From the NCBI GenBank assembly GCA_016806145.1, contig CP063166.1, positions 372,001 through 436,000 of the forward strand: a DNA stretch of 64,000 nucleotides, in the 5' to 3' direction. The notes beneath the pieces were generated by a model. It did not search any database. It was not told where the DNA came from and worked only from the letters and a program-made list of their open reading frames with translations. This document shows, piece by piece, positions 1-64,000 of the stretch (its first letter is position 1; the number at the start of each line of letters is the position of its first letter). Source of the stretch: Variovorax paradoxus. Its GTDB lineage: Bacteria; Pseudomonadota; Gammaproteobacteria; Burkholderiales; Burkholderiaceae_C. The position numbers were made by a program, and so were the translations under genes.

Positions 1-1
1 C

Positions 2-805
2 GCCTCGGCCGACACCGGCCGGCCGGTCCACATGCACCTGCTCGAGACGCGCTACCAGCGCGACTGGGCCGACGCCCATCATCCGGGCGGCATCGTGCGC
101 TTCCTCGATGCGATCGGCCTCTTGAGCCCGCGTCTCACGCTCGCCCACTGCACCTGGGCGCGGCCCGACGAGCTCGCGCTGATCGCCGAGCGCGGCGCCA
201 CCATCGCCGTCAACACCAGCTCGAACCTCGGCCTCCAGTCGGGCATCGCGCCGCTGGCCGAGATGCTGCGCCAGGGCTGCCGCGTGGCCATGGGGCTGGA
301 CGGCATGGCCTTCGACGAGGACGACGATGCCCTGCGCGAGATGCGCCTGGCCTACGCGCTGCACCGCGGCTGGGGCTACGAGCGCGCCATGACCCCGGCC
401 CAGCTCTGGTCCTTCGCCGCCGGCCACGGCCCGCGCAGCGTGGGCGGCGCGCTGGTGTCGGGCGGCCGCATCGCGACCGGCGCCCCGGCCGACCTGGTGC
501 TGCTGGACCTCGAGGCGCTCGACGACGATGCGCTGTTCGACGACATCGATCCGCTCGAGCTGGTGCTCGCGCGCGCCAGTGGCCGCCATGTGGCGAAGGT
601 GCTGGTCGGCGGGCGGCTCGCGGTCGATGCCGGGCGCGTGCTGGGCATCGACGAGCCCGCCCTGCGCGCCGAGCTGCTGGCGCGCATGCGCGCGGCGCTG
701 GCGGCCGACCCCTCGCATGCGCAATGGCGCCGCACGCTGGGGGCGCTGGCGGAGGACCTGGGGCCGCTGTACCGCGAGGGGCGGATCGGGCGATGCTGCG
801 GTTGA
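2..805 (+). CDS. Amidohydrolase (SAH/cytosine deaminase-like), 3' part
   Basis: This is the C-terminal part of a metal-dependent amidohydrolase; the frame is open from base 2, so the start lies outside the window. Visible family marks are VHMHLLET (metal/substrate strand), AHCTW (metal histidine), TSSNLGLQSGIAP (substrate loop) and MGLDGMAFDEDDD with the catalytic aspartate. These match the SAH/MTA deaminase, AtzA/TrzN and guanine-deaminase-like superfamily, cytoplasmic hydrolases that remove amino or other leaving groups from heterocycles. The first ATG at 32 is internal to a conserved strand and is not the start. The substrate cannot be told from this part. It is followed directly by a large inverted repeat. 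Confidence 0.85.
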   Translation, partial: ASADTGRPVHMHLLETRYQRDWADAHHPGGIVRFLDAIGLLSPRLTLAHCTWARPDELALIAERGATIAVNTSSNLGLQSGIAPLAEMLRQGCRVAMGLDGMAFDEDDDALREMRLAYALHRGWGYERAMTPAQLWSFAAGHGPRSVGGALVSGGRIATGAPADLVLLDLEALDDDALFDDIDPLELVLARASGRHVAKVLVGGRLAVDAGRVLGIDEPALRAELLARMRAALAADPSHAQWRRTLGALAEDLGPLYREGRIGRCCG

Positions 806-806
806 A

Positions 807-1010
807 AGCGGACAGCCGGACGCAGAGGACGCGAAGATTTCGCGAAGAGCGCGAAAGAAAACCTTCAAAAAGGAGCCGCGATCTGCGACGGTAGCGGCCT
901 TGCATGGCTCCTCGGGGCGCAACCGCCACAAGCGTGCAACCCACACCCTTTTGGCTGCTCTTTCGCGTCCTTCGCGAAATCTTCGCGTCCTCTGCGTACG
1001 GCTGTCCGCT
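807..1010. repeat. Large inverted repeat, about 54-bp arms
   Basis: Two arms, about 807-860 and 957-1010, are near-perfect reverse complements (both carry CGCAGAGGACGCGAAGATTT followed by CGCGAAG), separated by about 95 bp of unrelated sequence. The element fills almost the entire gap between two convergent genes, so as RNA it could form a long stem and stop transcription from both sides. There is no ORF in it and no T-tract at either end. It looks like a dispersed, non-coding intergenic repeat. Confidence 0.8.
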
Positions 1011-1019
1011 CCCGATTTC

Positions 1020-1823
1020 CTAGAGCGTGAAGTCGTACTCCAGCGTGATCGGCGCGTGGTCGCTGAACTTGATGGTCTTGAAGATCTGCTCGGTGCGCGC
1101 GAGCGCGGCGGTCTTCGGCGTGGCGAGGTGGTAGTCGAGCCGCCATCCCACGTTGTTGGCATAGGCCTGGCCGCGGTTGCTCCACCAGGTGTAGGCCTCG
1201 CCGGTGGTGTCGGGCTTGAGCATGCGGTAGACGTCGACCAGCCCCGCGCCCTCGGCGCCGGCGTCGAGCAGCTTCGTCATCCAGGCGCGTTCCTCGGGCA
1301 GGAAGCCGCTGTTCTTCTGGTTGCCGCGCCAGTTCTTGAGGTCGATCTCCTTGTGGGCGATGTTGATGTCGCCGCACAGCACGAACTCGCGCTGCTTCTT
1401 CAGCGCCACCAGGTGCGGGAAGAAGCCCTTGAGGAAGCGGAACTTGGCCTGCTGGCGCTCCTCGCCCGAGCTGCCGCTCGGGAAATAGCAGCTGATGACC
1501 GAGAACTTGCGCTTCGGGGTGTCGAAGCGCAGCTCGAGGTAGCGGCCCTCGGCGTCGAATTCGGCGTCGCCCCAGCCCACCACCACCTCGCTGGGCGCGT
1601 GTTTGGTGTAGATCGCGGTGCCCGCGTAGCCCTTCTTCTCGGCAAAATGGAAGTGGCCCTTGAGGCCGGCCATCTCCTCGAAGCGGCCTTCGATGTCGCT
1701 GGCCTGGACCCGGATCTCCTGCATGCAAATACAATCCGGCGCCAATTCGGCCACCCAGTCGGCAACGCCCTTGGTGGCGGCCGAACGCAGGCCATTGAGA
1801 TTGAGACTGGTCAGTTTGAACAC
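1020..1823 (-). CDS. xth: Exodeoxyribonuclease III
   Basis: 267-residue AP endonuclease/3'-5' exonuclease of the EEP superfamily, acting in base-excision repair. The catalytic elements are present in order: LNLNGLRSA at the N-terminus, CMQEIR with the metal-binding Glu, YAGTAIYTK, GDINIAHKEID with the Asp-Asn pair, WRLDYHLAT, and SDHAPITLEY at the C-terminus with the catalytic Asp-His. Length is normal for the family (about 255-270). The start is a GTG at 1823; the upstream GGAATTCC can act as ribosome binding site. It is divergent from pyrE with only 11 bp between start codons, so each promoter must lie inside the other gene. Confidence 0.95.
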   Translation of the reverse strand: MFKLTSLNLNGLRSAATKGVADWVAELAPDCICMQEIRVQASDIEGRFEEMAGLKGHFHFAEKKGYAGTAIYTKHAPSEVVVGWGDAEFDAEGRYLELRFDTPKRKFSVISCYFPSGSSGEERQQAKFRFLKGFFPHLVALKKQREFVLCGDINIAHKEIDLKNWRGNQKNSGFLPEERAWMTKLLDAGAEGAGLVDVYRMLKPDTTGEAYTWWSNRGQAYANNVGWRLDYHLATPKTAALARTEQIFKTIKFSDHAPITLEYDFTL

Positions 1824-1833
1824 AAGGAATTCC
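1824..1833. promoter_or_regulatory. Palindromic SD shared by xth and pyrE
   Basis: AAGGAATTCC fills the 11-bp gap between the divergent start codons (GTG at 1823, minus strand; ATG at 1835, plus strand). Its palindromic core GGAATTCC at 1826-1833 gives a purine-rich GGAA on both strands. Read forward, AAGGA sits 6 nt before pyrE; read in reverse, GGAA sits at a workable distance before xth. Function is inferred from position only. Confidence 0.5.
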
Positions 1834-1834
1834 G

Positions 1835-2518
1835 ATGGCTGTAGATGGTGAGAAAAGCAGTGCGGTGGCGCAGGACTTCGTCCAGTTCGCGCTCGACGCG
1901 GGCGTGTTGCGCTTCGGCGAGTTCAAGACCAAGGCCGGCCGCATGAGTCCCTATTTCTTCAATTCGGGCCTCTTCGACGACGGCGCCAAGATCGCGCGGC
2001 TCGCGGGATTCTATGCAGACCGCCTGATCGAGAGCGGGCTCGAGTTCGACATGATCTTCGGCCCGGCCTACAAGGGCATCCCGCTGGGCGCCACGGTGGC
2101 GGCCGAGCTCGCGCGGCGCGGGCGCAACGTGCCCTTCGCCTACAACCGCAAGGAAGCCAAGGCGCACGGCGAGGGCGGCAACCTGGTCGGCGCGCCGCTC
2201 AAGGGCCGGGTGCTGATCGTCGACGACGTGATGTCCGCGGGCACCGCGGTGCGCGAGTCGATCGCCGCGATCCAGGCCGCGGGCGCCGTGCCGCACGCGG
2301 TGGCGATCGCGCTCGACCGGCAGGAGAAGGCGACCGAGAACGGCGTCGACGTGGACCACAGCGCCGTGCAGTACGTGCGCAACCAGCTCGGCCTGCAGGT
2401 GGTGGCGATCGCCACCCTCGACGACCTGCTGAGCTACCTCTCGGGCGGCGCGGCCGCCGACCTCGGCACCCACCGCGAGCGCGTGCTCGCCTACCGCACG
2501 CGCTACGGCGCCCACTGA
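1835..2518 (+). CDS. pyrE: Orotate phosphoribosyltransferase
   Basis: 227-residue type I phosphoribosyltransferase that makes orotidine 5'-phosphate from orotate and PRPP in de novo pyrimidine synthesis; cytoplasmic homodimer in the family. Seen: N-terminal FKTKAGRMSPYFFNSG (orotate-binding part), FGPAYKGIPLGA, the flexible-loop lysines in YNRKEAKAHGEGG, and the PRPP motif VLIVDDVMSAGTAVRES at about residues 127-143. Length is normal. The ATG at 1835 follows AAGGA and is supported by the conserved N-terminal spacing. The next gene starts 12 bp after the stop and may be co-transcribed. Confidence 0.97.
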   Translation: MAVDGEKSSAVAQDFVQFALDAGVLRFGEFKTKAGRMSPYFFNSGLFDDGAKIARLAGFYADRLIESGLEFDMIFGPAYKGIPLGATVAAELARRGRNVPFAYNRKEAKAHGEGGNLVGAPLKGRVLIVDDVMSAGTAVRESIAAIQAAGAVPHAVAIALDRQEKATENGVDVDHSAVQYVRNQLGLQVVAIATLDDLLSYLSGGAAADLGTHRERVLAYRTRYGAH

Positions 2519-2530
2519 AGGACACGCCCG

Positions 2531-3244
2531 ATGCACCGCCTGCCGCGCCGCCCCGGCCACAGCCGATTCCGCGCCATCGGAAACGCCCGTGCCGCGCTGG
2601 CCGCGGTGCTCGCCGCCGGCTGCACGCTGGCGCTGGCCCAGGCGCAGAAGGGCGTGCCCGGGGTGCCCAGCGCCGCGGGCATCTATTCGTGCGTCGATGC
2701 CAAGGGCCGCACCCTGACCGCCGACCGGCCGATCGCCGAATGCGCCGACCGCGAGCAGCGCGAGCTGAGCCCGAGCGGCATGACGCGGCGCCGGCTCGAG
2801 CCCACCTACACGGCGCGCGAGCAGGCCGAACGCGAGGACCGCGCGCGCGAGGCCGCGGTACAGGCCGCGCGCATCGCCGACGAGCGCCGGCGCGAGCGCG
2901 CGCTGCTGATCCGCTATCCGAACGCCGCCGCCCACGAGCGCGAGCGCGGCGAGGCGCTGGTGCAGGTCGACGCGGTGATCCAGGCGGCGAGGAAGCGGCT
3001 GTCCGAACTGGCCGACGACCGCAAGAAGATCGACGAGGAGCTCGAGTTCTACAAGGGCGACGCGAGCAAGGCACCGGGCGTGCTGCGGCGCCGGCTCGAC
3101 GACAACGCCAAGAGCGCGGCGGTGCAGAACCGCTTCATCGGCGAGCAGGAAGACGAGAAGAAGCGCGTCAATGCACGCTTCGACGAGGAACGCGTGCGGC
3201 TCAAGCAGCTGTGGTCGGGCGAGACCGCGACCACCTCGCGCTGA
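2531..3244 (+). CDS. DUF4124-domain envelope protein, coiled-coil
   Basis: 237 residues. The N-terminus is arginine-rich, then a hydrophobic stretch (about 20-36) ends in ALAQA, which looks like a signal peptide with a long n-region. It is followed by IYSCVDAKGRTLTADRPIAECADREQ, the DUF4124 signature of a short beta-domain with paired cysteines. The rest, about residues 95-230, is very rich in Arg, Glu and Ala with heptad-like spacing and is probably a long alpha-helical coiled coil. Function is unknown for the family; a periplasmic place is inferred. It lies 12 bp behind pyrE and ends before a hairpin shared with convergent gatB. Confidence 0.8.
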   Translation: MHRLPRRPGHSRFRAIGNARAALAAVLAAGCTLALAQAQKGVPGVPSAAGIYSCVDAKGRTLTADRPIAECADREQRELSPSGMTRRRLEPTYTAREQAEREDRAREAAVQAARIADERRRERALLIRYPNAAAHERERGEALVQVDAVIQAARKRLSELADDRKKIDEELEFYKGDASKAPGVLRRRLDDNAKSAAVQNRFIGEQEDEKKRVNARFDEERVRLKQLWSGETATTSR

Positions 3245-3260
3245 GCGGCATCCCCCAAAG

Positions 3261-3301
3261 AAAAAACGGTGAAGCGGCCCGCGCGGGGCCCGCTTCACCG
3301 T
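3261..3301 (-). terminator. Rho-independent terminator of gatCAB
   Basis: A 12-bp stem (ACGGTGAAGCGG pairing with CCGCTTCACCGT, 3266-3301) with a GC-rich loop is followed on the minus strand by a run of six T (plus-strand A run at 3261-3266). It lies 23 bp beyond the gatB stop. There is no T-tract on the plus-strand side, so it is a good terminator only for gatB; the hairpin may still help to end the DUF4124 transcript. Confidence 0.85.
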
Positions 3302-3323
3302 CGTATCGGGCCGAAACCCTGGC

Positions 3324-4838
3324 TCAGGCCAGCTTGGCCTTCAGCAGCTCCGTGACCTGCGCGGGGTTGGCCTTGCCGCCGCTGGCCTTCATGACCTGGC
3401 CCACGAGGCCGTTGAGCGCCTTCTCCTTGCCGCCGCGGTACTCTTCGACGTTCTTGGCGTTCTTCGCGATCACCTCGTCGAGGATCGCGTCGAGCGCGCC
3501 GGCGTCGTTCATCGGCTTCAGGTCCTTGGCCTCGATGATCGCGTCGACGTCGCTGCCTTCGCCGGTCCACAGCGCCTCGAAGACCTGGCGCGCGGCATTG
3601 TTCGGCAGGGTGCCGTCGGCGATGCGCTTCACGAGCTGGCCGAGCTGCGACGCGCTGACCGGCGCGGCCTCGATGCCGATCTCCTGGGCATTGAGGCGGC
3701 GCGCGATCTCGCCGGTGATCCAGTTGCTCGCGAGCTTGGGCGTGGCGCCGGCCTTCACCGCGTCGTCGAAGTAGCGCGCGAGCGCGGGGCCCTGCGTGAG
3801 CTGCGCGGCGTCGTAGGCCGACAGGCCATGGTCGCGCACGTAGCGCTCGGCCATCACGCGCGGCAGCTCGGGCATCTCGGCCTTCACGCGCTCGATCCAG
3901 TCGGCGGCGATCACCAGCGGCGGCAGGTCGGGATCGGGGAAGTAGCGGTAGTCGGCCGAGTCCTCCTTGGCGCGCATCGCGCGCGTCTCGCCGGTGTCGG
4001 GATTGAACAGCACCGTGGCCTGCTCGATCTTGCCGCCGTCCTCGAGCGTGTCGATCTGCCAGCTGATCTCGTAGTCGATCGCCTGCTGCATGAACTTGAA
4101 GCTGTTCAGGTTCTTGATCTCGCGGCGCGTGCCGAGCTTCTCGCCGGGGCGGCGCACCGAGACGTTGGCGTCGCAGCGGAAGCTGCCTTCCTGCATGTTG
4201 CCGTCGCAGATGCCGATCCAGGTCACGATCTTGTGCAGCTCCTTCGCATAGGCCACGGCCTCGGCGGTGGAGCGCATGTCGGGCTCGGTCACTATCTCGA
4301 GCAGCGGCGTGCCGGCGCGGTTCAGGTCGATGCCGCTCTGGCCCACGAAGTCCTCGTGCAGCGACTTGCCTGCGTCCTCTTCGAGGTGGGCGCGCACCAG
4401 GCGCACGGTCTTCTGTTCTTCAGCCTGTCCTGAGCCTGTCGAAGGGCCGACGAAGAAGCTCACCGAGCCGCCCTGCACCACGGGAATCTCGAACTGGCTG
4501 ATCTGGTAGCCCTTGGGCAGGTCGGGGTAGAAGTAGTTCTTGCGCGCGAACACGCTGCGCGGCGCGATGTGCGAGCCGAGCGCGAGGCCGAGCCGGATCG
4601 CGCGTTCGACGGCGCCCTTGTTCATCACGGGCAGGGTGCCGGGCAGCGCGAGGTCGACCGCGCAGGCCTGCGTGTTGGGCTCGGCGCCGAAGGCCGTGGA
4701 GGCGCGGCTGAAGATCTTGCTCGCGGTCGAGAGCTGGGCGTGGGTCTCGAAGCCGATGATGACTTCATAGCCGCGCACCAGCGGGCCGGTCGGGCGGCCC
4801 TGTTGCTGTGCTTCGAAGGTGTTCACTGTCTCGCTCAT
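3324..4838 (-). CDS. gatB: Asp/Glu-tRNA amidotransferase subunit B
   Basis: 504-residue subunit of the GatCAB complex, which converts mischarged Glu-tRNA(Gln) and Asp-tRNA(Asn) to the amide form; GatB holds the kinase site and the tRNA-binding tail. Seen: [12 protein letters not shown] (family signature), [54 protein letters not shown], and the C-terminal YqeY-like helical tail. The start at 4838 lies 1 bp after the gatA stop. Odd: residues about 131-140 ([10 protein letters not shown]) are coded by a short dispersed DNA repeat that has entered the gene in frame, in a surface loop between FFV and KTVRLVRAH. Confidence 0.97.
4421..4446. repeat. Short dispersed repeat inside gatB
   Basis: The plus strand reads CAGCCTGTCCTGAGC then CTGTCGAAGGG, a widespread short repeat of Comamonadaceae and other bacteria whose reverse complement contains CCTTCGACAGGCTCAGGACA. 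It keeps the gatB frame and codes PSTGSGQA. A related pair stands in the intergenic region at 36151-36235, the usual place for such elements. Confidence 0.8.
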
Positions 4839-4839
4839 G

Positions 4840-6354
4840 TCAGAAGCCCTCCGGCGTGCGCGCGTGCCAGTCGGTGGCCAGCTGGAAGCGGTGCGCCGCG
4901 TTGAGCAGCTTCGCTTCGCCGAAGTAGTTGCCGATCAGCTGCAGGCCCACGGGCATGCCGCCGTCGAAGCCCACCGGCAGGCTCATGCCGGGCAGGCCGG
5001 CCAGCGAGGCCGGCAAGGTGAAGATGTCGGCCAGGTAGTCGGCCACGGGGTCGTCGCCGTGCTCGCCGATCTTCCAGGCGGTGGTCGGCGCGGCGGGGCC
5101 GGCGATCACGTCGCACTGCGCGAAGGCCTGCTGGAAGTCGTCGGCGATCATGCGGCGCACCTTCTGCGCCTGCAGGTAGTAGGCGTCGTAGTAGCCGTGC
5201 GAGAGCACGTAGGTGCCGATCATGATGCGGCGCTTGACCTCGTCGCCGAAGCCTTCGGCGCGCGTGCGCTCGTACATCTGCGTGAGCGCGGTCTTCTTGC
5301 TGGCCGGGTCGATGAAGTCCTTGGCGCGATGGCCGAACTTCACGCCGTCGAAGCGGCTCAGGTTGCTCGAGGCCTCGGCCGCGGCAATGATGTAGTAGAC
5401 GGGAATCGACAGCTCGGTGCGCGGCAGCGAGACCTCGACGCGCTTCGCGCCGAGCTTCTCGTACTGCAACAGCGCTGCATCGATGGCGGCGCGCACGCCG
5501 GGCGCCACGCCCTCGCCGAAGAACTCCTTCGGCACGCCGATGCGCAGGCCCTCGAGCGAGTCGTTCAAGGTGCGGCCGAAGTTCTCGGCCGGGCGGTCGA
5601 GCGAGGTCGAGTCGCGGTCGAGGTCGGGGCCGCAGAAGGCCGACAGCAGCAGCGCGCAGTCCTCGGCCGAGCGGGCCATCGGGCCGGCTTGGTCGAGGCT
5701 GGAGGCGAAGGCCACCATGCCGTAGCGCGAGGCGCGGCCGTAGGTGGGCTTGATGCCGGTCACGCCGCAGAACGAGGCCGGCTGGCGGATCGAGCCGCCG
5801 GTGTCGGTGCCGGTGGCGGCCGGCGCGAGGCGCGCGGCCACGGCGGCCGCGCTGGCGCCCGAGGAGCCGCCCGGGATGCGCTCGAGGTTCCAGGGGTTGC
5901 GCACCGGCACGGCCCGGTCGTGGCCCACGGCGGGCACGGCCACGTTCTCGTTGGCCGAGCCCATCGCGAACTCGTCGCAGCTGAGCTTGCCGAGCGTGAC
6001 GGTGCCGGCCTCGGCGAGGCGGCGCACCACGGTGGCGTCGAAGGGCGAGCGGTAGCCCGCGAGCATCTTCGAGCCCGCGGTGGTGGCGAAGTCGGTGGTG
6101 GCGAAGATGTCCTTGTGCGCGATCGGCACGCCGGCCAGCGCCGGGGCGTTGCCGGCCGCGATCGACGCGTCGGCCGCGCGGGCCTGGGCCAGCGTGGCGT
6201 CCTCGTTCACTTCGACGAAGCTGCCGAGCGCCTGGTGCGCCTTCATGCGGCCGAGAAAGTGCTGCGCGGCCTCGACGGCCGAGACTTCGCGTCCGGCCAG
6301 CGCCTTCGCGAGCGCGGCCACCCCGAGTTGGTGCAGGTCCTTGGCGCCGCTCAT
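4840..6354 (-). CDS. gatA: Asp/Glu-tRNA amidotransferase subunit A
   Basis: 504-residue amidase-signature enzyme; it hydrolyses glutamine and passes ammonia to the GatB site. The catalytic Lys is in [12 protein letters not shown], and the Ser-cisSer-Lys triad region is visible as [17 protein letters not shown] and [24 protein letters not shown]. The start chosen is the ATG at 6354 ([11 protein letters not shown]), which overlaps the gatC stop as ATGA; a longer in-frame reading upstream would run through gatC in another frame and is not real. It is the middle gene of gatC-gatA-gatB, with 1 bp before gatB, so the three subunits are translationally coupled. Confidence 0.97.
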
Positions 6355-6650
6355 TCGATCACCTTGGGCACGAGGAACAGGCCGGCTTCGACGGCGGGGG
6401 CGCTGCGCTGGTTGGCTTCGCGGTTGTCGGGCTCGCTCACGACGTCCTCGCGCAGGCGCAGGACGATGTCCTCGATGGCGGCCACGGGGTGGGCCAGGGG
6501 CTCGACGCCGGTGGTGTCGACCGAGCGCATGCGCTCGACCACGTCGAAAAAGCCGTTGAGCTGGCTGAGCATGCGCTCGCTTTCGTCGGGGGCGAGCTGC
6601 AGCCGCGCCAGGGAGGCGATGCGGACGATATCGGAAGCGGAAAGGGACAT
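6351..6650 (-). CDS. gatC: Asp/Glu-tRNA amidotransferase subunit C
   Basis: 99 residues, the normal size for GatC, the small belt-like subunit that holds GatA and GatB together. Seen: [20 protein letters not shown] at the N-terminus, [25 protein letters not shown] in the middle, and [34 protein letters not shown] at the end, all typical. The start is the ATG at 6650; an upstream in-frame ATG at 6779 would add 43 residues unlike GatC. First gene of the operon, divergent from mreB; a possible -10 (GATAAT on the minus strand, about 6729-6734) lies upstream, with no clear -35. Confidence 0.95.
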
Positions 6651-6823
6651 GGTGGAACCGGCCGAAAAACCGGAGGTAAATAGCGCGCCGCAAGGGCCGC
6701 CAACACGGGATTCAGAGGGGATTCGGGTATTATCCCGCCTTTGCCGCAACCCCCGCGAACGCGCCGGCTTTTGCTGCAAAAACGATCAAATTCACCCTTC
6801 CAGCACCCCCAAAACACCCATAG

Positions 6824-7918
<1,095 letters not shown>

Positions 7919-7937
7919 ATGCAGCGCCGCCTCCATC

Positions 7938-7970
7938 GGCCGGCCCCCGCTTGCGCGGGCCGGCCTTTTG
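7938..7970 (+). terminator. Hairpin terminator/attenuator after mreB
   Basis: GGCCGGCCC pairs with GGGCCGGCC around a 10-nt loop (7938-7965), then TTTT. It stands 20 bp after the mreB stop and about 35 bp before mreC. As mreC, mreD and the following genes lack another clear promoter in the gap, partial read-through is likely, lowering expression of the membrane partners relative to MreB. Confidence 0.7.
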
Positions 7971-8002
7971 TCATCTGATGCCGCAGCACCCGACCTGATC
8001 CC

Positions 8003-9013
8003 ATGCCCCTGGGCACGCTCGACCGCACCGCGCCACCCCTGTTCAACCAGGGGCCATCGGCGCTGAGCAAGCTGATCTTCTTCAGCACGCTCGCGCTTTT
8101 CCTGATGGTGGCCGACGCCCGCTTCCACATCGTGCAGCCGGTGCGCCAGGCCATCGCGGCCGTGCTCTACCCGGTGCAATGGGTGGCGCTCAAGCCCGTG
8201 CAGTTCGTGGTGGGCGCCGGCGGCTACCTCGAGGACCTGCAGACCGCGCAGAAGAACGAGGCCGACGCGCGCAAGGCGCTGATGCTGCAGGCCGAGCGCG
8301 CGAGCCAGGCCGACACGCTGGCGCAGGACAACGCGCGGCTGCGCGCGCTGCTCGAGCTGCGCCAGCTGCAGCAGACGCCGGGCCGCGCGGCCGAGGTGCT
8401 GTACGACGCGGCTGATCCCTACACGCGCAAGATCGTCATCGACCAGGGCCTGGCCCAGGGCGTGGCGCCGGGCTCGCCGGTGATCGACGCGCAGGGCGTG
8501 CTCGGCCAGGTGACGGCGGTGCAGCCCTTCACGAGCGAGGTCACTCTGGTGATCGACCGCGACCTCTCCATTCCCGTGCAGAACACCCGCACCGGCGTGC
8601 GCAGCGTGGCCTTCGGCGATGCCTCGGCGCATGGCGGCGGGCTCGAGCTGCGCTTCATGGCCGCCAACGCCGACCTGCAGGAGGGCGACCTGCTGTCGAC
8701 CAGCGGCGTCGACGGCATCTATCCCGCCGGCCTGCCGGTGGCGAAGATCGAGCGCATCGAGCGCCGCGCCGACTCGGCCTTCGCGCGCATCTACTGCGTG
8801 CCGCTCGCGCACGTGACGGCCGCGCGCTACGTGCTGGTGCTGCAGCCCACGGGCGCGCCCTCGGCACCGCCGCCGGCGGCCGCGGCCGCGCCGGCACCGC
8901 GCCCGAAGAAGGCCGAGGGCAAGGCGGGCGCGGCCGTCAAGGGCGCGGAGAAGGCATCCGAGAAGAACGGCGCCGCCGCCGCTGCCAAGAAACCCGCGGA
9001 GGCCGCGCGATGA
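8003..9013 (+). CDS. mreC: Rod shape-determining protein MreC
   Basis: 336-residue bitopic membrane protein that links MreB to PBP2 in the periplasm. A single membrane segment lies at about residues 24-41 (LIFFSTLALFLMVADA), followed by a coiled coil (about 75-115, many Ala, Glu, Gln) and the beta-barrel core with QGVAPGSPVIDAQGVLGQV, IPVQNTRTGVRSVAFG and EGDLLSTSGVDGIYPAGLPVA, all MreC hallmarks. The C-terminal 60 residues are a low-complexity Ala/Pro/Lys tail, probably unstructured. It overlaps mreD by 4 bp (ATGA). Confidence 0.96.
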   Translation: MPLGTLDRTAPPLFNQGPSALSKLIFFSTLALFLMVADARFHIVQPVRQAIAAVLYPVQWVALKPVQFVVGAGGYLEDLQTAQKNEADARKALMLQAERASQADTLAQDNARLRALLELRQLQQTPGRAAEVLYDAADPYTRKIVIDQGLAQGVAPGSPVIDAQGVLGQVTAVQPFTSEVTLVIDRDLSIPVQNTRTGVRSVAFGDASAHGGGLELRFMAANADLQEGDLLSTSGVDGIYPAGLPVAKIERIERRADSAFARIYCVPLAHVTAARYVLVLQPTGAPSAPPPAAAAAPAPRPKKAEGKAGAAVKGAEKASEKNGAAAAAKKPAEAAR

Positions 9014-9531
9014 TCAAGCGACCCGGCCAGCAGCAGCTGTTGCTGCCCGTCAGCCCCGTGTTCATGTGGGGCAGCCTGGTGGTGGCCCTGCTGATCAACA
9101 TGGTGCCGATCGGCCGCGCCGCCTGGATGCCCGACCTGCTCGCGCTGGCGATCGTGTTCTGGGGCGTGCACCAGCCGATGCGCGTGGGCATCGGCGCCGC
9201 CTTCGTCTTCGGCCTGCTGATGGACGTGCACCAGGCCTCGATGCTCGGCCAGCATGCGCTGTCCTACACCACGCTGGGCTTCTTCGCGATCACCATCCAC
9301 CGCCGCCTGCTCTGGTATCCGGTGCTGTCGCAGGCGCTGCAGGTGCTGCCGCTGTTCGCGTTGTCGCAGCTGATCGAGATCGTCACGCGCATCCTCGGCG
9401 GCGGGGTGTTCCCGGGCTGGTCGGTGCTGATCTCGCCGGCGGTCGAGGCCGCGCTGTGGCCGCTGGCCACCTTCGTGCTGCTGGCGCCGCAGCGACGCAC
9501 GCCCGAGCCCGACGAAAACCGTCCCTTGTGA
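9010..9531 (+). CDS. mreD: Rod shape-determining protein MreD
   Basis: 173-residue polytopic membrane protein of the elongasome. About five hydrophobic segments are visible (for example VFMWGSLVVALLINMVPIG, LLALAIVFWGV, IGAAFVFGLLMDV, VLPLFALSQLIEIVTRIL, AALWPLATFVLLAP). FGLLMDVHQASMLGQHAL is the conserved MreD core. The ATG overlaps the mreC stop, so translation is coupled. The stop is 2 bp before the next ATG. Confidence 0.95.
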   Translation: MIKRPGQQQLLLPVSPVFMWGSLVVALLINMVPIGRAAWMPDLLALAIVFWGVHQPMRVGIGAAFVFGLLMDVHQASMLGQHALSYTTLGFFAITIHRRLLWYPVLSQALQVLPLFALSQLIEIVTRILGGGVFPGWSVLISPAVEAALWPLATFVLLAPQRRTPEPDENRPL

Positions 9532-9533
9532 GC

Positions 9534-10295
9534 ATGTCCGTCGCCGGGCCTTCCCTGCCGCCGTCCGTGCGGGCCTTCGTGGATGCCGCCATCGTGGTCG
9601 GCGACCTCGGGCTGCCGCAGTGGTATCCCGAGCCCGGCGGCATCGAGGCCTTCCAGGTCGGCTACCGCTCGCACGGCCACACCGGCGAGGACCTGAGCGG
9701 CGATGCGCCGGGCCAGTGGCATCCCGCCTGGCTCGCGGTGGCGGCCAACTACTTTCGCGATCCCTACTTCATCGATCTGCGCGAGGCCGACGCCGGCTAT
9801 CCGGTCTGGTGGGCGCCGGCCTCGGCCGGCCGCTGGACGCCGTCGCCCGTGGCCGCGTCGATCGAGGGCTTCGGCGCGCTGCTGCGCGCGCTGGCGGCGC
9901 TGGGCGACGACCCGGGCGCGATGCTCGCGCGCATCGAGCGCGAGCCCGGCACCGAGGGCGCGCCCTGGCGCGAGATCCGCGCCAACCTCGCCGAGGCCAT
10001 GGACGCGCCCGACGAGGACGAAGAGGAAGAATCGTTGGCCCCGGTCGACCCCGCGCACTGGACGCGCGGTGCGCTGTTGCTGCGCGACGCGGGCGCGCGC
10101 CGCGTCGAGGTCGCGCAATGCGTGGTGCGGCTGCTCGGTGTCGCGCCGGCACGCGCGCTCGCGCTGCTCAAGGCACTGCCGCTGGAACTGTGCAGCGGTT
10201 TCCAAACTCATCTGGAGGCCGACCTGCGCAGCCTGCGCGCGCTCGGCGCCACGGTGGACTTCGTGCCGGTTGCCTCGGCACCGCATGAAGCCTAA
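9534..10295 (+). CDS. SMI1/KNR4 (SUKH) protein with L7/L12-like end
   Basis: 253 residues. The first ~120 match the SUKH/SMI1-KNR4 pattern: LGLPQWYPEPGGIEAFQVGY, WHPAWLAVAANYFRDPYFIDL, GYPVWWAP..GRWTPSPVAASIEGFGALLRAL. An acidic linker (DAPDEDEEEES) follows. The last ~65 residues (RRVEVAQCVVRLLGVAPARALALLKALP ... LRSLRALGATVDFV) resemble the C-terminal domain of ribosomal protein L7/L12 and ClpS. SUKH domains are known from immunity proteins and, in yeast Knr4, from cell-wall control. Start 9534, 2 bp after mreD and 26 bp before mrdA, so it is part of the shape operon. No catalytic motif; a role as a protein-binding adaptor is inference. Confidence 0.75.
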   Translation: MSVAGPSLPPSVRAFVDAAIVVGDLGLPQWYPEPGGIEAFQVGYRSHGHTGEDLSGDAPGQWHPAWLAVAANYFRDPYFIDLREADAGYPVWWAPASAGRWTPSPVAASIEGFGALLRALAALGDDPGAMLARIEREPGTEGAPWREIRANLAEAMDAPDEDEEEESLAPVDPAHWTRGALLLRDAGARRVEVAQCVVRLLGVAPARALALLKALPLELCSGFQTHLEADLRSLRALGATVDFVPVASAPHEA

Positions 10296-10321
10296 GCTCA
10301 TCCATTGACCGTTCGCCGCCC

Positions 10322-12292
10322 ATGACCGAAATCCGCAACGTCGCCGCCGACCTCGCGCGCTTCAAGCGCCGCGTGATCGTGATCGGCCTCACGGTGCTGT
10401 TCGCCTTCGGGCTGCTGTCGTCGCGGCTGATCTACCTGCAGGTCACGCGCCACGAGGACCTGGCCGAGCAGGCCGAGAGCAACCGCACGGCCGTGGTGCC
10501 GGTGGTGCCCAACCGCGGGCTGATCCTCGATCGCAACGGCATCATCCTGGCCTCCAACTACTCGGCCTACACGCTCGAGATCACGCCCTCGAAGGTGGGC
10601 GACGTGGAGCAGACCATCGACGACCTGACGCAGGTGGTCGAGGTCTCGCCGCGCGACCGGCGCCGCTTCAAGCGCCTGCGCGAGGACTCGCGCAGCTTCG
10701 ACTCGATCCCGATCCGCACCCGCCTGAGCGACGAGGAGGTCGCGCGCTTCGCGGCCCAGCGCTACCGCTTTCCGGGGGTGGAGATCAAGGCGCGGCTGTT
10801 CCGCAACTATCCGCAGGGCGAGCTGGGCTCGCACGTGCTCGGCTACATCGGCCGCATCAACCAGCGCGAGAAGATCGCGATGGAGGACTGGGACGAGGAA
10901 GAGCAGGCCAACTACAAGGGCACCGACTACATCGGCAAGCTCGGCATCGAGCAGAGCTACGAGAAGACGCTGCACGGCCAGACCGGCGTCGAGCAGATGG
11001 AGACCTCGGCCGGCGGCCGCGCGGTGCGCCGGCTCGCGAGCCATCCGGCCACGCCGGGCAACACCGTCATGCTGTCGATCGACATCAAGCTGCAGAAGCT
11101 GGTCGAGGAGATGTACGGCGACCGCCGCGGCGCGCTGGTGGCGATCGATCCCAAGACCGGCGAGGTGCTGGCCTTCGTGAGCAAGCCCACCTTCGACCCC
11201 AACCTGTTCGTCGAGGGCATCGACACCGAGAGCTGGCAGGCGCTGACCGAGTCGATCGACAAGCCGCTGCTCAACCGCGCGCTGCGCGGCACCTACCCGC
11301 CCGGCTCCACCTACAAGCCCTTCATGGCGCTGGCCGCGCTGCAGACCGGCAAGCGCGGCGCCAGCGTGGTGGTCAACGACCCCGGCTACTTCAACTTCGG
11401 CGGCCACCGCTTCGGCAGCCCCGAGGGCAACCTCGGCGGCGTCGACATGCGCCGCTCGATCCAGCTGTCGAGCAACATCTACTACTACTCGCTGGCCAAC
11501 GAGATGGGCGTGGACATGATCCACGACTTCATGAAGCCGCTGGGCTTCGGCCAGATCACCGGCATCGACCTCGGCGGCGAGGTGCGCGGCGTGCTGCCGA
11601 GCACCGAGTGGAAGCGCAACACCTACAAGCGGCCCGAGCAGAAGAAGTGGTACGCGGGCGAGACCATCTCGCTGGGCATCGGCCAGGGCTACAACACCTT
11701 CACCATGCTGCAACTCGCGCAGGCCACCGCGATCGTGGCCAACGGCGGCATCAAGCACAAGCCGCACCTCGCGCTCGCCACGCGCGACACCGTCAGCGGC
11801 CAGGTGGTGCCGCTGCCGCAGCCGCCGGGCGTGAACCTGGGCCTCACGGCGGCCAACATCGCGGTCATCCGCGAGGGCCTGACCAGCGTGGTCACCAGCG
11901 GCACCGCGCGCAGCGTGTTCGCGGGCGCGGGCTACCAGGCGGCCGGCAAGACCGGCACGGCGCAGGCCGTGACGCAGGCGCAGAACACCAAGTACAACGC
12001 CCGCGCGCTCGAGGAGCACCAGCGCGACCACGCGCTGTTCATGGCCTTCGCGCCGGTCAACGATCCCAAGATCGCGCTCGCCGTGATCGTCGAGAACGCC
12101 GGCTGGGGCGCCGGCGCCGCCGCCCCGATCGCGCGCCGCGTGTTCGACTACTGGCTCTCGGACCAGTACCCGAGCGAGGCCGACATGGCGGCCGTGCGCA
12201 TCGGCAAGGCCGGCGCGCCGATGGGCAAGCCGCGCGTGGCCAGCGAGGTCGCCTGGCCGGCCCCCGCGCCGGCGAACGCACCCGCGCCCTGA
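10322..12292 (+). CDS. mrdA: Penicillin-binding protein 2
   Basis: 656-residue class B transpeptidase of the elongasome that cross-links peptidoglycan in the lateral wall. One membrane segment lies at about residues 17-38, then the pedestal domain, then the transpeptidase domain with Ser329 in GSTYKP, SSN at about 383-385, and KTG at about 543-545 (AAGKTGTAQA). Also typical are NRGLILDRNG and FRNYPQGELGSHVLGYIG. Length is near E. coli PBP2 (633). The tail is proline/alanine-rich. It is the last gene of the shape operon here; rodA, often next to mrdA in related genomes, is not downstream. Confidence 0.97.
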   Translation: MTEIRNVAADLARFKRRVIVIGLTVLFAFGLLSSRLIYLQVTRHEDLAEQAESNRTAVVPVVPNRGLILDRNGIILASNYSAYTLEITPSKVGDVEQTIDDLTQVVEVSPRDRRRFKRLREDSRSFDSIPIRTRLSDEEVARFAAQRYRFPGVEIKARLFRNYPQGELGSHVLGYIGRINQREKIAMEDWDEEEQANYKGTDYIGKLGIEQSYEKTLHGQTGVEQMETSAGGRAVRRLASHPATPGNTVMLSIDIKLQKLVEEMYGDRRGALVAIDPKTGEVLAFVSKPTFDPNLFVEGIDTESWQALTESIDKPLLNRALRGTYPPGSTYKPFMALAALQTGKRGASVVVNDPGYFNFGGHRFGSPEGNLGGVDMRRSIQLSSNIYYYSLANEMGVDMIHDFMKPLGFGQITGIDLGGEVRGVLPSTEWKRNTYKRPEQKKWYAGETISLGIGQGYNTFTMLQLAQATAIVANGGIKHKPHLALATRDTVSGQVVPLPQPPGVNLGLTAANIAVIREGLTSVVTSGTARSVFAGAGYQAAGKTGTAQAVTQAQNTKYNARALEEHQRDHALFMAFAPVNDPKIALAVIVENAGWGAGAAAPIARRVFDYWLSDQYPSEADMAAVRIGKAGAPMGKPRVASEVAWPAPAPANAPAP

Positions 12293-12373
12293 GCCGGGGC
12301 GCCTCCTTTCCCCCTTCCGTCCGATCCGCTCGGGGAATTCCCCGATGCCCCCGCCACGCCTGCGATGGGATAG

Positions 12374-12394
12374 TTAGTTCGCCAGCCAAACTAA
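12374..12394. promoter_or_regulatory. Candidate ROK-repressor operator
   Basis: A 21-bp dyad: TTAGTT at 12374-12379 and AACTAA at 12389-12394, with a 9-nt centre that pairs further at two positions. The TTAGTT...AACTAA form resembles operators bound by NagC/XylR-type ROK repressors. It lies 130 bp upstream of the sugar binding-protein start, in the only long gap of the operon, and the ROK gene is at its far end. Binding is inferred. Confidence 0.6.
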
Positions 12395-12524
12395 GTAGCG
12401 CCAAGGTTCTCAATCGGGTCTGCGGCGAACAACAGGCGTGGCCTGGGGCGGGTTCCGGCCTTCTCGCGCCGGTCCCGAAGCACAGGCCGCCTGCACCGGG
12501 CGACTCAACACTGGAGAGACATCG

Positions 12525-13547
12525 ATGCAACTGAAACACACCCTGGCCGCCATGGCTTTCGGTCTGACGGCCGTGGGCGCCATGGCCCAGACCGTGGTCG
12601 GCGTGAGCTGGTCCAACTTCCAGGAAGAACGCTGGAAGACCGACGAGGCCGCGATCAAGGCGCAGCTCGAGAAGCTGGGCGCCAAGTACATCAGTGCCGA
12701 TGCGGGCGGCTCGCCCGAGAAGCAGCTCGGCGACATCGAGGGCCTGATGGCCAAGGGCGCGAAGGCGCTGATCGTGCTGGCGATGGACAAGGACGCGATC
12801 CTGCCCGCCGTGACCAAGGCCACGCGCCAGAAGGTGCCCGTGGTGGCCTACGACCGCCTGATCGAGGCGCCCGGCGTGTTCTACATCACCTTCGACAACG
12901 TCGAGGTCGGCCGCATGGAAGCGCGCGAGGTGCTCAAGGTCAAGCCCAAGGGCAACTACGTGATCATCAAGGGCTCGCCGAGCGACCCGAACGCCGACTT
13001 CCTGCGCGCGGGCCAGCAGGAAGTGCTGGCCGACGCCATCAAGAAGGGCGACATCAAGATCGTCGGCGACGAATACACCGAAGGCTGGAAGCCCGAGGTG
13101 GCGCAGAAGAACATGGAGCAGATCCTTACCAAGAACGGCAACAAGGTCGATGCCGTGGTGGCCGCCAACGACGGCACGGCCGGCGGCGCGGTGGCCGCGC
13201 TCACGGCCAAGGGCCTGCGCGGCATCCCGGTGTCGGGCCAGGACGCCGACTTCGCGGCGCTCAACCGCATCGCGCTGGGCACGCAGACCGCCACCATCTT
13301 CAAGGACTCGCGCGAGCTCGGCCGCGAGGCCGCCAGCGCCGCGCTGGCGCTGTCGCAGGGCAAGCCGGTCGAGAAGGCCGGCACCTGGAACTCGGGCCCG
13401 AAGAAGGTCTCGCTGTCCTCGCGCCTGCTGACGCCGGTGCCGGTCACGCGCGACAACCTCGACGTGGTCGTCAAGGCCGGCTGGATCAAGAAGGACGAAC
13501 TCTGCAAGGGCGTCTCGGGTGCGAACGCGCCGGCGGCCTGCAAGTAA
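12525..13547 (+). CDS. xylF: Xylose-type sugar ABC binding protein
   Basis: 340-residue periplasmic binding protein, type I fold (ribose/xylose group). A signal peptide ends in GAMAQ (about residue 21). Family parts seen: [89 protein letters not shown] and [27 protein letters not shown], all close to XylF. The start at 12525 follows GGAGAG; the longer frame from 12438 lacks a signal peptide. First gene of the importer operon, under the candidate ROK operator. D-xylose is the likely ligand but a related pentose is possible. Confidence 0.88.
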
Positions 13548-13559
13548 GAACAGGGCAGG

Positions 13560-13583
13560 GGGACGCACCGCGCGGTGCGTCCC
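13560..13583. other. Perfect 24-nt palindrome after xylF
   Basis: GGGACGCACCGC is followed directly by its exact reverse complement. It starts 12 bp after the xylF stop and has no T-tract. In the RNA it would make a stable stem-loop between the binding-protein and permease genes, a place where hairpins often protect the upstream mRNA so that binding protein exceeds permease. It could also act as a dimer site. Confidence 0.6.
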
Positions 13584-13683
13584 GCCGCGCCGCGCGCGAT
13601 CCGCGGCAGGGCGCGGGCCCCGTCCCCGAGGGGCCGGCCGTGACCGCCGCCGCCCATCCCGTTTTCTCCGAGGGAGTCCTCCA

Positions 13684-14874
13684 ATGAGCAATCCAACCCC
13701 AGGCTGGTGGCGCCGCACCGGCATCGACCTGCGGCTCGTGCTGATGTGCGTGCTGCTGGCGGTGCTGGCGATCGCCTTCAACCTCATGTCGGGCGGCGTG
13801 TTCCTCACGCCCGAGAACCTCTACAACGTGGCCCAGCAGACGGCCGTGGTCGGCATCGTCTCGACCGTGATGGTGCTGATCATCGTGGCGCGCCACATCG
13901 ACCTGTCGGTCGGTTCGGTGATGGGCTTCGTGGGCGTGCTGATCGCCTACCTGCAGTACACCTCGGGCTGGTCCTGGCCCACGGCCTGCCTCGCGGGGCT
14001 CGCGGTGGCGCTGCTGGTGGCCATCTACCAGGGCTGGCTCACGGCGGTGCTCGGCGTGCCCTCGTTCGTGGTCACGCTCGGCGGCCTGATGTCGTTCCGC
14101 GGCGCAGCCTTCCTGGTGGCCGACGGCAAGACCCAGCCGGTCAACGACGAGTTCTTCCAGCGCCTGGGCGGCGGCTACGACGGCGGCATCGGCGTCACGG
14201 CCAGCTGGGCGATCGCGGGGCTGGTGGCGGTGGTGCTGTTCGCGCGCATGGTGCAGAAGCGCCGCGCGCGCACGCGCCACGAGATGCCCAACGAGCCGCT
14301 GTGGATCGAGCTGCTGCTGACCGCGGTGCCGGCGGCCGTGGTGCTGCTGTTCGCGGCCGTGATGAACCACTACAAGATCGACTCGAAGGACGCGCCGCAG
14401 GGCATCCCGATCCCGGTGCTGATCTGGGCCGTGGTGGCGATCGTGCTGTCGTTCATCGTGCACCGCACGCGCTTCGGCCGCTACGTCTTCGCGATGGGCG
14501 GCAATCCCGACGCGGCGGCGCTGGTGGGCATTCCGGTCAAGCGCGTCACGCTGATGCTGTTCGCGCTGCTCGCGGTGCTGGTGACCATCGCGGCCATCGT
14601 CTCGATCGCGCGGCTGAACGCCGGCACCAACTCGCTGGGCACCGGCATGGAGCTCTACGTGATCGCCGCGGCCGTCATCGGCGGCACCGCGCTGGCCGGC
14701 GGCAGCGGCTCGATCTTCGGCTCGGTGCTGGGCGCGCTGATCATGCAGTCGCTCGACAGCGGCATGCTGCTGCTCGACGTGCCGATCGGCAAGCGCATGG
14801 TGATCATCGGCCAGGTGCTGATCGTGGCCGTGGTGTTCGACGTGCTCTATCGCCGCAAATTCGGGGAGAACTGA
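13684..14874 (+). CDS. xylH: Xylose-type sugar ABC permease
   Basis: 396-residue inner-membrane permease of the ribose/xylose (BPD_transp_2) family, with about 10 hydrophobic segments. Typical parts: [97 protein letters not shown] (the ATPase-contact EAA-like loop), and [29 protein letters not shown]. Like XylH it has an extra hydrophilic loop in the middle (about 195-235). The start at 13684 follows GAGGGAGT. It is 2 bp upstream of the ATPase gene. Confidence 0.92.
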
Positions 14875-14876
14875 AG

Positions 14877-15677
14877 ATGGCCGAGATCGACAAGACCCGG
14901 CCGCTGGTCGAACTGCAGGAGATCCGCAAGGCCTTCGGCGGCGTGAAGGCGGTCGACGGCGTGAGCGTCAACCTCTATCCGGGCGAGGTGGTGGCGCTGC
15001 TGGGCCACAACGGCGCCGGCAAGTCCACGCTGATGAAGATGCTCGCGGGCGCCTACCCGATCGACTCGGGCGAGGTGCGCATCGCGGGCGACAGGGTCAA
15101 CATCCGCACCCCGGCCGAGGCGCAGGCGCAGGGCATCGAGACCATCTACCAGACGCTGGCGCTGGCCGACAACCTCGACGCGGTGGCCAACCTGTTCCTG
15201 GGCCGAGAGAAGATGACGGCCTGGAACACGCTCGACGACCACTTCATGGAAGTGCAGGCGCGCAAGGTGTTCCAGCGCCTGAACAAGAACTTCACCAACA
15301 TCCGCATCCCGGTGCGCCGCCTCTCGGGCGGCCAGCGCCAGGTGGTGGCGATCTCGCGCGCGCTCTACTTCAACGCGCGCATCCTGATCATGGACGAGCC
15401 CTGCGCCGCGCTCGGTCCCGAAGAAACGGCGATGGTCGGCCGGCTCGTGAAGCAGCTCAAGGACGACGGTGTGGGCATCTTCCTGATCACCCACGACATG
15501 CCCGACGTGTTCTCGCTGAGCGACCGGCTCGCGGTGATGAAGAACGGCAAGCTGGTCGGCACCTACCGCACCGCCGACGTCACCGAGGACGAGGTGCTCG
15601 GCATGATCATCGCAGGCAAGCGGCCCGAGGGCCGCGAGCAGGCGCCGCACGCGGCGACGGCGGTGGCCGCGGCCTGA
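14877..15677 (+). CDS. Sugar ABC ATPase, single cassette
   Basis: 266-residue ATPase energising the permease. One complete cassette: Walker [11 protein letters not shown]-loop [14 protein letters not shown], signature LSGGQRQ, Walker [14 protein letters not shown]-loop ITHD. The usual XylG/RbsA partner has two cassettes (about 500 residues); this one stops after the first, as FrcA-type ATPases do, so it should work as a homodimer. There is no second cassette as pseudogene remains downstream, so it is not a recent truncation. Spacing from xylH is 2 bp. The tail is Ala-rich. Confidence 0.9.
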
Positions 15678-15701
15678 GGCTTCTCCACCCGGCCCCCGCG
15701 C

Positions 15702-16856
15702 ATGAAGACCATCGGCGACCAGCAGCTGCTCAAGCGCATGAACCGCAGCGTGCTGCTGCGGCTCCTGCGCGCTCAGCCGGGGCTGTCGCGCGCGCGGCTC
15801 GCGAGCGAGAGCGGCCTCACCAAGTCGACCGTGAGCCTGCTGGTGCGCGAGCTGCTCGACGAGGGCTGGCTCAGCGAATCGGGCGCCGCGGTGGCCGACG
15901 GGCTCGGGCGGCCCTCGACCCCGCTGCAGATCAATGTCGGCGTGCGCGCGCTCATGGGCATCGAGATCGCGGTCGACACGGCGCGGCTGGCCTGCGTCTC
16001 GCTGCAGGGCGAGGTGCTGCATTCGGACGAGCAGGCGCTGGCCGACAGCGCGCCGGCCGGCACCTGCGCCCAGGTCGCGCGCATGGCCGCGGCCGCGCAC
16101 CGTCGCCTGGCCGAGCGCGGGCTGCGGCTGTCGAGCATCGGCGTGTGCGTGCCGGGCGCGGTCGACGACTGCACCGGCGAGGTCCGCTTCGCGCCCAACC
16201 TCGGCTGGCGCAACGTGCGCCTGCTGCCGCTGCTCGAGGACGCGCTGGCCGCGGCCGGCCTCACGGGCGTGACGGTGCAGCTGCAGAACGATGCCGACGC
16301 CGCCGCGCTCGGCGAGTACGAGTTCGCCGCGGGCGAGGGCGAGGACCCGCTGATCTTCGTCAACTGCGACGTGGGCGTGGGCGCGGGCGTGGTGCTCAAC
16401 GACCGCCTGTTCACGGGCGCCCAGGGCATGGCCGGCGAGATCGGCCACACCATCCTCGCGCTCGACGGTCCGCCGTGCTCGTGCGGCCGGCGCGGCTGCG
16501 CCGAGGCCTTCTTCGGCGCCCGCGTGCTGGCGCGCGAGGGCGTGGACATGCAGCGCGCCGCCGCGCTGTTCGGCGTGCTGCTGCAGAACCTCTGGGTCAC
16601 CTTCAATCCGCGCGCCATCGTGCTCGGCGGCAAGTCCTGCGCCGAGCACCGCGGCTTCGCGCAGGCCGCCTTCGCGAGCGTCAAGCAGCATGCCGACGGC
16701 GCCGGCATGCCCGCGCCCGAGCTGCGCACCGCGCGCTACGACGCGCTCGCGCCCGCGGTGGGCGCGGCCGCGCTCGCGCTGCACGAGTACCTGCGGCCGC
16801 TGCAGCCCGATGCGCGGGCGCGGCGGGCGAGGGCGGCGCTGGGCGCGCGGGCCTGA
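15702..16856 (+). CDS. ROK-family transcriptional repressor
   Basis: 384 residues: an N-terminal winged HTH (about 10-70, LLKRMNRSVLLRLLRAQPGLSRARLASESGLTKSTVSLLVRELLDEGWL) joined to a ROK sugar-kinase-like domain. The zinc motif is complete, GEIGHTILALDGPPCSCGRRGCAEAFFG (His plus three Cys), and DVGVGAGVVLNDRL is the sugar-binding part. Such XylR/NagC-type proteins repress uptake genes until the sugar binds. It is 24 bp behind the ATPase in the same operon and its likely target is the dyad at 12374-12394. Effector probably xylose or a related aldose. Confidence 0.9.
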   Translation: MKTIGDQQLLKRMNRSVLLRLLRAQPGLSRARLASESGLTKSTVSLLVRELLDEGWLSESGAAVADGLGRPSTPLQINVGVRALMGIEIAVDTARLACVSLQGEVLHSDEQALADSAPAGTCAQVARMAAAAHRRLAERGLRLSSIGVCVPGAVDDCTGEVRFAPNLGWRNVRLLPLLEDALAAAGLTGVTVQLQNDADAAALGEYEFAAGEGEDPLIFVNCDVGVGAGVVLNDRLFTGAQGMAGEIGHTILALDGPPCSCGRRGCAEAFFGARVLAREGVDMQRAAALFGVLLQNLWVTFNPRAIVLGGKSCAEHRGFAQAAFASVKQHADGAGMPAPELRTARYDALAPAVGAAALALHEYLRPLQPDARARRARAALGARA

Positions 16857-17031
16857 GCTACCGGGACTCGCGAGTACCTTCGTCCACGCCGCGCCCGCGC
16901 GCTGCATACCTTGGTGCCCGTGCGCGCGATCTGCCGCGCCGCGCCGGGAGGCACATGCGCGAACCGCCTACGCCGACAGGGCGCGCACGGGACTACGGTG
17001 GGCGCTTGCCCGCCGTTCCGGAGTCCCCGTC

Positions 17032-19437
17032 ATGCCCTCGTCCACCCGTCCCCGCGCCAGCGCGCTGCTCCTCGTCCTCGCGCTGCTGATCGGACTGGCC
17101 GGCCTGGGGCTCGTCGTGGCGGGCGGCTGGCTGGTCGCGCTCGGCGGCTCCTGGTACTACCTGCTCGCGGGCCTGGGCCTCATTGCCACCGCGGCGCTGC
17201 TGCCGCGCGGCGGCGGGCGCGGCCTGATGGTCTATGCGCTGGTGGTCGCGTTCACGCTGGCCTGGGCGCTGTGGGAGGTGGGGCTCGCATGGTGGCCGAT
17301 GGCCGCGCGCGGCGACCTGTTCTTCCTGCTCGGCCTGCTGCTGCTCACGCCCTGGGTCGCGCGTGCGCTCGCGCGGCGCGATGGCGCCGGTGTCGTGGCC
17401 TCGCGCCGTGCGCTGAGCCTGGTGCTCGCGGCCTTCGCGGTGGCGGCCGTGCTGTCGTGGGTGCGCGGCGACGAGCGCCTCGAGGGCATCGCGCCGCAGG
17501 CCGATCCACCCTTCACCAGCGAGGCGCTGCCGCCCGCCGGCGCCGACTGGACGGCCTACGGCGGCACCGCCATGGGCCAGCGCTATTCGACGCTGGGCCA
17601 GATCACGCCGGTCAACGTGTCGCAGCTCCAGGAGGCCTGGCACTACCGCACCGGCGACGTGCGCGGCCAGCCCGGCGATCCAGAGGAGACCACCTTCGAG
17701 GTCACGCCGCTGAAGGTCGGCGAGCGGCTGTTCCTCTGCACGCCGCACCAGTCGGTGGTGGCGCTCAACGCGACCACGGGTCAGGAGCTGTGGCGCCACA
17801 CGCCGAAGATCGCGCCCTCGCTCGCGCTGCAGCATCTCACCTGCCGCGGCCTCTCGTACCAGCCGCCGCCGGCCGCGGCGCCGTCGCCCAACCTCTCGGC
17901 CGACGGCGCCTGCGCCGCCAAGCTGTTCATGCCCACGGCCGACGGCCGCGTGCTCGCGCTCGATCCCGAGAGCGGCAAGCCCTGCATGCGCTTCGGCGGC
18001 GGCAGCGGCCAGATCGACCTGTGGAAGAACATGCCCAACGTGAAGCCGGGCTCGTACTACGCGACCTCGCCGGTGGTCGTCACGCGCTCGCTGATCGTGG
18101 TGGGCGGCACCGTGCTCGACAACGTCTCGACGCAGGAGACCTCGGGCGTGATCCGCGCCTTCGACATCGAGACCGGCGCGCTGGTGTGGAACTGGGATTC
18201 GGGCCGGCCCGAGGACACGGCGCCGATCGGCCCGGGCCGGACCTATTCCGTCAACTCGCCCAACAGCTGGTCGATCTCGAGCGTGGACGAGAAGCTCGGC
18301 ATGGTCTACGTGCCCATGGGCAACCAGCCGCCCGACCAGTGGGGCGGCAAGCGCACCGAGGGCGCGGAGCGCTACGCATCGTCGCTGGTCGCGCTCGACC
18401 TCGCGACCGGCCGCGTGCGCTGGCATTTCCAGACCGTGCACCACGACCTCTGGGACTACGACGTGCCCGCGCAGCCCAGCCTGGTCGACCTGCGCGTGGG
18501 CAGTGTGCGCGTGCCGGCGCTGGTGCAGCCGACCAAGCAGGGCGAGCTGTTCGTGCTCGACCGCCGCACCGGCCAGCCGGTGGTGCCGGTGCGCGAGCAG
18601 GCCGCGCCGCAGGGCGCCGCGCAGGGCGACCGCACGGCGCCGACGCAGCCGGTGTCGGGCCTGTCCTTCGATCCGCCCGCGCTGCGGCCGGCCGACATGT
18701 GGGGCGCCACCGTGTTCGACCAGCTGGCCTGCCGGATCGCCTTCCACCGGCTGCGCTACGAGGGCCGCTTCACGCCGCCGTCGACGCAGGGCTCGCTGAT
18801 CTATCCGGGCAACTTCGGCGTCTTCAACTGGGGTGGCGTGGCGGTCGATCCGCAGCGCCAGATCGCGTTCGCCACGCCGGCCTCGCTGGCCTTCGTCTCC
18901 ACCTTGATCCCGCGCACCGACGACAGCACGCTCTACGTGCAGGGCGGCAAGCCGCCCGAAGGCAGCCTGCCGGCGCTCAACGAGAACTTCGGCGCGCCCT
19001 TCGCGGTGAAGCTCAAGCCCTTCACCTCGGCGCTCGGCCTGCCGTGCCAGGCGCCGCCCTGGGGCCACGTGGCCGCCGCCGACCTGCGCAGCGGCCAGAT
19101 CCTCTGGAAGCACAAGAACGGCACCGTGCGCGACAGCTCGCCGCTGCCGCTGCCGCTGCCCTTCGCGATGGGCGTGCCCAGCCTCGGCGGTCCGATCCTC
19201 ACGGGCGGCGGCGTGGCCTTCCTCTCGGGCACGCTCGACTACTACCTGCGCGCCTACGACGTGAACAGCGGCCGCGAGATCTGGCGCAGCCGCCTGCCCG
19301 CGGGCGGCCAGGCCACGCCGATGACCTACGAGGGCGCGGACGGCCGCCAGTACGTGGTGGTGGCCGCGGGCGGCCATGGCTCGCTGGGCACGCGCACCGG
19401 CGACCACGTGATCGCTTACGCGCTGCCCAAGCGCTAG
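17032..19437 (+). CDS. gcd: Membrane PQQ glucose dehydrogenase
   Basis: 801 residues, as in E. coli Gcd (796). The first ~145 residues hold five membrane segments (for example LLLVLALLIGLAGLGLVVAGGWLVALGGS). The periplasmic part is the eight-bladed PQQ propeller: DWTAYGGTAMGQRYSTLGQITPVNV, TCRGLSYQ, YVPMGNQPPDQWGGKRTEGAERYASSLVALDL, TVHHDLWDYDVPAQPSLVDL, and PWGHVAAADLRSG. It oxidises glucose and other aldoses (the family also takes xylose) to lactones and reduces ubiquinone. PQQ synthesis genes are not in the window. The start at 17032 is supported by the first membrane segment; the open frame from 16690 overlaps the ROK gene. The 175-bp gap upstream shows no clear promoter. Confidence 0.94.
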   Translation: MPSSTRPRASALLLVLALLIGLAGLGLVVAGGWLVALGGSWYYLLAGLGLIATAALLPRGGGRGLMVYALVVAFTLAWALWEVGLAWWPMAARGDLFFLLGLLLLTPWVARALARRDGAGVVASRRALSLVLAAFAVAAVLSWVRGDERLEGIAPQADPPFTSEALPPAGADWTAYGGTAMGQRYSTLGQITPVNVSQLQEAWHYRTGDVRGQPGDPEETTFEVTPLKVGERLFLCTPHQSVVALNATTGQELWRHTPKIAPSLALQHLTCRGLSYQPPPAAAPSPNLSADGACAAKLFMPTADGRVLALDPESGKPCMRFGGGSGQIDLWKNMPNVKPGSYYATSPVVVTRSLIVVGGTVLDNVSTQETSGVIRAFDIETGALVWNWDSGRPEDTAPIGPGRTYSVNSPNSWSISSVDEKLGMVYVPMGNQPPDQWGGKRTEGAERYASSLVALDLATGRVRWHFQTVHHDLWDYDVPAQPSLVDLRVGSVRVPALVQPTKQGELFVLDRRTGQPVVPVREQAAPQGAAQGDRTAPTQPVSGLSFDPPALRPADMWGATVFDQLACRIAFHRLRYEGRFTPPSTQGSLIYPGNFGVFNWGGVAVDPQRQIAFATPASLAFVSTLIPRTDDSTLYVQGGKPPEGSLPALNENFGAPFAVKLKPFTSALGLPCQAPPWGHVAAADLRSGQILWKHKNGTVRDSSPLPLPLPFAMGVPSLGGPILTGGGVAFLSGTLDYYLRAYDVNSGREIWRSRLPAGGQATPMTYEGADGRQYVVVAAGGHGSLGTRTGDHVIAYALPKR

Positions 19438-19441
19438 GAAC

Positions 19442-20437
19442 TCAATCGAGCTGCAGGCCCGCGTCCTGCGCCGCCTTCGGCAGGATCGCCAGTTCGCGCT
19501 TGAGCACCTCGGCGAAGGCCTCGGGCGTGTTGCCGGTCGCGGGCGCCACGCCGCCCAGGTCGTTGAGCCGCTTGCGGAAGGCCGGCTCGGCCGTGATCTT
19601 GGCGATCTTCTCGCCGAGCAGCTTGACCACCGCGGGCGGCGTCTTCGCGGGCGCGACCACGCCGAACCAGACGTCGAAGTCCACGCCGCCGGGCACGCCC
19701 TGCTCGGTCAGGGTCGGCACCTCGGGCCACAGCTCGGAGCGGCCGTTGCGCAGCTGGCCGATGGCCTTGAGCTTGCCCGACTGGATGAAGCTGCGCACGT
19801 CGCCCGTGCCCAGCAGGCCCCAGCTCACCTCGTTGGCCATCAGCGCCTGCACCAGCGGCGCGCCGCCCTTGTAGGGCACGTGCGTGAAGTTGCCGTCGGC
19901 GTTGGCGTTGAAGGCTTCCGACGCCAGGTGCGAGAGCCCGCCCGCGCCGGCCGAGCCGTAGGGCATGCCGCCCTTGCCGGCCTTCTTGCCCGCGGCCAGC
20001 AGTTCCTGCACGTTCTTGTACGGCGACTTCTCGGGCACCACCAGCAGCAGCGGCGCCAGCGACACGCGCGCGACCGGCACGAAGTCGGAAGCCTGGAAGC
20101 CCGCCTTCTTGTAGATGACCGGGTTGATCGACAGCATGCCCGTGAGCGTCACCGCCAGCGTGTAGCCGTCGGGCGGGCTCTGCACCACGTTGACCATGGC
20201 GATGTTGCCGCCCGCGCCGGGCCGGTTGTCGACCAGCACGGTCTGGCCCAGCTCCTCCTGCAGGCGCGGGCCCAGCATGCGCGCGGCCACGTCGGTGGCG
20301 CCGCCCGGCGGGTAGGGAACGACCAGGCGGATCGGCTTGGTCGGATAGGCCGCGTCCTGCGCCAGGGCGGCGCCGCCCAGGCCCAGGGCCAGGGATCCCG
20401 CCGTGACGACACGGCCGATGAGGGTGAGGGTACGCAC
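19442..20437 (-). CDS. Bug-type TTT solute-binding protein
   Basis: 331-residue periplasmic receptor of the tripartite tricarboxylate transporter (TctC/Bug) family. A signal peptide ends ALAQ (about 27). Typical: YPTKPIRLVVPYPPGGATDVAARMLGPRLQEELGQTVLVDNRPGAGGNIAM, PPDGYTLAV, GSAGAGGLSHLASEAF, VPYKGGAPLVQALMANEVSWGLL, VPTLTEQGV. The start is a GTG at 20437, 6 nt behind AGGAGC; no ATG fits. No TctA/TctB membrane subunits are nearby, usual for the expanded Bug genes of Burkholderiales. It is last in an operon with two dehydratase subunits and a lyase-family enzyme, so its ligand is probably their carboxylic acid substrate. It converges with gcd, 4 bp apart. Confidence 0.92.
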   Translation of the reverse strand: MRTLTLIGRVVTAGSLALGLGGAALAQDAAYPTKPIRLVVPYPPGGATDVAARMLGPRLQEELGQTVLVDNRPGAGGNIAMVNVVQSPPDGYTLAVTLTGMLSINPVIYKKAGFQASDFVPVARVSLAPLLLVVPEKSPYKNVQELLAAGKKAGKGGMPYGSAGAGGLSHLASEAFNANADGNFTHVPYKGGAPLVQALMANEVSWGLLGTGDVRSFIQSGKLKAIGQLRNGRSELWPEVPTLTEQGVPGGVDFDVWFGVVAPAKTPPAVVKLLGEKIAKITAEPAFRKRLNDLGGVAPATGNTPEAFAEVLKRELAILPKAAQDAGLQLD

Positions 20438-20480
20438 GTGTGCTCCTGATTCTTCTGATGGGAAAACGGGTGAGGCCGGC

Positions 20481-21353
20481 TCAGCGGACCTCGTAGTGCG
20501 CCTGCCGTTCCTCGAGCGCATGCCAGCCGATGATGTGCTTGAAGTCGGCCATCGAGGTCTGCGCGAAGGGCAGGTCGGCGAAATCGCCCGAGCGGCGGCG
20601 CGCCAGTTCGCGCAGGTTGGCCTGCACCGTGTGCACGGTGGTCAGCAGGCCCGCGATCGGATAGCTCGCGAAGGCCGCCACGCTCTCGATCTGTTCGCGC
20701 GTCAGCGCCGTCATCCAGGTGCCGGCCATCAGCATCAGCGACAGCCGCCGGCCGCAGGCCTCGCGCAGCTGCGCCAGCTGCTCGTAGCGCTCGAAGGTGC
20801 GCGAGATCGGCTGGATCAGGTCGGCGCCGGCCTCGGCATAGCGCGCGGCGCGCTCGAGCGCCTCGCCCGGGTCCTGGGCATCGGTGCGCGCGACGATCAG
20901 CAGGTCGGGGTCGAGGCGCGCATCGAGCGCGGCCTTGATGCGCGCCACCGCGTCGTCGATGGACACCAGCGTGGAGGGCGCCGCGGCGGCCGGGCAGCGC
21001 TTGGGGCTGACCTGGTCCTCGAGCTGCAGCGCCGCGGCGCCGGCCTTCTCGAATTCGCGCACGGCCCGGCCCACGTTGAGCACGCTGCCGTAGCCGGTAT
21101 CGGCGTCGACGAAGATCGGCTTGCGCACCACGTTCGCCATGCGGTTCACGGTGGCGACGTTCTCGCTTAGCGTGTAGAGCTCCATGTCGGGCTGGCCCAG
21201 CAGCGCGGCCGAGACGCCGAAGCCGGTGCTGAAGATGCCGTCGAACTCGGACTGGTCGACCAGCAGGGCCGACAGCGCGTCCTGCGCGCCGCCGAACCAG
21301 AGCGTCGGGCCGTGGGTGATGCGCTGGCGCAGGGCCTGGCGGGATGAAGTCAT
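20481..21353 (-). CDS. PEP mutase/isocitrate lyase family enzyme
   Basis: 290 residues, a TIM-barrel enzyme of the family with methylisocitrate lyase, 2,3-dimethylmalate lyase, oxaloacetate decarboxylase and PEP mutase. Seen: FGGAQDALSALLV, GFGVSAALLGQPD, PIFVDADTGYGSVLNVGRAVREFEKAGAAALQLEDQVSPKRC, and LIVARTDA (Mg2+ and substrate residues). Odd: the active-site loop, usually K(K/R)CGH plus a Gly/Lys-rich stretch, reads KRCPAAAAPSTLVS; the Cys is kept but Gly-His is lost. The start at 21353 follows TGGAGA. It lies between the Bug receptor and the aconitase-type subunits and probably cleaves or decarboxylates their product; the exact reaction is unknown. Confidence 0.85.
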   Translation of the reverse strand: MTSSRQALRQRITHGPTLWFGGAQDALSALLVDQSEFDGIFSTGFGVSAALLGQPDMELYTLSENVATVNRMANVVRKPIFVDADTGYGSVLNVGRAVREFEKAGAAALQLEDQVSPKRCPAAAAPSTLVSIDDAVARIKAALDARLDPDLLIVARTDAQDPGEALERAARYAEAGADLIQPISRTFERYEQLAQLREACGRRLSLMLMAGTWMTALTREQIESVAAFASYPIAGLLTTVHTVQANLRELARRRSGDFADLPFAQTSMADFKHIIGWHALEERQAHYEVR

Positions 21354-21434
21354 CGTGTGTCTCCAGAAAAAGGGCGTGGCGACCCGACATGGGCGCTGCG
21401 CCATGAACTCACTGCAAGGGAAAGGAAGAAGGGC

Positions 21435-21950
21435 TCAGCTCGCGGGAACCACGCGGCGCTTCAGGTAGGGAATGAGTCCGCCCGCGTCGAGCATGCCGCG
21501 CTCGGATTCGGAGAAGGGCTGCAGCATCAAGGTCTGGCCCGAGCGCAGGTTCCTCACTTCGTTCGTGTCCCAGTCGACCGTCAGTGCGTCGCCGCGCGCC
21601 GTGGCCGCGCGGATGCCCGGGCAGCTCACGAGCGGAAAGCCCATGCTGGTCTCGCCGCGGAAGAAGCCCGGCGAGAAGGATTCGGCGATCACCGCCGCGA
21701 TGCCCAGGTGCCGCATGGCGCGCATGGCCGGATAGTGCGGATGGCCGTAGCCGAAGTTGTGGCCGCCGATCAGCAGATCGCCCTTCTGTACGCCGGCCGC
21801 GAAGTCGGGCAGGTAGTCGGCCATGGCCAGCGCGGCCAGTTCCTTCACGTCGGTGATCTTGATGTTGCGCACGCCGACGATCAGGTCGATGTCGTAGTCG
21901 TCTTCCTCGAAGACCCAGGCCGCGCGGCCGCGCAGGTTCACGAGGCTCAT
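21435..21950 (-). CDS. Aconitase-family dehydratase, small subunit
   Basis: 171 residues, the swivel-domain subunit of a LeuCD/dimethylmaleate-hydratase type enzyme. The overall pattern is clear (GDLLIGGHNFGYGHPHYPAMRAMRHLGIAAVIAESFSPGFFRGETSMGFPLV). Odd: where LeuD has NFGCGSSREHA, with the serine and arginine of the active site, this protein has NFGYGHPHYPA. The chemistry or substrate must differ from isopropylmalate dehydratase. Its ATG overlaps the large-subunit stop by 4 bp. Not the leucine-pathway LeuD: no leuB or leuA is nearby. Confidence 0.85.
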   Translation of the reverse strand: MSLVNLRGRAAWVFEEDDYDIDLIVGVRNIKITDVKELAALAMADYLPDFAAGVQKGDLLIGGHNFGYGHPHYPAMRAMRHLGIAAVIAESFSPGFFRGETSMGFPLVSCPGIRAATARGDALTVDWDTNEVRNLRSGQTLMLQPFSESERGMLDAGGLIPYLKRRVVPAS

Positions 21951-23230
21951 GCCGCGACTCCTTCGCGCGCCGCCGCCAGGTAGGGCCGCGGATCGGCGAT
22001 GCGGCCCTCGAGCGCCGAGGCCGCGACCACGGCCGCGTTGCAGATGTAGATCTCCGAATCCACGCTACCCATGCGCCCGGGCGTGTTGAGCGTGCCGGTG
22101 GACACGGCGCGCTGGCCGTCGCTCATGGTGGCGATGCGGCCGAAGCAGTAGTCGCAGCTCGGCGAGCTGATGAAGGCGCCGGCCTCGACCAGCACCTCGA
22201 TCAGTCCCTCGCGCGCGGCCGCCGCCATGATGGCCTTGGAGGTCGGCACCACGTGCAGCTGGAAGCCCGGCTGGATGCGGCGCCCGCGCAGCACCTCGGC
22301 CGCGATGCGCAGGTCCTCGAGCCGGCCGCTGGCGCACGAGCCCAGGTAGCCGGTGTGCACCTCCACGCCGGTGTAGTCCTTGAGATCGCGCGTGTTGGCG
22401 GGGCTCGGCGGAATCACGACGATGGGCTCCAGCGTCGAGACGTCGATTGTCACCACGCTGTCGTAGCTCGCATCGGCATCGGGATAGACCGGGTCGAGCG
22501 CGATCTTCGAGCGGCCCCGCACATAGTCCAGGGTCTTCGCATCGGGCGCGATCAGCATCGTGGTCGCGCCCAGGAACATGGCCTGGCCGCAAAGGGTCTG
22601 GCGGCCCTCGATGCTCATGGCGTCGATCACCGGGCCGCAGAGTTCCACCACCTTGAAGCGGCAGGAGGCCGGGCCCATCACGCGCACCATGTGATGGAAC
22701 ACGTCGCGCGCCATCACGCCGGGCTGCAGCGTGCCCGTGAGCTCGACCTTCACGGTCGCGGGCACGGTCAAGGTCAGCGTCTCGGTCACGAAAGACTCGA
22801 GCACGCCCTTGCGCGCGCCGAAGGCGAAGGTGCCGAAGGCGCCGAGCTGGCTCACGTGGCCGTCGAAGTGCACGGCGAAGGCGCCCGGCGTGGCGTAGCC
22901 GAGCTCGGCCGCGACCTGGTGGCCGATGCCCTCGCGCTCGTGCACCGGCACGCCCTGTTCCTTGCCCCAGGCGCGGGTGATCTTGTGCAGTTCCTCTTCC
23001 TTCGGCGCGGTGGCCGGCACCATGTGGTCGATGAACAGCACGAAGCGCTCGGGGCTCGACACCTTCTCGATGCCGAAGTCCTCGCGCGTCTCCTTGAAGA
23101 ACACGTCGGTGTAGCCCGGGAAGTCGTAGGCGATCACGAAATCGGGCCGCGCCGTGATCTCCTCGCCGGGCACCACGCGCGGCCTGCCGGCGGCGCGGGC
23201 CAGGATCTTCTCGGTCATCGTCTGGGGCAT
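21947..23230 (-). CDS. Aconitase-family dehydratase, large subunit
   Basis: 427 residues, the Fe-S catalytic subunit of the LeuC/HacA/DmdA type. The 4Fe-4S ligands are present: one Cys in GYLGSCASGRLEDL and two in SPSCDYCFG. TMTEKILARAAG at the N-terminus, FIDHMVPA and GIGHQVA are typical. With the small subunit it should add or remove water on a branched dicarboxylic acid. Candidate substrates from known relatives are citraconate/methylmalate, 2,3-dimethylmaleate or isopropylmalate; the neighbouring lyase-family gene fits the DmdAB plus dimethylmalate-lyase pairing of nicotinate breakdown, but this is inference. First gene of the operon, divergent from an IclR regulator. An ATG four codons downstream is a possible alternative start. 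Confidence 0.88.
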   Translation of the reverse strand: MPQTMTEKILARAAGRPRVVPGEEITARPDFVIAYDFPGYTDVFFKETREDFGIEKVSSPERFVLFIDHMVPATAPKEEELHKITRAWGKEQGVPVHEREGIGHQVAAELGYATPGAFAVHFDGHVSQLGAFGTFAFGARKGVLESFVTETLTLTVPATVKVELTGTLQPGVMARDVFHHMVRVMGPASCRFKVVELCGPVIDAMSIEGRQTLCGQAMFLGATTMLIAPDAKTLDYVRGRSKIALDPVYPDADASYDSVVTIDVSTLEPIVVIPPSPANTRDLKDYTGVEVHTGYLGSCASGRLEDLRIAAEVLRGRRIQPGFQLHVVPTSKAIMAAAAREGLIEVLVEAGAFISSPSCDYCFGRIATMSDGQRAVSTGTLNTPGRMGSVDSEIYICNAAVVAASALEGRIADPRPYLAAAREGVAA

Positions 23231-23247
23231 CTTGTTCGGCTTTCGAC

Positions 23248-23264
23248 TTCCACGATGTGGCAGT
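23248..23264 (-). promoter_or_regulatory. Candidate IclR operator, copy 1
   Basis: On the minus strand this reads ACTGCCACATCGTGGAA, 17 bp upstream of the dehydratase start. It contains the small palindrome CCAC-ATC-GTGG. The same 17-mer, with one change, lies in the opposite orientation at 23331-23347; similarity reaches further on both sides. Two matching sites in a 111-bp divergent gap next to an IclR gene make this a strong operator candidate. Confidence 0.7.
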
Positions 23265-23330
23265 CATTGGTTTTCGATCCACCGATTACAGTCGAGCCAA
23301 CATCCCTCCCATTGGGGAGCAACCCGAATT

Positions 23331-23347
23331 ACTGCCGCATCGTGGAA
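23331..23347 (+). promoter_or_regulatory. Candidate IclR operator, copy 2
   Basis: ACTGCCGCATCGTGGAA on the plus strand, the mirror partner of 23248-23264 (16 of 17 positions equal). It covers the GTG chosen as start of the IclR gene, so binding here would block that gene's own expression, while copy 1 would control the dehydratase operon. Confidence 0.7.
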
Positions 23348-24190
23348 ACTAAACGCCGAACCACCGCCAAGACCGCTTCGCCACCGACCGCCGGCGGCGC
23401 GCGCTCGGGCACGCAGAGCATCGAGCGCGTGGTGGGCATGCTGCGCGTGGTGGCCTCGCGCGGGCGGCGCGGCATGCGCATCGCCGACGTCGTGAGCCTC
23501 AGCGGCCTGCCGATGTCGACCTGCTTTCGCATGCTGCAGCGGCTCGAGGTCGAGGGCCTGCTGGTGCGCGACCTGCTCACGCGCAAGTACCACCTGGGTC
23601 CACTGCTGCACGAGCTCGGCATGCTGGCCCAGCCGCGCTACCACCTGAGCGAGCTGTGCGAGCCGGCGCTGCGCACCATCGCCGAACTCACGCAGGACAC
23701 GGTCTACCTCAGCGAGCGGCGCGGCCCCGAATCGATCTGCACCAGCCGCGCGCTCGGTGCCTATCCGATCAAGGCGCTGACGCTCGACGTCGGCATCCGC
23801 CGGCCGATGGGCGTGGGCGCCGGTGGCCTCGCGATCCTCAGCGCGCTGCCCGAGGCCGAAGCCGAACTGATCGTGGCCTCCAACGAGGCGCGCTATGCGA
23901 AGTTCGGCGCCGCCTTCGCGCCGGGATTCCTGCGCGAAGCCATCGCGCAGACGCGCGCGCAGGGCCACTCCTTCCTCGACAGCGCGGCCACGCCGGGCGC
24001 GGCGGCCATCGGCGTCGCCTTTCCGCCCGACAACCCGATCGCGGCCGTGAGCGTGGCCGCGATCTCCAGCCGCATGGGACCGGCGCGCCGCGCCGAGGTG
24101 GCGAAGATCATCGAGCAGCAGGTGCGCGCGATCTGCGTGCTGCTCGAATCGCAGCCGGTGGAGGCGGGCTCGGGCCGCGAGGGCGAGTGA
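23342..24190 (+). CDS. IclR-family transcriptional regulator
   Basis: 282 residues with an N-terminal winged HTH (TQSIERVVGMLRVVASRGRRGMRIADVVSLSGLPMSTCFRMLQRLEVEGLLVRD) and a GAF-like effector domain (YHLGPLLHELG, DTVYLSERRG, RPMGVGAGGLAILSALPEAE, GVAFPPDNPIAAVSVAA). Such regulators respond to small acids. The start is uncertain: GTG 23342 is preferred; a TTG at 23312 and an ATG at 23254 are in frame but add non-conserved residues. It is divergent from the dehydratase operon, with a repeated site in the gap, and is most likely its local regulator. It ends 1 bp from the convergent next gene. Confidence 0.9.
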   Translation: METKRRTTAKTASPPTAGGARSGTQSIERVVGMLRVVASRGRRGMRIADVVSLSGLPMSTCFRMLQRLEVEGLLVRDLLTRKYHLGPLLHELGMLAQPRYHLSELCEPALRTIAELTQDTVYLSERRGPESICTSRALGAYPIKALTLDVGIRRPMGVGAGGLAILSALPEAEAELIVASNEARYAKFGAAFAPGFLREAIAQTRAQGHSFLDSAATPGAAAIGVAFPPDNPIAAVSVAAISSRMGPARRAEVAKIIEQQVRAICVLLESQPVEAGSGREGE

Positions 24191-24191
24191 G

Positions 24192-25460
24192 CTAGCTTTC
24201 TCCCGGCTCGTCGCTCCCTTGCTCCCAGCCGCGCAGGCGCCGGTACAGCGTGCCGCGCGACACGCGCAATTGCCGCGCCGCCTGCGACACGTTGCCGCCG
24301 TGCGCGGCCAGCGTGTCCTCGATCAGCTTGCGGCTGTGCTCGCGCAGCGTACCGGCCTGCGGCAGGGCCGGCGCATCGGCGGACTGCAACACCGTTGCGT
24401 CTTCCTGCTGCATCTGCTGCTGCGGTTCCTGTGCCGGCGTCGGCGCTTGCACCTCGACGCGCTGCGGCAGCGCCACCGCATGCCCGAAGTCGATGCCGTC
24501 GGCCCCCTGCAGCCGCGCCTGCACCCACACGCCGAGCCCGCTGGCCAGCCGCAGCGGCTGCGCCGATTCGCGCCGGCCCAGCCGCAGCAGGCTCGCGAGG
24601 TCGTGGCCCAGCAGGCATTCGACGCCGCGCGCATCGGGCTGCTCGGGCAGGTGGCCGATGAGCCGCGCGCCCGCGCCGTTGAGCCAGGCGATGGTGCCGT
24701 CGGCGGCGATGCCCGCGAGTCCCTCGAGCGGCGTGCCCAGCAGCGTGGGGCTGGCCTGGAAGCGCAGGATCAGCTGTTCGCGCGACTGCGCCTGCAGCAG
24801 GCGGTTCTCGATCGTGGTCGCATAGAGCGCCACCATCGAGGCGGCATCGAAGCCGAAGCGCTGCGCCTCCACCGTGAGGTCGAGCACGCCCGCGAGCCGC
24901 CCGTCGACACCGCGGATCGGCGCCGCGGCGCATTGCATCTCGCGCAGCACGTCGAAGTAGTGCTCGGCGCCGTCGACCGTGCAGGCCAGCCCGGTGCTCG
25001 CGACGATGCCCGGCGCGGTGGTGCCCACCATGCGCTCGGAGATGTTCACGCCCACGCGCGCGGTCTTGCGCAGCACCGGCTGGTGCGCGGGCGCGGACTC
25101 CTGCGTGACGTGCACCACCACGCCGTCGCGGTCGGTGAGGATCACGCGGCAGTCGGTGCCCGCGAGCGAATGCTCCATGGTCGCGAGCTCCTGGCGCGCC
25201 ACCTCGAGCAGCTCGCGGTTGCGCGCCAGCGTGGCATGCAGCCGACTCGGCGTCACGGGGTCGAAGGGCACGATGCGCTGGCGGTCGCTGTGGGTGCGGC
25301 TGCAGCGCATCCACGACTGCAGCACCGCCTCGCCGACGAGGCCCGAGGGCCGCACGCCTTCTTCGAAGAACTGCTGCCGCGCGAGCGCCACGCGCTGTGC
25401 CGGCGTGGTGGCGAAGAGTTGGCGCGGCGCGTTCGCCGTGCCCAGCCTGTCGAGGGTCAT
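24192..25460 (-). CDS. GAF/Fis-type regulator lacking AAA+ domain
   Basis: 422 residues. The N-terminal half resembles AcoR-type activators (GVRPSGLVGEAVLQSWMRCSR, TDCRVILTDRDGVVVHV, GVNISERMVGTTAPGI, GAEHYFDVLREMQCAAAPIRGVDGRLAGVLDL: GAF sensor), then a PAS-like part (ILRFQASPTLLGTPLEGLAGIAADGTIAWLNGAGA), a Gln/Ala/Pro linker, and a Fis HTH at the end (LIEDTLAAHGGNVSQAARQLRVSRGTLYRRL). No Walker A, GAFTGA or other AAA+ motif exists, so it cannot remodel sigma-54 polymerase and must act in another way. Divergent from the quinoprotein alcohol dehydrogenase, which it probably controls. Start 25460 keeps the conserved N-terminus. Confidence 0.85.
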   Translation of the reverse strand: MTLDRLGTANAPRQLFATTPAQRVALARQQFFEEGVRPSGLVGEAVLQSWMRCSRTHSDRQRIVPFDPVTPSRLHATLARNRELLEVARQELATMEHSLAGTDCRVILTDRDGVVVHVTQESAPAHQPVLRKTARVGVNISERMVGTTAPGIVASTGLACTVDGAEHYFDVLREMQCAAAPIRGVDGRLAGVLDLTVEAQRFGFDAASMVALYATTIENRLLQAQSREQLILRFQASPTLLGTPLEGLAGIAADGTIAWLNGAGARLIGHLPEQPDARGVECLLGHDLASLLRLGRRESAQPLRLASGLGVWVQARLQGADGIDFGHAVALPQRVEVQAPTPAQEPQQQMQQEDATVLQSADAPALPQAGTLREHSRKLIEDTLAAHGGNVSQAARQLRVSRGTLYRRLRGWEQGSDEPGES

Positions 25461-25510
25461 GTGCCATCGCCTCCGTGGGGGGATCGGGGACCGGGGACCA
25501 GCATCGAATG

Positions 25511-25527
25511 TGTTCCGCAATGGAACA
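25511..25527. promoter_or_regulatory. Palindromic site upstream of PQQ dehydrogenase
   Basis: TGTTCC-GCAAT-GGAACA, a perfect 6+5+6 inverted repeat in the middle of the 142-bp divergent gap between the Fis-type regulator and the dehydrogenase. It is the best candidate for the regulator's binding site. No sigma-54 -24/-12 element was found near it. Confidence 0.6.
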
Positions 25528-25602
25528 GCACCGGATCGGGGAAATCCCGAAGGTGAACGCGCGCGCCGCCCGGACGATTCTCTGGGCACAAGGAGACCCA
25601 CG

Positions 25603-27741
25603 ATGACGAGAAGAAGGAATTCCTCCGCGCTCGCGGTACTGGGGGCGCTGGCCGCCGCGTGGCTGCTCGCGGCCGCATCGATCGCCTCGGCGCAGGGCGG
25701 CGGGCCCACGCCGCAGGACCGTGCCGCCGCCGCCGCCAAGCGCGTCGACGGCAGCTTCATCCGCGCCAACGCGGCGCAGAAGCAGACGCCCGACTGGCCC
25801 AGCATCGGCCTGGACTACGCCGAGACCCGCTTCAGCAAGCTCGACCAGGTCAACGCGGGCAACGTGAAGCAGCTGGGCCTGGTCTGGTCCTACGACCTGC
25901 AGTCCACGCGCGGCGTCGAGGCCACGCCGCTGGTGGTCGACGGCATCATGTACGTCACGGCTTCGTGGAGCGTGGTGCATGCGATCGACACGCGCACCGG
26001 CCAGAAGCTGTGGACCTTCGATCCCGAGGTCGACAAGTCCAAAGGCTTCAGGGGCTGCTGCGACGTGGTGAACCGAGGCGTTGCGTTGTACGAGGGCAAG
26101 GTCTACGTGGGCGCCTACGACGGCCGCCTGATCGCGCTCGATGCCGCTTCCGGCCGCAAGCTCTGGGAGAAGAACACCATCGAGGGCCAGAAGGGCAGCT
26201 ACACCATCACCGGCGCGCCGCGCGTGTTCAAGGGCAAGGTGATCATCGGCAACGGCGGCGCCGAGTACGGCGTGCGCGGCTACATCACGGCCTACGACGC
26301 GGCCAGCGGCGAGCAGAAGTGGCGCTGGTTCACCGTGCCCGGCGATCCCGCCAAGCCCTTCGAGAACGAGGCCATGGCGCGCGCCGCCAAGACCTGGGAC
26401 CCCGACGGCAAGTACTGGGAGGCCGGCGGCGGCGGCACCGTGTGGGACTCGATGGCCTTCGATCCCGAGCTCAACCTGATGTACATCGGCACCGGCAACG
26501 GCTCGCCCTGGGCCCACAAGGCGCGCAGCCCCAAGGGCGGCGACAACCTCTACCTGGGCTCGGTGGTCGCGCTCAATCCCGACACCGGCAAGTACGTCTG
26601 GCACTACCAGGAGACGCCCGGCGACAACTGGGACTACACCTCCACGCAGCCGATGATCCTGGCCAACATCAAGGTCGACGGCAAGCAGCGCAAGGTGGTG
26701 CTGCATGCGCCGAAGAACGGCTTCTTCTTCGTCATCGACCGCACCAACGGCAAGTTCATCTCGGCGAAGAACTTCGTCGAGGTCAACTGGGCCACGGGCT
26801 ACGACAAGAACGGCCGCCCGATCGAGATCGCCGCCGCGCGCCAGAACGAGAAGCCCGGCGACAGCATCCCCGGCCCCTTCGGCGCGCACAACTGGCACCC
26901 GATGTCCTTCAATCCGCAGACCGGCCTGGCCTACCTGCCCGCGCAGCACGTGCCGCTGAACCTGATGGACGACAAGGACTGGAAGTTCGACCAGAACGCG
27001 CCGGGCCGTCCGCATGCCGCGCTGGGCTGGAACACCGGCAAGTTCGCCAACGTCGAGCCGCCCACGAGCAAGCCCTTCGGCCGCCTCGTGGCCTGGGACC
27101 CGGTCAAGCAGAAGGAGGCCTGGGGCGTGGACTATGCGTCGCCCTGGAACGGCGGCACCCTGACCACCGCGGGCAACCTGGTGTTCCAGGGCACGGCCGA
27201 CGGCCGGCTCGTGGCCTACGACGCGCGCAACGGCGACAGGCTCTGGGAGACCCCCACCGGCACCGGCGTGGTCGCCGCGCCCGCCACCTACATGGTCGAC
27301 GGCAAGCAGTACGTGTCGGTGGCCGTGGGCTGGGGCGGCGTCTACGGCCTCGCGCAGCGCGCCACCGAACGGCAGGGTCCGGGCACCGTCTACACCTTCG
27401 CGGTCGGCGGCACGGCCAAGATGCCGGACTTCGTGCAGTACCGCATGAGCAAGCTGGTGCAGGGCGTGAAGTACGACCCCGCCAAGGTCCAGGCCGGCAC
27501 CATGCTCTACGTCAGCAACTGCGTCTTCTGCCACGGCGTGCCGGGCGTGGACCGCGGCGGCAACATCCCGAACCTCGGCTACCTCGATTCCGCGTACATC
27601 GAGAACCTCGACAAGTTCGTGCTCAAGGGCCCGGCGATGGCGCGCGGCATGCCCGACTTCACGGGCAAGCTCTCGGCCGACGACATCGAGAGCATCAAGG
27701 CCTTCATCCAGGGGACGGCGGACGCGATTCGTCCGAAGTAG
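25603..27741 (+). CDS. Quinohemoprotein alcohol dehydrogenase
   Basis: 712-residue periplasmic enzyme: signal peptide ending ASAQ (about 31), PQQ propeller, then a C-terminal cytochrome c domain with CVFCH (about 643-647). The sequence is very like Comamonas-type quinohemoprotein ethanol dehydrogenase. The neighbouring-cysteine pair is at about 152-153 (RGCCD). The catalytic Asp lies in GDNWDYT; two residues later there is Thr, not the Asp that marks lanthanide enzymes, so Ca2+ is the expected metal. It oxidises primary alcohols and passes electrons through its own heme to an acceptor such as azurin or a cytochrome. Start 25603 follows AAGGAG. No PQQ synthesis genes are in the window. Confidence 0.94.
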   Translation: MTRRRNSSALAVLGALAAAWLLAAASIASAQGGGPTPQDRAAAAAKRVDGSFIRANAAQKQTPDWPSIGLDYAETRFSKLDQVNAGNVKQLGLVWSYDLQSTRGVEATPLVVDGIMYVTASWSVVHAIDTRTGQKLWTFDPEVDKSKGFRGCCDVVNRGVALYEGKVYVGAYDGRLIALDAASGRKLWEKNTIEGQKGSYTITGAPRVFKGKVIIGNGGAEYGVRGYITAYDAASGEQKWRWFTVPGDPAKPFENEAMARAAKTWDPDGKYWEAGGGGTVWDSMAFDPELNLMYIGTGNGSPWAHKARSPKGGDNLYLGSVVALNPDTGKYVWHYQETPGDNWDYTSTQPMILANIKVDGKQRKVVLHAPKNGFFFVIDRTNGKFISAKNFVEVNWATGYDKNGRPIEIAAARQNEKPGDSIPGPFGAHNWHPMSFNPQTGLAYLPAQHVPLNLMDDKDWKFDQNAPGRPHAALGWNTGKFANVEPPTSKPFGRLVAWDPVKQKEAWGVDYASPWNGGTLTTAGNLVFQGTADGRLVAYDARNGDRLWETPTGTGVVAAPATYMVDGKQYVSVAVGWGGVYGLAQRATERQGPGTVYTFAVGGTAKMPDFVQYRMSKLVQGVKYDPAKVQAGTMLYVSNCVFCHGVPGVDRGGNIPNLGYLDSAYIENLDKFVLKGPAMARGMPDFTGKLSADDIESIKAFIQGTADAIRPK

Positions 27742-27777
27742 GGGGCTTCGGTTGTCGGGGGCTTTTGTTCGGGGCGC

Positions 27778-27999
27778 GTGCACAGGGCATCGGGTACTTC
27801 CCTCCGCGAATGTCCCCCGGCCTTCGGCCTCCTCCTTGATTTCGCTGCGGGAAGCACCCGATACCCTGTGCACGGAGGCGCAGCGGTGGTGCGGACGGGT
27901 CAACAACGATTGCGTCCCGGCTCACGTCGATGGGGTACTCCCCGCAGCGAAATCAAGGAGGAGCCGAAGGCGGGGGACATTCGCGGAGGGGAGTACCCC
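27778..27999. repeat. Two-module inverted repeat element, copy 1
   Basis: Module A (27778-27873) is bounded by GTGCACAGGG and CCCTGTGCAC, and inside by GGGTACTTCCC and GGGAAGCACCC. Module B (27932-27999), bounded by GGGGTACTCCCC and GGGGAGTACCCC, is nearly the reverse complement of the module A core over about 66 bp. A 58-bp spacer between them is unlike that of copy 2. The element sits between two convergent genes. The same design, same orientation, occurs at 41030-41249. It codes for nothing visible and behaves like a BIME- or MITE-type element. Confidence 0.85.
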
Positions 28000-28047
28000 G
28001 TCGGCGTGAGCCCGTCACGGCCCGTGGATGCACCTCGTACCGAACAC

Positions 28048-29031
28048 TCACCCTCCCGCGCGTCCCAGCTCCTGGATCAACCCCGCCACGTTCCCGACCT
28101 CGAGCTTCTCGTAGATCGACTGGATGTGGTTGCGCACCGTGGCCGGCGCGCGGTGCAGCATGGCCGCGATCTCCTTGTGCGTGTTGCCGCGCGCCAGCAG
28201 CTGCGCGATGGTGTGCTCGCGCGGCGTCAGGTCGTCGGCGCGGCAACGCGCGCGGCCCTTGAGGAACAGCAGCCGCTGCTCGACGTGGTGGCTCGCGACG
28301 ATGGCGCGGCCCAGGTAGCGCGGGCTGCCGTGCAGGAAGGCCTCGAGCATCGCGCCGGGCAGCGTGCGGCCGTGCCAGCCCGGCCATTCGCGGCGCAGCA
28401 GTTCCTCGAAGGCGCTGTCGGCGTGATAGAGCACGCCGTGCAGGTCGCCGATGGCCGAGCCGCCGGGCGCGCTGCCCAGCGGGGCGTCGAGGCGGTCGAG
28501 GTGCACGATGCGGTTGAGCGACAGCGCCTGCATCGCATGCGGCGCCAGTGCCGACAGCAGCTGCGTCTCCTCGGGCGTGCCATGGGCCTCGGCATCGGCG
28601 CGGAACAGCGTGATCCAGTGCACCAGCCCGGTTGCGGCATTCACGTCCGAGGTGATGAAGAAGTTGGCCTGCTCGTGGCGCCGGCCGTGCTCGCGCAGCG
28701 CGCCCTGGTGCCTGGACGAGAACCACATGTCGGCGTTGAAGGCCAGCGTGGTGCGCGGACGGCGCGCCACCTCGGCGGCCGCGGTGTCGAGGTGCTTCAC
28801 GCGCTCGTAGCTCTCGATCATCTCCATCGACTGGTTGTGCAGGTGCAGCGTGTGGATGTCGATGCCGGCCGTGCCGCGCGAGGCCGTGCCCCACATGCAG
28901 GAGTCGAAGGGCAGCACCGGCTTGATGAGACGCAGCGCGGCGTCCTGGAACTCGTCGATCGGGAGTTCGTGCGCGTGGCGGTAGAGCCGCAACAACAGGT
29001 CGCTGAAGTTCTGTAACCCGGGAGTACTCAT
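28048..29031 (-). CDS. LuxR-type transcriptional regulator
   Basis: 327 residues. The C-terminal ~60 residues are a LuxR/GerE HTH (LTPREHTIAQLLARGNTHKEIAAMLHRAPATVRNHIQSIYEKLEV). The first ~250 residues (LPFDSCMWGTA, HTLHLHNQSMEMIESYERVKHLD, HITLFRADAEAHGTPEE-like region) look like a single sensor domain; no phospho-acceptor Asp of a response regulator or acyl-homoserine-lactone motif was recognised. Start ATG 29031. It is divergent from a large lipoprotein gene with two palindromes in the gap and probably controls it. Confidence 0.88.
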   Translation of the reverse strand: MSTPGLQNFSDLLLRLYRHAHELPIDEFQDAALRLIKPVLPFDSCMWGTASRGTAGIDIHTLHLHNQSMEMIESYERVKHLDTAAAEVARRPRTTLAFNADMWFSSRHQGALREHGRRHEQANFFITSDVNAATGLVHWITLFRADAEAHGTPEETQLLSALAPHAMQALSLNRIVHLDRLDAPLGSAPGGSAIGDLHGVLYHADSAFEELLRREWPGWHGRTLPGAMLEAFLHGSPRYLGRAIVASHHVEQRLLFLKGRARCRADDLTPREHTIAQLLARGNTHKEIAAMLHRAPATVRNHIQSIYEKLEVGNVAGLIQELGRAGG

Positions 29032-29099
29032 CGGTCCCGATCTTGCGAAAGCGCCGCCGATGGCGCCATCACTCGTTCGGGGGAGGGACGCGCGCTGGG

Positions 29100-29148
29100 A
29101 ATGGTGCATTTGCACCATTCGGAGTTCCGCAAACGAAAGATATCGTTT
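29100..29148. promoter_or_regulatory. Two palindromes in luxR/lipoprotein gap
   Basis: First: AATGGTGCA-TT-TGCACCATT at 29100-29119, perfect. Second: AAACGA-AAGATA-TCGTTT at 29131-29148. Both lie in the 186-bp divergent gap between the LuxR regulator and the lipoprotein gene. They are candidate operators; the A/T-rich second one may also overlap a promoter. Confidence 0.6.
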
Positions 29149-29217
29149 CCGCAGCCTCCGATTCGCGGAGACGACCCGTCCCAACCCCCGACACAACGAA
29201 GAGTGAGGAGCTCGACC

Positions 29218-31344
29218 ATGCCCCGTAGCGCAAGAAGAATTCCCCTGGCCCTGTCCGCGATGACCCTCGCGCTGCTCGCCGCCTGCGGCGGCGGTGGCGG
29301 GGGTGGAGGCGGCTTCCCCTTCATCCCGCCGGCCTCTTCCGGCGGCGACACCACGCCTCCGCCCGCGGCCGGCACCACGCTCAGCGGCACGGCCGCCACC
29401 GGCGCGCCCTTCGCGGGCGCCACGCTCACCGTGTTCGACCGGACCGGCGCCAAGGTCTGCGAGGTCCGCACGGGAGACGACGGCAGCTACAGCTGCACGC
29501 TGCCGGCCGGCACCCAGGCGCCGCTCGTGATCCAGGCGGTGCGCGACGACCTCGTGCTCTACAGCACCACCGCCAGCAGCGCCACCGGCACCGCCAACGT
29601 CACGCCGCTGACCACCGTGGTGGTGTCGCGGCTCGCGCCCGGCGGCGATCCCGCGAAGCTGCTCGAGGCGGTGCAGGCGAATGCCGGCACGGTCACGGCA
29701 AGCACCATCGGCGCGCAGGTCAAGCAGCTGCTCGATGCGCTGCAGCCGTTGCTGAGCGCGCTGGGCACCACCATCGATCCGATCGGCGGCGCCTTCCGCG
29801 CCGACGGCACCGGCCAGGACCGCGTGCTCGACACGCTCAGCGTCTCGGTGCGCCCCGACGGCAGCGCCGCCAGCATCGAGATCACCGTCAAGTCGCTGCC
29901 CGCCGGCGACGACAGCGCGCCGGTGTCGCTGGTGTTCCGCAGCGGCGACGCGCAGATCGCGCCCCTGCCCGCGATCCCCGCCGAGGCCGTGCAGCCGCCG
30001 CCCACGCCGCAGATGGTGCAGGCGCTGCTCGAGCGCCTCAACGCCTGCTATGCGGTGCCGCTCGCGCAGCGCGTGAACAGCACCATCAACGGCGACGGCA
30101 ATGCCTACGGCGACGCCTCGAACGTGGTCGCGCCGGCCTGCCGCACGCTGTTCGTCGGCGACGACCCGGCCAACTTCGTCTCGTTCGGCGCGCGCATCGG
30201 CCGCGTCGAGAGCGGCGCGCGCCGTTCCTTCGAGAGCCTGTTCCGCGCCGGCCCGACCAACCTCAAGCACGACCGCGGCAACTTCGAGTACTTCTACGCC
30301 AACGGCGACATCGCGCTCACCTACCGCTGGACCGACGTGCTCGGCAACACCGACAACGACGTCTTCAACGCACGCATCGTCGATGGCGCGCTCAAGCTGG
30401 TCGGCAACGAGAACGCCTACCGTGCCAGCGTGCGGCCGCACCTGGACATGAAGGACTTCCTCAAGCACCAGAACCTGGTGTTCCATTCGGTCGGCTACAC
30501 CATCAGCGTCGACAACCGGCGCGACGCCGAAGGCAGCCCGCTGTTCTCGAAGGTGGTGGCGACCTCGACCGCGCTGCCGGGCCGCGCGCTGGTGCTGGTG
30601 CCCAACGGCAACGTGACCTCGCTGGTGCTCACGGCCGACGGCACGGCCAGCGGTGCACCGCTGGCCTCGCCGGTGTGGCGCATGGCGGCGCAGTACCGCG
30701 ATGCCGCGCAGGCCGGCAGCCCGTCCGACATCGACAGCGGCAACCTGTTCGCCGCGCCGGCCTTCACCGACGCGCAACTCGCCGCGCTGCCCGACCAGGC
30801 CGTCTGGCGTCTCGAGTTCTTCCATGCCAACAGCGAGCGGCCCAACGTGGTCCAGTACGCGCGCACCTTCTCGCGCGTGCCGACGATCGCCGAGGCGCGC
30901 GCCGCCGCGCTGGTCGAGCTCACGCCGGCGTTGCGCGCCGAACTGCTCGAGGAGACCCGCAACACCGGCCGCGGCCTGGTGTTCCCGGCCATCGATCCCA
31001 ACGACCCCTCGTCGAACAACGTGGACTTCAGCGCCGCCGGCAACACCGACGGCTGGAGCGTGCCCTCCGGTGCCTATGCGCCGATCTCGCTGGGCATCTT
31101 CGGCCGCTCGCCAGGCGGCACCGCGCGCTACAGCGAGAGCGTGACGCTGCGCTCCAACCTGCGCAAGGTCATCGCCTACTGCCAGCCCTCGGGCGCCCAG
31201 GACACCCACTGCGCGCCGGGCACCGGCAGCAACCGCCAGTACGCGCAGGGCACGTCGATCAGCAACTTCGTGTTCACCGCGCGCACGCCGCGGCTGGTCG
31301 ACCAGCGCCGCAGCTTCGAGCTCTGGACCGTGACCCAGCCCTGA
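29218..31344 (+). CDS. Large secreted lipoprotein, unknown function
   Basis: 708 residues. A lipoprotein signal peptide ends LLAAC (Cys about 22), followed by a run of nine Gly as a flexible tether. Residues about 50-120 (TTLSGTAATGAPFAGATLTVFDRTGAKVCEVRTGDDGSYSCTLPAG) look like a carboxypeptidase-regulatory-like beta-sandwich. The rest was not recognised; it includes a part with RSFESLFRAGPTNLKHDRGNFEYFYANGDIALTYRW and four further Cys that may pair. Start 29218 follows GAGGAG. A strong terminator follows, so it is monocistronic. Probably anchored in the outer membrane; the divergent LuxR gene may regulate it. Confidence 0.85.
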   Translation: MPRSARRIPLALSAMTLALLAACGGGGGGGGGFPFIPPASSGGDTTPPPAAGTTLSGTAATGAPFAGATLTVFDRTGAKVCEVRTGDDGSYSCTLPAGTQAPLVIQAVRDDLVLYSTTASSATGTANVTPLTTVVVSRLAPGGDPAKLLEAVQANAGTVTASTIGAQVKQLLDALQPLLSALGTTIDPIGGAFRADGTGQDRVLDTLSVSVRPDGSAASIEITVKSLPAGDDSAPVSLVFRSGDAQIAPLPAIPAEAVQPPPTPQMVQALLERLNACYAVPLAQRVNSTINGDGNAYGDASNVVAPACRTLFVGDDPANFVSFGARIGRVESGARRSFESLFRAGPTNLKHDRGNFEYFYANGDIALTYRWTDVLGNTDNDVFNARIVDGALKLVGNENAYRASVRPHLDMKDFLKHQNLVFHSVGYTISVDNRRDAEGSPLFSKVVATSTALPGRALVLVPNGNVTSLVLTADGTASGAPLASPVWRMAAQYRDAAQAGSPSDIDSGNLFAAPAFTDAQLAALPDQAVWRLEFFHANSERPNVVQYARTFSRVPTIAEARAAALVELTPALRAELLEETRNTGRGLVFPAIDPNDPSSNNVDFSAAGNTDGWSVPSGAYAPISLGIFGRSPGGTARYSESVTLRSNLRKVIAYCQPSGAQDTHCAPGTGSNRQYAQGTSISNFVFTARTPRLVDQRRSFELWTVTQP

Positions 31345-31365
31345 GCCGGCGCGCGAGCGCCCATG

Positions 31366-31407
31366 AAAAAGCCGCCTGGCCCCGCGAAGGGCCAGGCGGC
31401 TTTTCTT
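31366..31407. terminator. Bidirectional terminator
   Basis: GCCGCCTGGCCC pairs with GGGCCAGGCGGC around a 5-nt loop, flanked by AAAAA on the left and TTTTCTTT on the right, so it works on both strands. It serves the lipoprotein (plus) and the Bug receptor (minus), which converge here. Confidence 0.93.
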
Positions 31408-31428
31408 TCGATGCGAAGCGATCGGTGC

Positions 31429-32406
31429 TCAGTCGGCGTAGACGCCGGCGGCCTTGATGATCGGGCTCCACTTGGCGATCTCGGCCTGCACGAACTTCTT
31501 GTGGCCATCGGGCTCGATGCGGCCGTCGACCGCGACCACGGCGCCCAGCGCTTCTTCCTTCTTCAGGAAGTCGGGGTCCTTGAGCGCGACCTTCAGCGCG
31601 TCGTTGATCTTCTTGAGCACCGGTGCCGGCGTGCCCTTGGGCGCGTACAGGCCGTGCCAGATCGTGACCTGGAAGTCCTTCAGGCCCGACTCCTGCAGCG
31701 TGGGCAGGTCCTTGAGCAGCGGCACCGTCAGGCGCTTGGGCGTGGTCACGGCATAGGCCTTGACCTTCTTGCCCTCGATCTGCGGCGAGGTGTTGGTGGT
31801 CTGGTCGCACAAGAGGTCGATCTGGCCGCCGATCAGGTCGGTGATGGCGGGGGCCGTTCCCTTGTAGGGCACGGGCGTCATCTCGGTCTTCATCGCGCTC
31901 TGGTAGAGCAGGCCGCACAGGTGCGAGGCCGAGCCCACGCCCGCGTTGCCGAGGTTGATCTTGCCCTTGTTGGCGCCGATCCAGTCGGTCAGTTCCTTGT
32001 AGTTGTTGGCCGGCAGGCTGGGCTTGGCGATCAGCGTCATCGGCACGTCGTTGATGATGCCCAGGTACTCGAAGTCGCTCTCGACCTTGAACGGCACGTT
32101 GCGCACCAGCGTCGGGATGGTCGACATCGCGATGTGGTTGAGCAGCAGCGTGTAGCCGTCCGGTGCCGCGCGCGCCACCTTGGCCGCGCCGATCGAGCTG
32201 CCCGCGCCGGGCACGTTGTCGATCACCACGCTGGCGCCGCCGAGCGGCTTGCGCAGCGCCTCGGCCAGGTCGCGCGCGACGCGGTCGGTCGGGCCGCCGG
32301 CGGCAAAGGGCACCACGATGCTGATGGGCTTGCCGCTCGGGTAGTCCTGGGCGTGGGCGCCGATGGCGACAGCGGCGATCGCCGTCAGGGCTAGCAGTTT
32401 TTTCAT
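31429..32406 (-). CDS. Bug-type TTT solute-binding protein
   Basis: 325 residues with a signal peptide ending AHAQ (about 20). Family parts: YPSGKPISIVVPFAAGGPTDRVARDLAEAL, VVIDNVPGAGSSIGAAKVARAAPDGYTLLL, GNAGVGSASHLCGLLYQSAMKTEMTPVPYKGTAPAITDLIGGQIDLLCDQTTNT. It is a periplasmic receptor for a carboxylic acid; ligand unknown. No membrane subunits or enzymes are beside it. Start 32406. The 263-bp region upstream (to the M48 gene) shows no clear operator or conserved ORF. Confidence 0.92.
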   Translation of the reverse strand: MKKLLALTAIAAVAIGAHAQDYPSGKPISIVVPFAAGGPTDRVARDLAEALRKPLGGASVVIDNVPGAGSSIGAAKVARAAPDGYTLLLNHIAMSTIPTLVRNVPFKVESDFEYLGIINDVPMTLIAKPSLPANNYKELTDWIGANKGKINLGNAGVGSASHLCGLLYQSAMKTEMTPVPYKGTAPAITDLIGGQIDLLCDQTTNTSPQIEGKKVKAYAVTTPKRLTVPLLKDLPTLQESGLKDFQVTIWHGLYAPKGTPAPVLKKINDALKVALKDPDFLKKEEALGAVVAVDGRIEPDGHKKFVQAEIAKWSPIIKAAGVYAD

Positions 32407-32669
32407 GGAGAGGACCCCCGGAAGAGGAAAAAGAAATGAAGGGAAATTGAAAGCGGGCGCGATCTTAAAGGCTGACCATGCGCTGACGAATCCCCACAAG
32501 CCCTAGTCCACACGGCGCGGCCGGCCGCGGCTCCTGCGGAAGGAGGAGCGCCACCGTCGCGCCGCGCGGCTCGGGCATGATGTTTCCCTGGGAGACGCGC
32601 CATGGGGGGCGCGCATGCCGCAACGACGGTGCGGCCCGACGGGCCGCGACAAAAGAAGGGAAAACACAC

Positions 32670-33851
32670 ATGGATCCTCTGGTCTATCCGCGCGAGCGCA
32701 CGCTCGGCGCGATCACGCTCGTGCTCGGCCTGCTGGTCTGGCTGGCCCTCCTGGTGGGCACGTTCGGCTTCCTGCTGCTCTACCTGCTGATGGGTTTCAT
32801 CGGCTACTGCTTCGCGCACTCGGCGCTGATCGCCTGGATCAAGGGCACCGGCGTGAAGCTCTCGCCGACCCAGCTGCCCGAGCTGCATGCGCGCTTCGAG
32901 GCCTGCTGCGCCCGGCTCGGCATCGCCACGCCGCCCGAGGCCTACCTGCTTCACGGCGACGGCATGTTCAACGCCTTCGCCACCCGCTTCCTCGGCCGCG
33001 ACTTCGTGATCCTGCTGTCGGACGTGGTCGACGCCATGGAGCCGCAGCCCGACGGCATCAACTTCTACATCGGCCACGAGCTCGGCCACATCCGGCGCAA
33101 GCACCTCACGGGCCATTTCTGGCGCGCGCCGGTGCTGTGGCTGCCGCTGCTGGGCGCGGCCTATGCGCGCGCCAAGGAATACACCTGCGACCTGCACGGC
33201 GCCGCCTGCTGCGAGCAGCTCGATTCCGCGCCGCGCGCGCTGCTCGCGCTGGCCGCCGGCGCGCACCAGTGGCGCAACGTCGACATGAACGCCTACGCGG
33301 CGCAGTCGCGCGCCAATGCCGGCTTCTGGGGCTCGTTCCACGAAGTGGTCGGCGGCTATCCCTGGCTCACCAAGCGCGTGGCGCGCGCCATCGATCCGGC
33401 CGCGCGGCTGCCCGAGCGCAACCCCGCGGCCTACCTGCTGGGCCTGTTCGTGCCGTACGCGGGCCGCGCCGGTGGCGGCGCGCTCGGCATCCTGGTGACG
33501 GTGGCCGTGATCGGCATCCTGGCCGCGGTGGCGATTCCCGCCTACCAGGACTACCAGTCGCGCGCGGTGGTCGCGCAGGCCTGGGCCAGCGGCGCGCCGG
33601 TGCGGCTCGCGCTCGCCGAGTACTACCGCGAGAAGGAGGAGATCCCCGAGAGCCTCGAGGCCGCGGGCGTGCGCGAGACCCTGCCCGACGGCACCGCGCT
33701 GCGGCTCGACAGCGACACCATGGTGGTCGAGGTGCAGACCGCGAGTGGCACGCTGCTGATGGAGCCCGCGCCCTCGGGCGACGGCCTGCGCTGGACCTGC
33801 GGCGCCGGCGAGGGCCTGGCCGAGAAGGCCCTGCCCGCGAGCTGCAAGTAG
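32670..33851 (+). CDS. M48 metallopeptidase with pilin-like segment
   Basis: 393 residues. Two membrane segments come first (about 11-50). Then an M48 peptidase domain: HELGH at about 136-140 with the zinc histidines and Glu, and the third ligand Glu170 in AKEYTCDLHGA. From about residue 273 the sequence GILVTVAVIGILAAVAIPAYQDYQSRA copies the N-terminal helix of a type IV pilin, and the following LALAEYYREKEEIPESLEAAGV continues like a small pilin domain. The prepilin-peptidase site (G|FTLIE) is absent; Glu5 is replaced by Gly. The pilin part may act as a membrane anchor and periplasmic domain. Start 32670 follows AAGGG. Substrate unknown. Confidence 0.8.
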   Translation: MDPLVYPRERTLGAITLVLGLLVWLALLVGTFGFLLLYLLMGFIGYCFAHSALIAWIKGTGVKLSPTQLPELHARFEACCARLGIATPPEAYLLHGDGMFNAFATRFLGRDFVILLSDVVDAMEPQPDGINFYIGHELGHIRRKHLTGHFWRAPVLWLPLLGAAYARAKEYTCDLHGAACCEQLDSAPRALLALAAGAHQWRNVDMNAYAAQSRANAGFWGSFHEVVGGYPWLTKRVARAIDPAARLPERNPAAYLLGLFVPYAGRAGGGALGILVTVAVIGILAAVAIPAYQDYQSRAVVAQAWASGAPVRLALAEYYREKEEIPESLEAAGVRETLPDGTALRLDSDTMVVEVQTASGTLLMEPAPSGDGLRWTCGAGEGLAEKALPASCK

Positions 33852-33967
33852 GCCTGCAAACCCGAGCCGCACGCGCGGATTTGGCGCGCGCGGCTTGCGG
33901 CCCGGGCCCGGGCGTGGTCCCCTCGTCGTTTCCCCTTTCAGCAACGACGACCCGGAGACCCTGCCCG

Positions 33968-35434
33968 ATGCCCGCCCTTCGACTCAAAGACCCGACCCTG
34001 CTGCGCCAGCAGGCCTATGTTGCCGGCGCCTGGATCGATGCCGACGACGGCACCACCGTCGCCGTGACCAACCCCGCCAGCGGCGAGACCATCGGCACCG
34101 TGCCGATGTGCGGTACGGCCGAGACCGAGCGCGCCATCGCGGCCGCCGAGAAGGCCCAGAAGGGCTGGGCCCGGCTGCCCGCCAAGGAGCGCTCGGCGAT
34201 CCTGCGCAAGCTCAACGACCTGATGCTGGCCAATGTCGACGACCTCGCGCTGATCATGACCACCGAGCAGGGCAAGCCGCTGGCCGAGAGCCGCGGCGAG
34301 ATCGCCTACGCCGCCTCGTTCATCGAGTGGTTCGCCGAGGAGGCGCGCCGCGTCTACGGCGACACCATTCCCGCGCCGCAGGCCGACCGCCGCATCCTCG
34401 CGCTCAAGCAGCCCGTGGGCGTGACGGCCGCGATCACGCCCTGGAACTTCCCGGCCGCCATGCTCACGCGCAAGGCCGGTCCCGCGCTGGCCGCGGGTTG
34501 CGCGATGGTGGTCAAGCCCGCCACGCAGACGCCGTACTCGGCGCTGGCCTTCGCCGAACTGGCCGAGCGCGCGGGCGTGCCCAAGGGCCTGCTGTCGGTG
34601 CTCACCGGCTCGGCCAGCAAGATCGGCGGCGAGATGACGCGCAGCCCGATCGTGCGCAAGCTCACCTTCACCGGCTCCACCGAGGTCGGCCGCACGCTGA
34701 TGAAGCAGTCGGCCGACACCATCAAGAAGCTCTCGCTCGAGCTCGGCGGCAACGCGCCCTTCATCGTGTTCGACGATGCCGACATCGACGCGGCCGTCGA
34801 GGGCGCGATGGTCTCGAAGTACCGCAACACCGGCCAGACCTGCGTCTGCGCCAACCGCCTCTACGTGCAGCGCGGCGTGCTCGAGGCCTTCACCCAGAAG
34901 CTGGTGGCCAAGGTCCAGGCGCTCAAGGTCGGCGACGGCACCGAGGCCGGCGTCAATCAGGGCCCGCTGATCGATGCCAAGGCGGTCGAGAAGATCGAGG
35001 AGCACGTGGCCGACGCCGTGGCCAAGGGCGGCCAGGTGCTGGCCGGCGGCAAGCGCCATGCGCTCGGCGGCCTGTTCTACGAACCCACCGTGATCGGCGG
35101 CGCCACCGCCGACATGCTGTTCGCGCGCGAGGAGACCTTCGGCCCGCTGGCGCCGATCTTCGCCTTCGACACCGAGGAGGAGGCCGTCGCCGCGGCCAAC
35201 GACACCGAGTTCGGCCTCGCCGCGTACTTCTACAGTCGCGACATCGGCCGCATCATGCGCGTGGCCGAGTCGCTGGAGTCGGGCATCGTCGGCGTCAACA
35301 CCGGCCTGGTGTCGACCGCCGAGGCGCCGTTCGGCGGCGTCAAGCAGTCGGGACTCGGGCGCGAGGGTTCGAAGTACGGGCTCGACGACTTCCTCGAGGT
35401 CAAGTACGTCTGTCTCGCCGGTCTCGACAAGTAA
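33968..35434 (+). CDS. gabD: Succinate-semialdehyde dehydrogenase
   Basis: 488-residue NAD(P)-dependent aldehyde dehydrogenase. GabD marks: VTNPASGETIGTVP, TPWNFPAAMLTRKAGPALAAGC, KLTFTGSTEVGRTLM, LELGGNAPFIVFDDADID (catalytic Glu), NTGQTCVCANRLYVQ (catalytic Cys followed two residues later by a second Cys, typical of GabD), and PFGGVKQSGLGREGSKYGLDDFLEVKYV. It oxidises succinate semialdehyde to succinate in GABA or related breakdown; no gabT is adjacent, and other semialdehydes are possible. Start 33968. The 116-bp gap before it shows no clear promoter. Confidence 0.93.
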   Translation: MPALRLKDPTLLRQQAYVAGAWIDADDGTTVAVTNPASGETIGTVPMCGTAETERAIAAAEKAQKGWARLPAKERSAILRKLNDLMLANVDDLALIMTTEQGKPLAESRGEIAYAASFIEWFAEEARRVYGDTIPAPQADRRILALKQPVGVTAAITPWNFPAAMLTRKAGPALAAGCAMVVKPATQTPYSALAFAELAERAGVPKGLLSVLTGSASKIGGEMTRSPIVRKLTFTGSTEVGRTLMKQSADTIKKLSLELGGNAPFIVFDDADIDAAVEGAMVSKYRNTGQTCVCANRLYVQRGVLEAFTQKLVAKVQALKVGDGTEAGVNQGPLIDAKAVEKIEEHVADAVAKGGQVLAGGKRHALGGLFYEPTVIGGATADMLFAREETFGPLAPIFAFDTEEEAVAAANDTEFGLAAYFYSRDIGRIMRVAESLESGIVGVNTGLVSTAEAPFGGVKQSGLGREGSKYGLDDFLEVKYVCLAGLDK

Positions 35435-35559
35435 GCGGAGGTTGCCGGCCGTCGAACTGTCCGACAAGGGTGGCCGGCGCCGGCCGATGCGGCATGCGCG
35501 GCACGGGCCTAGGGTGAAGTTTCATTGCCTCGAGAAACCCACCCAAGGAGTGATTCACC

Positions 35560-36138
35560 ATGCCCACCATCACCACCTCTTCACTGGACGGAATGACGGT
35601 CGCGATCCTCGTCTCGGACGGCTTCGAGCAGGTCGAGATGACCGAGCCGCGCAAGGCGCTGGAGGCCGCGGGCGCGAAGACGCAGGTCGTCTCGCCGCTC
35701 GACGGCAGCGTGCGCGGCTGGAACCATCACGACCCGGCCGACACCTTCGAGGTCGACGTGCCGCTGAAGACCGCGAACCCCGACGACTTCGATGCGCTGC
35801 TGTTGCCCGGCGGCGTCGTCAATCCCGATGCGCTGCGCATCGACGAGAAGGCGGTCGCGTTCGTGCGCGCCTTCGTCGACGCGGGCAAGCCGATCGCGGC
35901 GATCTGCCACGGGCCCTGGACCCTGATCGATGCCGGCGGCGTGAAGGACCGGCGCATGACTTCGTGGCCCTCGCTGCGTGCCGACCTGCGCAACGCGGGC
36001 GCGAAGTGGAGCGACCGGGAGGTCGTGGTCGACCACGAGCTCGTGACCAGCCGCAAGCCCGACGACCTGCCGGCCTTCAATCGCGAAATGGTGCGGTTGT
36101 TCGAGCTGGCGAATGAGGCGGCGCTGCAGCACCACTGA
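35560..36138 (+). CDS. DJ-1/PfpI family protein
   Basis: 192 residues, a full DJ-1/PfpI fold: VAILVSDGFEQVEMTEPRKALEAAGAKTQVVSP (with the conserved Glu), DDFDALLLPGGVVNPDALR, and the nucleophile elbow AICHGPWTLIDAG with Cys at about 111. The YhbO/PfpI-type group includes proposed deglycases, chaperones and stress peptidases; exact activity is debated. No signal peptide. Stand-alone gene; start 35560 lies behind CCAAGGAGTG. A GC palindrome (35472-35485) is upstream. It converges with a citrate-synthase-type gene across a repeat. Confidence 0.9.
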   Translation: MPTITTSSLDGMTVAILVSDGFEQVEMTEPRKALEAAGAKTQVVSPLDGSVRGWNHHDPADTFEVDVPLKTANPDDFDALLLPGGVVNPDALRIDEKAVAFVRAFVDAGKPIAAICHGPWTLIDAGGVKDRRMTSWPSLRADLRNAGAKWSDREVVVDHELVTSRKPDDLPAFNREMVRLFELANEAALQHH

Positions 36139-36150
36139 GTCGGACAACTA

Positions 36151-36235
36151 CCGTTCGGGCTGCGCCCGGCCTGTCCTGAGCATGTCGAAGGATCGAAGCC
36201 TCGCGCGGCGCTTCGACAGGCCCAGCGTGAACGGG
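36151..36235. repeat. Paired short repeats between convergent genes
   Basis: Two copies of the CCTGTCCTGAGC(A)TGTCGAAGG-type repeat face each other (about 36170-36191 and 36211-36233). TGTCGAAG and CTTCGACA can pair around a 20-nt loop. The unit belongs to the same family as the one inside gatB. In this convergent gap it may end transcription from both genes; there is no T-tract. Confidence 0.75.
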
Positions 36236-36246
36236 TCGGAGGGGCT

Positions 36247-37413
36247 TCAGTCGATTGAGACCGCAGGCCCCGTGTAGCGCGCCCTTGGCCGTATCAGGTG
36301 CCCCGTGGCCGCCTGCTCGAGCACATGCGCGGTCCAGCCCACGCTGCGCGCGAGCGCGAACAGCACCAGCGGCGCGTCGGCCGGCAGTTTGTGCACGGCC
36401 GCGAGCGCGGCCAGCGCGAAGTCGATGTTGACGGGCTCGCCCACCAGGCGCTCGCCGGCCTCGCGCAGGTCCGCGAAGGCCGGCGGCAGTTCGATGCCTT
36501 CGAGCAGCGCGGCGCAGCGCACATCGCCGGCCGGATAGAGCGGATGGCCGAAGGCCGCGAGCGGCCGGTCGTGCGCGAGCCATTCGCGCGCGGCCGTGTC
36601 GGCGCTCGACTGCTCGGCTTGCCGCACCAGCGCCTGCACCGCGCGCGCCGCGCCGCCATGCAGCGGGCCGGTCAGCGTTGCAAGGCCGGTCAGCAGGCAG
36701 GCCGCGATCGAGGCGCCGGTGGAGGCCGTCACGCGCGCCGCGAAGGTCGAGGCATTGAGTTCGTGGTCGGCCAGCAGCACCAGCGCGCGACGCAGTTGCG
36801 CAGCCGCGCGCGGCCGGCGCCAGGCCGCGGCGAGGCGCGCATGCAGCGGCTGCGCGGCGGCATTCGCGGGCACCTTGCCGATCAGCGCGTCGGCGAGCGT
36901 GCCCACCACTTCGGCGGCCTCGGCGCGCAGGGCCTGCGGCGAGCGGCCGCGCGAGGGCGGGTCGACCGCCGCGCGCATGGCGAGCGCGCGCAGGCCCGCC
37001 TGCAGCGGCGGCATGCCGTCGCGCGCGGTGGCTTCATCGGAAGAAAGGCGCGGCGGCGCGCACTCCCACAGCAGGCCCGCGACGTCCTCGAGCGTGGCCT
37101 CGATCGACAGCGCGCAGGCGTCCTGCCCGCGGTACCAGAGCCGCCCGCCGGCCACGGTCGACACGGCCGAGGGCAGCACCGGCTCGCCCCACTGGATCGC
37201 CTCGCTCGCCACCGCCTCGCTGCTGCGCCGCCCCTGCGCGCGCGCCGCGAGCCGCTGCACGTCGTCGCGGTGGTAGAGGCTGCGCCGCGGGTCGGCGGCA
37301 TCGGGCTTGGCGCGGATGCGGCCGCGGCTCACGCCGGCGTAGAGGGTCTGGGGCCGCACCTGCATCAGGGCGAGCGCTTCGGCGGCGGGAAGCCAGGGCG
37401 AGGAGCGGGTCAT
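36247..37413 (-). CDS. Citrate synthase family protein with N-terminal HTH
   Basis: 388 residues. The first ~60 (WLPAAEALALMQVRPQTLYAGVSRGRIRAKPDAADPRRSLYHRDDVQRLAARAQG) look like a MerR/excisionase-type HTH. The rest is a citrate-synthase fold: RLWYRGQDA, DHELNASTFAARVTASTGAS (first catalytic His), AAFGHPLYPAGDVR (second His, but HP in place of HR), PVNIDFALAAL (catalytic Asp) and LIRPRARYTGP. It may be an enzyme, a DNA-binding regulator, or both. Divergent from a second citrate-synthase paralogue, 83 bp apart, with a palindrome between. Start 37413; a longer frame from 37479 crosses that operator. Confidence 0.85.
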   Translation of the reverse strand: MTRSSPWLPAAEALALMQVRPQTLYAGVSRGRIRAKPDAADPRRSLYHRDDVQRLAARAQGRRSSEAVASEAIQWGEPVLPSAVSTVAGGRLWYRGQDACALSIEATLEDVAGLLWECAPPRLSSDEATARDGMPPLQAGLRALAMRAAVDPPSRGRSPQALRAEAAEVVGTLADALIGKVPANAAAQPLHARLAAAWRRPRAAAQLRRALVLLADHELNASTFAARVTASTGASIAACLLTGLATLTGPLHGGAARAVQALVRQAEQSSADTAAREWLAHDRPLAAFGHPLYPAGDVRCAALLEGIELPPAFADLREAGERLVGEPVNIDFALAALAAVHKLPADAPLVLFALARSVGWTAHVLEQAATGHLIRPRARYTGPAVSID

Positions 37414-37432
37414 GTTGATGGAATGGATCAAG

Positions 37433-37444
37433 ATTGACGTCAAT
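37433..37444. promoter_or_regulatory. 12-bp palindrome between citrate-synthase paralogues
   Basis: ATTGACGTCAAT is a perfect palindrome holding a -35-like TTGACG (37434-37439). CAGAAT at 37456-37461 is a possible -10 for the plus-strand gene with 16-bp spacing. A second dyad, TTGAT-N7-ATCAA, lies at 37415-37431. Both could be sites for the HTH-carrying paralogue. Confidence 0.55.
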
Positions 37445-37496
37445 GTTAGCGGCGCCAGAATCGTCCGCATCGTGAACACAGATGGAGCATGAAACG

Positions 37497-38609
37497 ATGA
37501 ACGACGATGGACTCGAAGGCGTGGTGGCGGCGCACACCGTGCTGTCGGAGGTGGATGGCGCGGCGGGCCGGCTGGTGATCCGCGGCCACACGCTCGACGA
37601 GATCGCGCGGCGCTGGCAGTTCGAGGACGTGGCGGCCGCGCTGTTCGAGGGCTTCTTCGAACGCGCGCCCGATGCCGCGAGCCTGCGCATCGCGCTGGGG
37701 TGCGCGCGGCGCGAGGCCTTCGAACGGCTGCAGCCCGGCGACGAGGCGCAGCTGCGCCGGCTGCCGGCGATCGAGGCGGTGCGCGCGCTGCTCGCGCGGT
37801 TGCCCGACGGCGACGACCTCGCGACCGCGCTGCGCCTGCTGGCGGGCCCGGCGGTCTACACCGGCGCCGTGATGCGCTGGCGGCTCGGCGTGCCGGCGCT
37901 CGCGCCCGACGAAGGCCTGGGCCACGCGGCCGACATGCTGCGCATGCTGCATGGCCGCGCGCCCACGGCCGCGCAGGCGGCGGCGCTCGACACCTACCTC
38001 GTCACCGTCTGCGACCACGGCCTCAATGCCTCGACCTTCGCGGCGCGCGTGGTGGCCTCCACGGGCGCGGGCCTGGCCTCGGCGGTGCTCGCGGGCATCA
38101 GCGCGCTCAAGGGGCCGCTGCATGGCGGCGCGCCCGGGCCGGTGCTCGATGCGCTCGACGCCATCGGCAGCGCGGATCGCGCGCGGGCCTGGCTCGAGGC
38201 GGCCGTGGCCGAGGGCCAGCGCCTGATGGGCTTCGGCCATCGCATCTACCGCGTGCGCGATCCGCGCGCCGATGCGCTCAAGGGCGCGCTGAAGCGGCTC
38301 AGCGCCGAGGGCGGGGGCGATGCCGCGCGCTTCGCGCTGGCGGAGGCCGCGGAGCAGGCCGCGCTCGCGATCCTGCGCGAGAAGAAGCCCGACCGGCCGC
38401 TCGAGACCAACGTCGAGTTCTACACGGCGCTGCTGCTCGAGGCACTGGGCTTCGGCCGCGAGAGCTTCACCTGCGTGTTCGCGGCCGGTCGCACCGCGGG
38501 CTGGCTCGCGCATGCGCGCGAGCAGGTGCAGAAGGGGCGGCTGATCCGGCCGCAGTCGGTCTACGTGGGCCCCGAACCCGCCGCGCGGGAGCCCGCACTC
38601 GCGCACTGA
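37497..38609 (+). CDS. Citrate synthase family protein
   Basis: 370 residues, a small bacterial citrate/2-methylcitrate-synthase-type protein. Seen: VVAAHTVLSEVDGAAGRLVIRGHTLDEIA, DHGLNASTFAARVVASTGAGLASAVLAGISALKGPLHGGAPGPV (first His), LMGFGHRIYRVRDPRADALK (second His and Arg), ETNVEFYTALLLEALGF and LIRPQSVYVGP. Odd: the third catalytic position, normally Asp in NVDFY, is Glu here. The ATG at 37497 is preferred because GGAG stands 9 nt before it; an ATG at 37482 is also possible. Divergent from the HTH-bearing paralogue; the pair could form a mixed complex. Confidence 0.87.
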   Translation: MNDDGLEGVVAAHTVLSEVDGAAGRLVIRGHTLDEIARRWQFEDVAAALFEGFFERAPDAASLRIALGCARREAFERLQPGDEAQLRRLPAIEAVRALLARLPDGDDLATALRLLAGPAVYTGAVMRWRLGVPALAPDEGLGHAADMLRMLHGRAPTAAQAAALDTYLVTVCDHGLNASTFAARVVASTGAGLASAVLAGISALKGPLHGGAPGPVLDALDAIGSADRARAWLEAAVAEGQRLMGFGHRIYRVRDPRADALKGALKRLSAEGGGDAARFALAEAAEQAALAILREKKPDRPLETNVEFYTALLLEALGFGRESFTCVFAAGRTAGWLAHAREQVQKGRLIRPQSVYVGPEPAAREPALAH

Positions 38610-38684
38610 GCCTACACGGCGGTCCCGCCGTCCTCCGATACGCTCGTGTCGACTGCCATTTCCAGCGACACGACGTACCGACCG

Positions 38685-39710
38685 ATGACGACCGCCGACC
38701 CCGCCCATGCCCGCGCGCTGCGCCTGCCGCGCGACTTCGCGCTGATCGCGGTCGGCCTCGATGCCGTGCTGCTCGCGATCAACCTGGCGATGCTGCTGCT
38801 GCCGGGCACCGACGATGCGGCGCAGATCCGCCGCGCCTATGCGCAGGCCGGCGTGTGGATCCTGCTGGTCGCGAGCACGGCGATGTCGTGGGCCTTGATC
38901 GGCGGCCTGGCCTGGAGCCATGGCCGCCAGGCGCTCGAACGGCTCGGCGTGCCGCGGGTGGCGCTATCGGGCGGTGCGCGGCTGCGTTTCGGCGGTGCCT
39001 GGCTGCTGGTGCTGGTGCTCAACCACCTCGCGCTCACGCCGCTGTTCTACGAGCTGCAGCTGATGTTCATGCCGGGCGGGCGCTACGCCGAGGCCATGCC
39101 GCGCCTGAGCCTGGGGCTGGCGGCGCTGCTGCAGTCGCTGGTGCAGCTCGCGGTGCTGGTGCTGGGCCTCTGGCTCGCGGCCCGCTTCGCGCTGCGCCGC
39201 AGCCGCTCGGCGGCCGCCGAGGCGCTCGATGCGCGCGCGCCCGATGAAGTCTCGACGGTACCGGCCGGTGCCTCGCCGCGCGCTGCGGTGGCGCTGCTGG
39301 TGGGTGCGCTGTTCGCGTCGCTGCAGGTCTGGAGCGCGCTCGCCGTGGCGCGCTGGGCCGGTGCCTCGCAGGATGGCGGGCCCTGGGCGCTGCTGCTGAC
39401 CTGGGCCCTGCCGCCGGTCGTGGTCTGCGCGCTCGCGGTCTGGGGCGGCTGGCTGGGCACGCGTCCGGGCCTGTGGCCGGTGCGCCCGTTCCGCGCGGTG
39501 TCGGCCGCGGTGCTGAGCTTCGTGCTGGTGCAGCTCGGCTGCATCGTCTTCGCGTTCCTGTGGTTCGCGCTCGCGGTGGGCACGATCAAGGCGCTGCAGG
39601 GTGTCGGCGCGATGGCCGGCTTCATGGTCGTGCTGATCGCGCTCTATGCGGCGCTCACGGTGCTGCTGGCGCGCGCCATGACACGCCGGCTGTACCGGCG
39701 CTACTTGTAG
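38685..39710 (+). CDS. Polytopic membrane protein, unknown
   Basis: 341 residues from the ATG at 38685 (an upstream GTG at 38646 is possible; neither has a clear ribosome site). About eight hydrophobic segments, for example FALIAVGLDAVLLAINLAMLLLPG, VWILLVASTAMSWALIGGLAW, AWLLVLVLNHLALTPLFYELQLMF, LLQSLVQLAVLVLGLWLAA, LLLTWALPPVVVCALAVWGGW, AVLSFVLVQLGCIVFAFLWFAL and MAGFMVVLIALYAALTVLLA. No family was recognised. Its last 10 bp overlap the end of the convergent ligase gene. Confidence 0.75.
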   Translation: MTTADPAHARALRLPRDFALIAVGLDAVLLAINLAMLLLPGTDDAAQIRRAYAQAGVWILLVASTAMSWALIGGLAWSHGRQALERLGVPRVALSGGARLRFGGAWLLVLVLNHLALTPLFYELQLMFMPGGRYAEAMPRLSLGLAALLQSLVQLAVLVLGLWLAARFALRRSRSAAAEALDARAPDEVSTVPAGASPRAAVALLVGALFASLQVWSALAVARWAGASQDGGPWALLLTWALPPVVVCALAVWGGWLGTRPGLWPVRPFRAVSAAVLSFVLVQLGCIVFAFLWFALAVGTIKALQGVGAMAGFMVVLIALYAALTVLLARAMTRRLYRRYL

Positions 39711-40948
39711 CTGCGCGCGTCCTCGATCACCTTGCCGTCGTTCGGCAGGCTGCCGGGCGCCACCAGCTCGATGGTGCCGCGCAGCTTGGTCACTTCACGC
39801 ACTGCCTCGGCGATGCGCACCACCAGGCCCTCGGGCGCGCCCGCGCACTCGAGCCGGAAGTTCATCTGGTCGTCGCCCATCTCGCCCGACACGACGAGCC
39901 GCGCGCGCTGGATCTCGGGAAAGCGCCGCACGATGTCGGCCACCTGCGAGGGATGCACGAACATGCCGCGCACCTTGGTGGTCTGGTCGGCGCGGCCGAG
40001 CCAGCCCTTGATGCGCTTGTTGGTGCGGCCGGTGGGGCAGGTGCCCGCGAGCACGGCCGAGAGGTCGCCGGTGCCGAAGCGCACCAGCGGATAGTCGGGG
40101 TTGAAGGTGGTCACGACGATCTCGCCGACCTCGCCGTCGGGCACGGGATCGCCGGTGCCGGGGCGCACGATCTCGACCAGCACGCCCTCGTCGAGCACCA
40201 GGCCTTCGCGCGCGCTGGTCTCGTAGGCGATGAGGCCGAGGTCGGCGGTGGCGTAGCACTGGGTGCCCTTCACGCCGCGCGCGGCGATCCAGTCGTGCAG
40301 GCTCGGCGGAAAGGCCTCGCCCGAGACCAGGGCCTTGGTGAGCCAGGGCAGCTTCTGGCCCTTCTCCTCGGCCTTCTCGAGCAGGATCTTGAGGAAGCTC
40401 GGCGTGCCGGCATACCCTTCGGGCTTGAGGTCGACCATGGCCTCGAGCTGCTGTTCGGTCTGGCCGGTGCCGCCCGCGAACACGGTACAACCGACGGCGC
40501 GCGCGCCGCTCTCCATGATGGAGCCGGCCGGTGTCATGTGATAGCTGAAGCTGTTGTGGATCAGCTCGCCGCTGCGAAAGCCCGCGGCATGCAGCGCGCG
40601 CGCGGTGCGCCAGTAGTCGCGCGCCTCGCCCTCGGGTTCGTAGATGGTGCCGGGGCTCGCGAACACGCGCGGCATGCGGGTGCCGCGCGCAATGGCCGAG
40701 AAGCCGCCGAAGGGATCGTTCTCGCGGCCTTGCTTCTGCAGCTCGAGCAGTTCCGACTTGCGCGTGACCGGCAGCTTCGCGAGGGCCTCGCGCGTGGTGA
40801 CGTCGGCGGCCTGGATGCCGTCGAGGATCTTCGAGAGGGCGGGCGCGGCGGTCTGGGCCTGGGTGATCTGTCGGGGCAGCGCGGCCAGCAGGTCGCGTTC
40901 GCGTTCGGCAGGGTCGCGGATCTCTAGTGCGTCGTAGTGGTCGGTCAT
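39701..40948 (-). CDS. Phenylacetate-CoA ligase family protein
   Basis: 415-residue adenylate-forming enzyme of the PaaK group, which makes acyl- or aryl-CoA from acid, ATP and CoA. Seen: ALPRQITQAQTAAPALSKIL, PVTRKSELLELQKQ, the modified P-loop region RVFASPGTIYEPEG, YAGTPSFLKILLEKAEEKG, CYATADLGLIAYE, FGTGDLSAVL and GWLGRADQTTKVRGMFVHPSQVADIVRRFPEIQRARLVV. Start 40948, 7 nt behind AAGGG. Last gene of the transport/activation module, cut off from livF by the repeat at 41030-41249. An aromatic or aliphatic acid imported by the Liv system is the likely substrate. Confidence 0.88.
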   Translation of the reverse strand: MTDHYDALEIRDPAERERDLLAALPRQITQAQTAAPALSKILDGIQAADVTTREALAKLPVTRKSELLELQKQGRENDPFGGFSAIARGTRMPRVFASPGTIYEPEGEARDYWRTARALHAAGFRSGELIHNSFSYHMTPAGSIMESGARAVGCTVFAGGTGQTEQQLEAMVDLKPEGYAGTPSFLKILLEKAEEKGQKLPWLTKALVSGEAFPPSLHDWIAARGVKGTQCYATADLGLIAYETSAREGLVLDEGVLVEIVRPGTGDPVPDGEVGEIVVTTFNPDYPLVRFGTGDLSAVLAGTCPTGRTNKRIKGWLGRADQTTKVRGMFVHPSQVADIVRRFPEIQRARLVVSGEMGDDQMNFRLECAGAPEGLVVRIAEAVREVTKLRGTIELVAPGSLPNDGKVIEDARSYK

Positions 40949-41029
40949 GTCCGTACCCTTCATCTGTTCAGTTCGTTTTTCCGCTGGCTTGCCTTGGGGG
41001 CCTGTTCGGGGAGCCGCTGTTCGGGGCGC

Positions 41030-41249
41030 GTGCACAGGACAGCGGGTACTTCCCTCCGCGAATGTCCCCCGGCCTTCGGCCTCCTCCTTAATTTCGCTGC
41101 GGGAAGCACCCACTGCCCTGTGCACGGAAGCGCTCGGGTTGTGCCGGCCGATCGAGCGCAGCGCATCTGGCGCGCGCCGATGGGGTACTCCCCGCAGCGA
41201 AATAAAGGAGGAGCCGAAGGCGGGGGACATTCGCGGAGGGGAGTACCCC
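41030..41249. repeat. Two-module inverted repeat element, copy 2
   Basis: Same architecture as copy 1 at 27778-27999: module A 41030-41125, bounded by GTGCACAGGA and CCCTGTGCAC; module B 41182-41249, bounded by GGGGTACTCCCC and GGGGAGTACCCC. The core arms are almost identical to copy 1, while the spacer is unlike. Similarity extends to TGTTCGGGGCGC on the left and GTCGGCG on the right. It lies between two genes read in the same direction, inside what would otherwise be one operon. Confidence 0.85.
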
Positions 41250-41294
41250 GTCGGCGCGCGCCCGTCCCCACACGCAAGCAGTAGGCAAACAACA

Positions 41295-42107
41295 TCAAGC
41301 CAGCCACCTCTTGCGCCGCTTGTAGCTCTTCACATCCCGGAAGCTCTTGCGATCCGCCCCACCCACGCCGAGGTAGAACTCCTTCACGTCCTCGTTCTCG
41401 CGCAGGCTCTGCGCCGCGCCGTCCATCACGATGCGGCCGTTCTCGAGGATGTAGCCGTAGTCGGCGTAGCGCAGCGCCATGTTGGTGTTCTGCTCGGCCA
41501 GCAGGAAGGTCACGCGTTCCTTGGTGTTGAGGTCCTTCACGATCTCGAACACCTCCTCCACGATCTGCGGCGCCAGGCCCATCGAGGGCTCGTCGAGCAA
41601 CACCATCGTCGGGTTGGCCATCAGTGCGCGGCCGATCGCGCACATCTGCTGCTCGCCGCCCGAGGTGTAGGCCGCCTGCGAGGTGCGCCGCGTCTTCAGG
41701 CGCGGGAAGTAGGCATAGACCTTCTCGAGCGTCTGCTGCACCGCGGCCTTGCCGTCGGTGCGCGTGTAGGCGCCGGTCATCAGGTTCTCCTCGATGGTCA
41801 GGTGCGCGAAGCAGTGGCGGCCTTCCATCACCTGGATCAGCCCGCGCTTCACCAGCTCGGCCGGCGACAGCGCCTCGATGCGCTCGCCGCGCAATTCGAT
41901 CGTGCCCTTGGTGACCGCGCCGCGCTCGCCCGCGAGCAGGTTGCTCACCGCGCGCAGCGTCGTCGTCTTGCCCGCGCCGTTGCCGCCCAGCAGCGCCACG
42001 ATCCCGCCCTCGGGCACGCTCAGCGACACGCCCTTGAGCACCAGGATCACGTGGTTGTAGATGACCTCGATGCCGTTGACGTCGAGAAGGATGTTGGGTT
42101 GGCTCAT
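41295..42107 (-). CDS. livF: Branched-chain-type ABC ATPase LivF
   Basis: 270-residue ATPase. Walker A GGNGAGKTTT, Q-loop VMEGRHCFAHLTIEENL, signature TSGGEQQM (Tyr-Thr-Ser in place of Leu-Ser), Walker B MVLLDEPSMGLAP, H-loop region LLAEQNTNMAL. An unusual C-terminal extension (GVGGADRKSFRDVKSYKRRKRWLA) is basic, as in the LivF group tied to acyl-CoA ligases. It pairs with LivG at 45740. Start 42107. It is 150 bp behind the binding-protein gene, with two stem-loops in the gap. Confidence 0.92.
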   Translation of the reverse strand: MSQPNILLDVNGIEVIYNHVILVLKGVSLSVPEGGIVALLGGNGAGKTTTLRAVSNLLAGERGAVTKGTIELRGERIEALSPAELVKRGLIQVMEGRHCFAHLTIEENLMTGAYTRTDGKAAVQQTLEKVYAYFPRLKTRRTSQAAYTSGGEQQMCAIGRALMANPTMVLLDEPSMGLAPQIVEEVFEIVKDLNTKERVTFLLAEQNTNMALRYADYGYILENGRIVMDGAAQSLRENEDVKEFYLGVGGADRKSFRDVKSYKRRKRWLA

Positions 42108-42122
42108 GGTGTTCTTTCGGAC

Positions 42123-42164
42123 ATCCGCAAAGACATGCATCTAAGAAGCGATGCCTTTGCGGAT
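42123..42164. other. Stem-loop upstream of livF
   Basis: ATCCGCAAAG (42123-42132) pairs with CTTTGCGGAT (42155-42164); CAT/ATG inside extends the stem. It is 16 bp before the livF start on the transcribed strand and could affect its translation or mark an mRNA processing site. Confidence 0.55.
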
Positions 42165-42223
42165 ATCGCCTCCCGTGAAGGGGAGGCAGGCCCCCTTCCG
42201 CCTGGCGGGAGGGGGTAGGGGGA

Positions 42224-42247
42224 GGGTGCCGTCAGTCCCTGGCACCC
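42224..42247 (-). other. Stem-loop after Liv binding-protein gene
   Basis: GGGTGCC (42224-42230) pairs with GGCACCC (42241-42247), 10 bp beyond the binding-protein stop. No T-run. Position matches the hairpins after the two other ABC binding-protein genes of this window. Confidence 0.55.
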
Positions 42248-42257
42248 TGCCGGAGCG

Positions 42258-43589
42258 TCAGCTCTGGCAGTCGGCGGCGTCGCGACGCGTCAGCTTCTTC
42301 TCGGTCGCGTACTTGTCGGCCGCGGCCTTCGCCATCGGCTTGATGATCTGCTCGTCGGCCTGGTACCAGTCCGACATGCCCCCCCACTGCGCGCCGTCCC
42401 AGGTGTGGACACGGGCCCAGGTCGAGCCGATGTGGTCCTGGCACGAGGTGCTCACCGGACGCATCACGCCCGAGAAGCCCAGCGCGTCGAGCTTCTTCTG
42501 GTCGAGCGCCAGGTTCTCGAAGCCCCAGCGCACCTGTTCGCCCGTCATGACCTTGCCCTTGCCGAAGCGCTCCTGCGCGCGGCGCACGGCCTCGACCGAC
42601 AGCATCTGGATGATCACGCCGCGCGTGTAGAGCACCGAGCCCACCTCGTCCTTCGGACCCGTGCCCTGGCCCTTCTCGTGCACCTGCTTGAGGATGTCCT
42701 GGATCACCTTGGGCTGCGTGCCCGAGGTGTTGAGCGCCAGCGCGTTGTAGCCCTTGGCGTTCGCGCCCACGTCCTTCACGTCGGGCTCGGCGCCGGCCCA
42801 CCACACGCCGTACATCTTCTCGCGCGGGTAGCCCGTGGCCACGGCCTCCTTGAGCGCGGTGGAGTTCATCACGCCCCAGCCCCACAGCAGCACGAAGTCG
42901 GGACGCTGCTGGCGCACCTGCAGCCAGGCCGACTTCTGTTCCACGCCGGGCGCGGTCACGGGGATCAGCGAGAGCTCGAAGCCGTTCTGCTTCGCGCGTT
43001 CCTGCAGCAGCGGGATCGGTTCCTTGCCGAACGGCGAGTCGTGATAGACCAGCGCGATCTTCTTGCCCTTGAGCTTGTCGAGGCCGCCTTCCTTCTTGCC
43101 GATGTGCTGGATCAGGATGTCGGCCGCGGTCCAGTAGCTGCCCATCAGCGGGAAGTTCCACTTGAACACGCCGCCGTCCTGCGAGGCCGCGAGGCCGTAG
43201 CCCAGCGTGATCAGCGGGATCTTGTCGGTCGGCACCTTGTCGGTCAGCGCGAAGGTGATGCCGGTGGCCTGCGGGTCGAACAGCGCGACGCCCGGGCGGC
43301 CCTTGAGGCGCTCGTAGCATTCGACGCCCTTGTCGGTGGCGTAGCCGGTCTCGCATTCCTCGTAGGCGATCTTCACGCCGTTGATGCCGCCTTGCGCATT
43401 GACCAGCTTGATGTAGTCCTGCTTGCCGTTGGCCCAGGGCGTGCCGTTGGGCGCGTAGGGGCCGGTGCGATAGACCAGCAGCGGGAAGAACTGCTCCTTG
43501 GCCTGTGCCTGCGCGAGCGAGGGCGCCAGCGCGGTGCCGAGGGTGCCGGCCACCAGGGCGGCGGTCAGAGCGAGCGATTTCAGTTTCAT
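42258..43589 (-). CDS. Liv-type ABC substrate-binding protein
   Basis: 443 residues with a signal peptide ending LAQAQ (about 30). Type I periplasmic binding fold of the branched-chain amino acid group: FFPLLVYRTGPYAPNGTPWANGKQDYIKLVNAQGGINGVKI, YEECETGYATDKGVECYERLKG, FDPQATGITFALTDKVP, VYHDSPFGKEPIPLLQERAKQNGFEL. The partner ligases suggest it binds an aromatic or fatty acid in place of an amino acid. The start at 43589 follows AAAGGAGA; an upstream ATG at 43631 lacks a signal peptide. Third to last gene in the module. Confidence 0.92.
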   Translation of the reverse strand: MKLKSLALTAALVAGTLGTALAPSLAQAQAKEQFFPLLVYRTGPYAPNGTPWANGKQDYIKLVNAQGGINGVKIAYEECETGYATDKGVECYERLKGRPGVALFDPQATGITFALTDKVPTDKIPLITLGYGLAASQDGGVFKWNFPLMGSYWTAADILIQHIGKKEGGLDKLKGKKIALVYHDSPFGKEPIPLLQERAKQNGFELSLIPVTAPGVEQKSAWLQVRQQRPDFVLLWGWGVMNSTALKEAVATGYPREKMYGVWWAGAEPDVKDVGANAKGYNALALNTSGTQPKVIQDILKQVHEKGQGTGPKDEVGSVLYTRGVIIQMLSVEAVRRAQERFGKGKVMTGEQVRWGFENLALDQKKLDALGFSGVMRPVSTSCQDHIGSTWARVHTWDGAQWGGMSDWYQADEQIIKPMAKAAADKYATEKKLTRRDAADCQS

Positions 43590-43653
43590 GCCTGTCTCCT
43601 TTTTGGGGGCACCACGGTGCCGGGTTGTCAACGCCGAAAAAAACCTGGAAAGC

Positions 43654-44718
43654 TCAATGGGGGAAGGGCCAGAGGCGCAGCTTCTCCTTGGCCGTGGACC
43701 ACAGCCGCGCGAGGCCGTGCGGTTCCACGATCAGGAAGAACACGATGAGCGCGCCGAAGATCATGTATTCGAGGTGCGAGGCCAGCGCGGTCGAGATCGA
43801 GAAGCCGAGCCAGCCCGGCAGCTGGTTCAGCAGCAGCGGCAGCAGCACGATGAAGGCGGCGCCGAAGAAGCTGCCCATGATCGAGCCGAGGCCGCCGATG
43901 ATCACCATGAACAGCAGCTGGAACGAACGGTCGATGCTGAAGGCCGCGGGCTCCCAGGCACCGAGGTGCACGAAGCCCCACAGCGCGCCGGCCACGCCGA
44001 CGATGAAGCTGCTGACCGCGAAGGCCGTGAGCTTGGCGTAGACCGGGCGGATGCCGATCACCGCGGCCGCCACGTCCATGTCGCGCATCGCCATCCATTC
44101 GCGGCCGATCGCGCTGCGCACCAGGTTCTTCGCGAGCAGCGCGAAGATCACCACCAGCGCGAGGCAGAACAGGTACTTCTGCACCGGCGACTCGATCGGG
44201 ATGCCGAACACGTTGAGGCCCGCCACGCTGACCGAACCCGACGACGAGTTGTTGGTGAACCACTGGATGCGCAGGAAGGCCCAGTCGGTGAAGAACTGCG
44301 CCGCCAGCGTGGCGACCGCGAGGTACAGCCCCTTGATGCGCAGGCTCGGGATGCCGAACAGCACGCCGATCACCGTGGCGCACAGGCCGCCCAGCAGCAG
44401 CGAGGCGATCAGCGGCATGCCGTCGATGCGCACGTGGAAGTTGTAGGCCGCGTAGGCGCCCACCGCCATGAAGGCGCCGGTGCCCAGCGAGATCTGGCCG
44501 CAGTAGCCCACCAGCACGTTGAGTCCGATGGCCGCGAGCGACAGGATCAGGAAGGGCGTGAGGATGGCGCGCATCCAGTAGTCGGAGACGCCGAGCGGCA
44601 CCGCAACGAAGGCCACCGCGAGCAGTGCCAGGATCGCCACGCGGTCCTGAACGATCGGAAAGATCTGCTGGTCGGCCCGGTAGGTCGACTTGAACTGGCC
44701 GTTTTCTCTGTAAAACAT
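43654..44718 (-). CDS. livM: Branched-chain-type ABC permease LivM
   Basis: 354-residue permease with about 9-10 membrane segments. Family parts: LILSLAAIGLNVLVGYCGQISLGTGAFMAVGAYAAYNF, FGIPSLRIKGLYLAVATLAAQFF, GREWMAMRDMDVAAAVIGIRPVYAKLTAFAVSSFIVGVAGALWGF (ATPase-contact loop) and MVIIGGLGSIMGSFFGAAFIVLLP. Start 44718, 3 bp after the livH stop, with GAGAG overlapping the join. Works with LivH as the heterodimeric channel. Confidence 0.94.
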   Translation of the reverse strand: MFYRENGQFKSTYRADQQIFPIVQDRVAILALLAVAFVAVPLGVSDYWMRAILTPFLILSLAAIGLNVLVGYCGQISLGTGAFMAVGAYAAYNFHVRIDGMPLIASLLLGGLCATVIGVLFGIPSLRIKGLYLAVATLAAQFFTDWAFLRIQWFTNNSSSGSVSVAGLNVFGIPIESPVQKYLFCLALVVIFALLAKNLVRSAIGREWMAMRDMDVAAAVIGIRPVYAKLTAFAVSSFIVGVAGALWGFVHLGAWEPAAFSIDRSFQLLFMVIIGGLGSIMGSFFGAAFIVLLPLLLNQLPGWLGFSISTALASHLEYMIFGALIVFFLIVEPHGLARLWSTAKEKLRLWPFPH

Positions 44719-44721
44719 CTC

Positions 44722-45651
44722 TCAGACCCGATCAATGATCTTCTCGCCGAACAACCCCTGCGGCCGCACCAGCAGGAACACGAGCGCCAGCACATAGGCG
44801 AACCAGATCTCGATGCCGCCGCCGAGCATCGGCCCGAGGTAGATCTCCGAGAGCTTCTCGCCCACGCCGATCAGGAGGCCGCCGATGATCGCGCCGGGGA
44901 TCGAGGTCAGGCCGCCGAGGATCACCACGGGCAGCGCCTTGAGCGCCACCAGCGAGAGCGAGAACTGCACGCCGAGCTTGGAGCCCCAGATGATCCCGGC
45001 CACCAGTGCCGAGAAGCCGGCCACCGACCACACGATCACCCAGATGCGGTTGAGCGGGATGCCGATCGACTGCGCCGCCTGGTGGTCGTCGGCCACGGCG
45101 CGCAGCGCGCGGCCGGTGGCGGTCTTCTGGAAGAAGATCGCGAGCACCACCACCAGCGCCGCCGCCACCAGCGCCGCGATCAGGTCCTCCTGGCTCAGCA
45201 GCAGGCCGCCCTGGAAGGTGCTCTCGAGCACCATCAGCGGTTCCTTCGGCATGCCGACGTCGATCTTGTAGATGTCGTTGCCGAACAGCGTCTGGCCCAG
45301 GCCGTCGAGGAAGTAGGCGATGCCCAGCGTGGCCATCAAGAGCGTGATGCCTTCCTGGTTCACCAGCTTGCTGAGCGCGAGGCGCTCGATCAGCCAGGCC
45401 ACCACCACCATGACCGCCATCGCGGCGACGAAGGCCAGGATGTTCGCGAGGATCAGGCTCTGGAAGCCCAGCAACCGCGGGATCCATTCGGCGAAGCGCG
45501 CCATCGCGAGCGCCGCGAACAGCACCATCGCGCCCTGCGCGAAATTGAACACGCCCGAGGCCTTGTAGATCAGCACGAAGCCGATCGCTATCAGCGAATA
45601 GAGCATGCCGACCATCAGGCCGCCGAAGAGGGTTTCTAGGAAAAAGCCCAT
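44722..45651 (-). CDS. livH: Branched-chain-type ABC permease LivH
   Basis: 309-residue permease with about eight membrane segments. Typical: LFGGLMVGMLYSLIAIGFVLIYKASGVFNFAQGAMVLFAALA, MATLGIAYFLDGLGQTLFG, ATGRALRAVADDHQAAQSIGIPLNRIWVIVWSVAGF (ATPase-contact loop) and VVILGGLTSIPGAIIGGLLIGVGEKLS. Start 45651, with GGAGG 5 nt before it; this Shine-Dalgarno lies at the edge of a GC-rich repeat in the livG-livH gap. Confidence 0.94.
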   Translation of the reverse strand: MGFFLETLFGGLMVGMLYSLIAIGFVLIYKASGVFNFAQGAMVLFAALAMARFAEWIPRLLGFQSLILANILAFVAAMAVMVVVAWLIERLALSKLVNQEGITLLMATLGIAYFLDGLGQTLFGNDIYKIDVGMPKEPLMVLESTFQGGLLLSQEDLIAALVAAALVVVLAIFFQKTATGRALRAVADDHQAAQSIGIPLNRIWVIVWSVAGFSALVAGIIWGSKLGVQFSLSLVALKALPVVILGGLTSIPGAIIGGLLIGVGEKLSEIYLGPMLGGGIEIWFAYVLALVFLLVRPQGLFGEKIIDRV

Positions 45652-45670
45652 TCAAGCCTCCCGTAGGGCC

Positions 45671-45702
45671 GCCCCAAGGGAGGCTTGCGCCCCCTTGGGG
45701 GG
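45671..45702. repeat. GC-rich hairpin repeat in livG-livH gap
   Basis: GCCCCAAGGG pairs with CCCTTGGGGGGC across AGGCTTGCG. This looks like one of the short intergenic repeats common in this group. It lies inside the operon and next to the livH ribosome site, so it may reduce translation or transcription beyond livG. Confidence 0.55.
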
Positions 45703-45739
45703 CAGTGAATACACAAAGTGATGAGCGTGGGGGCACATA

Positions 45740-46522
45740 TCAATGCTCCACGCCCAGGTATGCCCGGATCACGTCTTCGTTGTTGCGCACTTCGTCGGGC
45801 GTGCCGTCGCCGATCTTCTTGCCGTAGTCGAGCACCACCACGCGGTCGGAGATGTCCATCACCACGCCCATGTCGTGCTCGATCAGCACGATGGTGGTGC
45901 CGAACTCGTCGTTCACGTCGAGGATGAAGCGGCTCATGTCCTGCTTCTCCTCCACGTTCATGCCGGCCATCGGCTCGTCGAGCAGCAGCACCTGCGGCTC
46001 CATCGCGAGCGCGCGGCCCAGGTCCACGCGCTTCTGCAGGCCGTAGGGCAGGCGGCCCACCGGCGTCTTGCGGTGCGCCTGGATCTCGAGGAAGTCGACG
46101 ATGTGCTCGACGAACTCGCGCTGCTTGAGCTCCTCGCGCTCGGCCGGGCCCCAGCGTAGCGCCTGCGCGAGCAGGCCGCTCTTCATCTTGAGGTTGCGCC
46201 CCGTCATGATGTTGTCGAGCACGCTCATGCCCTTGAACAGTGCCAGGTTCTGGAAGGTGCGCGCCACGCCCATCTCGGCCACCTGGCGCGAGTTCATGTG
46301 CTTGAAGGTCTGGCCGCGGAAGGTGATCGAGCCCTGCTGGGGCCAGTACACGCCGTTGATGCAGTTGAGCATCGAGCTCTTGCCCGCGCCGTTGGGGCCG
46401 ATGATGGCCCGCACCTCGTGCTCGCGCACGTTGAAGCTGATGTCCGTCAGCGCCTTCACGCCGCCGAAGCTCAGGGAGATGTTCTGCACGTCCAGGATGA
46501 CGTCGCCGGTTTTTCTTGCCAT
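45740..46522 (-). CDS. livG: Branched-chain-type ABC ATPase LivG
   Basis: 260-residue ATPase: Walker A GPNGAGKSS, Q-loop TFQNLALFKGMSVLDNIMTG, a degenerate signature LPYGLQKRVDLGRAL (usual for LivG), Walker B VLLLDEPMAGMNVEEK, H-loop LIEHDMGVVM, and the LivG-type tail GDGTPDEVRNNEDVIRAYLG. Start ATG 46522 lies 1 bp after the ligase stop, so translation is coupled to it. Confidence 0.94.
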   Translation of the reverse strand: MARKTGDVILDVQNISLSFGGVKALTDISFNVREHEVRAIIGPNGAGKSSMLNCINGVYWPQQGSITFRGQTFKHMNSRQVAEMGVARTFQNLALFKGMSVLDNIMTGRNLKMKSGLLAQALRWGPAEREELKQREFVEHIVDFLEIQAHRKTPVGRLPYGLQKRVDLGRALAMEPQVLLLDEPMAGMNVEEKQDMSRFILDVNDEFGTTIVLIEHDMGVVMDISDRVVVLDYGKKIGDGTPDEVRNNEDVIRAYLGVEH

Positions 46523-46523
46523 G

Positions 46524-48497
46524 TCAGGCCGCCTTTGCCATGCCGGCGAAGCGCTTCGCCTCGACGATCTTCAGGGTCGCGCTCACGGTGCCCGTGCGGC
46601 CGTCCTCGAACTTCACCTGGGTCTCGATGAACTGCTCGGTCTTGCCGGCGTACAGCGCCTCGACCAGCACCGCGTATTTCTCGGCGATGAAGCCGCGGCG
46701 CACCTTGCGCGTGCGGGTCAGCTCGTCGTCGTCGGGATCGAGCTCCTTGTGCAGCACCAGGAAGCGCGCGATCTGCGTCTCGCCCATGCCGGCCTCGGCC
46801 GCCAGGTCGGCATTGACCTTGCCCAGGCACTCGGCGATCAGTGCCAGCACCTCGGGCTTGCCGGCCAGGTCGACGTAGCCGCCGTAGGCCAGGCCGCGGC
46901 GCTCGGCCCAGTTGCCCACGGCCTCGAAGTCGATGTTGATGAAGGCGCAGACTTCCTCGCGCGCATGGCCGAAGCACACGGCTTCCTTGATCTGCGGGAA
47001 GAACTTGAGCTTGTTCTCGATGTAGTTGGGCGCGAACATCGCGCCGCCCGCGAGCCGGCCCACGTCCTTCGCGCGATCGATGATGCGCAGGTGGCCCTCG
47101 CTGTCGAGCACGCCGGCGTCGCCGGTATGGAAGTAGCCGTTGGCATCGAGCACCTCGGCCGTGGCGTCGGGGCGCTTGTAGTACTCCTTGAGCACCGAGA
47201 CGCCGCGCACCAGCACCTCGCCGTCGTCGGCGATCTTGATTTCGATGCCCGGCGCGGCCGTGCCCACGGTCTGCAGCTTGACCTTGCCGTCCTGCTGCAG
47301 GCAGACGTAGGCGCAGGTCTCGGTCTGGCCGTAGAACTGCTTGAGGTTGACGCCGATCGAGCGGTAGAAGCGGAACAGGTCGGGCCCGATCGCCGCGCCC
47401 GCGGTGTAGGCCACGCGGATGCGGCTCATGCCCAGCACGTTGCGCAGCGGCCCGTAGACCAGCAGGTTGCCCAGGCCGTACAGCAGCCGGTCGCCGGCGC
47501 CCACGGGCTGGCCGTTGAGGATGTCGGCGCCCACGCGCTGCGCGAGCGCCATGAACTTCGCATAGAGCCAGCGCTTCGGAGCGGCCGCGTCCTCCATGCG
47601 GATCGACACCGCGGTGAGCAGGCCCTCGAAGGTGCGCGGCGGGCCGAAGTAGTAGCTCGGGCCGATCTCGCGCATGTCGTTCATCACCGTGGCGGCCGAC
47701 TCGGGGCAGTTGAGCGTGAAGCCGCCCACCAGCCACTGCGCCACCGAGAACAGGTGGTCGCCGACCCAGGCCATCGGCAGGTAGCTCATGATGTTGTCGC
47801 CGGGGCCGAGCCTGTCGGTCTCCACGCCGCCGCGGCCCGCCGCGATGAAGCTCGCATGCGTCTGGCACACGCCCTTGGGACGGCCGGTGGTGCCCGAGGT
47901 GTAGAGGATCACACCGACGTCGGTGGCTTCGCCGCTGGCGACCGCGGCGTCGAACACGCCGGGGTGCGCCTGGTCGTAGGCGCGGCCGAGTTCGCGCAGG
48001 CGGTCGTAGCTGATCAGGCCGGGCTGGTCGTAGTGGCGCAGGCCCTTCGGGTCGTCGTAGACGATGTGGCGGATGCCCTGGCGGCCCTCGCCGCGCGCCA
48101 CGCGCTCGGCCTGCAGGTCGCGGCACTCGAGCAGCTTGTCGACCTGCTCCTGGTCCTCGACCACCACGAAGTCGATGGCCGCGTCGTCGAGCATGAACAC
48201 CATCTCGTTGGCCACCGCGTCCTGGTACAGCGGCACCGGCACGCCGCGCAGGCTCTGCGCCGCGACCACCGCCATGTAGAGATGCGGGCGGTTGGCGCCG
48301 ACGATCGCAAGGTTGTCGAAGGACTGGAAGCCCAGGCTCGCGAGGCCGCACGCGATCTCGCGCACTTCCTGCGCCACGGCGCGCCAGGTCCAGGTCTGCC
48401 AGATGCCGAGGTCCTTCTCCCGCACCGCGGGCGACTCGGGCTGCGCTTGCGCATGCGCAAGCAGCAGGCGGGGAAAGGTGAGGGCGTTTGTTTGCAC
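46524..48497 (-). CDS. Long-chain/aryl acyl-CoA synthetase
   Basis: 657-residue AMP-forming ligase. Seen: VILYTSGTTGRPKGVCQTHAS (P-loop), FTLNCPESAATVMNDMREIGPSYYFGPPRTFEGLL, KQFYGQTETCAYVC, YFHTGDAGVLDSEGHLRIIDRAKDVGRL and MFAPNYIENKLKFFPQIKEAVCFG. It is in the FadD15/AMP-binding group with a long C-terminal part. The start is uncertain: GTG 48497 is preferred (VQTNALTFPRLLLAHAQ); GTGs at 48521 and 48527 also fit. First gene of the uptake/activation module, divergent from a Crp/Fnr regulator. It probably traps the imported acid as CoA ester. Confidence 0.9.
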   Translation of the reverse strand: MQTNALTFPRLLLAHAQAQPESPAVREKDLGIWQTWTWRAVAQEVREIACGLASLGFQSFDNLAIVGANRPHLYMAVVAAQSLRGVPVPLYQDAVANEMVFMLDDAAIDFVVVEDQEQVDKLLECRDLQAERVARGEGRQGIRHIVYDDPKGLRHYDQPGLISYDRLRELGRAYDQAHPGVFDAAVASGEATDVGVILYTSGTTGRPKGVCQTHASFIAAGRGGVETDRLGPGDNIMSYLPMAWVGDHLFSVAQWLVGGFTLNCPESAATVMNDMREIGPSYYFGPPRTFEGLLTAVSIRMEDAAAPKRWLYAKFMALAQRVGADILNGQPVGAGDRLLYGLGNLLVYGPLRNVLGMSRIRVAYTAGAAIGPDLFRFYRSIGVNLKQFYGQTETCAYVCLQQDGKVKLQTVGTAAPGIEIKIADDGEVLVRGVSVLKEYYKRPDATAEVLDANGYFHTGDAGVLDSEGHLRIIDRAKDVGRLAGGAMFAPNYIENKLKFFPQIKEAVCFGHAREEVCAFINIDFEAVGNWAERRGLAYGGYVDLAGKPEVLALIAECLGKVNADLAAEAGMGETQIARFLVLHKELDPDDDELTRTRKVRRGFIAEKYAVLVEALYAGKTEQFIETQVKFEDGRTGTVSATLKIVEAKRFAGMAKAA

Positions 48498-48533
48498 GGT
48501 GCGCGGATCGTAGGGCCGCACTTTGACGTCCAG

Positions 48534-48551
48534 TTGTCGTTCCAACGACAA
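48534..48551. promoter_or_regulatory. Palindromic operator, Crp/Fnr type candidate
   Basis: TTGTCGTT-CC-AACGACAA, perfect 8+2+8, in the 85-bp gap between the ligase and the Crp/Fnr gene. Size and symmetry suit a Crp/Fnr dimer, though the half-site differs from TGTGA and TTGAT. It would control both directions. GTCCAGTTGT just beside it also occurs in the sigma-54 regulatory region at 51346-51364. Confidence 0.65.
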
Positions 48552-48582
48552 TCCTAGGGACACTACTCCCCGGAGTTTCCCG

Positions 48583-49371
48583 ATGCCGACCGGCAGCCCC
48601 TCGCTCAACCTCCCCCTCGCCGCGGGCAGTTCGATCAAGGACCGCGTGCGTCCGCCCAATGCCGCCGAGCTCGACGGCATCCCCTGGCTGCTCACGCTCA
48701 CCGCGCCCGAGCGCCGCCGTGCCGAGGCCGCGCTGGTGGTCGGCGAGGCCGAGGTCGGCGACCTCGTGTGCCGCGTGGGGCGCTCGCCCACCTACTGGTT
48801 CGGCGTGGTCGAGGGCCTGCTCAAGATGAGCAACGACAACGCCGACGGCGGCTCGGTCACCTACACCGGCGTGCCGCCCGGCGGATGGTTCGGCGAAGGC
48901 ACGGTGATGAAGCGCGAGCCCTACCGCTACAACATCCAGGCACTGCGGCGCAGCCTCGTCGCGGGCCTGCCGATCGAGAGCTTCCATTGGCTGCTCGACC
49001 ATTCGATCGGCTTCAATCGCTTCGTGATGAACCAGCTCAACGAGCGCCTGGGCCAGTTCATCGCCGCGCTCGAGATCGACCGCCTCAACAACCCCGACGC
49101 GCGCGTGGCGCGCAACCTGGTCTCGCTGTTCAACCCCGTGCTCTATCCGGGCGTGGGCGAGGTCCTGCGCATCACGCAGCAGGAACTCGCCTACCTCGTG
49201 GGACTGTCGCGCCAGCGCGTGAACGAGGCGCTCAACGGGCTGTCGGCGCAGGGCCTGATCCGCGTCGAATACGGCGGCCTGCGCGTGCTCGACCTGCCGG
49301 GCCTGCGCGCGACGGCGATGACGAGCCGCAAGACCTCTTCCACTGACACCGGCCACGGAAAGAAATCATGA
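48583..49371 (+). CDS. Crp/Fnr family regulator
   Basis: 262 residues: a cyclic-nucleotide-binding-type beta-roll (about 40-150; VCRVGRSPTYWFGVVEGLLKMSN, GVPPGGWFGEGTVMKREPYRYNIQALRRSLVAGLPIESFHWLLD), a dimer helix, and a C-terminal winged HTH (ITQQELAYLVGLSRQRVNEALNGLSAQGLIRVEYGGLRVLDLPGL). No Fnr cysteine cluster, so it is probably not an oxygen sensor. Start 48583 (an earlier ATG at 48523 would cover the palindrome). Divergent from the ligase/Liv operon, which it likely controls. It overlaps the next gene by 4 bp. Confidence 0.92.
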   Translation: MPTGSPSLNLPLAAGSSIKDRVRPPNAAELDGIPWLLTLTAPERRRAEAALVVGEAEVGDLVCRVGRSPTYWFGVVEGLLKMSNDNADGGSVTYTGVPPGGWFGEGTVMKREPYRYNIQALRRSLVAGLPIESFHWLLDHSIGFNRFVMNQLNERLGQFIAALEIDRLNNPDARVARNLVSLFNPVLYPGVGEVLRITQQELAYLVGLSRQRVNEALNGLSAQGLIRVEYGGLRVLDLPGLRATAMTSRKTSSTDTGHGKKS

Positions 49372-49838
49372 GCCTGCAAGACCAACTCCAGATCGTTCCC
49401 GCCGATGCCAACGTGGCCGGCTTCGTGCCACCGCCGCCGCCCGCGCCCAAGGCGGCGGAGCCGGGGGCCACGCCCGAGCAGCTGGCCGAGCGCAATGCCG
49501 CGCTGAGCGAGCGGCTCGAGGCCATGGACGAGCTGCTCGCCAAGCCGCTCAAGGACATCCTCGCCGAGCACGAGAAGGCCGGCGAGTCCGCGCTCGCGTG
49601 GGACCGCTTCGGCGCGATGTGGATGCTGTCGCAGCGCGCGATGCGGCGCGTGGCGCTGGACCTGGGCGCGCAGCTCGGCGTGAGCGAACAGGAGATCGTG
49701 GCGCGCGCGCTCGCGCATGCGAACGCGGTGCTCAACGGCGCGGACGAGAACGACCTGGGCGGCACGATCGCGCCCGCGCAGCTGGGGCACATCGCGCGGC
49801 ACCGCAACTTCCTGCGCGGGCAGTTCCGCGGCGGCTGA
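49368..49838 (+). CDS. Hypothetical protein, coupled to Crp/Fnr gene
   Basis: 156 residues, no family recognised. A Pro-rich N-terminal stretch (FVPPPPPAPKAAEPG) is followed by helical sequence (EQLAERNAALSERLEAMDELLAKPLKDILAEHEKAGESALAWDRFGAMWMLSQRAMRRVALDLGAQLGVSEQEIVARALAHANAVLNG). No signal peptide or membrane segment. Its ATG overlaps the Crp/Fnr stop (ATGA), so it is made together with the regulator and may modulate it. Natural codon use supports a real gene. Confidence 0.8.
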   Translation: MSLQDQLQIVPADANVAGFVPPPPPAPKAAEPGATPEQLAERNAALSERLEAMDELLAKPLKDILAEHEKAGESALAWDRFGAMWMLSQRAMRRVALDLGAQLGVSEQEIVARALAHANAVLNGADENDLGGTIAPAQLGHIARHRNFLRGQFRGG

Positions 49839-49850
49839 GCGCGTGGGTCG

Positions 49851-51284
<1,434 letters not shown>

Positions 51285-51345
51285 GGCTGACTCCCTTGGT
51301 TCGCGGTGGCGCGCGCAGGGTCGTGACTGTAGTCGGTTCGAATCG

Positions 51346-51394
51346 ATGTCCAGTTGTTGGACGTCGTGTGCAATGGCCTGGACAGTATTGGACA
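51346..51394. promoter_or_regulatory. Candidate upstream activator sites
   Basis: ATGTCCA-GTTGT-TGGACGT at 51346-51364 is a near-perfect dyad; TGGACA follows twice at 51379-51384 and 51389-51394. They lie about 95-140 bp upstream of the -24/-12 element, the usual distance for enhancer sites of sigma-54 activators, and just above the activator's own start. Confidence 0.6.
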
Positions 51395-51486
51395 TCGCCT
51401 GCACAGCGTCGCGTGCGCTCGCGGCATTCGGGTTTACGCGGAGCGCCCGAATGAGAAATGTGCGCGCCGCCACGGCCGAGATCGAC

Positions 51487-51502
51487 GGGCACGCTTTCTG
51501 CA
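51487..51502 (+). promoter_or_regulatory. Sigma-54 promoter (-24/-12)
   Basis: GGGCACGCTTTCTGCA fits TGGCACG-N4-TTGCA at 14 positions counting the four free ones; GG and GC are correctly spaced at 10 nt. It is 57 bp before the start of the dehydrogenase gene and downstream of candidate activator sites. Divergent sigma-54 activator gene supports the call. Confidence 0.75.
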
Positions 51503-51559
51503 AAACCAGCGCCAAGGGCCGAGCGATTTCGGCGCCACAAGATGCTGGAGACAAGTTGC

Positions 51560-52477
51560 ATGAACGAGATCAATCGACGCGTGGCCGTGGTGGGAGCGGG
51601 CCTCATGGGCGTGGGCATCGCGAGCTGCCTGGCACTCGCCGGTGAAGCGGTCGACGTGTTCGATCTCAGCGAGGCGCGGCGCGCCGAGCTGCCCGCGCTG
51701 GCGGAAAAAATCTTCGAGGAATTGATGGCCGCGGGCCGCATCGTTGAGGCCGAGCGCGACGCGGCCCGCGCGCGCATTCGCGTCGTGGCCGACCTTGCGG
51801 CGCTGGCCGATGCATCGCTCGTGTTCGAGGCCGTCGTCGAGCGGCTCGAGGTCAAGCATGCGCTCTATGCCGAGCTCGAGGCCGTGCTGCCCTCCTATGC
51901 CTTGATCGCGAGCAACACCAGCGGCTTCATGCCGGATGTGCTGTGCGAGCGCATGGCGCATCCCGAGCGCTTTCTCGTCGCGCACTTCTGGAATCCGCCG
52001 CATGTCATCCCGTTCGTCGAACTCGTTCCGGCGCGAGCCACCGTGCCCGAGGCCTGCGCGGCCCTTCGCGGCCGGCTCGAAAGCGCGGGCTTCGAGGCGG
52101 TGCTGCTGAGCAAGGCGGCGCCCGGCTTCGTCGGCAACCGGATCCAGTTCGCGGTGCTGCGCGAAGCGCTCCACCTGGTGCAAAGCGGCGTGGCCGACGC
52201 GGCCACGGTCGATGCGGTCGTGCGCGCCTGCATCGGCAAGCGCTATGCGTCCTTCGGTCCGCTCGAGACGGCCGATCTCGGCGGCCTCCACACCTTCCTC
52301 GACATCGGCGGCCACCTGATGCCGCAGCTCGAGAAGAGCGAGTCGGTGCTGAAACTGCTGCAGTCCCTGGTGGCGGCCGGCCGATGCGGCGCGACCACCG
52401 GTCACGGCTTCTACGAATGGACGGACGCGCGCAGGCAGTCGGTGCGCGAACGCCGGCGGCGCATGTTGGCGCGGTAG
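51560..52477 (+). CDS. 3-Hydroxyacyl-CoA dehydrogenase family
   Basis: 305 residues, one NAD-binding Rossmann domain (VAVVGAGLMGVGIASCLALAGEAVDVFD) and the C-terminal helical domain. Typical: LVFEAVVERLEVKHALYAELEAVLPSYALIASNTSGF, HFWNPPHVIPFVELVPA, APGFVGNRIQFAVLREALHLVQSGVADAATVDAVV, TGHGFYEW. The HFxNPP motif is close to the L-gulonate/carnitine dehydrogenase and lambda-crystallin group, so the substrate could be a free hydroxy acid as well as a CoA ester. Start 51560. First gene behind the sigma-54 promoter. Confidence 0.88.
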   Translation: MNEINRRVAVVGAGLMGVGIASCLALAGEAVDVFDLSEARRAELPALAEKIFEELMAAGRIVEAERDAARARIRVVADLAALADASLVFEAVVERLEVKHALYAELEAVLPSYALIASNTSGFMPDVLCERMAHPERFLVAHFWNPPHVIPFVELVPARATVPEACAALRGRLESAGFEAVLLSKAAPGFVGNRIQFAVLREALHLVQSGVADAATVDAVVRACIGKRYASFGPLETADLGGLHTFLDIGGHLMPQLEKSESVLKLLQSLVAAGRCGATTGHGFYEWTDARRQSVRERRRRMLAR

Positions 52478-52569
52478 CGCCCACCGTATCGATCGGCGCC
52501 CGTCGCCGTGAATCCCGCAGGCCATGCACGCATGGCGATTTCTCGACTCCACCACAAAGAGAGACAAGC

Positions 52570-54387
52570 ATGAACAGAAGCATCGAGTTTTCATTGCAAC
52601 GCCGCGCGACGAGCGCCGTGCCACGCATCTCCTTCGCCGCGACGCTCGCCGCCGCGGCCTTGCTGGGCGCCTGCGGCGGGAGCGGCGATGGCGTGGCCTT
52701 CGTCCCGCAGGCGGCGGTGCCAACGCCAGCACCGGCCCCGGCACCCGCGCCGGCCGCGGCCACGCCGCTGAACTGCGAACAGATGGCGACGCTCACCGTT
52801 CCCGCATCGGCGATCGCGCTCGCCACCGGCGGCGCCAGGGTGACGGCGGCCACGCTGGTGCCCGCGGGCGGCAAGGCGCCGAAGAGCTACGGCGAGCATT
52901 GCAAGCTCAGCGCCGAGATCGCGCCGGTCGATCCCGCCGCGCCGCCGATCAAGCTGACGCTGCTGCTGCCTACCGAGTGGAACCGCAAGGCCATGATGTA
53001 CGGCGGTGGCGGCTACGACGGCAGCATTCCCGCTGTCGCCGGCAACGTGCCCGCCGGTCCCGTCGACGCACTCGATCCGATCGGGCGAGGCTATGCGGTG
53101 TTCGCAAGCGACTCGGGCCACGATGCGAACACGGACGCCAAGAACCCCGGGGCCTTCGCACTCAACACGGAAGCGCTGCGCAATTTCTCGTTCGAAGCGC
53201 TCAAGAAGACGCGCGACGCGGCCGTGTTCCTGATCGAGCAGCGCTATGCCCAGCGTCCGCAACGCAGCTACTTCGCGGGCGGCTCGTCGGGCGGCCGCGA
53301 GGCGCTCGCGGTGGTGCAGAAATGGCCGACCGATTTCAACGGCGCCATCGTGCTCTACCCGGCCTTCAACGCGGCCAGCCTCGACCTGCAGTTCGGCCGC
53401 ATCACGCGCGCGCTGGCCCAACCCGGTGCCTACCCCAGCCTCGCGAAGCGCGGCGCGCTGTTCGATGCGGCGATGCAGGCCTGCGATGCCATCGACGGCG
53501 TGAAGGACGGAGTGATCGGCAACCAGAACGCCTGCAACCAGCGCTTCGATCCCGTGACCGCGCTGCTCGACGGACGACCGTTGCGCTGCCCGGGCGGCGC
53601 CGACACCGCGGACGACTGCCTGTCGGATGCGCAGATCGCCGCCTTCAAGGTGATCGACACGCCGGCCGTCTTCAACTATCCGCTCGGCAGCGGAGAGAAC
53701 CAGTATCCGGGCTTCAATGCCTGGGGCGCCGAGTTCGGTCGGTCCGGTGCCGATCCGAGCCAGGTGACCGTCGCCTACCTGGGCCTGGGAGCGCAGCCGC
53801 CCGCCTCGCCGATGCCCGCGTTCGCGCCCTTCCACTCGAACTTCTGGGACCAGTGGGTGCGCTTCTTCGTGACGAAGAACCCCGCCTTCGATTCGCTGAC
53901 GCTCGATCCCGAGAATCCCGGCCCCTGGCAGGCACGCATCGCCGAGCTCACGGGGTTGCAGGACATCAACCAGGCCGACCTGTCGGCGTTCGCCGCAAAC
54001 GGCGGCAAGCTGCTGATGGCGCATGGCACCGCCGATCAACTGGTCAGCACGCGCGCTACCGACCAGTACTTCAACCGGGTGCGCGCCACCATGGGTGCGG
54101 AGCGCGTGAAGGGCTTCATGCGCTACTACCAGATCCCGGGCTACGCGCATGCCGTCGGCACGGTGTTCAACGCCAGCTGGGATTCGCTGAGCGCGCTCGA
54201 GAACTGGGTGGAGAAGGACGCGGCACCGACCGCGCCGATCGTGACCGACGCCCCGATCGACCCCGTGACCATGACCGCGAGCGTGCCCCGCCGCACCCGG
54301 CCGCTTTGCGACTACCCGGCCTGGCCCAGGTACAAGGGCAGCGGCGACGTCGATGTGGCGGCGAGCTTCTCGTGCGTCAACGAATGA
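52570..54387 (+). CDS. Tannase/feruloyl esterase family lipoprotein
   Basis: 605 residues. Lipoprotein signal peptide ending LLGAC (Cys about 36), a Pro/Ala tether, then an alpha/beta-hydrolase of the tannase/feruloyl-esterase family: MMYGGGGYDGSI, GYAVFASDSGHDAN, RSYFAGGSSGGREALAVVQKWPTDFNGAIVLYPAFN (catalytic Ser in GGSSGG), CDAIDGVKDGVIGNQNAC (calcium-binding loop), LLMAHGTADQLVS (Asp) and YQIPGYAHAVG (His). Disulphide Cys are present. It probably splits aromatic or other esters at the cell surface. Start 52570, second gene of the sigma-54 operon. Confidence 0.9.
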   Translation: MNRSIEFSLQRRATSAVPRISFAATLAAAALLGACGGSGDGVAFVPQAAVPTPAPAPAPAPAAATPLNCEQMATLTVPASAIALATGGARVTAATLVPAGGKAPKSYGEHCKLSAEIAPVDPAAPPIKLTLLLPTEWNRKAMMYGGGGYDGSIPAVAGNVPAGPVDALDPIGRGYAVFASDSGHDANTDAKNPGAFALNTEALRNFSFEALKKTRDAAVFLIEQRYAQRPQRSYFAGGSSGGREALAVVQKWPTDFNGAIVLYPAFNAASLDLQFGRITRALAQPGAYPSLAKRGALFDAAMQACDAIDGVKDGVIGNQNACNQRFDPVTALLDGRPLRCPGGADTADDCLSDAQIAAFKVIDTPAVFNYPLGSGENQYPGFNAWGAEFGRSGADPSQVTVAYLGLGAQPPASPMPAFAPFHSNFWDQWVRFFVTKNPAFDSLTLDPENPGPWQARIAELTGLQDINQADLSAFAANGGKLLMAHGTADQLVSTRATDQYFNRVRATMGAERVKGFMRYYQIPGYAHAVGTVFNASWDSLSALENWVEKDAAPTAPIVTDAPIDPVTMTASVPRRTRPLCDYPAWPRYKGSGDVDVAASFSCVNE

Positions 54388-54433
54388 ACGAGGCGCGCAT
54401 GAACCAGACCACGCCGCGCGAAGAGGTCCGTCG

Positions 54434-55204
54434 ATGAGCGGCTGCATTCTCGAAACACGCCAGCTCACCAAGGAGTTCAAGGGCTTCACTGCTGTCAGTA
54501 AGGTCGATCTCTCGGTCGTGCGCGGTTCGATCCACGCGCTCATCGGACCCAACGGCGCGGGCAAGACGACCTGCTTCAACCTGCTCACGAAGTTCCTCGA
54601 ACCCACCAGCGGCACGATCCTCTTCAACGGCCAGGACATCACGGGCGAGCGCCCCGCGCAGATCGCGCGGCGCGGCATCATCCGCTCGTTCCAGATCTCG
54701 GCCGTGTTCCCGCACCTCACGCTGCTGGAGAACGTGCGCCTCGGGCTGCAGCGCAGGCTCGGCACTTCGTACCACTTCTGGAAGAGCGAGAAGTCGCTCG
54801 AGCCGCTCAACGCCCGGGCGCGCGAGCTGCTCGCGGAGGTCGGCCTGGAGGATCTCGCCGAAGAGCAGACCGTGAACCTGCCTTACGGCCGCAAGCGCGC
54901 GCTGGAGATCGCGACCACGCTCGCGATGGAGCCCGAGCTGATGCTGCTCGACGAGCCCACGCAGGGCATGGGCCATGAGGACGTGCACCGCGTGGCCGAG
55001 CTGATCAAGCGCGTGTCGGCAGGCCGCACCATCCTGATGGTCGAACACAACATGAGCGTGGTCTCGACCATCGCCGACACCATCACCGTGCTGCAGCGTG
55101 GCGCCGTGCTGGCCGAAGGCCCCTACGCGGAAGTCTCGAAGAACCCGCAGGTCATGGAGGCCTACATGGGCACCACGGACGGCCAACTGCAAGGGGCTCA
55201 CTGA
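54434..55204 (+). CDS. livG: Branched-chain-type ABC ATPase LivG
   Basis: 256 residues: Walker A GPNGAGKTT, FQISAVFPHLTLLENVRLGLQ (Q-loop), degenerate signature LPYGRKRALEIATTLA, Walker B LMLLDEPTQGMGHEDVH, H-loop MVEHNMSVV. Start 54434; the frame is open from 54353 but the family begins here. It overlaps livF as TGATG. Part of the sigma-54 operon; likely imports the acid released by the esterase. Confidence 0.92.
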   Translation: MSGCILETRQLTKEFKGFTAVSKVDLSVVRGSIHALIGPNGAGKTTCFNLLTKFLEPTSGTILFNGQDITGERPAQIARRGIIRSFQISAVFPHLTLLENVRLGLQRRLGTSYHFWKSEKSLEPLNARARELLAEVGLEDLAEEQTVNLPYGRKRALEIATTLAMEPELMLLDEPTQGMGHEDVHRVAELIKRVSAGRTILMVEHNMSVVSTIADTITVLQRGAVLAEGPYAEVSKNPQVMEAYMGTTDGQLQGAH

Positions 55205-55911
55205 TGACCGCCGCACTCGAGATCAAGGGCCTGCAAGCCTGGTACGGCGAATCGCATGTGCTGCATGGCGTCGACATGGTCGTGCAGCCCGGTGAGGTCG
55301 TGACGCTGCTGGGCCGCAATGGCGCGGGCCGCACCACCACGCTGCGCGCGATCATGGGCCTGACCGGCGCGCGCAAGGGCAGCATCGAGGTCAATGGCCG
55401 GGAGACGATCGCGATGCCCACGCACCGCATCGCGCACCTGGGCATCGGCTACTGCCCCGAGGAACGCGGCATCTTCGCGAGCCTGTCGTGCGAGGAGAAC
55501 CTGATGCTGCCGCCGGAGCTGAAAGGCGCGGGGCAGGGCATGTCGGTCGAGGAGATCTACGCGATGTTTCCGAACCTGGCGGAGCGTCGCCACAGTCAGG
55601 GCACGCGGCTGTCGGGCGGCGAGCAGCAGATGCTGGCGGTGGCGCGCATCCTGCGCACGGGCGCCAAGCTGCTGCTGCTCGACGAGATATCCGAAGGCTT
55701 GGCGCCGGTGATCGTGCAGGCGCTCGCACGAATGATCACGACCTTGCGTTCCAAGGGCTACACCATCGTGATGGTGGAGCAGAACTTCCGCTTCGCGGCG
55801 CCGCTGGCCGATCGCTTCTATGTGATGGAGCACGGCCGCATCGCGCTGAAGTTCGGCGCCGACGAGCTCGAAGCCCGCATGCCCGTGCTCACCGAGCTGC
55901 TCGGCGTCTAG
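55204..55911 (+). CDS. livF: Branched-chain-type ABC ATPase LivF
   Basis: 235 residues: Q-loop GYCPEERGIFASLSCEENLML, signature LSGGEQQML, Walker B LLLLDEISEGLAP, H-loop MVEQNFRFA. Odd: Walker A reads GRNGAGRTTT, with Arg where Lys normally binds phosphate; the codon is CGC and the frame is intact. The same variant is, from memory, found in other betaproteobacterial LivF proteins, so it is probably tolerated because LivG carries a normal site. Start ATG at 55204 overlaps the livG stop. Confidence 0.9.
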   Translation: MTAALEIKGLQAWYGESHVLHGVDMVVQPGEVVTLLGRNGAGRTTTLRAIMGLTGARKGSIEVNGRETIAMPTHRIAHLGIGYCPEERGIFASLSCEENLMLPPELKGAGQGMSVEEIYAMFPNLAERRHSQGTRLSGGEQQMLAVARILRTGAKLLLLDEISEGLAPVIVQALARMITTLRSKGYTIVMVEQNFRFAAPLADRFYVMEHGRIALKFGADELEARMPVLTELLGV

Positions 55912-56121
55912 GCCGCAGGACATGAAGAACATCCGGAACGTCGTGCGCAGATCGGGGCGACCGCCGCCCCGCGAGAGCGCCGCGTTGCCGGCGCGCAGAG
56001 CCCTCGACGGCTGGCGGCTCAGGCGGCGCGACACCGGCGTTGCCCTCTCGATCTGGCCGCACATCCTGAGCGAGACCTCCGTGTCCGCCATTCCTTTTCA
56101 TTCACCCAGGAGACATTCATC

Positions 56122-57321
56122 ATGAACACCAGGCATCCCCTTCTGTCGCTCGGCTTCGGCCTGCTCGCCCTCGGAGGCCTCGGCGCGGCACAGGCGCAGG
56201 AGAAGGTCAAGATCGGCTTCATCACCGACATGTCCGGTCTCTATGCCGACCTCGAGGGCAAGAACGCCGCGATGGCGATCCAGATGGCGATCGACGACTT
56301 CGGCGGCAAGGTCAACGGCCAGCCCGTGGAGCTGCTGACGGCCGATCATCAGAACAAGGCCGACATCGCCGCGTCGAAGGCGCGCGAATGGATCGACACG
56401 CAGGGCCTGAGCATGGTGTTCAGCGGCACCAACTCCGGCACCGCGCTCGCCACCGCGAAGGTGGCCACCGAGAAGAAGCGCGTGCACTTCAACAACGGCG
56501 CCGCGTCCTCCGCGCTCACCAACGAGCAGTGCAGCCCCTACACCGTGCACTACGCCTACGACACGGTCGCGCTGGCCAAGGGAACGGGCGCGGCGGTGGT
56601 CGACCGCGGCGGCAAGAGCTGGTTCTTCCTGACGGCCGACTACGCTTTCGGCGCCGCGCTCGAGGCCGACACCACCACGGTGATCAAGGAGAAGGGCGGC
56701 ACGGTGGTGGGCGGCGTCAAGCATCCGCTCAACGCCTCCGACTTCTCGTCCTTCCTGCTGCAGGCGCAGAACTCCAAGGCGCAGATCCTCGGGCTGGCCA
56801 ACGCCGGCGGCGACACCATCAATTCGATCAAGGCCGCCAGGGAGTTCGGCATCAACAAGACCATGAAGACCGCCGGCCTGCTGGTGTTCATCACCGACAT
56901 CCACAGCCTGGGCCTGAAGAACACCGAAGGCCTGCTGCATACCACGAGCTGGTACTGGGACCTCAACGACGACACGCGCAAGTTCGCCAACCGCTTCTTC
57001 GAGAAGACCAAGCGCATGCCGACCGACGTGCAGGCCGCCGACTACTCGGCCACGATGACCTACCTGAAGGCGGTGCAGGCGGCCAGGACCACCGACGCCG
57101 ACAAGGTGATGGCGCAGCTCAAGAGCATGAAGATCGACGACTTCTACGGCAAGGGCCAGATCCGTGCCGACGGCAGCTTCATCCACGACATGTACCTGGT
57201 GGAAGCGAAGTCGCCGTCCGAGTCCAAGAAGCCCTGGGACTACCTGAAGGTGCTCAAGACGCTGCCGGGCGACCAGATCTTCACGACCAAGGCCGAGAGC
57301 AAGTGCGCGCTCTGGAAGTGA
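56122..57321 (+). CDS. Liv-type ABC substrate-binding protein
   Basis: 399 residues, signal peptide ending AAQAQ (about 26), then KVKIGFITDMSGLYADLEGKNAAMAIQMAIDDFGGKVNGQPVELLTADHQNKADIAASKAREWIDTQGL, typical of receptors that bind aromatic or other carboxylic acids in this family. Also FSGTNSGTALATAKVATEKKRVHFNNGAASSALTNEQCSPYTVHYAYDT and WFFLTADYAFGAALE. Start 56122, behind CAGGAGA. It is 210 bp behind livF; that gap holds no convincing gene. A hairpin follows. Confidence 0.92.
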   Translation: MNTRHPLLSLGFGLLALGGLGAAQAQEKVKIGFITDMSGLYADLEGKNAAMAIQMAIDDFGGKVNGQPVELLTADHQNKADIAASKAREWIDTQGLSMVFSGTNSGTALATAKVATEKKRVHFNNGAASSALTNEQCSPYTVHYAYDTVALAKGTGAAVVDRGGKSWFFLTADYAFGAALEADTTTVIKEKGGTVVGGVKHPLNASDFSSFLLQAQNSKAQILGLANAGGDTINSIKAAREFGINKTMKTAGLLVFITDIHSLGLKNTEGLLHTTSWYWDLNDDTRKFANRFFEKTKRMPTDVQAADYSATMTYLKAVQAARTTDADKVMAQLKSMKIDDFYGKGQIRADGSFIHDMYLVEAKSPSESKKPWDYLKVLKTLPGDQIFTTKAESKCALWK

Positions 57322-57330
57322 TCGACCCCC

Positions 57331-57350
57331 GCGGGCCCGTCCGGGCCCGC
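57331..57350. other. Stem-loop after binding-protein gene
   Basis: GCGGGCCCG-TC-CGGGCCCGC, 9-bp perfect stem, 9 bp after the stop. No T-run, so not a terminator; likely protects the binding-protein mRNA and lets some transcription pass to livH. Confidence 0.6.
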
Positions 57351-57366
57351 GCCTGCTGAACCCCCT

Positions 57367-58242
57367 ATGACCATTTCCCTTCCCGCCTTGTTGAGCCAGC
57401 TCCTCCTGGGGCTGGTCAACGGCTCCTTCTATGCCATCCTGAGCCTCGGGCTGGCCGTCATCTTCGGCCTGCTCAACGTCATCAACTTCGCGCACGGCGC
57501 GCTGTTCATGCTCGGCGCGGTGCTCACCTGGATGGCGATGGAATATTTCGGCATCAACTACTGGGTGATGCTGATCGCCGCGCCCATCGTCATCGGCCTG
57601 TTCGGCGTGCTGATCGAGCGGCTGCTGCTGCGCTGGATCTACAAGCTCGACCACCTCTACGGCCTGTTGCTCACGCTGGGCCTCACGCTGCTCATCGAGG
57701 GCGTGTTCCGCTCCATCTACGGCGTCTCGGGCCTGGCCTACGACGCGCCCGAGGCGCTGTCGAGCGCCACCGACCTGGGCTTCATGGTGCTGCCCAACTA
57801 CCGCGCCTGGGTGGTCGTGGCCTCGCTGGTCGTGTGCATCGCCACCTGGTTCGTGATCGAGAAGACCCGCATCGGCGCCTACCTGCGCGCGGGCACCGAG
57901 AACCCGCGCCTGGTCGAGGCCTTCGGCGTCAACGTGCCGCTGATGATCACGCTGACCTATGCCTTCGGCGCGGGCCTCGCGGCCTTCGCGGGCGTGCTGG
58001 CCGCGCCGGTGATCCAGGTCTCGCCGCTGATGGGCCAGAACCTGATCATCGTGGTGTTCGCCGTCGTCGTGATCGGCGGCATGGGCTCGATCATGGGCGC
58101 CATCCTCACCGGGCTGGGGCTGGGCGTGATCGAGGGCTTCACCAAGGTCTTCTACCCCGAGGCCTCGTCCACCGTCGTGTTCGTCATCATGGTCATCGTG
58201 CTGCTGGTGCGTCCTGCCGGCCTGTTCGGCAAAGAGAAGTGA
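57367..58242 (+). CDS. livH: Branched-chain-type ABC permease LivH
   Basis: 291 residues, about eight membrane segments: LLLGLVNGSFYAILSLGLAVIFGLLNVINFAHGALFMLGAVLTW, LLLTLGLTLLIEGVFRSIYG, RAGTENPRLVEAFGVNVPLMITLTYAFGAGLAAFAGVLA (ATPase-contact loop) and VIGGMGSIMGAILTGLGLGVIEGFTKVFYPE. Start ATG 57367. 11 bp before livM. Confidence 0.93.
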   Translation: MTISLPALLSQLLLGLVNGSFYAILSLGLAVIFGLLNVINFAHGALFMLGAVLTWMAMEYFGINYWVMLIAAPIVIGLFGVLIERLLLRWIYKLDHLYGLLLTLGLTLLIEGVFRSIYGVSGLAYDAPEALSSATDLGFMVLPNYRAWVVVASLVVCIATWFVIEKTRIGAYLRAGTENPRLVEAFGVNVPLMITLTYAFGAGLAAFAGVLAAPVIQVSPLMGQNLIIVVFAVVVIGGMGSIMGAILTGLGLGVIEGFTKVFYPEASSTVVFVIMVIVLLVRPAGLFGKEK

Positions 58243-58253
58243 GAGCAGGCGGC

Positions 58254-59243
58254 ATGAACATGAAAAAGATCTCCACCGTCTTCTACGGCCTGCTGCTCGT
58301 CGCGCTGGTGCTGGCGCCGTTCTTCGGCGCCTACCCGGTGTTCGTGATGAAGCTCCTGTGCTTCGCGCTGTTCGCCTCGGCCTTCAACCTGCTGCTGGGC
58401 TTCACCGGGCTCCTGTCCTTCGGCCATGCGGCCTTCCTCGGCGGCTCGGCCTACGTGGCCGGCCATGCGATCAAGGTCTGGGGCCTCACGCCCGAGCTGG
58501 GCCTGATCGCGGGCACGCTGGTGGGCGCGCTGCTGGGCTGGCTGTTCGGCGTGCTGGCCATCCGCCGCCAGGGCATCTACTTCGCGATGATCACGCTGGC
58601 GCTCGCGCAGATGATGTTCTTCGTCGCGCTGCAGGCGAGGTTCACCGGCGGCGAGGACGGCCTGCAGGGCGTGCCGCGCGGCAAGCTGTTCGGCCTCATC
58701 GACCTGAGCAACGACCTGACGATGTACTACGTCGCGCTGGCGATCGTGGCGGCTGCCTTCCTGCTGATCGTGCGCACCATCCACTCGCCGTTCGGGCAGG
58801 TGCTCAAGGGCATCAAGGAGAACGAGCCGCGCGCGCTGTCGCTGGGCTACGACGTGGCGCGCTTCAAGCTGCTGGCCTTCGTGATCTCGGCGGCGCTGTC
58901 GGGGCTGGCGGGTTCGCTCAAGACGCTGGTGCTGGGCTTCGCGACCCTGTCGGACGTGCACTGGACCGCTTCGGGCCAGGTGATCCTGATGACGCTGGTG
59001 GGTGGCCTGGGCACCCTGTCGGGGCCGCTGGTGGGCTCGGCCGTGGTGGTGCTGCTGGAGAACAAGATCGGCGAGCTGGGCAACCTGCTCGCGCGCATCA
59101 CCACCATCGACTGGTTCAACACGCTGGGCGAGTCGGTGACCATGGTCACAGGCCTGATCTTCGTGATCTGCGTGCTGGCCTTCCGCAAGGGGATCATGGG
59201 CGAGGTCATCGCGTTCATCGACCGGCGCCGGGAGAAGAAGTGA
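58254..59243 (+). CDS. livM: Branched-chain-type ABC permease LivM
   Basis: 329 residues, about nine membrane segments: FALFASAFNLLLGFTGLLSFGHAAFLGGSAYVAGHA, FGVLAIRRQGIYFAMITLALAQMMFFVALQ, FTGGEDGLQGVPRGKLFGL, GQVLKGIKENEPRALSLGYDVARFKLLAFVISAALSGLAGSLKTL and LMTLVGGLGTLSGPLVGSAVVVLLE. MNMKK could start at 58254 or 58260; the first is preferred. Completes the five-gene transporter. Confidence 0.93.
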   Translation: MNMKKISTVFYGLLLVALVLAPFFGAYPVFVMKLLCFALFASAFNLLLGFTGLLSFGHAAFLGGSAYVAGHAIKVWGLTPELGLIAGTLVGALLGWLFGVLAIRRQGIYFAMITLALAQMMFFVALQARFTGGEDGLQGVPRGKLFGLIDLSNDLTMYYVALAIVAAAFLLIVRTIHSPFGQVLKGIKENEPRALSLGYDVARFKLLAFVISAALSGLAGSLKTLVLGFATLSDVHWTASGQVILMTLVGGLGTLSGPLVGSAVVVLLENKIGELGNLLARITTIDWFNTLGESVTMVTGLIFVICVLAFRKGIMGEVIAFIDRRREKK

Positions 59244-59341
59244 TGGCGCGTTGATCGCCGCCCTTCGACCTTCACCAGCAGCGAGGCATCCCACCCCAGA
59301 AGTCATCTCAACCCGGGCAACCGGACACCCAAGGAGGCATC

Positions 59342-60790
59342 ATGAAGAAAGCACTCGAAGCAGTGTGGGCAGGCCAGCGTTCTTTCGAGAAGGCTTGGCG
59401 CCGGATGCTGGCGGCCCTGGCCGTCGGCTTGTTGACGGCATGCGGCGGTGGCGGAGACAGCAATGTGGAGGTCGATGCCGCGGCGATCGCCGCCGCCAAC
59501 GCCGTGGCACCGTCCGTCACTCCGCCCGCGGTCGCACCGCCCGAGGAGCCGCCACCGACCGTGCCGTCCGAGAAGAAGACCCGATGGGCCACGACTTGGC
59601 AGTCCGCCATGTATGCCAACCGGCTGCAGAACAATGACTCGGACACGGTCCGCGTGCGCATCCGCACCAGCGTGGGCGGCGAGGGCGTCCGGGTGCGGCT
59701 GTCCAACGTGTTCGGCAGCACCACCCTGCGCGTCGATCATGCGAGCGTGGCACTGCCCGATGCCTCGCAGCCCTCCGATCCAACCGCCATCGATCCAGCC
59801 ACGCGCCGGGTCCTGACCTTCGATGGCGGCAAGACGCTGGCCGAGGTGCCCGCCGGCGAGGAGCTGCTGAGCGACCCCGTGGCGATGGCGGTGCCCAAGC
59901 TCTCGGACCTGATGATCAGCCTGCACTTCCAGGGCAAGGTGCAGTACGCCGACATGCACATGAACGCCGCCGTTCCGCTGCCCGGCTTCTACGTGGTGAG
60001 GAACCGCGACGTGGCGGCCGAAGCCTCGCTGTCGGCGGTCGCGCCGGAGTACGAGACCTACAACGGCGTGTTCAACCTGAGCGAGGTCAAGGTGCTCGCG
60101 CCCGAGGCAACGCGCGTGGTCGTGGCCGTGGGCGAATCGATCACGGCCGGCTACAGCGCCGTGGGCATCCAGAGCCCGTGGCCCGCCGTGCTGTCGAAGC
60201 TGGCCAACACCAATGACGAGCCGCTCGGCGTGGGCAATGCCGGCATCAGCGGCAACGCCATGTTCAACTCGAACAACGGGCCCTCGCTGTTTGACCGCTT
60301 CCTGCGCGACGTGCTATCCCGCGACCCGACGGACATCATCATCCTCGCAGGCGACAACGACCTTTCGAAGTCCTCCGCGGCCGACATCATCGAACGCTAC
60401 AAGTACTTCGTGGATCTGGCGCGCTTCCGCAAGATCAGGATCCATGGCGGCGTGAACACGCCGATCGGCGACATCGTCGGCATCGATGGCAATCTGGTGC
60501 CGACCGGCTACTACTCGGCGTCCAGCGACCTCAAGTGGCGGCAGATCAACGACTGGATCAAGACCTCGGGCTATTTCGACAGCGTCATCGATTTCGCCAC
60601 CGTCGTCGGCAATCCGGATCGAGCGCCGCTGGGGATCGCGACCGCCTGCTACGACCCCAGGAGCCCCATCCACCTGAACACGCGGGGCCTCGAGGTGATG
60701 GGCACCCTGGCCTACGACGTGCTCTACGGAAAGTTGGTGCAGCCGGCCGAGCCCTGCAACGCGCTGGCGTTTCCGCCGCCGCCGAATTGA
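59342..60790 (+). CDS. SGNH/GDSL hydrolase lipoprotein
   Basis: 482 residues. Signal peptide ends LLTAC (Cys about 34), then a Gly/Ala/Pro tether. An N-terminal beta-domain (TRWATTWQSAMYANRLQNNDSDTVRVRIRTSVGGEGVRVRLSNVFGSTTLRVDHASVAL) precedes the SGNH domain: block I VVAVGESITAGY (GES in place of GDS), block II GNAGISGN, block III ILAGDND and block V SPIHLNTRG (His). It likely removes ester groups from plant or aromatic polymers, as the tannase-type enzyme upstream. Start 59342, RBS AAGGAG. Last gene of the sigma-54 operon; 98 bp behind livM. Confidence 0.87.
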   Translation: MKKALEAVWAGQRSFEKAWRRMLAALAVGLLTACGGGGDSNVEVDAAAIAAANAVAPSVTPPAVAPPEEPPPTVPSEKKTRWATTWQSAMYANRLQNNDSDTVRVRIRTSVGGEGVRVRLSNVFGSTTLRVDHASVALPDASQPSDPTAIDPATRRVLTFDGGKTLAEVPAGEELLSDPVAMAVPKLSDLMISLHFQGKVQYADMHMNAAVPLPGFYVVRNRDVAAEASLSAVAPEYETYNGVFNLSEVKVLAPEATRVVVAVGESITAGYSAVGIQSPWPAVLSKLANTNDEPLGVGNAGISGNAMFNSNNGPSLFDRFLRDVLSRDPTDIIILAGDNDLSKSSAADIIERYKYFVDLARFRKIRIHGGVNTPIGDIVGIDGNLVPTGYYSASSDLKWRQINDWIKTSGYFDSVIDFATVVGNPDRAPLGIATACYDPRSPIHLNTRGLEVMGTLAYDVLYGKLVQPAEPCNALAFPPPPN

Positions 60791-60882
60791 GTTCTCGGGT
60801 GGGGATGGGCGGCCGGCTGAACGAAGGCCGGGCGGAAGACCCTGGCGCTGCCGTTTCCGGGCGCTTCACTATCATCGCCCCC

Positions 60883-61647
60883 ATGCCCACCTCCCACCTC
60901 TACCTCATCACCGGCGCATCGCGCGGCCTCGGCCGCGCCATGGCCGAACAGCTGCTGCAACCCGGCCACGTCCTGCTGTGCATCTCGCGCCGCCAGAGCC
61001 CCGAGCTCGCCGAACAGGCGAAGGCGGCCGGCGTCGAGCTCGTGCAATGGGAACAGGACCTGTCCGACCCCGTCGCCTCGGCCGCGCGCCTGCGCGAATG
61101 GCTGGCCGCGCAGGACGCGCAGCGCTTCGACGGCGTCACGCTGATCAACAACGCGGGCACGGTCGGCAATCCCGCGCCGCTCGCTTCCGCGGTCGATGGC
61201 GAGCTGTCGCAGGCGCTGCGCATCGGGCTCGAAGCGCCGCTGCTGCTGACGGCGGCCTTTCTCGGCGGCACGCGCGACTGGCGCGGCGCGCGCAAGGTGC
61301 TCAACATCTCCTCGGGCCTGGGCCGCAACGCCATGGGCAGCCAGGCGCCGTACTGCGCGGCCAAGGCCGGCATGGACCACTACTCGCGCGCGGTCGCGCT
61401 CGAGGAAGCGAACCTGCCGAACGGCGCGCGCATCGTGTCGCTGGCGCCCGGCGTGATCGACACCGACATGCAGGTGCAACTGCGTGGCGCATCGGCCGAG
61501 AACTTCCCCGACCGCACGCGCTTCGAGAAGCTCAAGAGCGAGGGCCTGCTCGACAGCCCCGCGAGCGCGGCCGCGAAGGTGCTCAAGTACCTCGCGCGCG
61601 CGGACTTCGGCGCCAAGCCGGTGGCCGACGTGCGCGATCCGGACTGA
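60883..61647 (+). CDS. Short-chain dehydrogenase/reductase
   Basis: 254 residues, classical SDR: YLITGASRGLGRAMAEQLL (NADP-binding, Gly motif), INNAGTVG (NAG), LNISSGLGRNAMGSQAPYCAAKAGMDHYSRAVALE (Ser, Tyr-x3-Lys) and LAPGVIDTDMQ. The pattern resembles sepiapterin-reductase-like YueD/benzil reductases. Start 60883. Function not fixed by context; the next small gene begins 11 bp later. Confidence 0.9.
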   Translation: MPTSHLYLITGASRGLGRAMAEQLLQPGHVLLCISRRQSPELAEQAKAAGVELVQWEQDLSDPVASAARLREWLAAQDAQRFDGVTLINNAGTVGNPAPLASAVDGELSQALRIGLEAPLLLTAAFLGGTRDWRGARKVLNISSGLGRNAMGSQAPYCAAKAGMDHYSRAVALEEANLPNGARIVSLAPGVIDTDMQVQLRGASAENFPDRTRFEKLKSEGLLDSPASAAAKVLKYLARADFGAKPVADVRDPD

Positions 61648-61658
61648 GCACCCGCGCC

Positions 61659-61916
61659 ATGGCCACTGCCCAGGGCATCGACACCGGCGAGTACAAGCTC
61701 TTTCCCTCGCCGAGGAACCAGCACCGCATCGTCTTCACGCACCAGGTCTTCGTGCCGTATCCGTACGCGCTGATCGTGATGGACGAATTCGGCTTCCAGG
61801 GCCGCCACAGCCTGTTCGCGGCCTGCCGCCTGAGCGACGGCAAGATGGGCCAGCTCGCGGCCTTCGAGCTGGAGTCGGACGTGGCGGTGTTCAACCGCAA
61901 GTTCGTGCCGGACTGA
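61659..61916 (+). CDS. Small conserved-looking protein
   Basis: 85 residues (MATAQGIDTGEYKLFPSPRNQHRIVFTHQVFVPYPYALIVMDEFGFQG...), no family recognised. Composition is balanced, with many aromatic residues and beta-type pattern; no signal peptide. It stands 11 bp behind the SDR and is probably co-transcribed. No clear ribosome site is seen, so the start is uncertain. The 176 bp that follow hold nothing but a probable promoter region for the next gene. Confidence 0.55.
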   Translation: MATAQGIDTGEYKLFPSPRNQHRIVFTHQVFVPYPYALIVMDEFGFQGRHSLFAACRLSDGKMGQLAAFELESDVAVFNRKFVPD

Positions 61917-62092
61917 GCCGGGCCTCGGATGACGAGAACGTAACCGGGCGGATAAGTCCGCGTTCGTTTGCGTTTCTAGTGTGTGGGCGTGGAGAGATCG
62001 ACGCCCCGCGCATGGCCAGCCAGAACGGATCGCCGCCTGTCTCCACCCCCGCGCCCGACATCCAGCGCGGGGAACATCCCAAGGAGATATGC

Positions 62093-62491
62093 ATGTCGAA
62101 CACAAGAATCGCCGCGCTCGCGGCCGCCTCCGCCATCGCCGGCTTCATGCCGCTCATGGCCTCCGCCCAGCAAAGCGTGCAGCACGTCGACGCGCCTTCG
62201 CATTTCGCGGCCAATGAAACCGGGGTCAAGACCCATGCCGAACTGTCCGGCGCGGGCAAGTCGGCGGGCCAGGTCGATCGCGAGCTGGCGGCGGCGCAGG
62301 ACGATCCGAAATGGAAGGACTTCCTGGCCTATGGCGCGCCGGTTCCGGTGACCAATGCCAGGCCGAAGACCCGCGCCGAAGTGACGGCCGAGCTGGAGCG
62401 CGCGCAGCGGCACCCCGGCTGGGACCGGGCGTCGCGCTCGGGCGCATCGCTGGTGCTGCCCGCCGCGCCGATGCCCGTGTCGGCGCGTTGA
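62093..62491 (+). CDS. DUF4148-type periplasmic protein
   Basis: 132 residues. Signal peptide MSNTRIAALAAASAIAGFMPLMASAQ, cut at about 26. The mature part holds two DUF4148-like segments (THAELSGAGKSAGQVDRELAAAQDDPKWKDFL and KTRAEVTAELERAQRHPGW), which are short helical repeats common in Burkholderiales exported proteins of unknown role. Start 62093, 6 nt behind AAGGAG. Monocistronic, ended by a hairpin. Confidence 0.85.
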   Translation: MSNTRIAALAAASAIAGFMPLMASAQQSVQHVDAPSHFAANETGVKTHAELSGAGKSAGQVDRELAAAQDDPKWKDFLAYGAPVPVTNARPKTRAEVTAELERAQRHPGWDRASRSGASLVLPAAPMPVSAR

Positions 62492-62510
62492 AGAAGCGCC
62501 GTCCACCAAC

Positions 62511-62542
62511 GAAAAGAGGGCGCAGCGCGCCCTCCTTCTTCG
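62511..62542. terminator. Terminator between convergent genes
   Basis: GAGGGCGC-AGC-GCGCCCTC (62516-62534) with a pyrimidine-rich run (CTTCTTC) on the right and AAAA on the left. Suits both the DUF4148 gene and the convergent Bug gene, with the better T-run on the minus strand. Confidence 0.8.
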
Positions 62543-62561
62543 TTCGCGGGCGGTTGCGCGC

Positions 62562-63545
62562 TTACTCGATGGTCGCGCCCGAGGCCTGCACGATGCCCTT
62601 CCACTTCTCGTAGTCGGTCTTGAGCAGCGCGCCGAACTGCTCGGGCGTCATGCTCTGCGGCTCGGCGCCCTGCGCGATGATCGCGGCCTGCATCTCGGGC
62701 GTGGCCAGCAGCTTGTTGACCTCGGCGTTCAGGGTGGCGATCACGTCCTTGGGCGTCTTGGCCGGCACGAACAGGCCATACCAGGTGCTCACGTCGAAGC
62801 CCTTGTAGCCGAGCTCGGCCACGGTGGGCGTGTCGGGCAGCGAGCTGCTGCGCTTGGCCGAGGTCACGGCCAGCGGGCGCAGCTTGCCGGCCTTGATCTG
62901 GGCCATGGCCGAGGGCACCGACGACACCATCAGGTCGACGTTGCCCGCGAGCACGTCCATCATGGCCGCGTTCGAGCCCTTGTAGGGCACGTGGCGCATC
63001 TTGATCTTGGCCGCGCCGTTGAAGATCTCGCCGGCCAGGTGGATGGTGGTGCCGTTGCCGGGCGAGCCGTAGGTGATGGTGTCGGGCGCGGCGCGCGCGG
63101 CCTTCACCACGTCGTCGAGCGACTTGTACTTGGAGTTGGCCTGCGTGACGATCACCACGGGCGTGAAGGCCACGTGGGCCACCGCGGTCAGGTCCTTGGT
63201 CGGCTCGTAGCTGAGGTTCTTGTAGAGCCAGGGCGCGACGACCATGTTGTCCTTCTGGCCCATCACGATGTCGTAGCCCGTGGGCGCGGCACGCGCGGCC
63301 TCGGCGATGCCGATGGTGCCGCCGGCGCCCGCGCGGTTGTCGGGCACCACGGTCCAGTGGTTGGTCTCGGTGAGCTTCTGGGCCACCAGGCGCGCCAGGA
63401 TGTCGGTGCCGCCGCCGGGCGGGAAGGGCACGATCATGCGGATCGGCTTGGCGGGATAGGTCTGGGCCTGGGCGGTGGAGGCGGCGCCGAAGGCCAGCGG
63501 AAGTGCCAGCGCGAGGGCCAGCGGGCGGATGAGTTGTCGGATCAT
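62562..63545 (-). CDS. Bug-type TTT solute-binding protein
   Basis: 327 residues, signal peptide ending TAQAQ (about 28). Family parts: YPAKPIRMIVPFPPGGGTDILARLVAQKLTE, VVPDNRAGAGGTIGIAEAARAAPTGYDIVMGQKDN, YGSPGNGTTIHLAGEIFNGAAKIKMRHVPYKGSNAAMMDVLAGNVDLMVSSV, DTPTVAELGYKGFDVSTWYGLFVPAKTP. Third Bug receptor of the window; ligand unknown. Start 63545, the codon before IRQLIRPLA; an upstream ATG in the same frame lacks a signal peptide. Confidence 0.93.
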   Translation of the reverse strand: MIRQLIRPLALALALPLAFGAASTAQAQTYPAKPIRMIVPFPPGGGTDILARLVAQKLTETNHWTVVPDNRAGAGGTIGIAEAARAAPTGYDIVMGQKDNMVVAPWLYKNLSYEPTKDLTAVAHVAFTPVVIVTQANSKYKSLDDVVKAARAAPDTITYGSPGNGTTIHLAGEIFNGAAKIKMRHVPYKGSNAAMMDVLAGNVDLMVSSVPSAMAQIKAGKLRPLAVTSAKRSSSLPDTPTVAELGYKGFDVSTWYGLFVPAKTPKDVIATLNAEVNKLLATPEMQAAIIAQGAEPQSMTPEQFGALLKTDYEKWKGIVQASGATIE

Positions 63546-63892
63546 GGGTTTGTCTCTGTATCTGGACGGATCGGGTTGCAGCCTGGAAGCCATCGCATCG
63601 CTGCACCAGGGTGCAGTGTGCCGGAACGACCCCGAACGGGATTTCGCGGTTCGCGATGGCCGTCTTCTCCAGGCGTGGCGGCGTCCCCCGATTTTGCACT
63701 CCCTGCACTCCCTTAGTGCGCCTCGCGCCGTCCCTTGTCCCTTTGGCGCCGCTGTCGGCACCACGGCCGTGCCGCCAACGCGATTTCGGCTGGCATGGAA
63801 CTTGTGTGTTCTAAGCAAGTGACTTGCATGAATGCAAGTTGCTTGCTGAATCTCTACGCACCTGCTTCAATCCACACCCGAGGGCCCCGCTC
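63546..63892. other. 347-bp divergent intergenic region
   Basis: No convincing gene; short open frames on both strands have no family marks. The only structure seen is the 34-bp inverted repeat at 63814-63847 close to the right-hand gene. It must hold the promoters of the Bug gene (minus) and the family-3 binding-protein gene (plus). Confidence 0.6.
63814..63847. promoter_or_regulatory. 34-bp inverted repeat, candidate operator
   Basis: AGCAAGTGACTTGCAT, then GA, then ATGCAAGTTGCTTGCT: 16-bp arms with two mismatches. The inner 18 bp (ACTTGCAT-GA-ATGCAAGT) are perfect. It lies 46 bp before the binding-protein start, a position suited to a repressor or, in RNA, a leader hairpin. Confidence 0.65.
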
Positions 63893-64000
63893 ATGCTGTT
63901 CCATCGCGCAATCGCCGGCGTTCTTTCCCTGTTCCTGCTCGGTGCCGCGCACGGCGCCGACATGCTGGAGACGGTGAAGAACAAGAAAGAAATCGTCATC
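63893..64000 (+). CDS. Family-3 ABC binding protein, 5' part
   Basis: Only the first 36 codons are in the window: a signal peptide (MLFHRAIAGVLSLFLLGAAHGA, cut at about 22) and DMLETVKNKKEIVI, the usual first strand of polar amino acid receptors (family 3). The rest lies beyond the right edge. No ribosome site stronger than GAGGG is seen before the ATG. Ligand cannot be told. Confidence 0.7.
   Translation, partial: MLFHRAIAGVLSLFLLGAAHGADMLETVKNKKEIVI

Follow-up and report, generated by a model that had tools for sequence, protein, structure and literature searches.

A histidine-loop aconitase-superfamily pair and a variant PEP-mutase-family lyase in a putative IclR-controlled catabolic operon of Variovorax paradoxus

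Introduction

What does an aconitase-type enzyme do once the loop that carries its general base has been replaced, and what does it mean that the lyase encoded next to it has changed as well? An operon in the window, the 64,000-nucleotide stretch of Variovorax paradoxus DNA analyzed here, raises both questions. Passages in PMC8184944 name Ser642 as the general base, and passages in PMC7308503 point to high conservation of GSSRE among the small subunits of IPMI and among related aconitases; in both, the serine and its loop are regarded as hallmarks of the classical aconitase family. The small subunit encoded in this operon has neither.

Results

The first-pass annotation had placed aconitase-type large and small subunits, a lyase, and a Bug receptor in a single operon. 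The four genes indeed lie together on the minus strand with an IclR-family gene divergent from them (Table 1), and the large- and small-subunit genes overlap by 4 bases. The start codons of the lyase and Bug genes were chosen inside longer open frames, that of the lyase from the family alignment. The Bug gene falls outside the 20481-23230 span originally quoted. The 9.44 Mb genome has a conserved palindrome at exactly two sites, both at this operon; it is likely the operator to which, we infer, the IclR protein binds.

Table 1. Features of the operon, with window coordinates and the basis of each assignment.
Feature	Coordinates	Strand	Basis
Large subunit, aconitase-superfamily hydro-lyase (Fe-S subunit), 427 aa	21947..23230	-	Pfam Aconitase 225 bits; AlphaFold model vs 4kp1
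Fe-S cysteine span: C299, C359, C362 (mAcn C358, C421, C424)	22145..22336	-	C in 86/86
G124 at mAcn S166 position	22859..22861	-	G in 86/86 family; S in 13/13 outgroups
G215 and F219 at mAcn N258 and E262 positions	22574..22588	-	family vs outgroup alignment
L381 at mAcn R447 position	22088..22090	-	L in 86/86 family; R in 13/13 outgroups
Small (swivelling-domain) subunit, 171 aa	21435..21950	-	TIGR02087 115.8 bits; AlphaFold model vs 3vba/2pkp
NFGYGHPHYP loop in place of NFGCGSSRE loop	21729..21758	-	alignment; exact in 86/86
PEP-mutase/isocitrate-lyase-family lyase	20481..21353	-	PEP_mutase (PF13714) 130.4 bits
K120-R121-C122-P123: catalytic Cys retained, Gly-His of KRCGH gone	20991..21002	-	alignment with PrpB
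TctC/Bug periplasmic binding protein	19442..20437	-	PF03401 207 bits
Divergent IclR-family regulator, start codon uncertain	23342..24190	+	HTH_IclR and IclR_C, scored on longer frame 23207-24190
Palindromic predicted operator, copy 1, TTCCACGATGTGGCA	23248..23262	+	palindrome search
Palindromic predicted operator, copy 2, TTCCACGATGCGGCA	23333..23347	-	palindrome search

We compared the subunits with those of relatives. In GTDB species representatives, a match to either of two peptide patterns picked out 277 stretches that encode a relative; the 80 loci read from these, together with five from other Variovorax genomes and the window itself, gave 86 large and 86 small subunits. In the small subunit, NFGYGHPHYPA aligns where M. 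jannaschii HacB has NFGCGSSRE, flanks included, so that H70 falls at Ser642, P71 at Ser643, and H72 at Arg644. This replacement, pointed out in the first-pass annotation, held in every small subunit read (80/80 loci and the five additional Variovorax sequences): GHPHY stands where the general-base serine and GSSRE would be expected in the classical branch. Among the best-scoring 120 database proteins listed, 117 have GYGHPHYPAM[RK] and the rest HPHD (1) or HPHF (2); the named entries are mostly called 3-isopropylmalate dehydratase or LeuD/DmdB family. An alignment artefact was ruled out, as three PDB relatives align with the small subunit both at NFGxG and in the blocks downstream of the loop. 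Common LeuD variation was ruled out too: GSSRE was read in 28 of the 30 matches given as loci, and of the other two one has GSAME (L139) and one HPHY (L144, itself a family member). The loop thus varies elsewhere, but rarely in this 30-locus sample.

Both subunits belong to the aconitase superfamily by fold, as judged from Pfam matches to aconitase and swivel domains and from Foldseek searches with single-chain AlphaFold models of modest confidence (mean pLDDT 73.7 and 76.5). The large-subunit model resembles 4kp1 (TM 0.67), with 5acn also matched, and the small-subunit model resembles 3vba and 2pkp (TM up to 0.74), its pLDDT being below 50 at loop residues 68-71 and at residues 18-32. The latter stretch includes K31, which is present in 86/86 small subunits at the position of M. 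jannaschii HacB R26. At its nearest NCBIfam models the large subunit scored below cut-off, for PRK00402 (377.1 vs 385 bits) as for TIGR02086 (344.3 vs 410.15 bits). The LeuCD equivalog scores were not reached (TIGR02084, 93.7 vs 245.85; TIGR02083, 297.5 vs 610.65). The small subunit passed TIGR02087, the model of a general LeuD/DmdB-like subfamily (115.8 vs 108.95 bits), which we count against our main reading.

All three Fe-S cysteines of the classical branch, noted previously in the window, are retained in 86/86 large subunits, as are the equivalents of D100, H101, H147, D165, H167, and R452. Beyond what had been seen before, however, alignment indicates that the substrate pocket of the large subunit is altered as well. 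The LeuCD-type residues at S166, E262, and R447 are G, F, and L throughout the family, with E in 13/13 outgroups at the second of these; position 215 is G in 82 and C in 4 of the 86, and N in 12/13 outgroups. Equivalences to mAcn and PrpB were derived from sequence alignment, and for residues other than Ser642 and the cysteines the roles assigned in those enzymes are taken as general background. An internal TAG was reported in the large-subunit match of G088, one of the 24 from Variovorax.

In the lyase, KRCPAAAAPS aligns where E. coli PrpB has KRCGH. The first-pass annotation had read this motif as altered, and it is so in part: G124/H125 are replaced by P/A, but the preceding Lys-Arg and the catalytic Cys are intact. 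Because this Cys is retained, the change of the active site is only partial. C122 was found in 85/85 lyases and P123 in 84/85, and KRCPA in 120/120 of the best-scoring database lyases listed. The metal-site motifs were also retained as stated (D85, D87, and E114 in 85/85), together with K120 and R158 (85/85) and R121 (84/85). The profile match, metal ligands, and catalytic Cys place the protein in the PEP-mutase/isocitrate-lyase superfamily. It is not PrpB: it lacks KRCGH, and its best NCBIfam model, prpB, gave 163.1 bits, less than half of the cut-off of 354.4. In addition to H125A, the window lyase differs from PrpB by F186Q, E188I, and N210L. Genome G021 encodes a KKCP lyase with neither subunit beside it; its neighbors are an SMP-30/gluconolactonase-like gene, a Bug gene, and an HpcH/HpaI aldolase gene. 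Since this lyase stands without a hydratase, the motif is broader than the hydratase pairing and not fully unique to it.

The large- and small-subunit genes are adjacent in 80/80 loci, with the lyase gene within 5 kb in 79/80 and an IclR gene in 74/80, which supplies the co-occurrence count that had been called for. Among 100 Variovorax genomes the same 24 carry both subunits, and 25 carry the lyase. A Bug orthologue (tblastn >250 bits) was found in 37/80 loci; in other relatives a Liv-type ABC or TRAP transporter takes its place, so the transporter type swaps while the large/small/lyase triad stays. Among the relatives read, which are beta- and alphaproteobacterial, the altered motifs are fixed, and in the large-subunit tree the family is one long-stemmed clade (100/100 support). 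Distances correlate between genes (0.80-0.92), which can reflect shared transfer rather than co-adaptation. In 15 comparisons dN/dS was 0.06-0.31, that is, purifying selection; with the invariant motifs, near-invariant also in the listed database proteins, this rules out a decaying or pseudogene cluster, as had been expected. Three further families, resembling a metallo-beta-lactamase-fold lactonase, an FAD-linked GlcD-like oxidase, and a long alpha/beta hydrolase, occur in 13, 11, and 10 of 24 late loci, respectively; none of them was found in the 56 remaining loci or in the compared part of the window.

How does the cluster relate to known systems? LeuCD and the methanogen-type IPMI and homoaconitase (MJ0499, MJ1003, MJ1271) share with it the folds, separate large and small subunits, the three Fe-S cysteines, and the NFGxG loop frame. 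By contrast, the window family has GHPHY for GSSRE and changed equivalents of S166, N258, E262, and R447, and its small subunit has NIKI where MjHacB has the specificity loop YLRT. In DmdAB with dimethylmalate lyase, a hydratase is followed by a PEP-mutase-family lyase, like the two-step layout here; the window enzymes, compared with that system by description, have the rebuilt loop and KRCP. A 2,3-dimethylmalate lyase (3fa3) is among the PDB relatives of the lyase. PrpB shares with the lyase the fold family, metal ligands, gating-loop Lys-Arg-Cys, and R158, but differs at G124/H125 (P/A) and at F186, E188, and N210 (Q, I, L). Aconitase X, as described in passages of PMC8184944 and PMC10040528, is a precedent for a divergent-site branch of the superfamily with a non-classical substrate, acting as cis-3-hydroxyproline or phosphomevalonate dehydratase; for A. 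tumefaciens AcnX, passages of PMC8184944 put forward Ser70 as the base and describe changes in the cluster ligands. The window family, by contrast, retains the classical cysteines and lacks the Ser. With no AcnX family among the Pfam or NCBIfam matches, membership was ruled out. No characterized LeuD/DmdB or lyase protein with these motifs was found in PDB sequences, NCBIfam equivalog models, or open-licence literature, nor was a published treatment of the cluster recognized in that literature. A link to mercaptosuccinate via PMC5373536 was dropped, as passages of that paper held nothing relevant.

The fixed motifs, the single clade, the co-occurrence, and the matching large-subunit substitutions lend good sequence-based support to the earlier suggestion that the substrate or the chemistry is not one covered by LeuCD, DmdAB (compared by description only), or PrpB.

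Discussion

We consider it reasonably probable, on sequence grounds, that the operon serves the catabolism of a single organic acid taken up from outside, as a self-contained module under IclR control in which a His-loop hydro-lyase acts before the lyase. The Bug protein, or a Liv-type ABC or TRAP transporter in relatives, would import the acid. The large and small subunits would form a heterodimeric [4Fe-4S] hydro-lyase. Since its Fe-S ligands and the H101-type acid are still present, it probably still adds or removes a hydroxyl at the cluster. It lacks the serine base and the residues that surround the carboxylate on the carbanion side, and the best candidates to stand in for them are His70, aligned with Ser642, and His72, aligned with Arg644. 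In the direction of catalysis that we infer, the Cys lyase would then use its conserved metal/2-oxo-acid site to split the hydroxy acid product into a 2-oxo acid (of glyoxylate or pyruvate type) and another fragment, for which the presumed recognition residues differ from PrpB. Both enzymes are changed on the side that normally reads the second carboxylate and hence probably share a substrate in which this group is absent or replaced.

More tentatively, the family may be a catalytic branch new to the aconitase superfamily, with His-Pro-His-Tyr for Ser/Ser/Arg and a histidine as possible general base. It would work with a matching KRCP lyase on an acid without the usual second carboxylate, in an undescribed catabolic route that goes by the label 3-isopropylmalate dehydratase. 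The cluster is nonetheless a variant inside known superfamilies, with aconitase and PEP-mutase/isocitrate-lyase membership kept. Replacement of the hallmark loop is fixed and widespread in GTDB species representatives. An active heterodimer would illustrate how an Fe-S hydro-lyase can use another base, and its substrate would define a further catabolic route in Variovorax and in Alphaproteobacteria. With so compact an operon under local regulation, the matter lends itself to direct testing.

It seems rather unlikely that the cluster is an ordinary LeuCD/DmdAB-type triad with tolerated substitutions, which would hydrate or isomerize a known dicarboxylate (citraconate, mesaconate, itaconate, maleate, or dimethylmaleate) and cleave the malate derivative in the manner of dimethylmalate lyase or PrpB. 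The DmdAB-like layout, the resemblance to 3fa3, and the TIGR02087 score all fit such a triad; K31 may have kept the recognition of a distal anionic group, and carboxylates are the general cargo of Bug proteins and TRAP transporters. However, the loop bearing the general base (Ser642, in passages of PMC8184944) and the conserved GSSRE (in those of PMC7308503) is gone in 86/86, the R447 and S166 equivalents are lost with it, and the lyase scores under half the prpB equivalog cut-off. Loss of the base and of several substrate ligands, like the G021 lyase that occurs without the pair, might instead mean that the aconitase-like pair is no longer a hydro-lyase but another isomerase, or a regulatory or scaffolding partner of a lyase doing the real chemistry. 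This we find highly doubtful, given that the cluster cysteines and the D100/H101, H147/D165, and H167 equivalents persist in 86/86; moreover, the new loop is invariant, which argues for catalysis and against loss.

A lactone- or ester-derived substrate would be more a refinement of the imported-acid module than an opposing account. The mostly alphaproteobacterial late loci would then show a fuller pathway, in which a metallo-beta-lactamase-fold lactonase-like enzyme, an FAD-linked (GlcD/D-lactate-dehydrogenase-like) oxidase, and a long alpha/beta hydrolase precede the hydro-lyase and lyase. The frequency of these families in late loci, their assignments, and the SMP-30/gluconolactonase-like neighbor of the G021 lyase are consistent with this. 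We nevertheless judge it unlikely: the families are absent from the remaining loci and from the compared window stretch, their enzyme classes are broad, and the predicted operator marks this operon only.

Residue exchanges in the three enzymes

In the window, whose nearest relatives by database comparison are Variovorax (source genome of 9.44 Mb in 3 contigs), the genes for a large subunit, a small subunit, a lyase and a TctC/Bug protein follow one another in this order on the minus strand. The small subunit barely exceeds the NCBIfam cut-off for the LeuD/DmdB-like subfamily, and the large subunit and the lyase fall under the cut-off for all NCBIfam models that they matched. We also noted that two PQQ-dependent dehydrogenases flank the cluster, and that a further regulator gene lies between IclR and the second of these.

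Features of the cluster and its surroundings (window positions)
Feature	Position	Strand	Family or remark
PQQ-dependent dehydrogenase	16795-19437	+	
TctC/Bug protein	19442-20437	-	Pfam TctC
Lyase	20481-21353	-	Pfam PEP_mutase/ICL
Small subunit	21435-21950	-	Pfam Aconitase_C
Large subunit	21947-23230	-	Pfam Aconitase
IclR gene			Pfam IclR; divergent from the large subunit, small subunit, lyase and Bug genes
Regulator	24192-25496	-	C-terminal Fis-type HTH
PQQ-dependent dehydrogenase	25153-27741	+	C-terminal cytochrome c domain

Structures 3vba, 1v7l and 2pkp (MJ1271) align to the small subunit across almost its full length, and the GSSRE position is occupied, in exact register, by GHPHY in the window. 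GYGHPHYPAM[RK] occurred in 117 of the best 120 of 1283 database proteins, the remaining three of these 120 carrying HPHD (one) or HPHF (two). Eight loci with LeuD-type domains were listed in the source genome; all five readable loops read GSSRE, and three loci had no pattern match. A distinct loop variant, GSAME in place of GSSRE, was seen in a LeuD-type small subunit of another genome (L139 in G210), where the large subunit retains S166, N258, E262 and R447.

Large-subunit residues were mapped by sequence alignment to bovine aconitase, with the numbering anchored at Cys358. The window keeps H147, D165, H167, C358, C421, C424 and R452, and its D68-H69 align with D100-H101 of aconitase. Eight positions differ: S166 to G, N170 to Q, N258 to G, E262 to F, T359 to A, N360 to S, N446 to T and R447 to L. 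G, F and L at S166, E262 and R447 were found in all 86 family members, and the N258 position held G in 82 and C in four. By contrast, the 13 outgroup large subunits (one with a GSAME small-subunit partner, and one, L122, whose partner's loop lay outside the reading) all retained S166, E262 and R447, and 12 retained N258; N170, T359, N360 and N446 varied among them and are non-diagnostic. A maximum-likelihood tree was built from 29 rows picked from the 86 family members, together with the 13 outgroups. A branch supported at 100/100 separates the family from the rest, with a stem length of 2.81 changes per column; the family's exact sister is uncertain because the outgroup branches are long.

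In the lyase, D85, D87, E114, K120, C122 and R158 were conserved in all 85 aligned sequences and R121 in 84. Relative to E. coli PrpB, whose chain numbering is offset by one in the alignment, the window has G124 to P, H125 to A, F186 to Q, E188 to I and N210 to L, residues that presumably face the second product in PrpB. I185 and L208 were found in 85/85 and Q183 in 84/85. The source genome has 13 lyase-family matches; among the nine examined, only the window's reads KRCP, six read KRCGH or KKCGH, one has no such Cys and one has no readable loop.

The first-pass annotation was right about the altered small-subunit loop and the KRCP lyase: NFGYGHPHYP is present in 86/86 small subunits (the window and 85 loci), and the residue after the lyase Cys is P in 84/85 and M in one. 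Its further suggestion, a substrate or chemistry outside LeuCD, DmdAB and PrpB, is strengthened by the large-subunit changes.

Proposed mechanism

According to PMC8184944, in aconitase the Ser642 alkoxide abstracts the proton and the cluster acts as a Lewis acid; a substrate recognition region is described in PMC7308503. In the family, the cluster cysteines and hydroxyl-side acid residues are retained, and the base and its surroundings are exchanged for an invariant His-Pro-His-Tyr. The lyase would keep the side holding the metal-bound 2-oxo acid and be changed on the opposite side. The simplest joint reading is a single substrate, changed at the same end from the point of view of either enzyme. 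Lys31 of the window small subunit aligns with Arg26 in the YLRT loop of M. jannaschii homoaconitase, an Arg that presumably reads the distal group; recognition of a distal anionic group may therefore persist. AlphaFold models fold as expected (TM at most 0.74 to 3vba/2pkp for the small subunit, 0.67 to 4kp1 for the large), these being single chains of modest quality, weak at the loop, with the joint site beyond their reach.

Linkage and distribution

A pattern scan of GTDB representatives returned 277 stretches encoding a relative, of which 80 were retained as loci. The two subunits adjoin in all 80, and 79 also have the lyase on the same strand, no more than 5 kb away; the sole exception, L070, stops 0.6 kb past the small subunit. 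Two additional Variovorax genomes (L126, L127) have the lyase gene on the far side of IclR.

Of 100 Variovorax genomes searched, 24 have the small subunit (E ≤1e-30); the same 24 have the large subunit (1e-150), with a TAG within the match in one (G088), and 25 have the lyase (1e-75). The twenty-fifth lyase genome, G021, encodes a KKCP lyase with 43% identity to the window lyase, and no hydratase was found on its 3.7 kb contig, the assembly being fragmented. There (L167, 354-3733), the KKCP lyase gene has an SMP-30/gluconolactonase-like gene on one side and a Bug gene on the other, with an HpcH/HpaI aldolase gene next in line; this arrangement may encode a sister pathway fed by a lactone. When 397 genomes, the source genome among them, were drawn evenly from the phylum, five contained the small subunit (E ≤1e-35), all belonging to the window's family. 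It follows that the module is accessory and patchily distributed. Taken together, the cluster represents a variant of known superfamilies that is fixed, dedicated and co-inherited, and it may perform new chemistry.

Regulation and transport

Two facing copies of TTCCACNATGYGGCA lie between the IclR and large-subunit genes. With up to one mismatch, the window holds two matches versus 0.03 expected; the whole genome holds two exact matches, both of them these copies, and a reversed control gave none. Directly 5' of the large subunit, at least two sites (≤1 mismatch) were found in 12 of the 80 loci and one in 21; 47 had no such site, and one match lay elsewhere. We infer that this palindrome is the IclR operator. 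If so, the regulon would be limited to this operon, and in Betaproteobacteria the pathway would be expected to need only these enzymes and central metabolism.

A Bug orthologue was present in 37 of the 80 loci and a Liv-type (Peripla_BP_6) binding protein in 36 others, with no locus holding both by scripted families. Seven had neither: L067 combines the three enzyme genes with TRAP (DctP/DctM) genes by Pfam, L068 has identical gene families, L078 stops shortly past the lyase, and L043, L064, L070 and L081 carry families, by eye permeases and ATPases, that accompany Liv-type binding proteins in other loci. Since the transporter varies while the three enzyme genes are constant, the module probably imports and degrades a single compound.

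The 24 late loci (L062-L088 except L070, L071 and L085) bear names mostly of Alphaproteobacteria or orders within, some only of Proteobacteria. An IclR gene was found in 19 of them, a metallo-beta-lactamase-fold hydrolase in 13, a GlcD-like FAD oxidase in 11 and a long alpha/beta hydrolase in 10; the search of the remaining 56 loci found none of the last three. Their closest families, respectively lactonases, D-lactate/glycolate dehydrogenases and enol-lactonase or C-C hydrolase types, hint at lactone or ester precursors for the alphaproteobacterial clusters.
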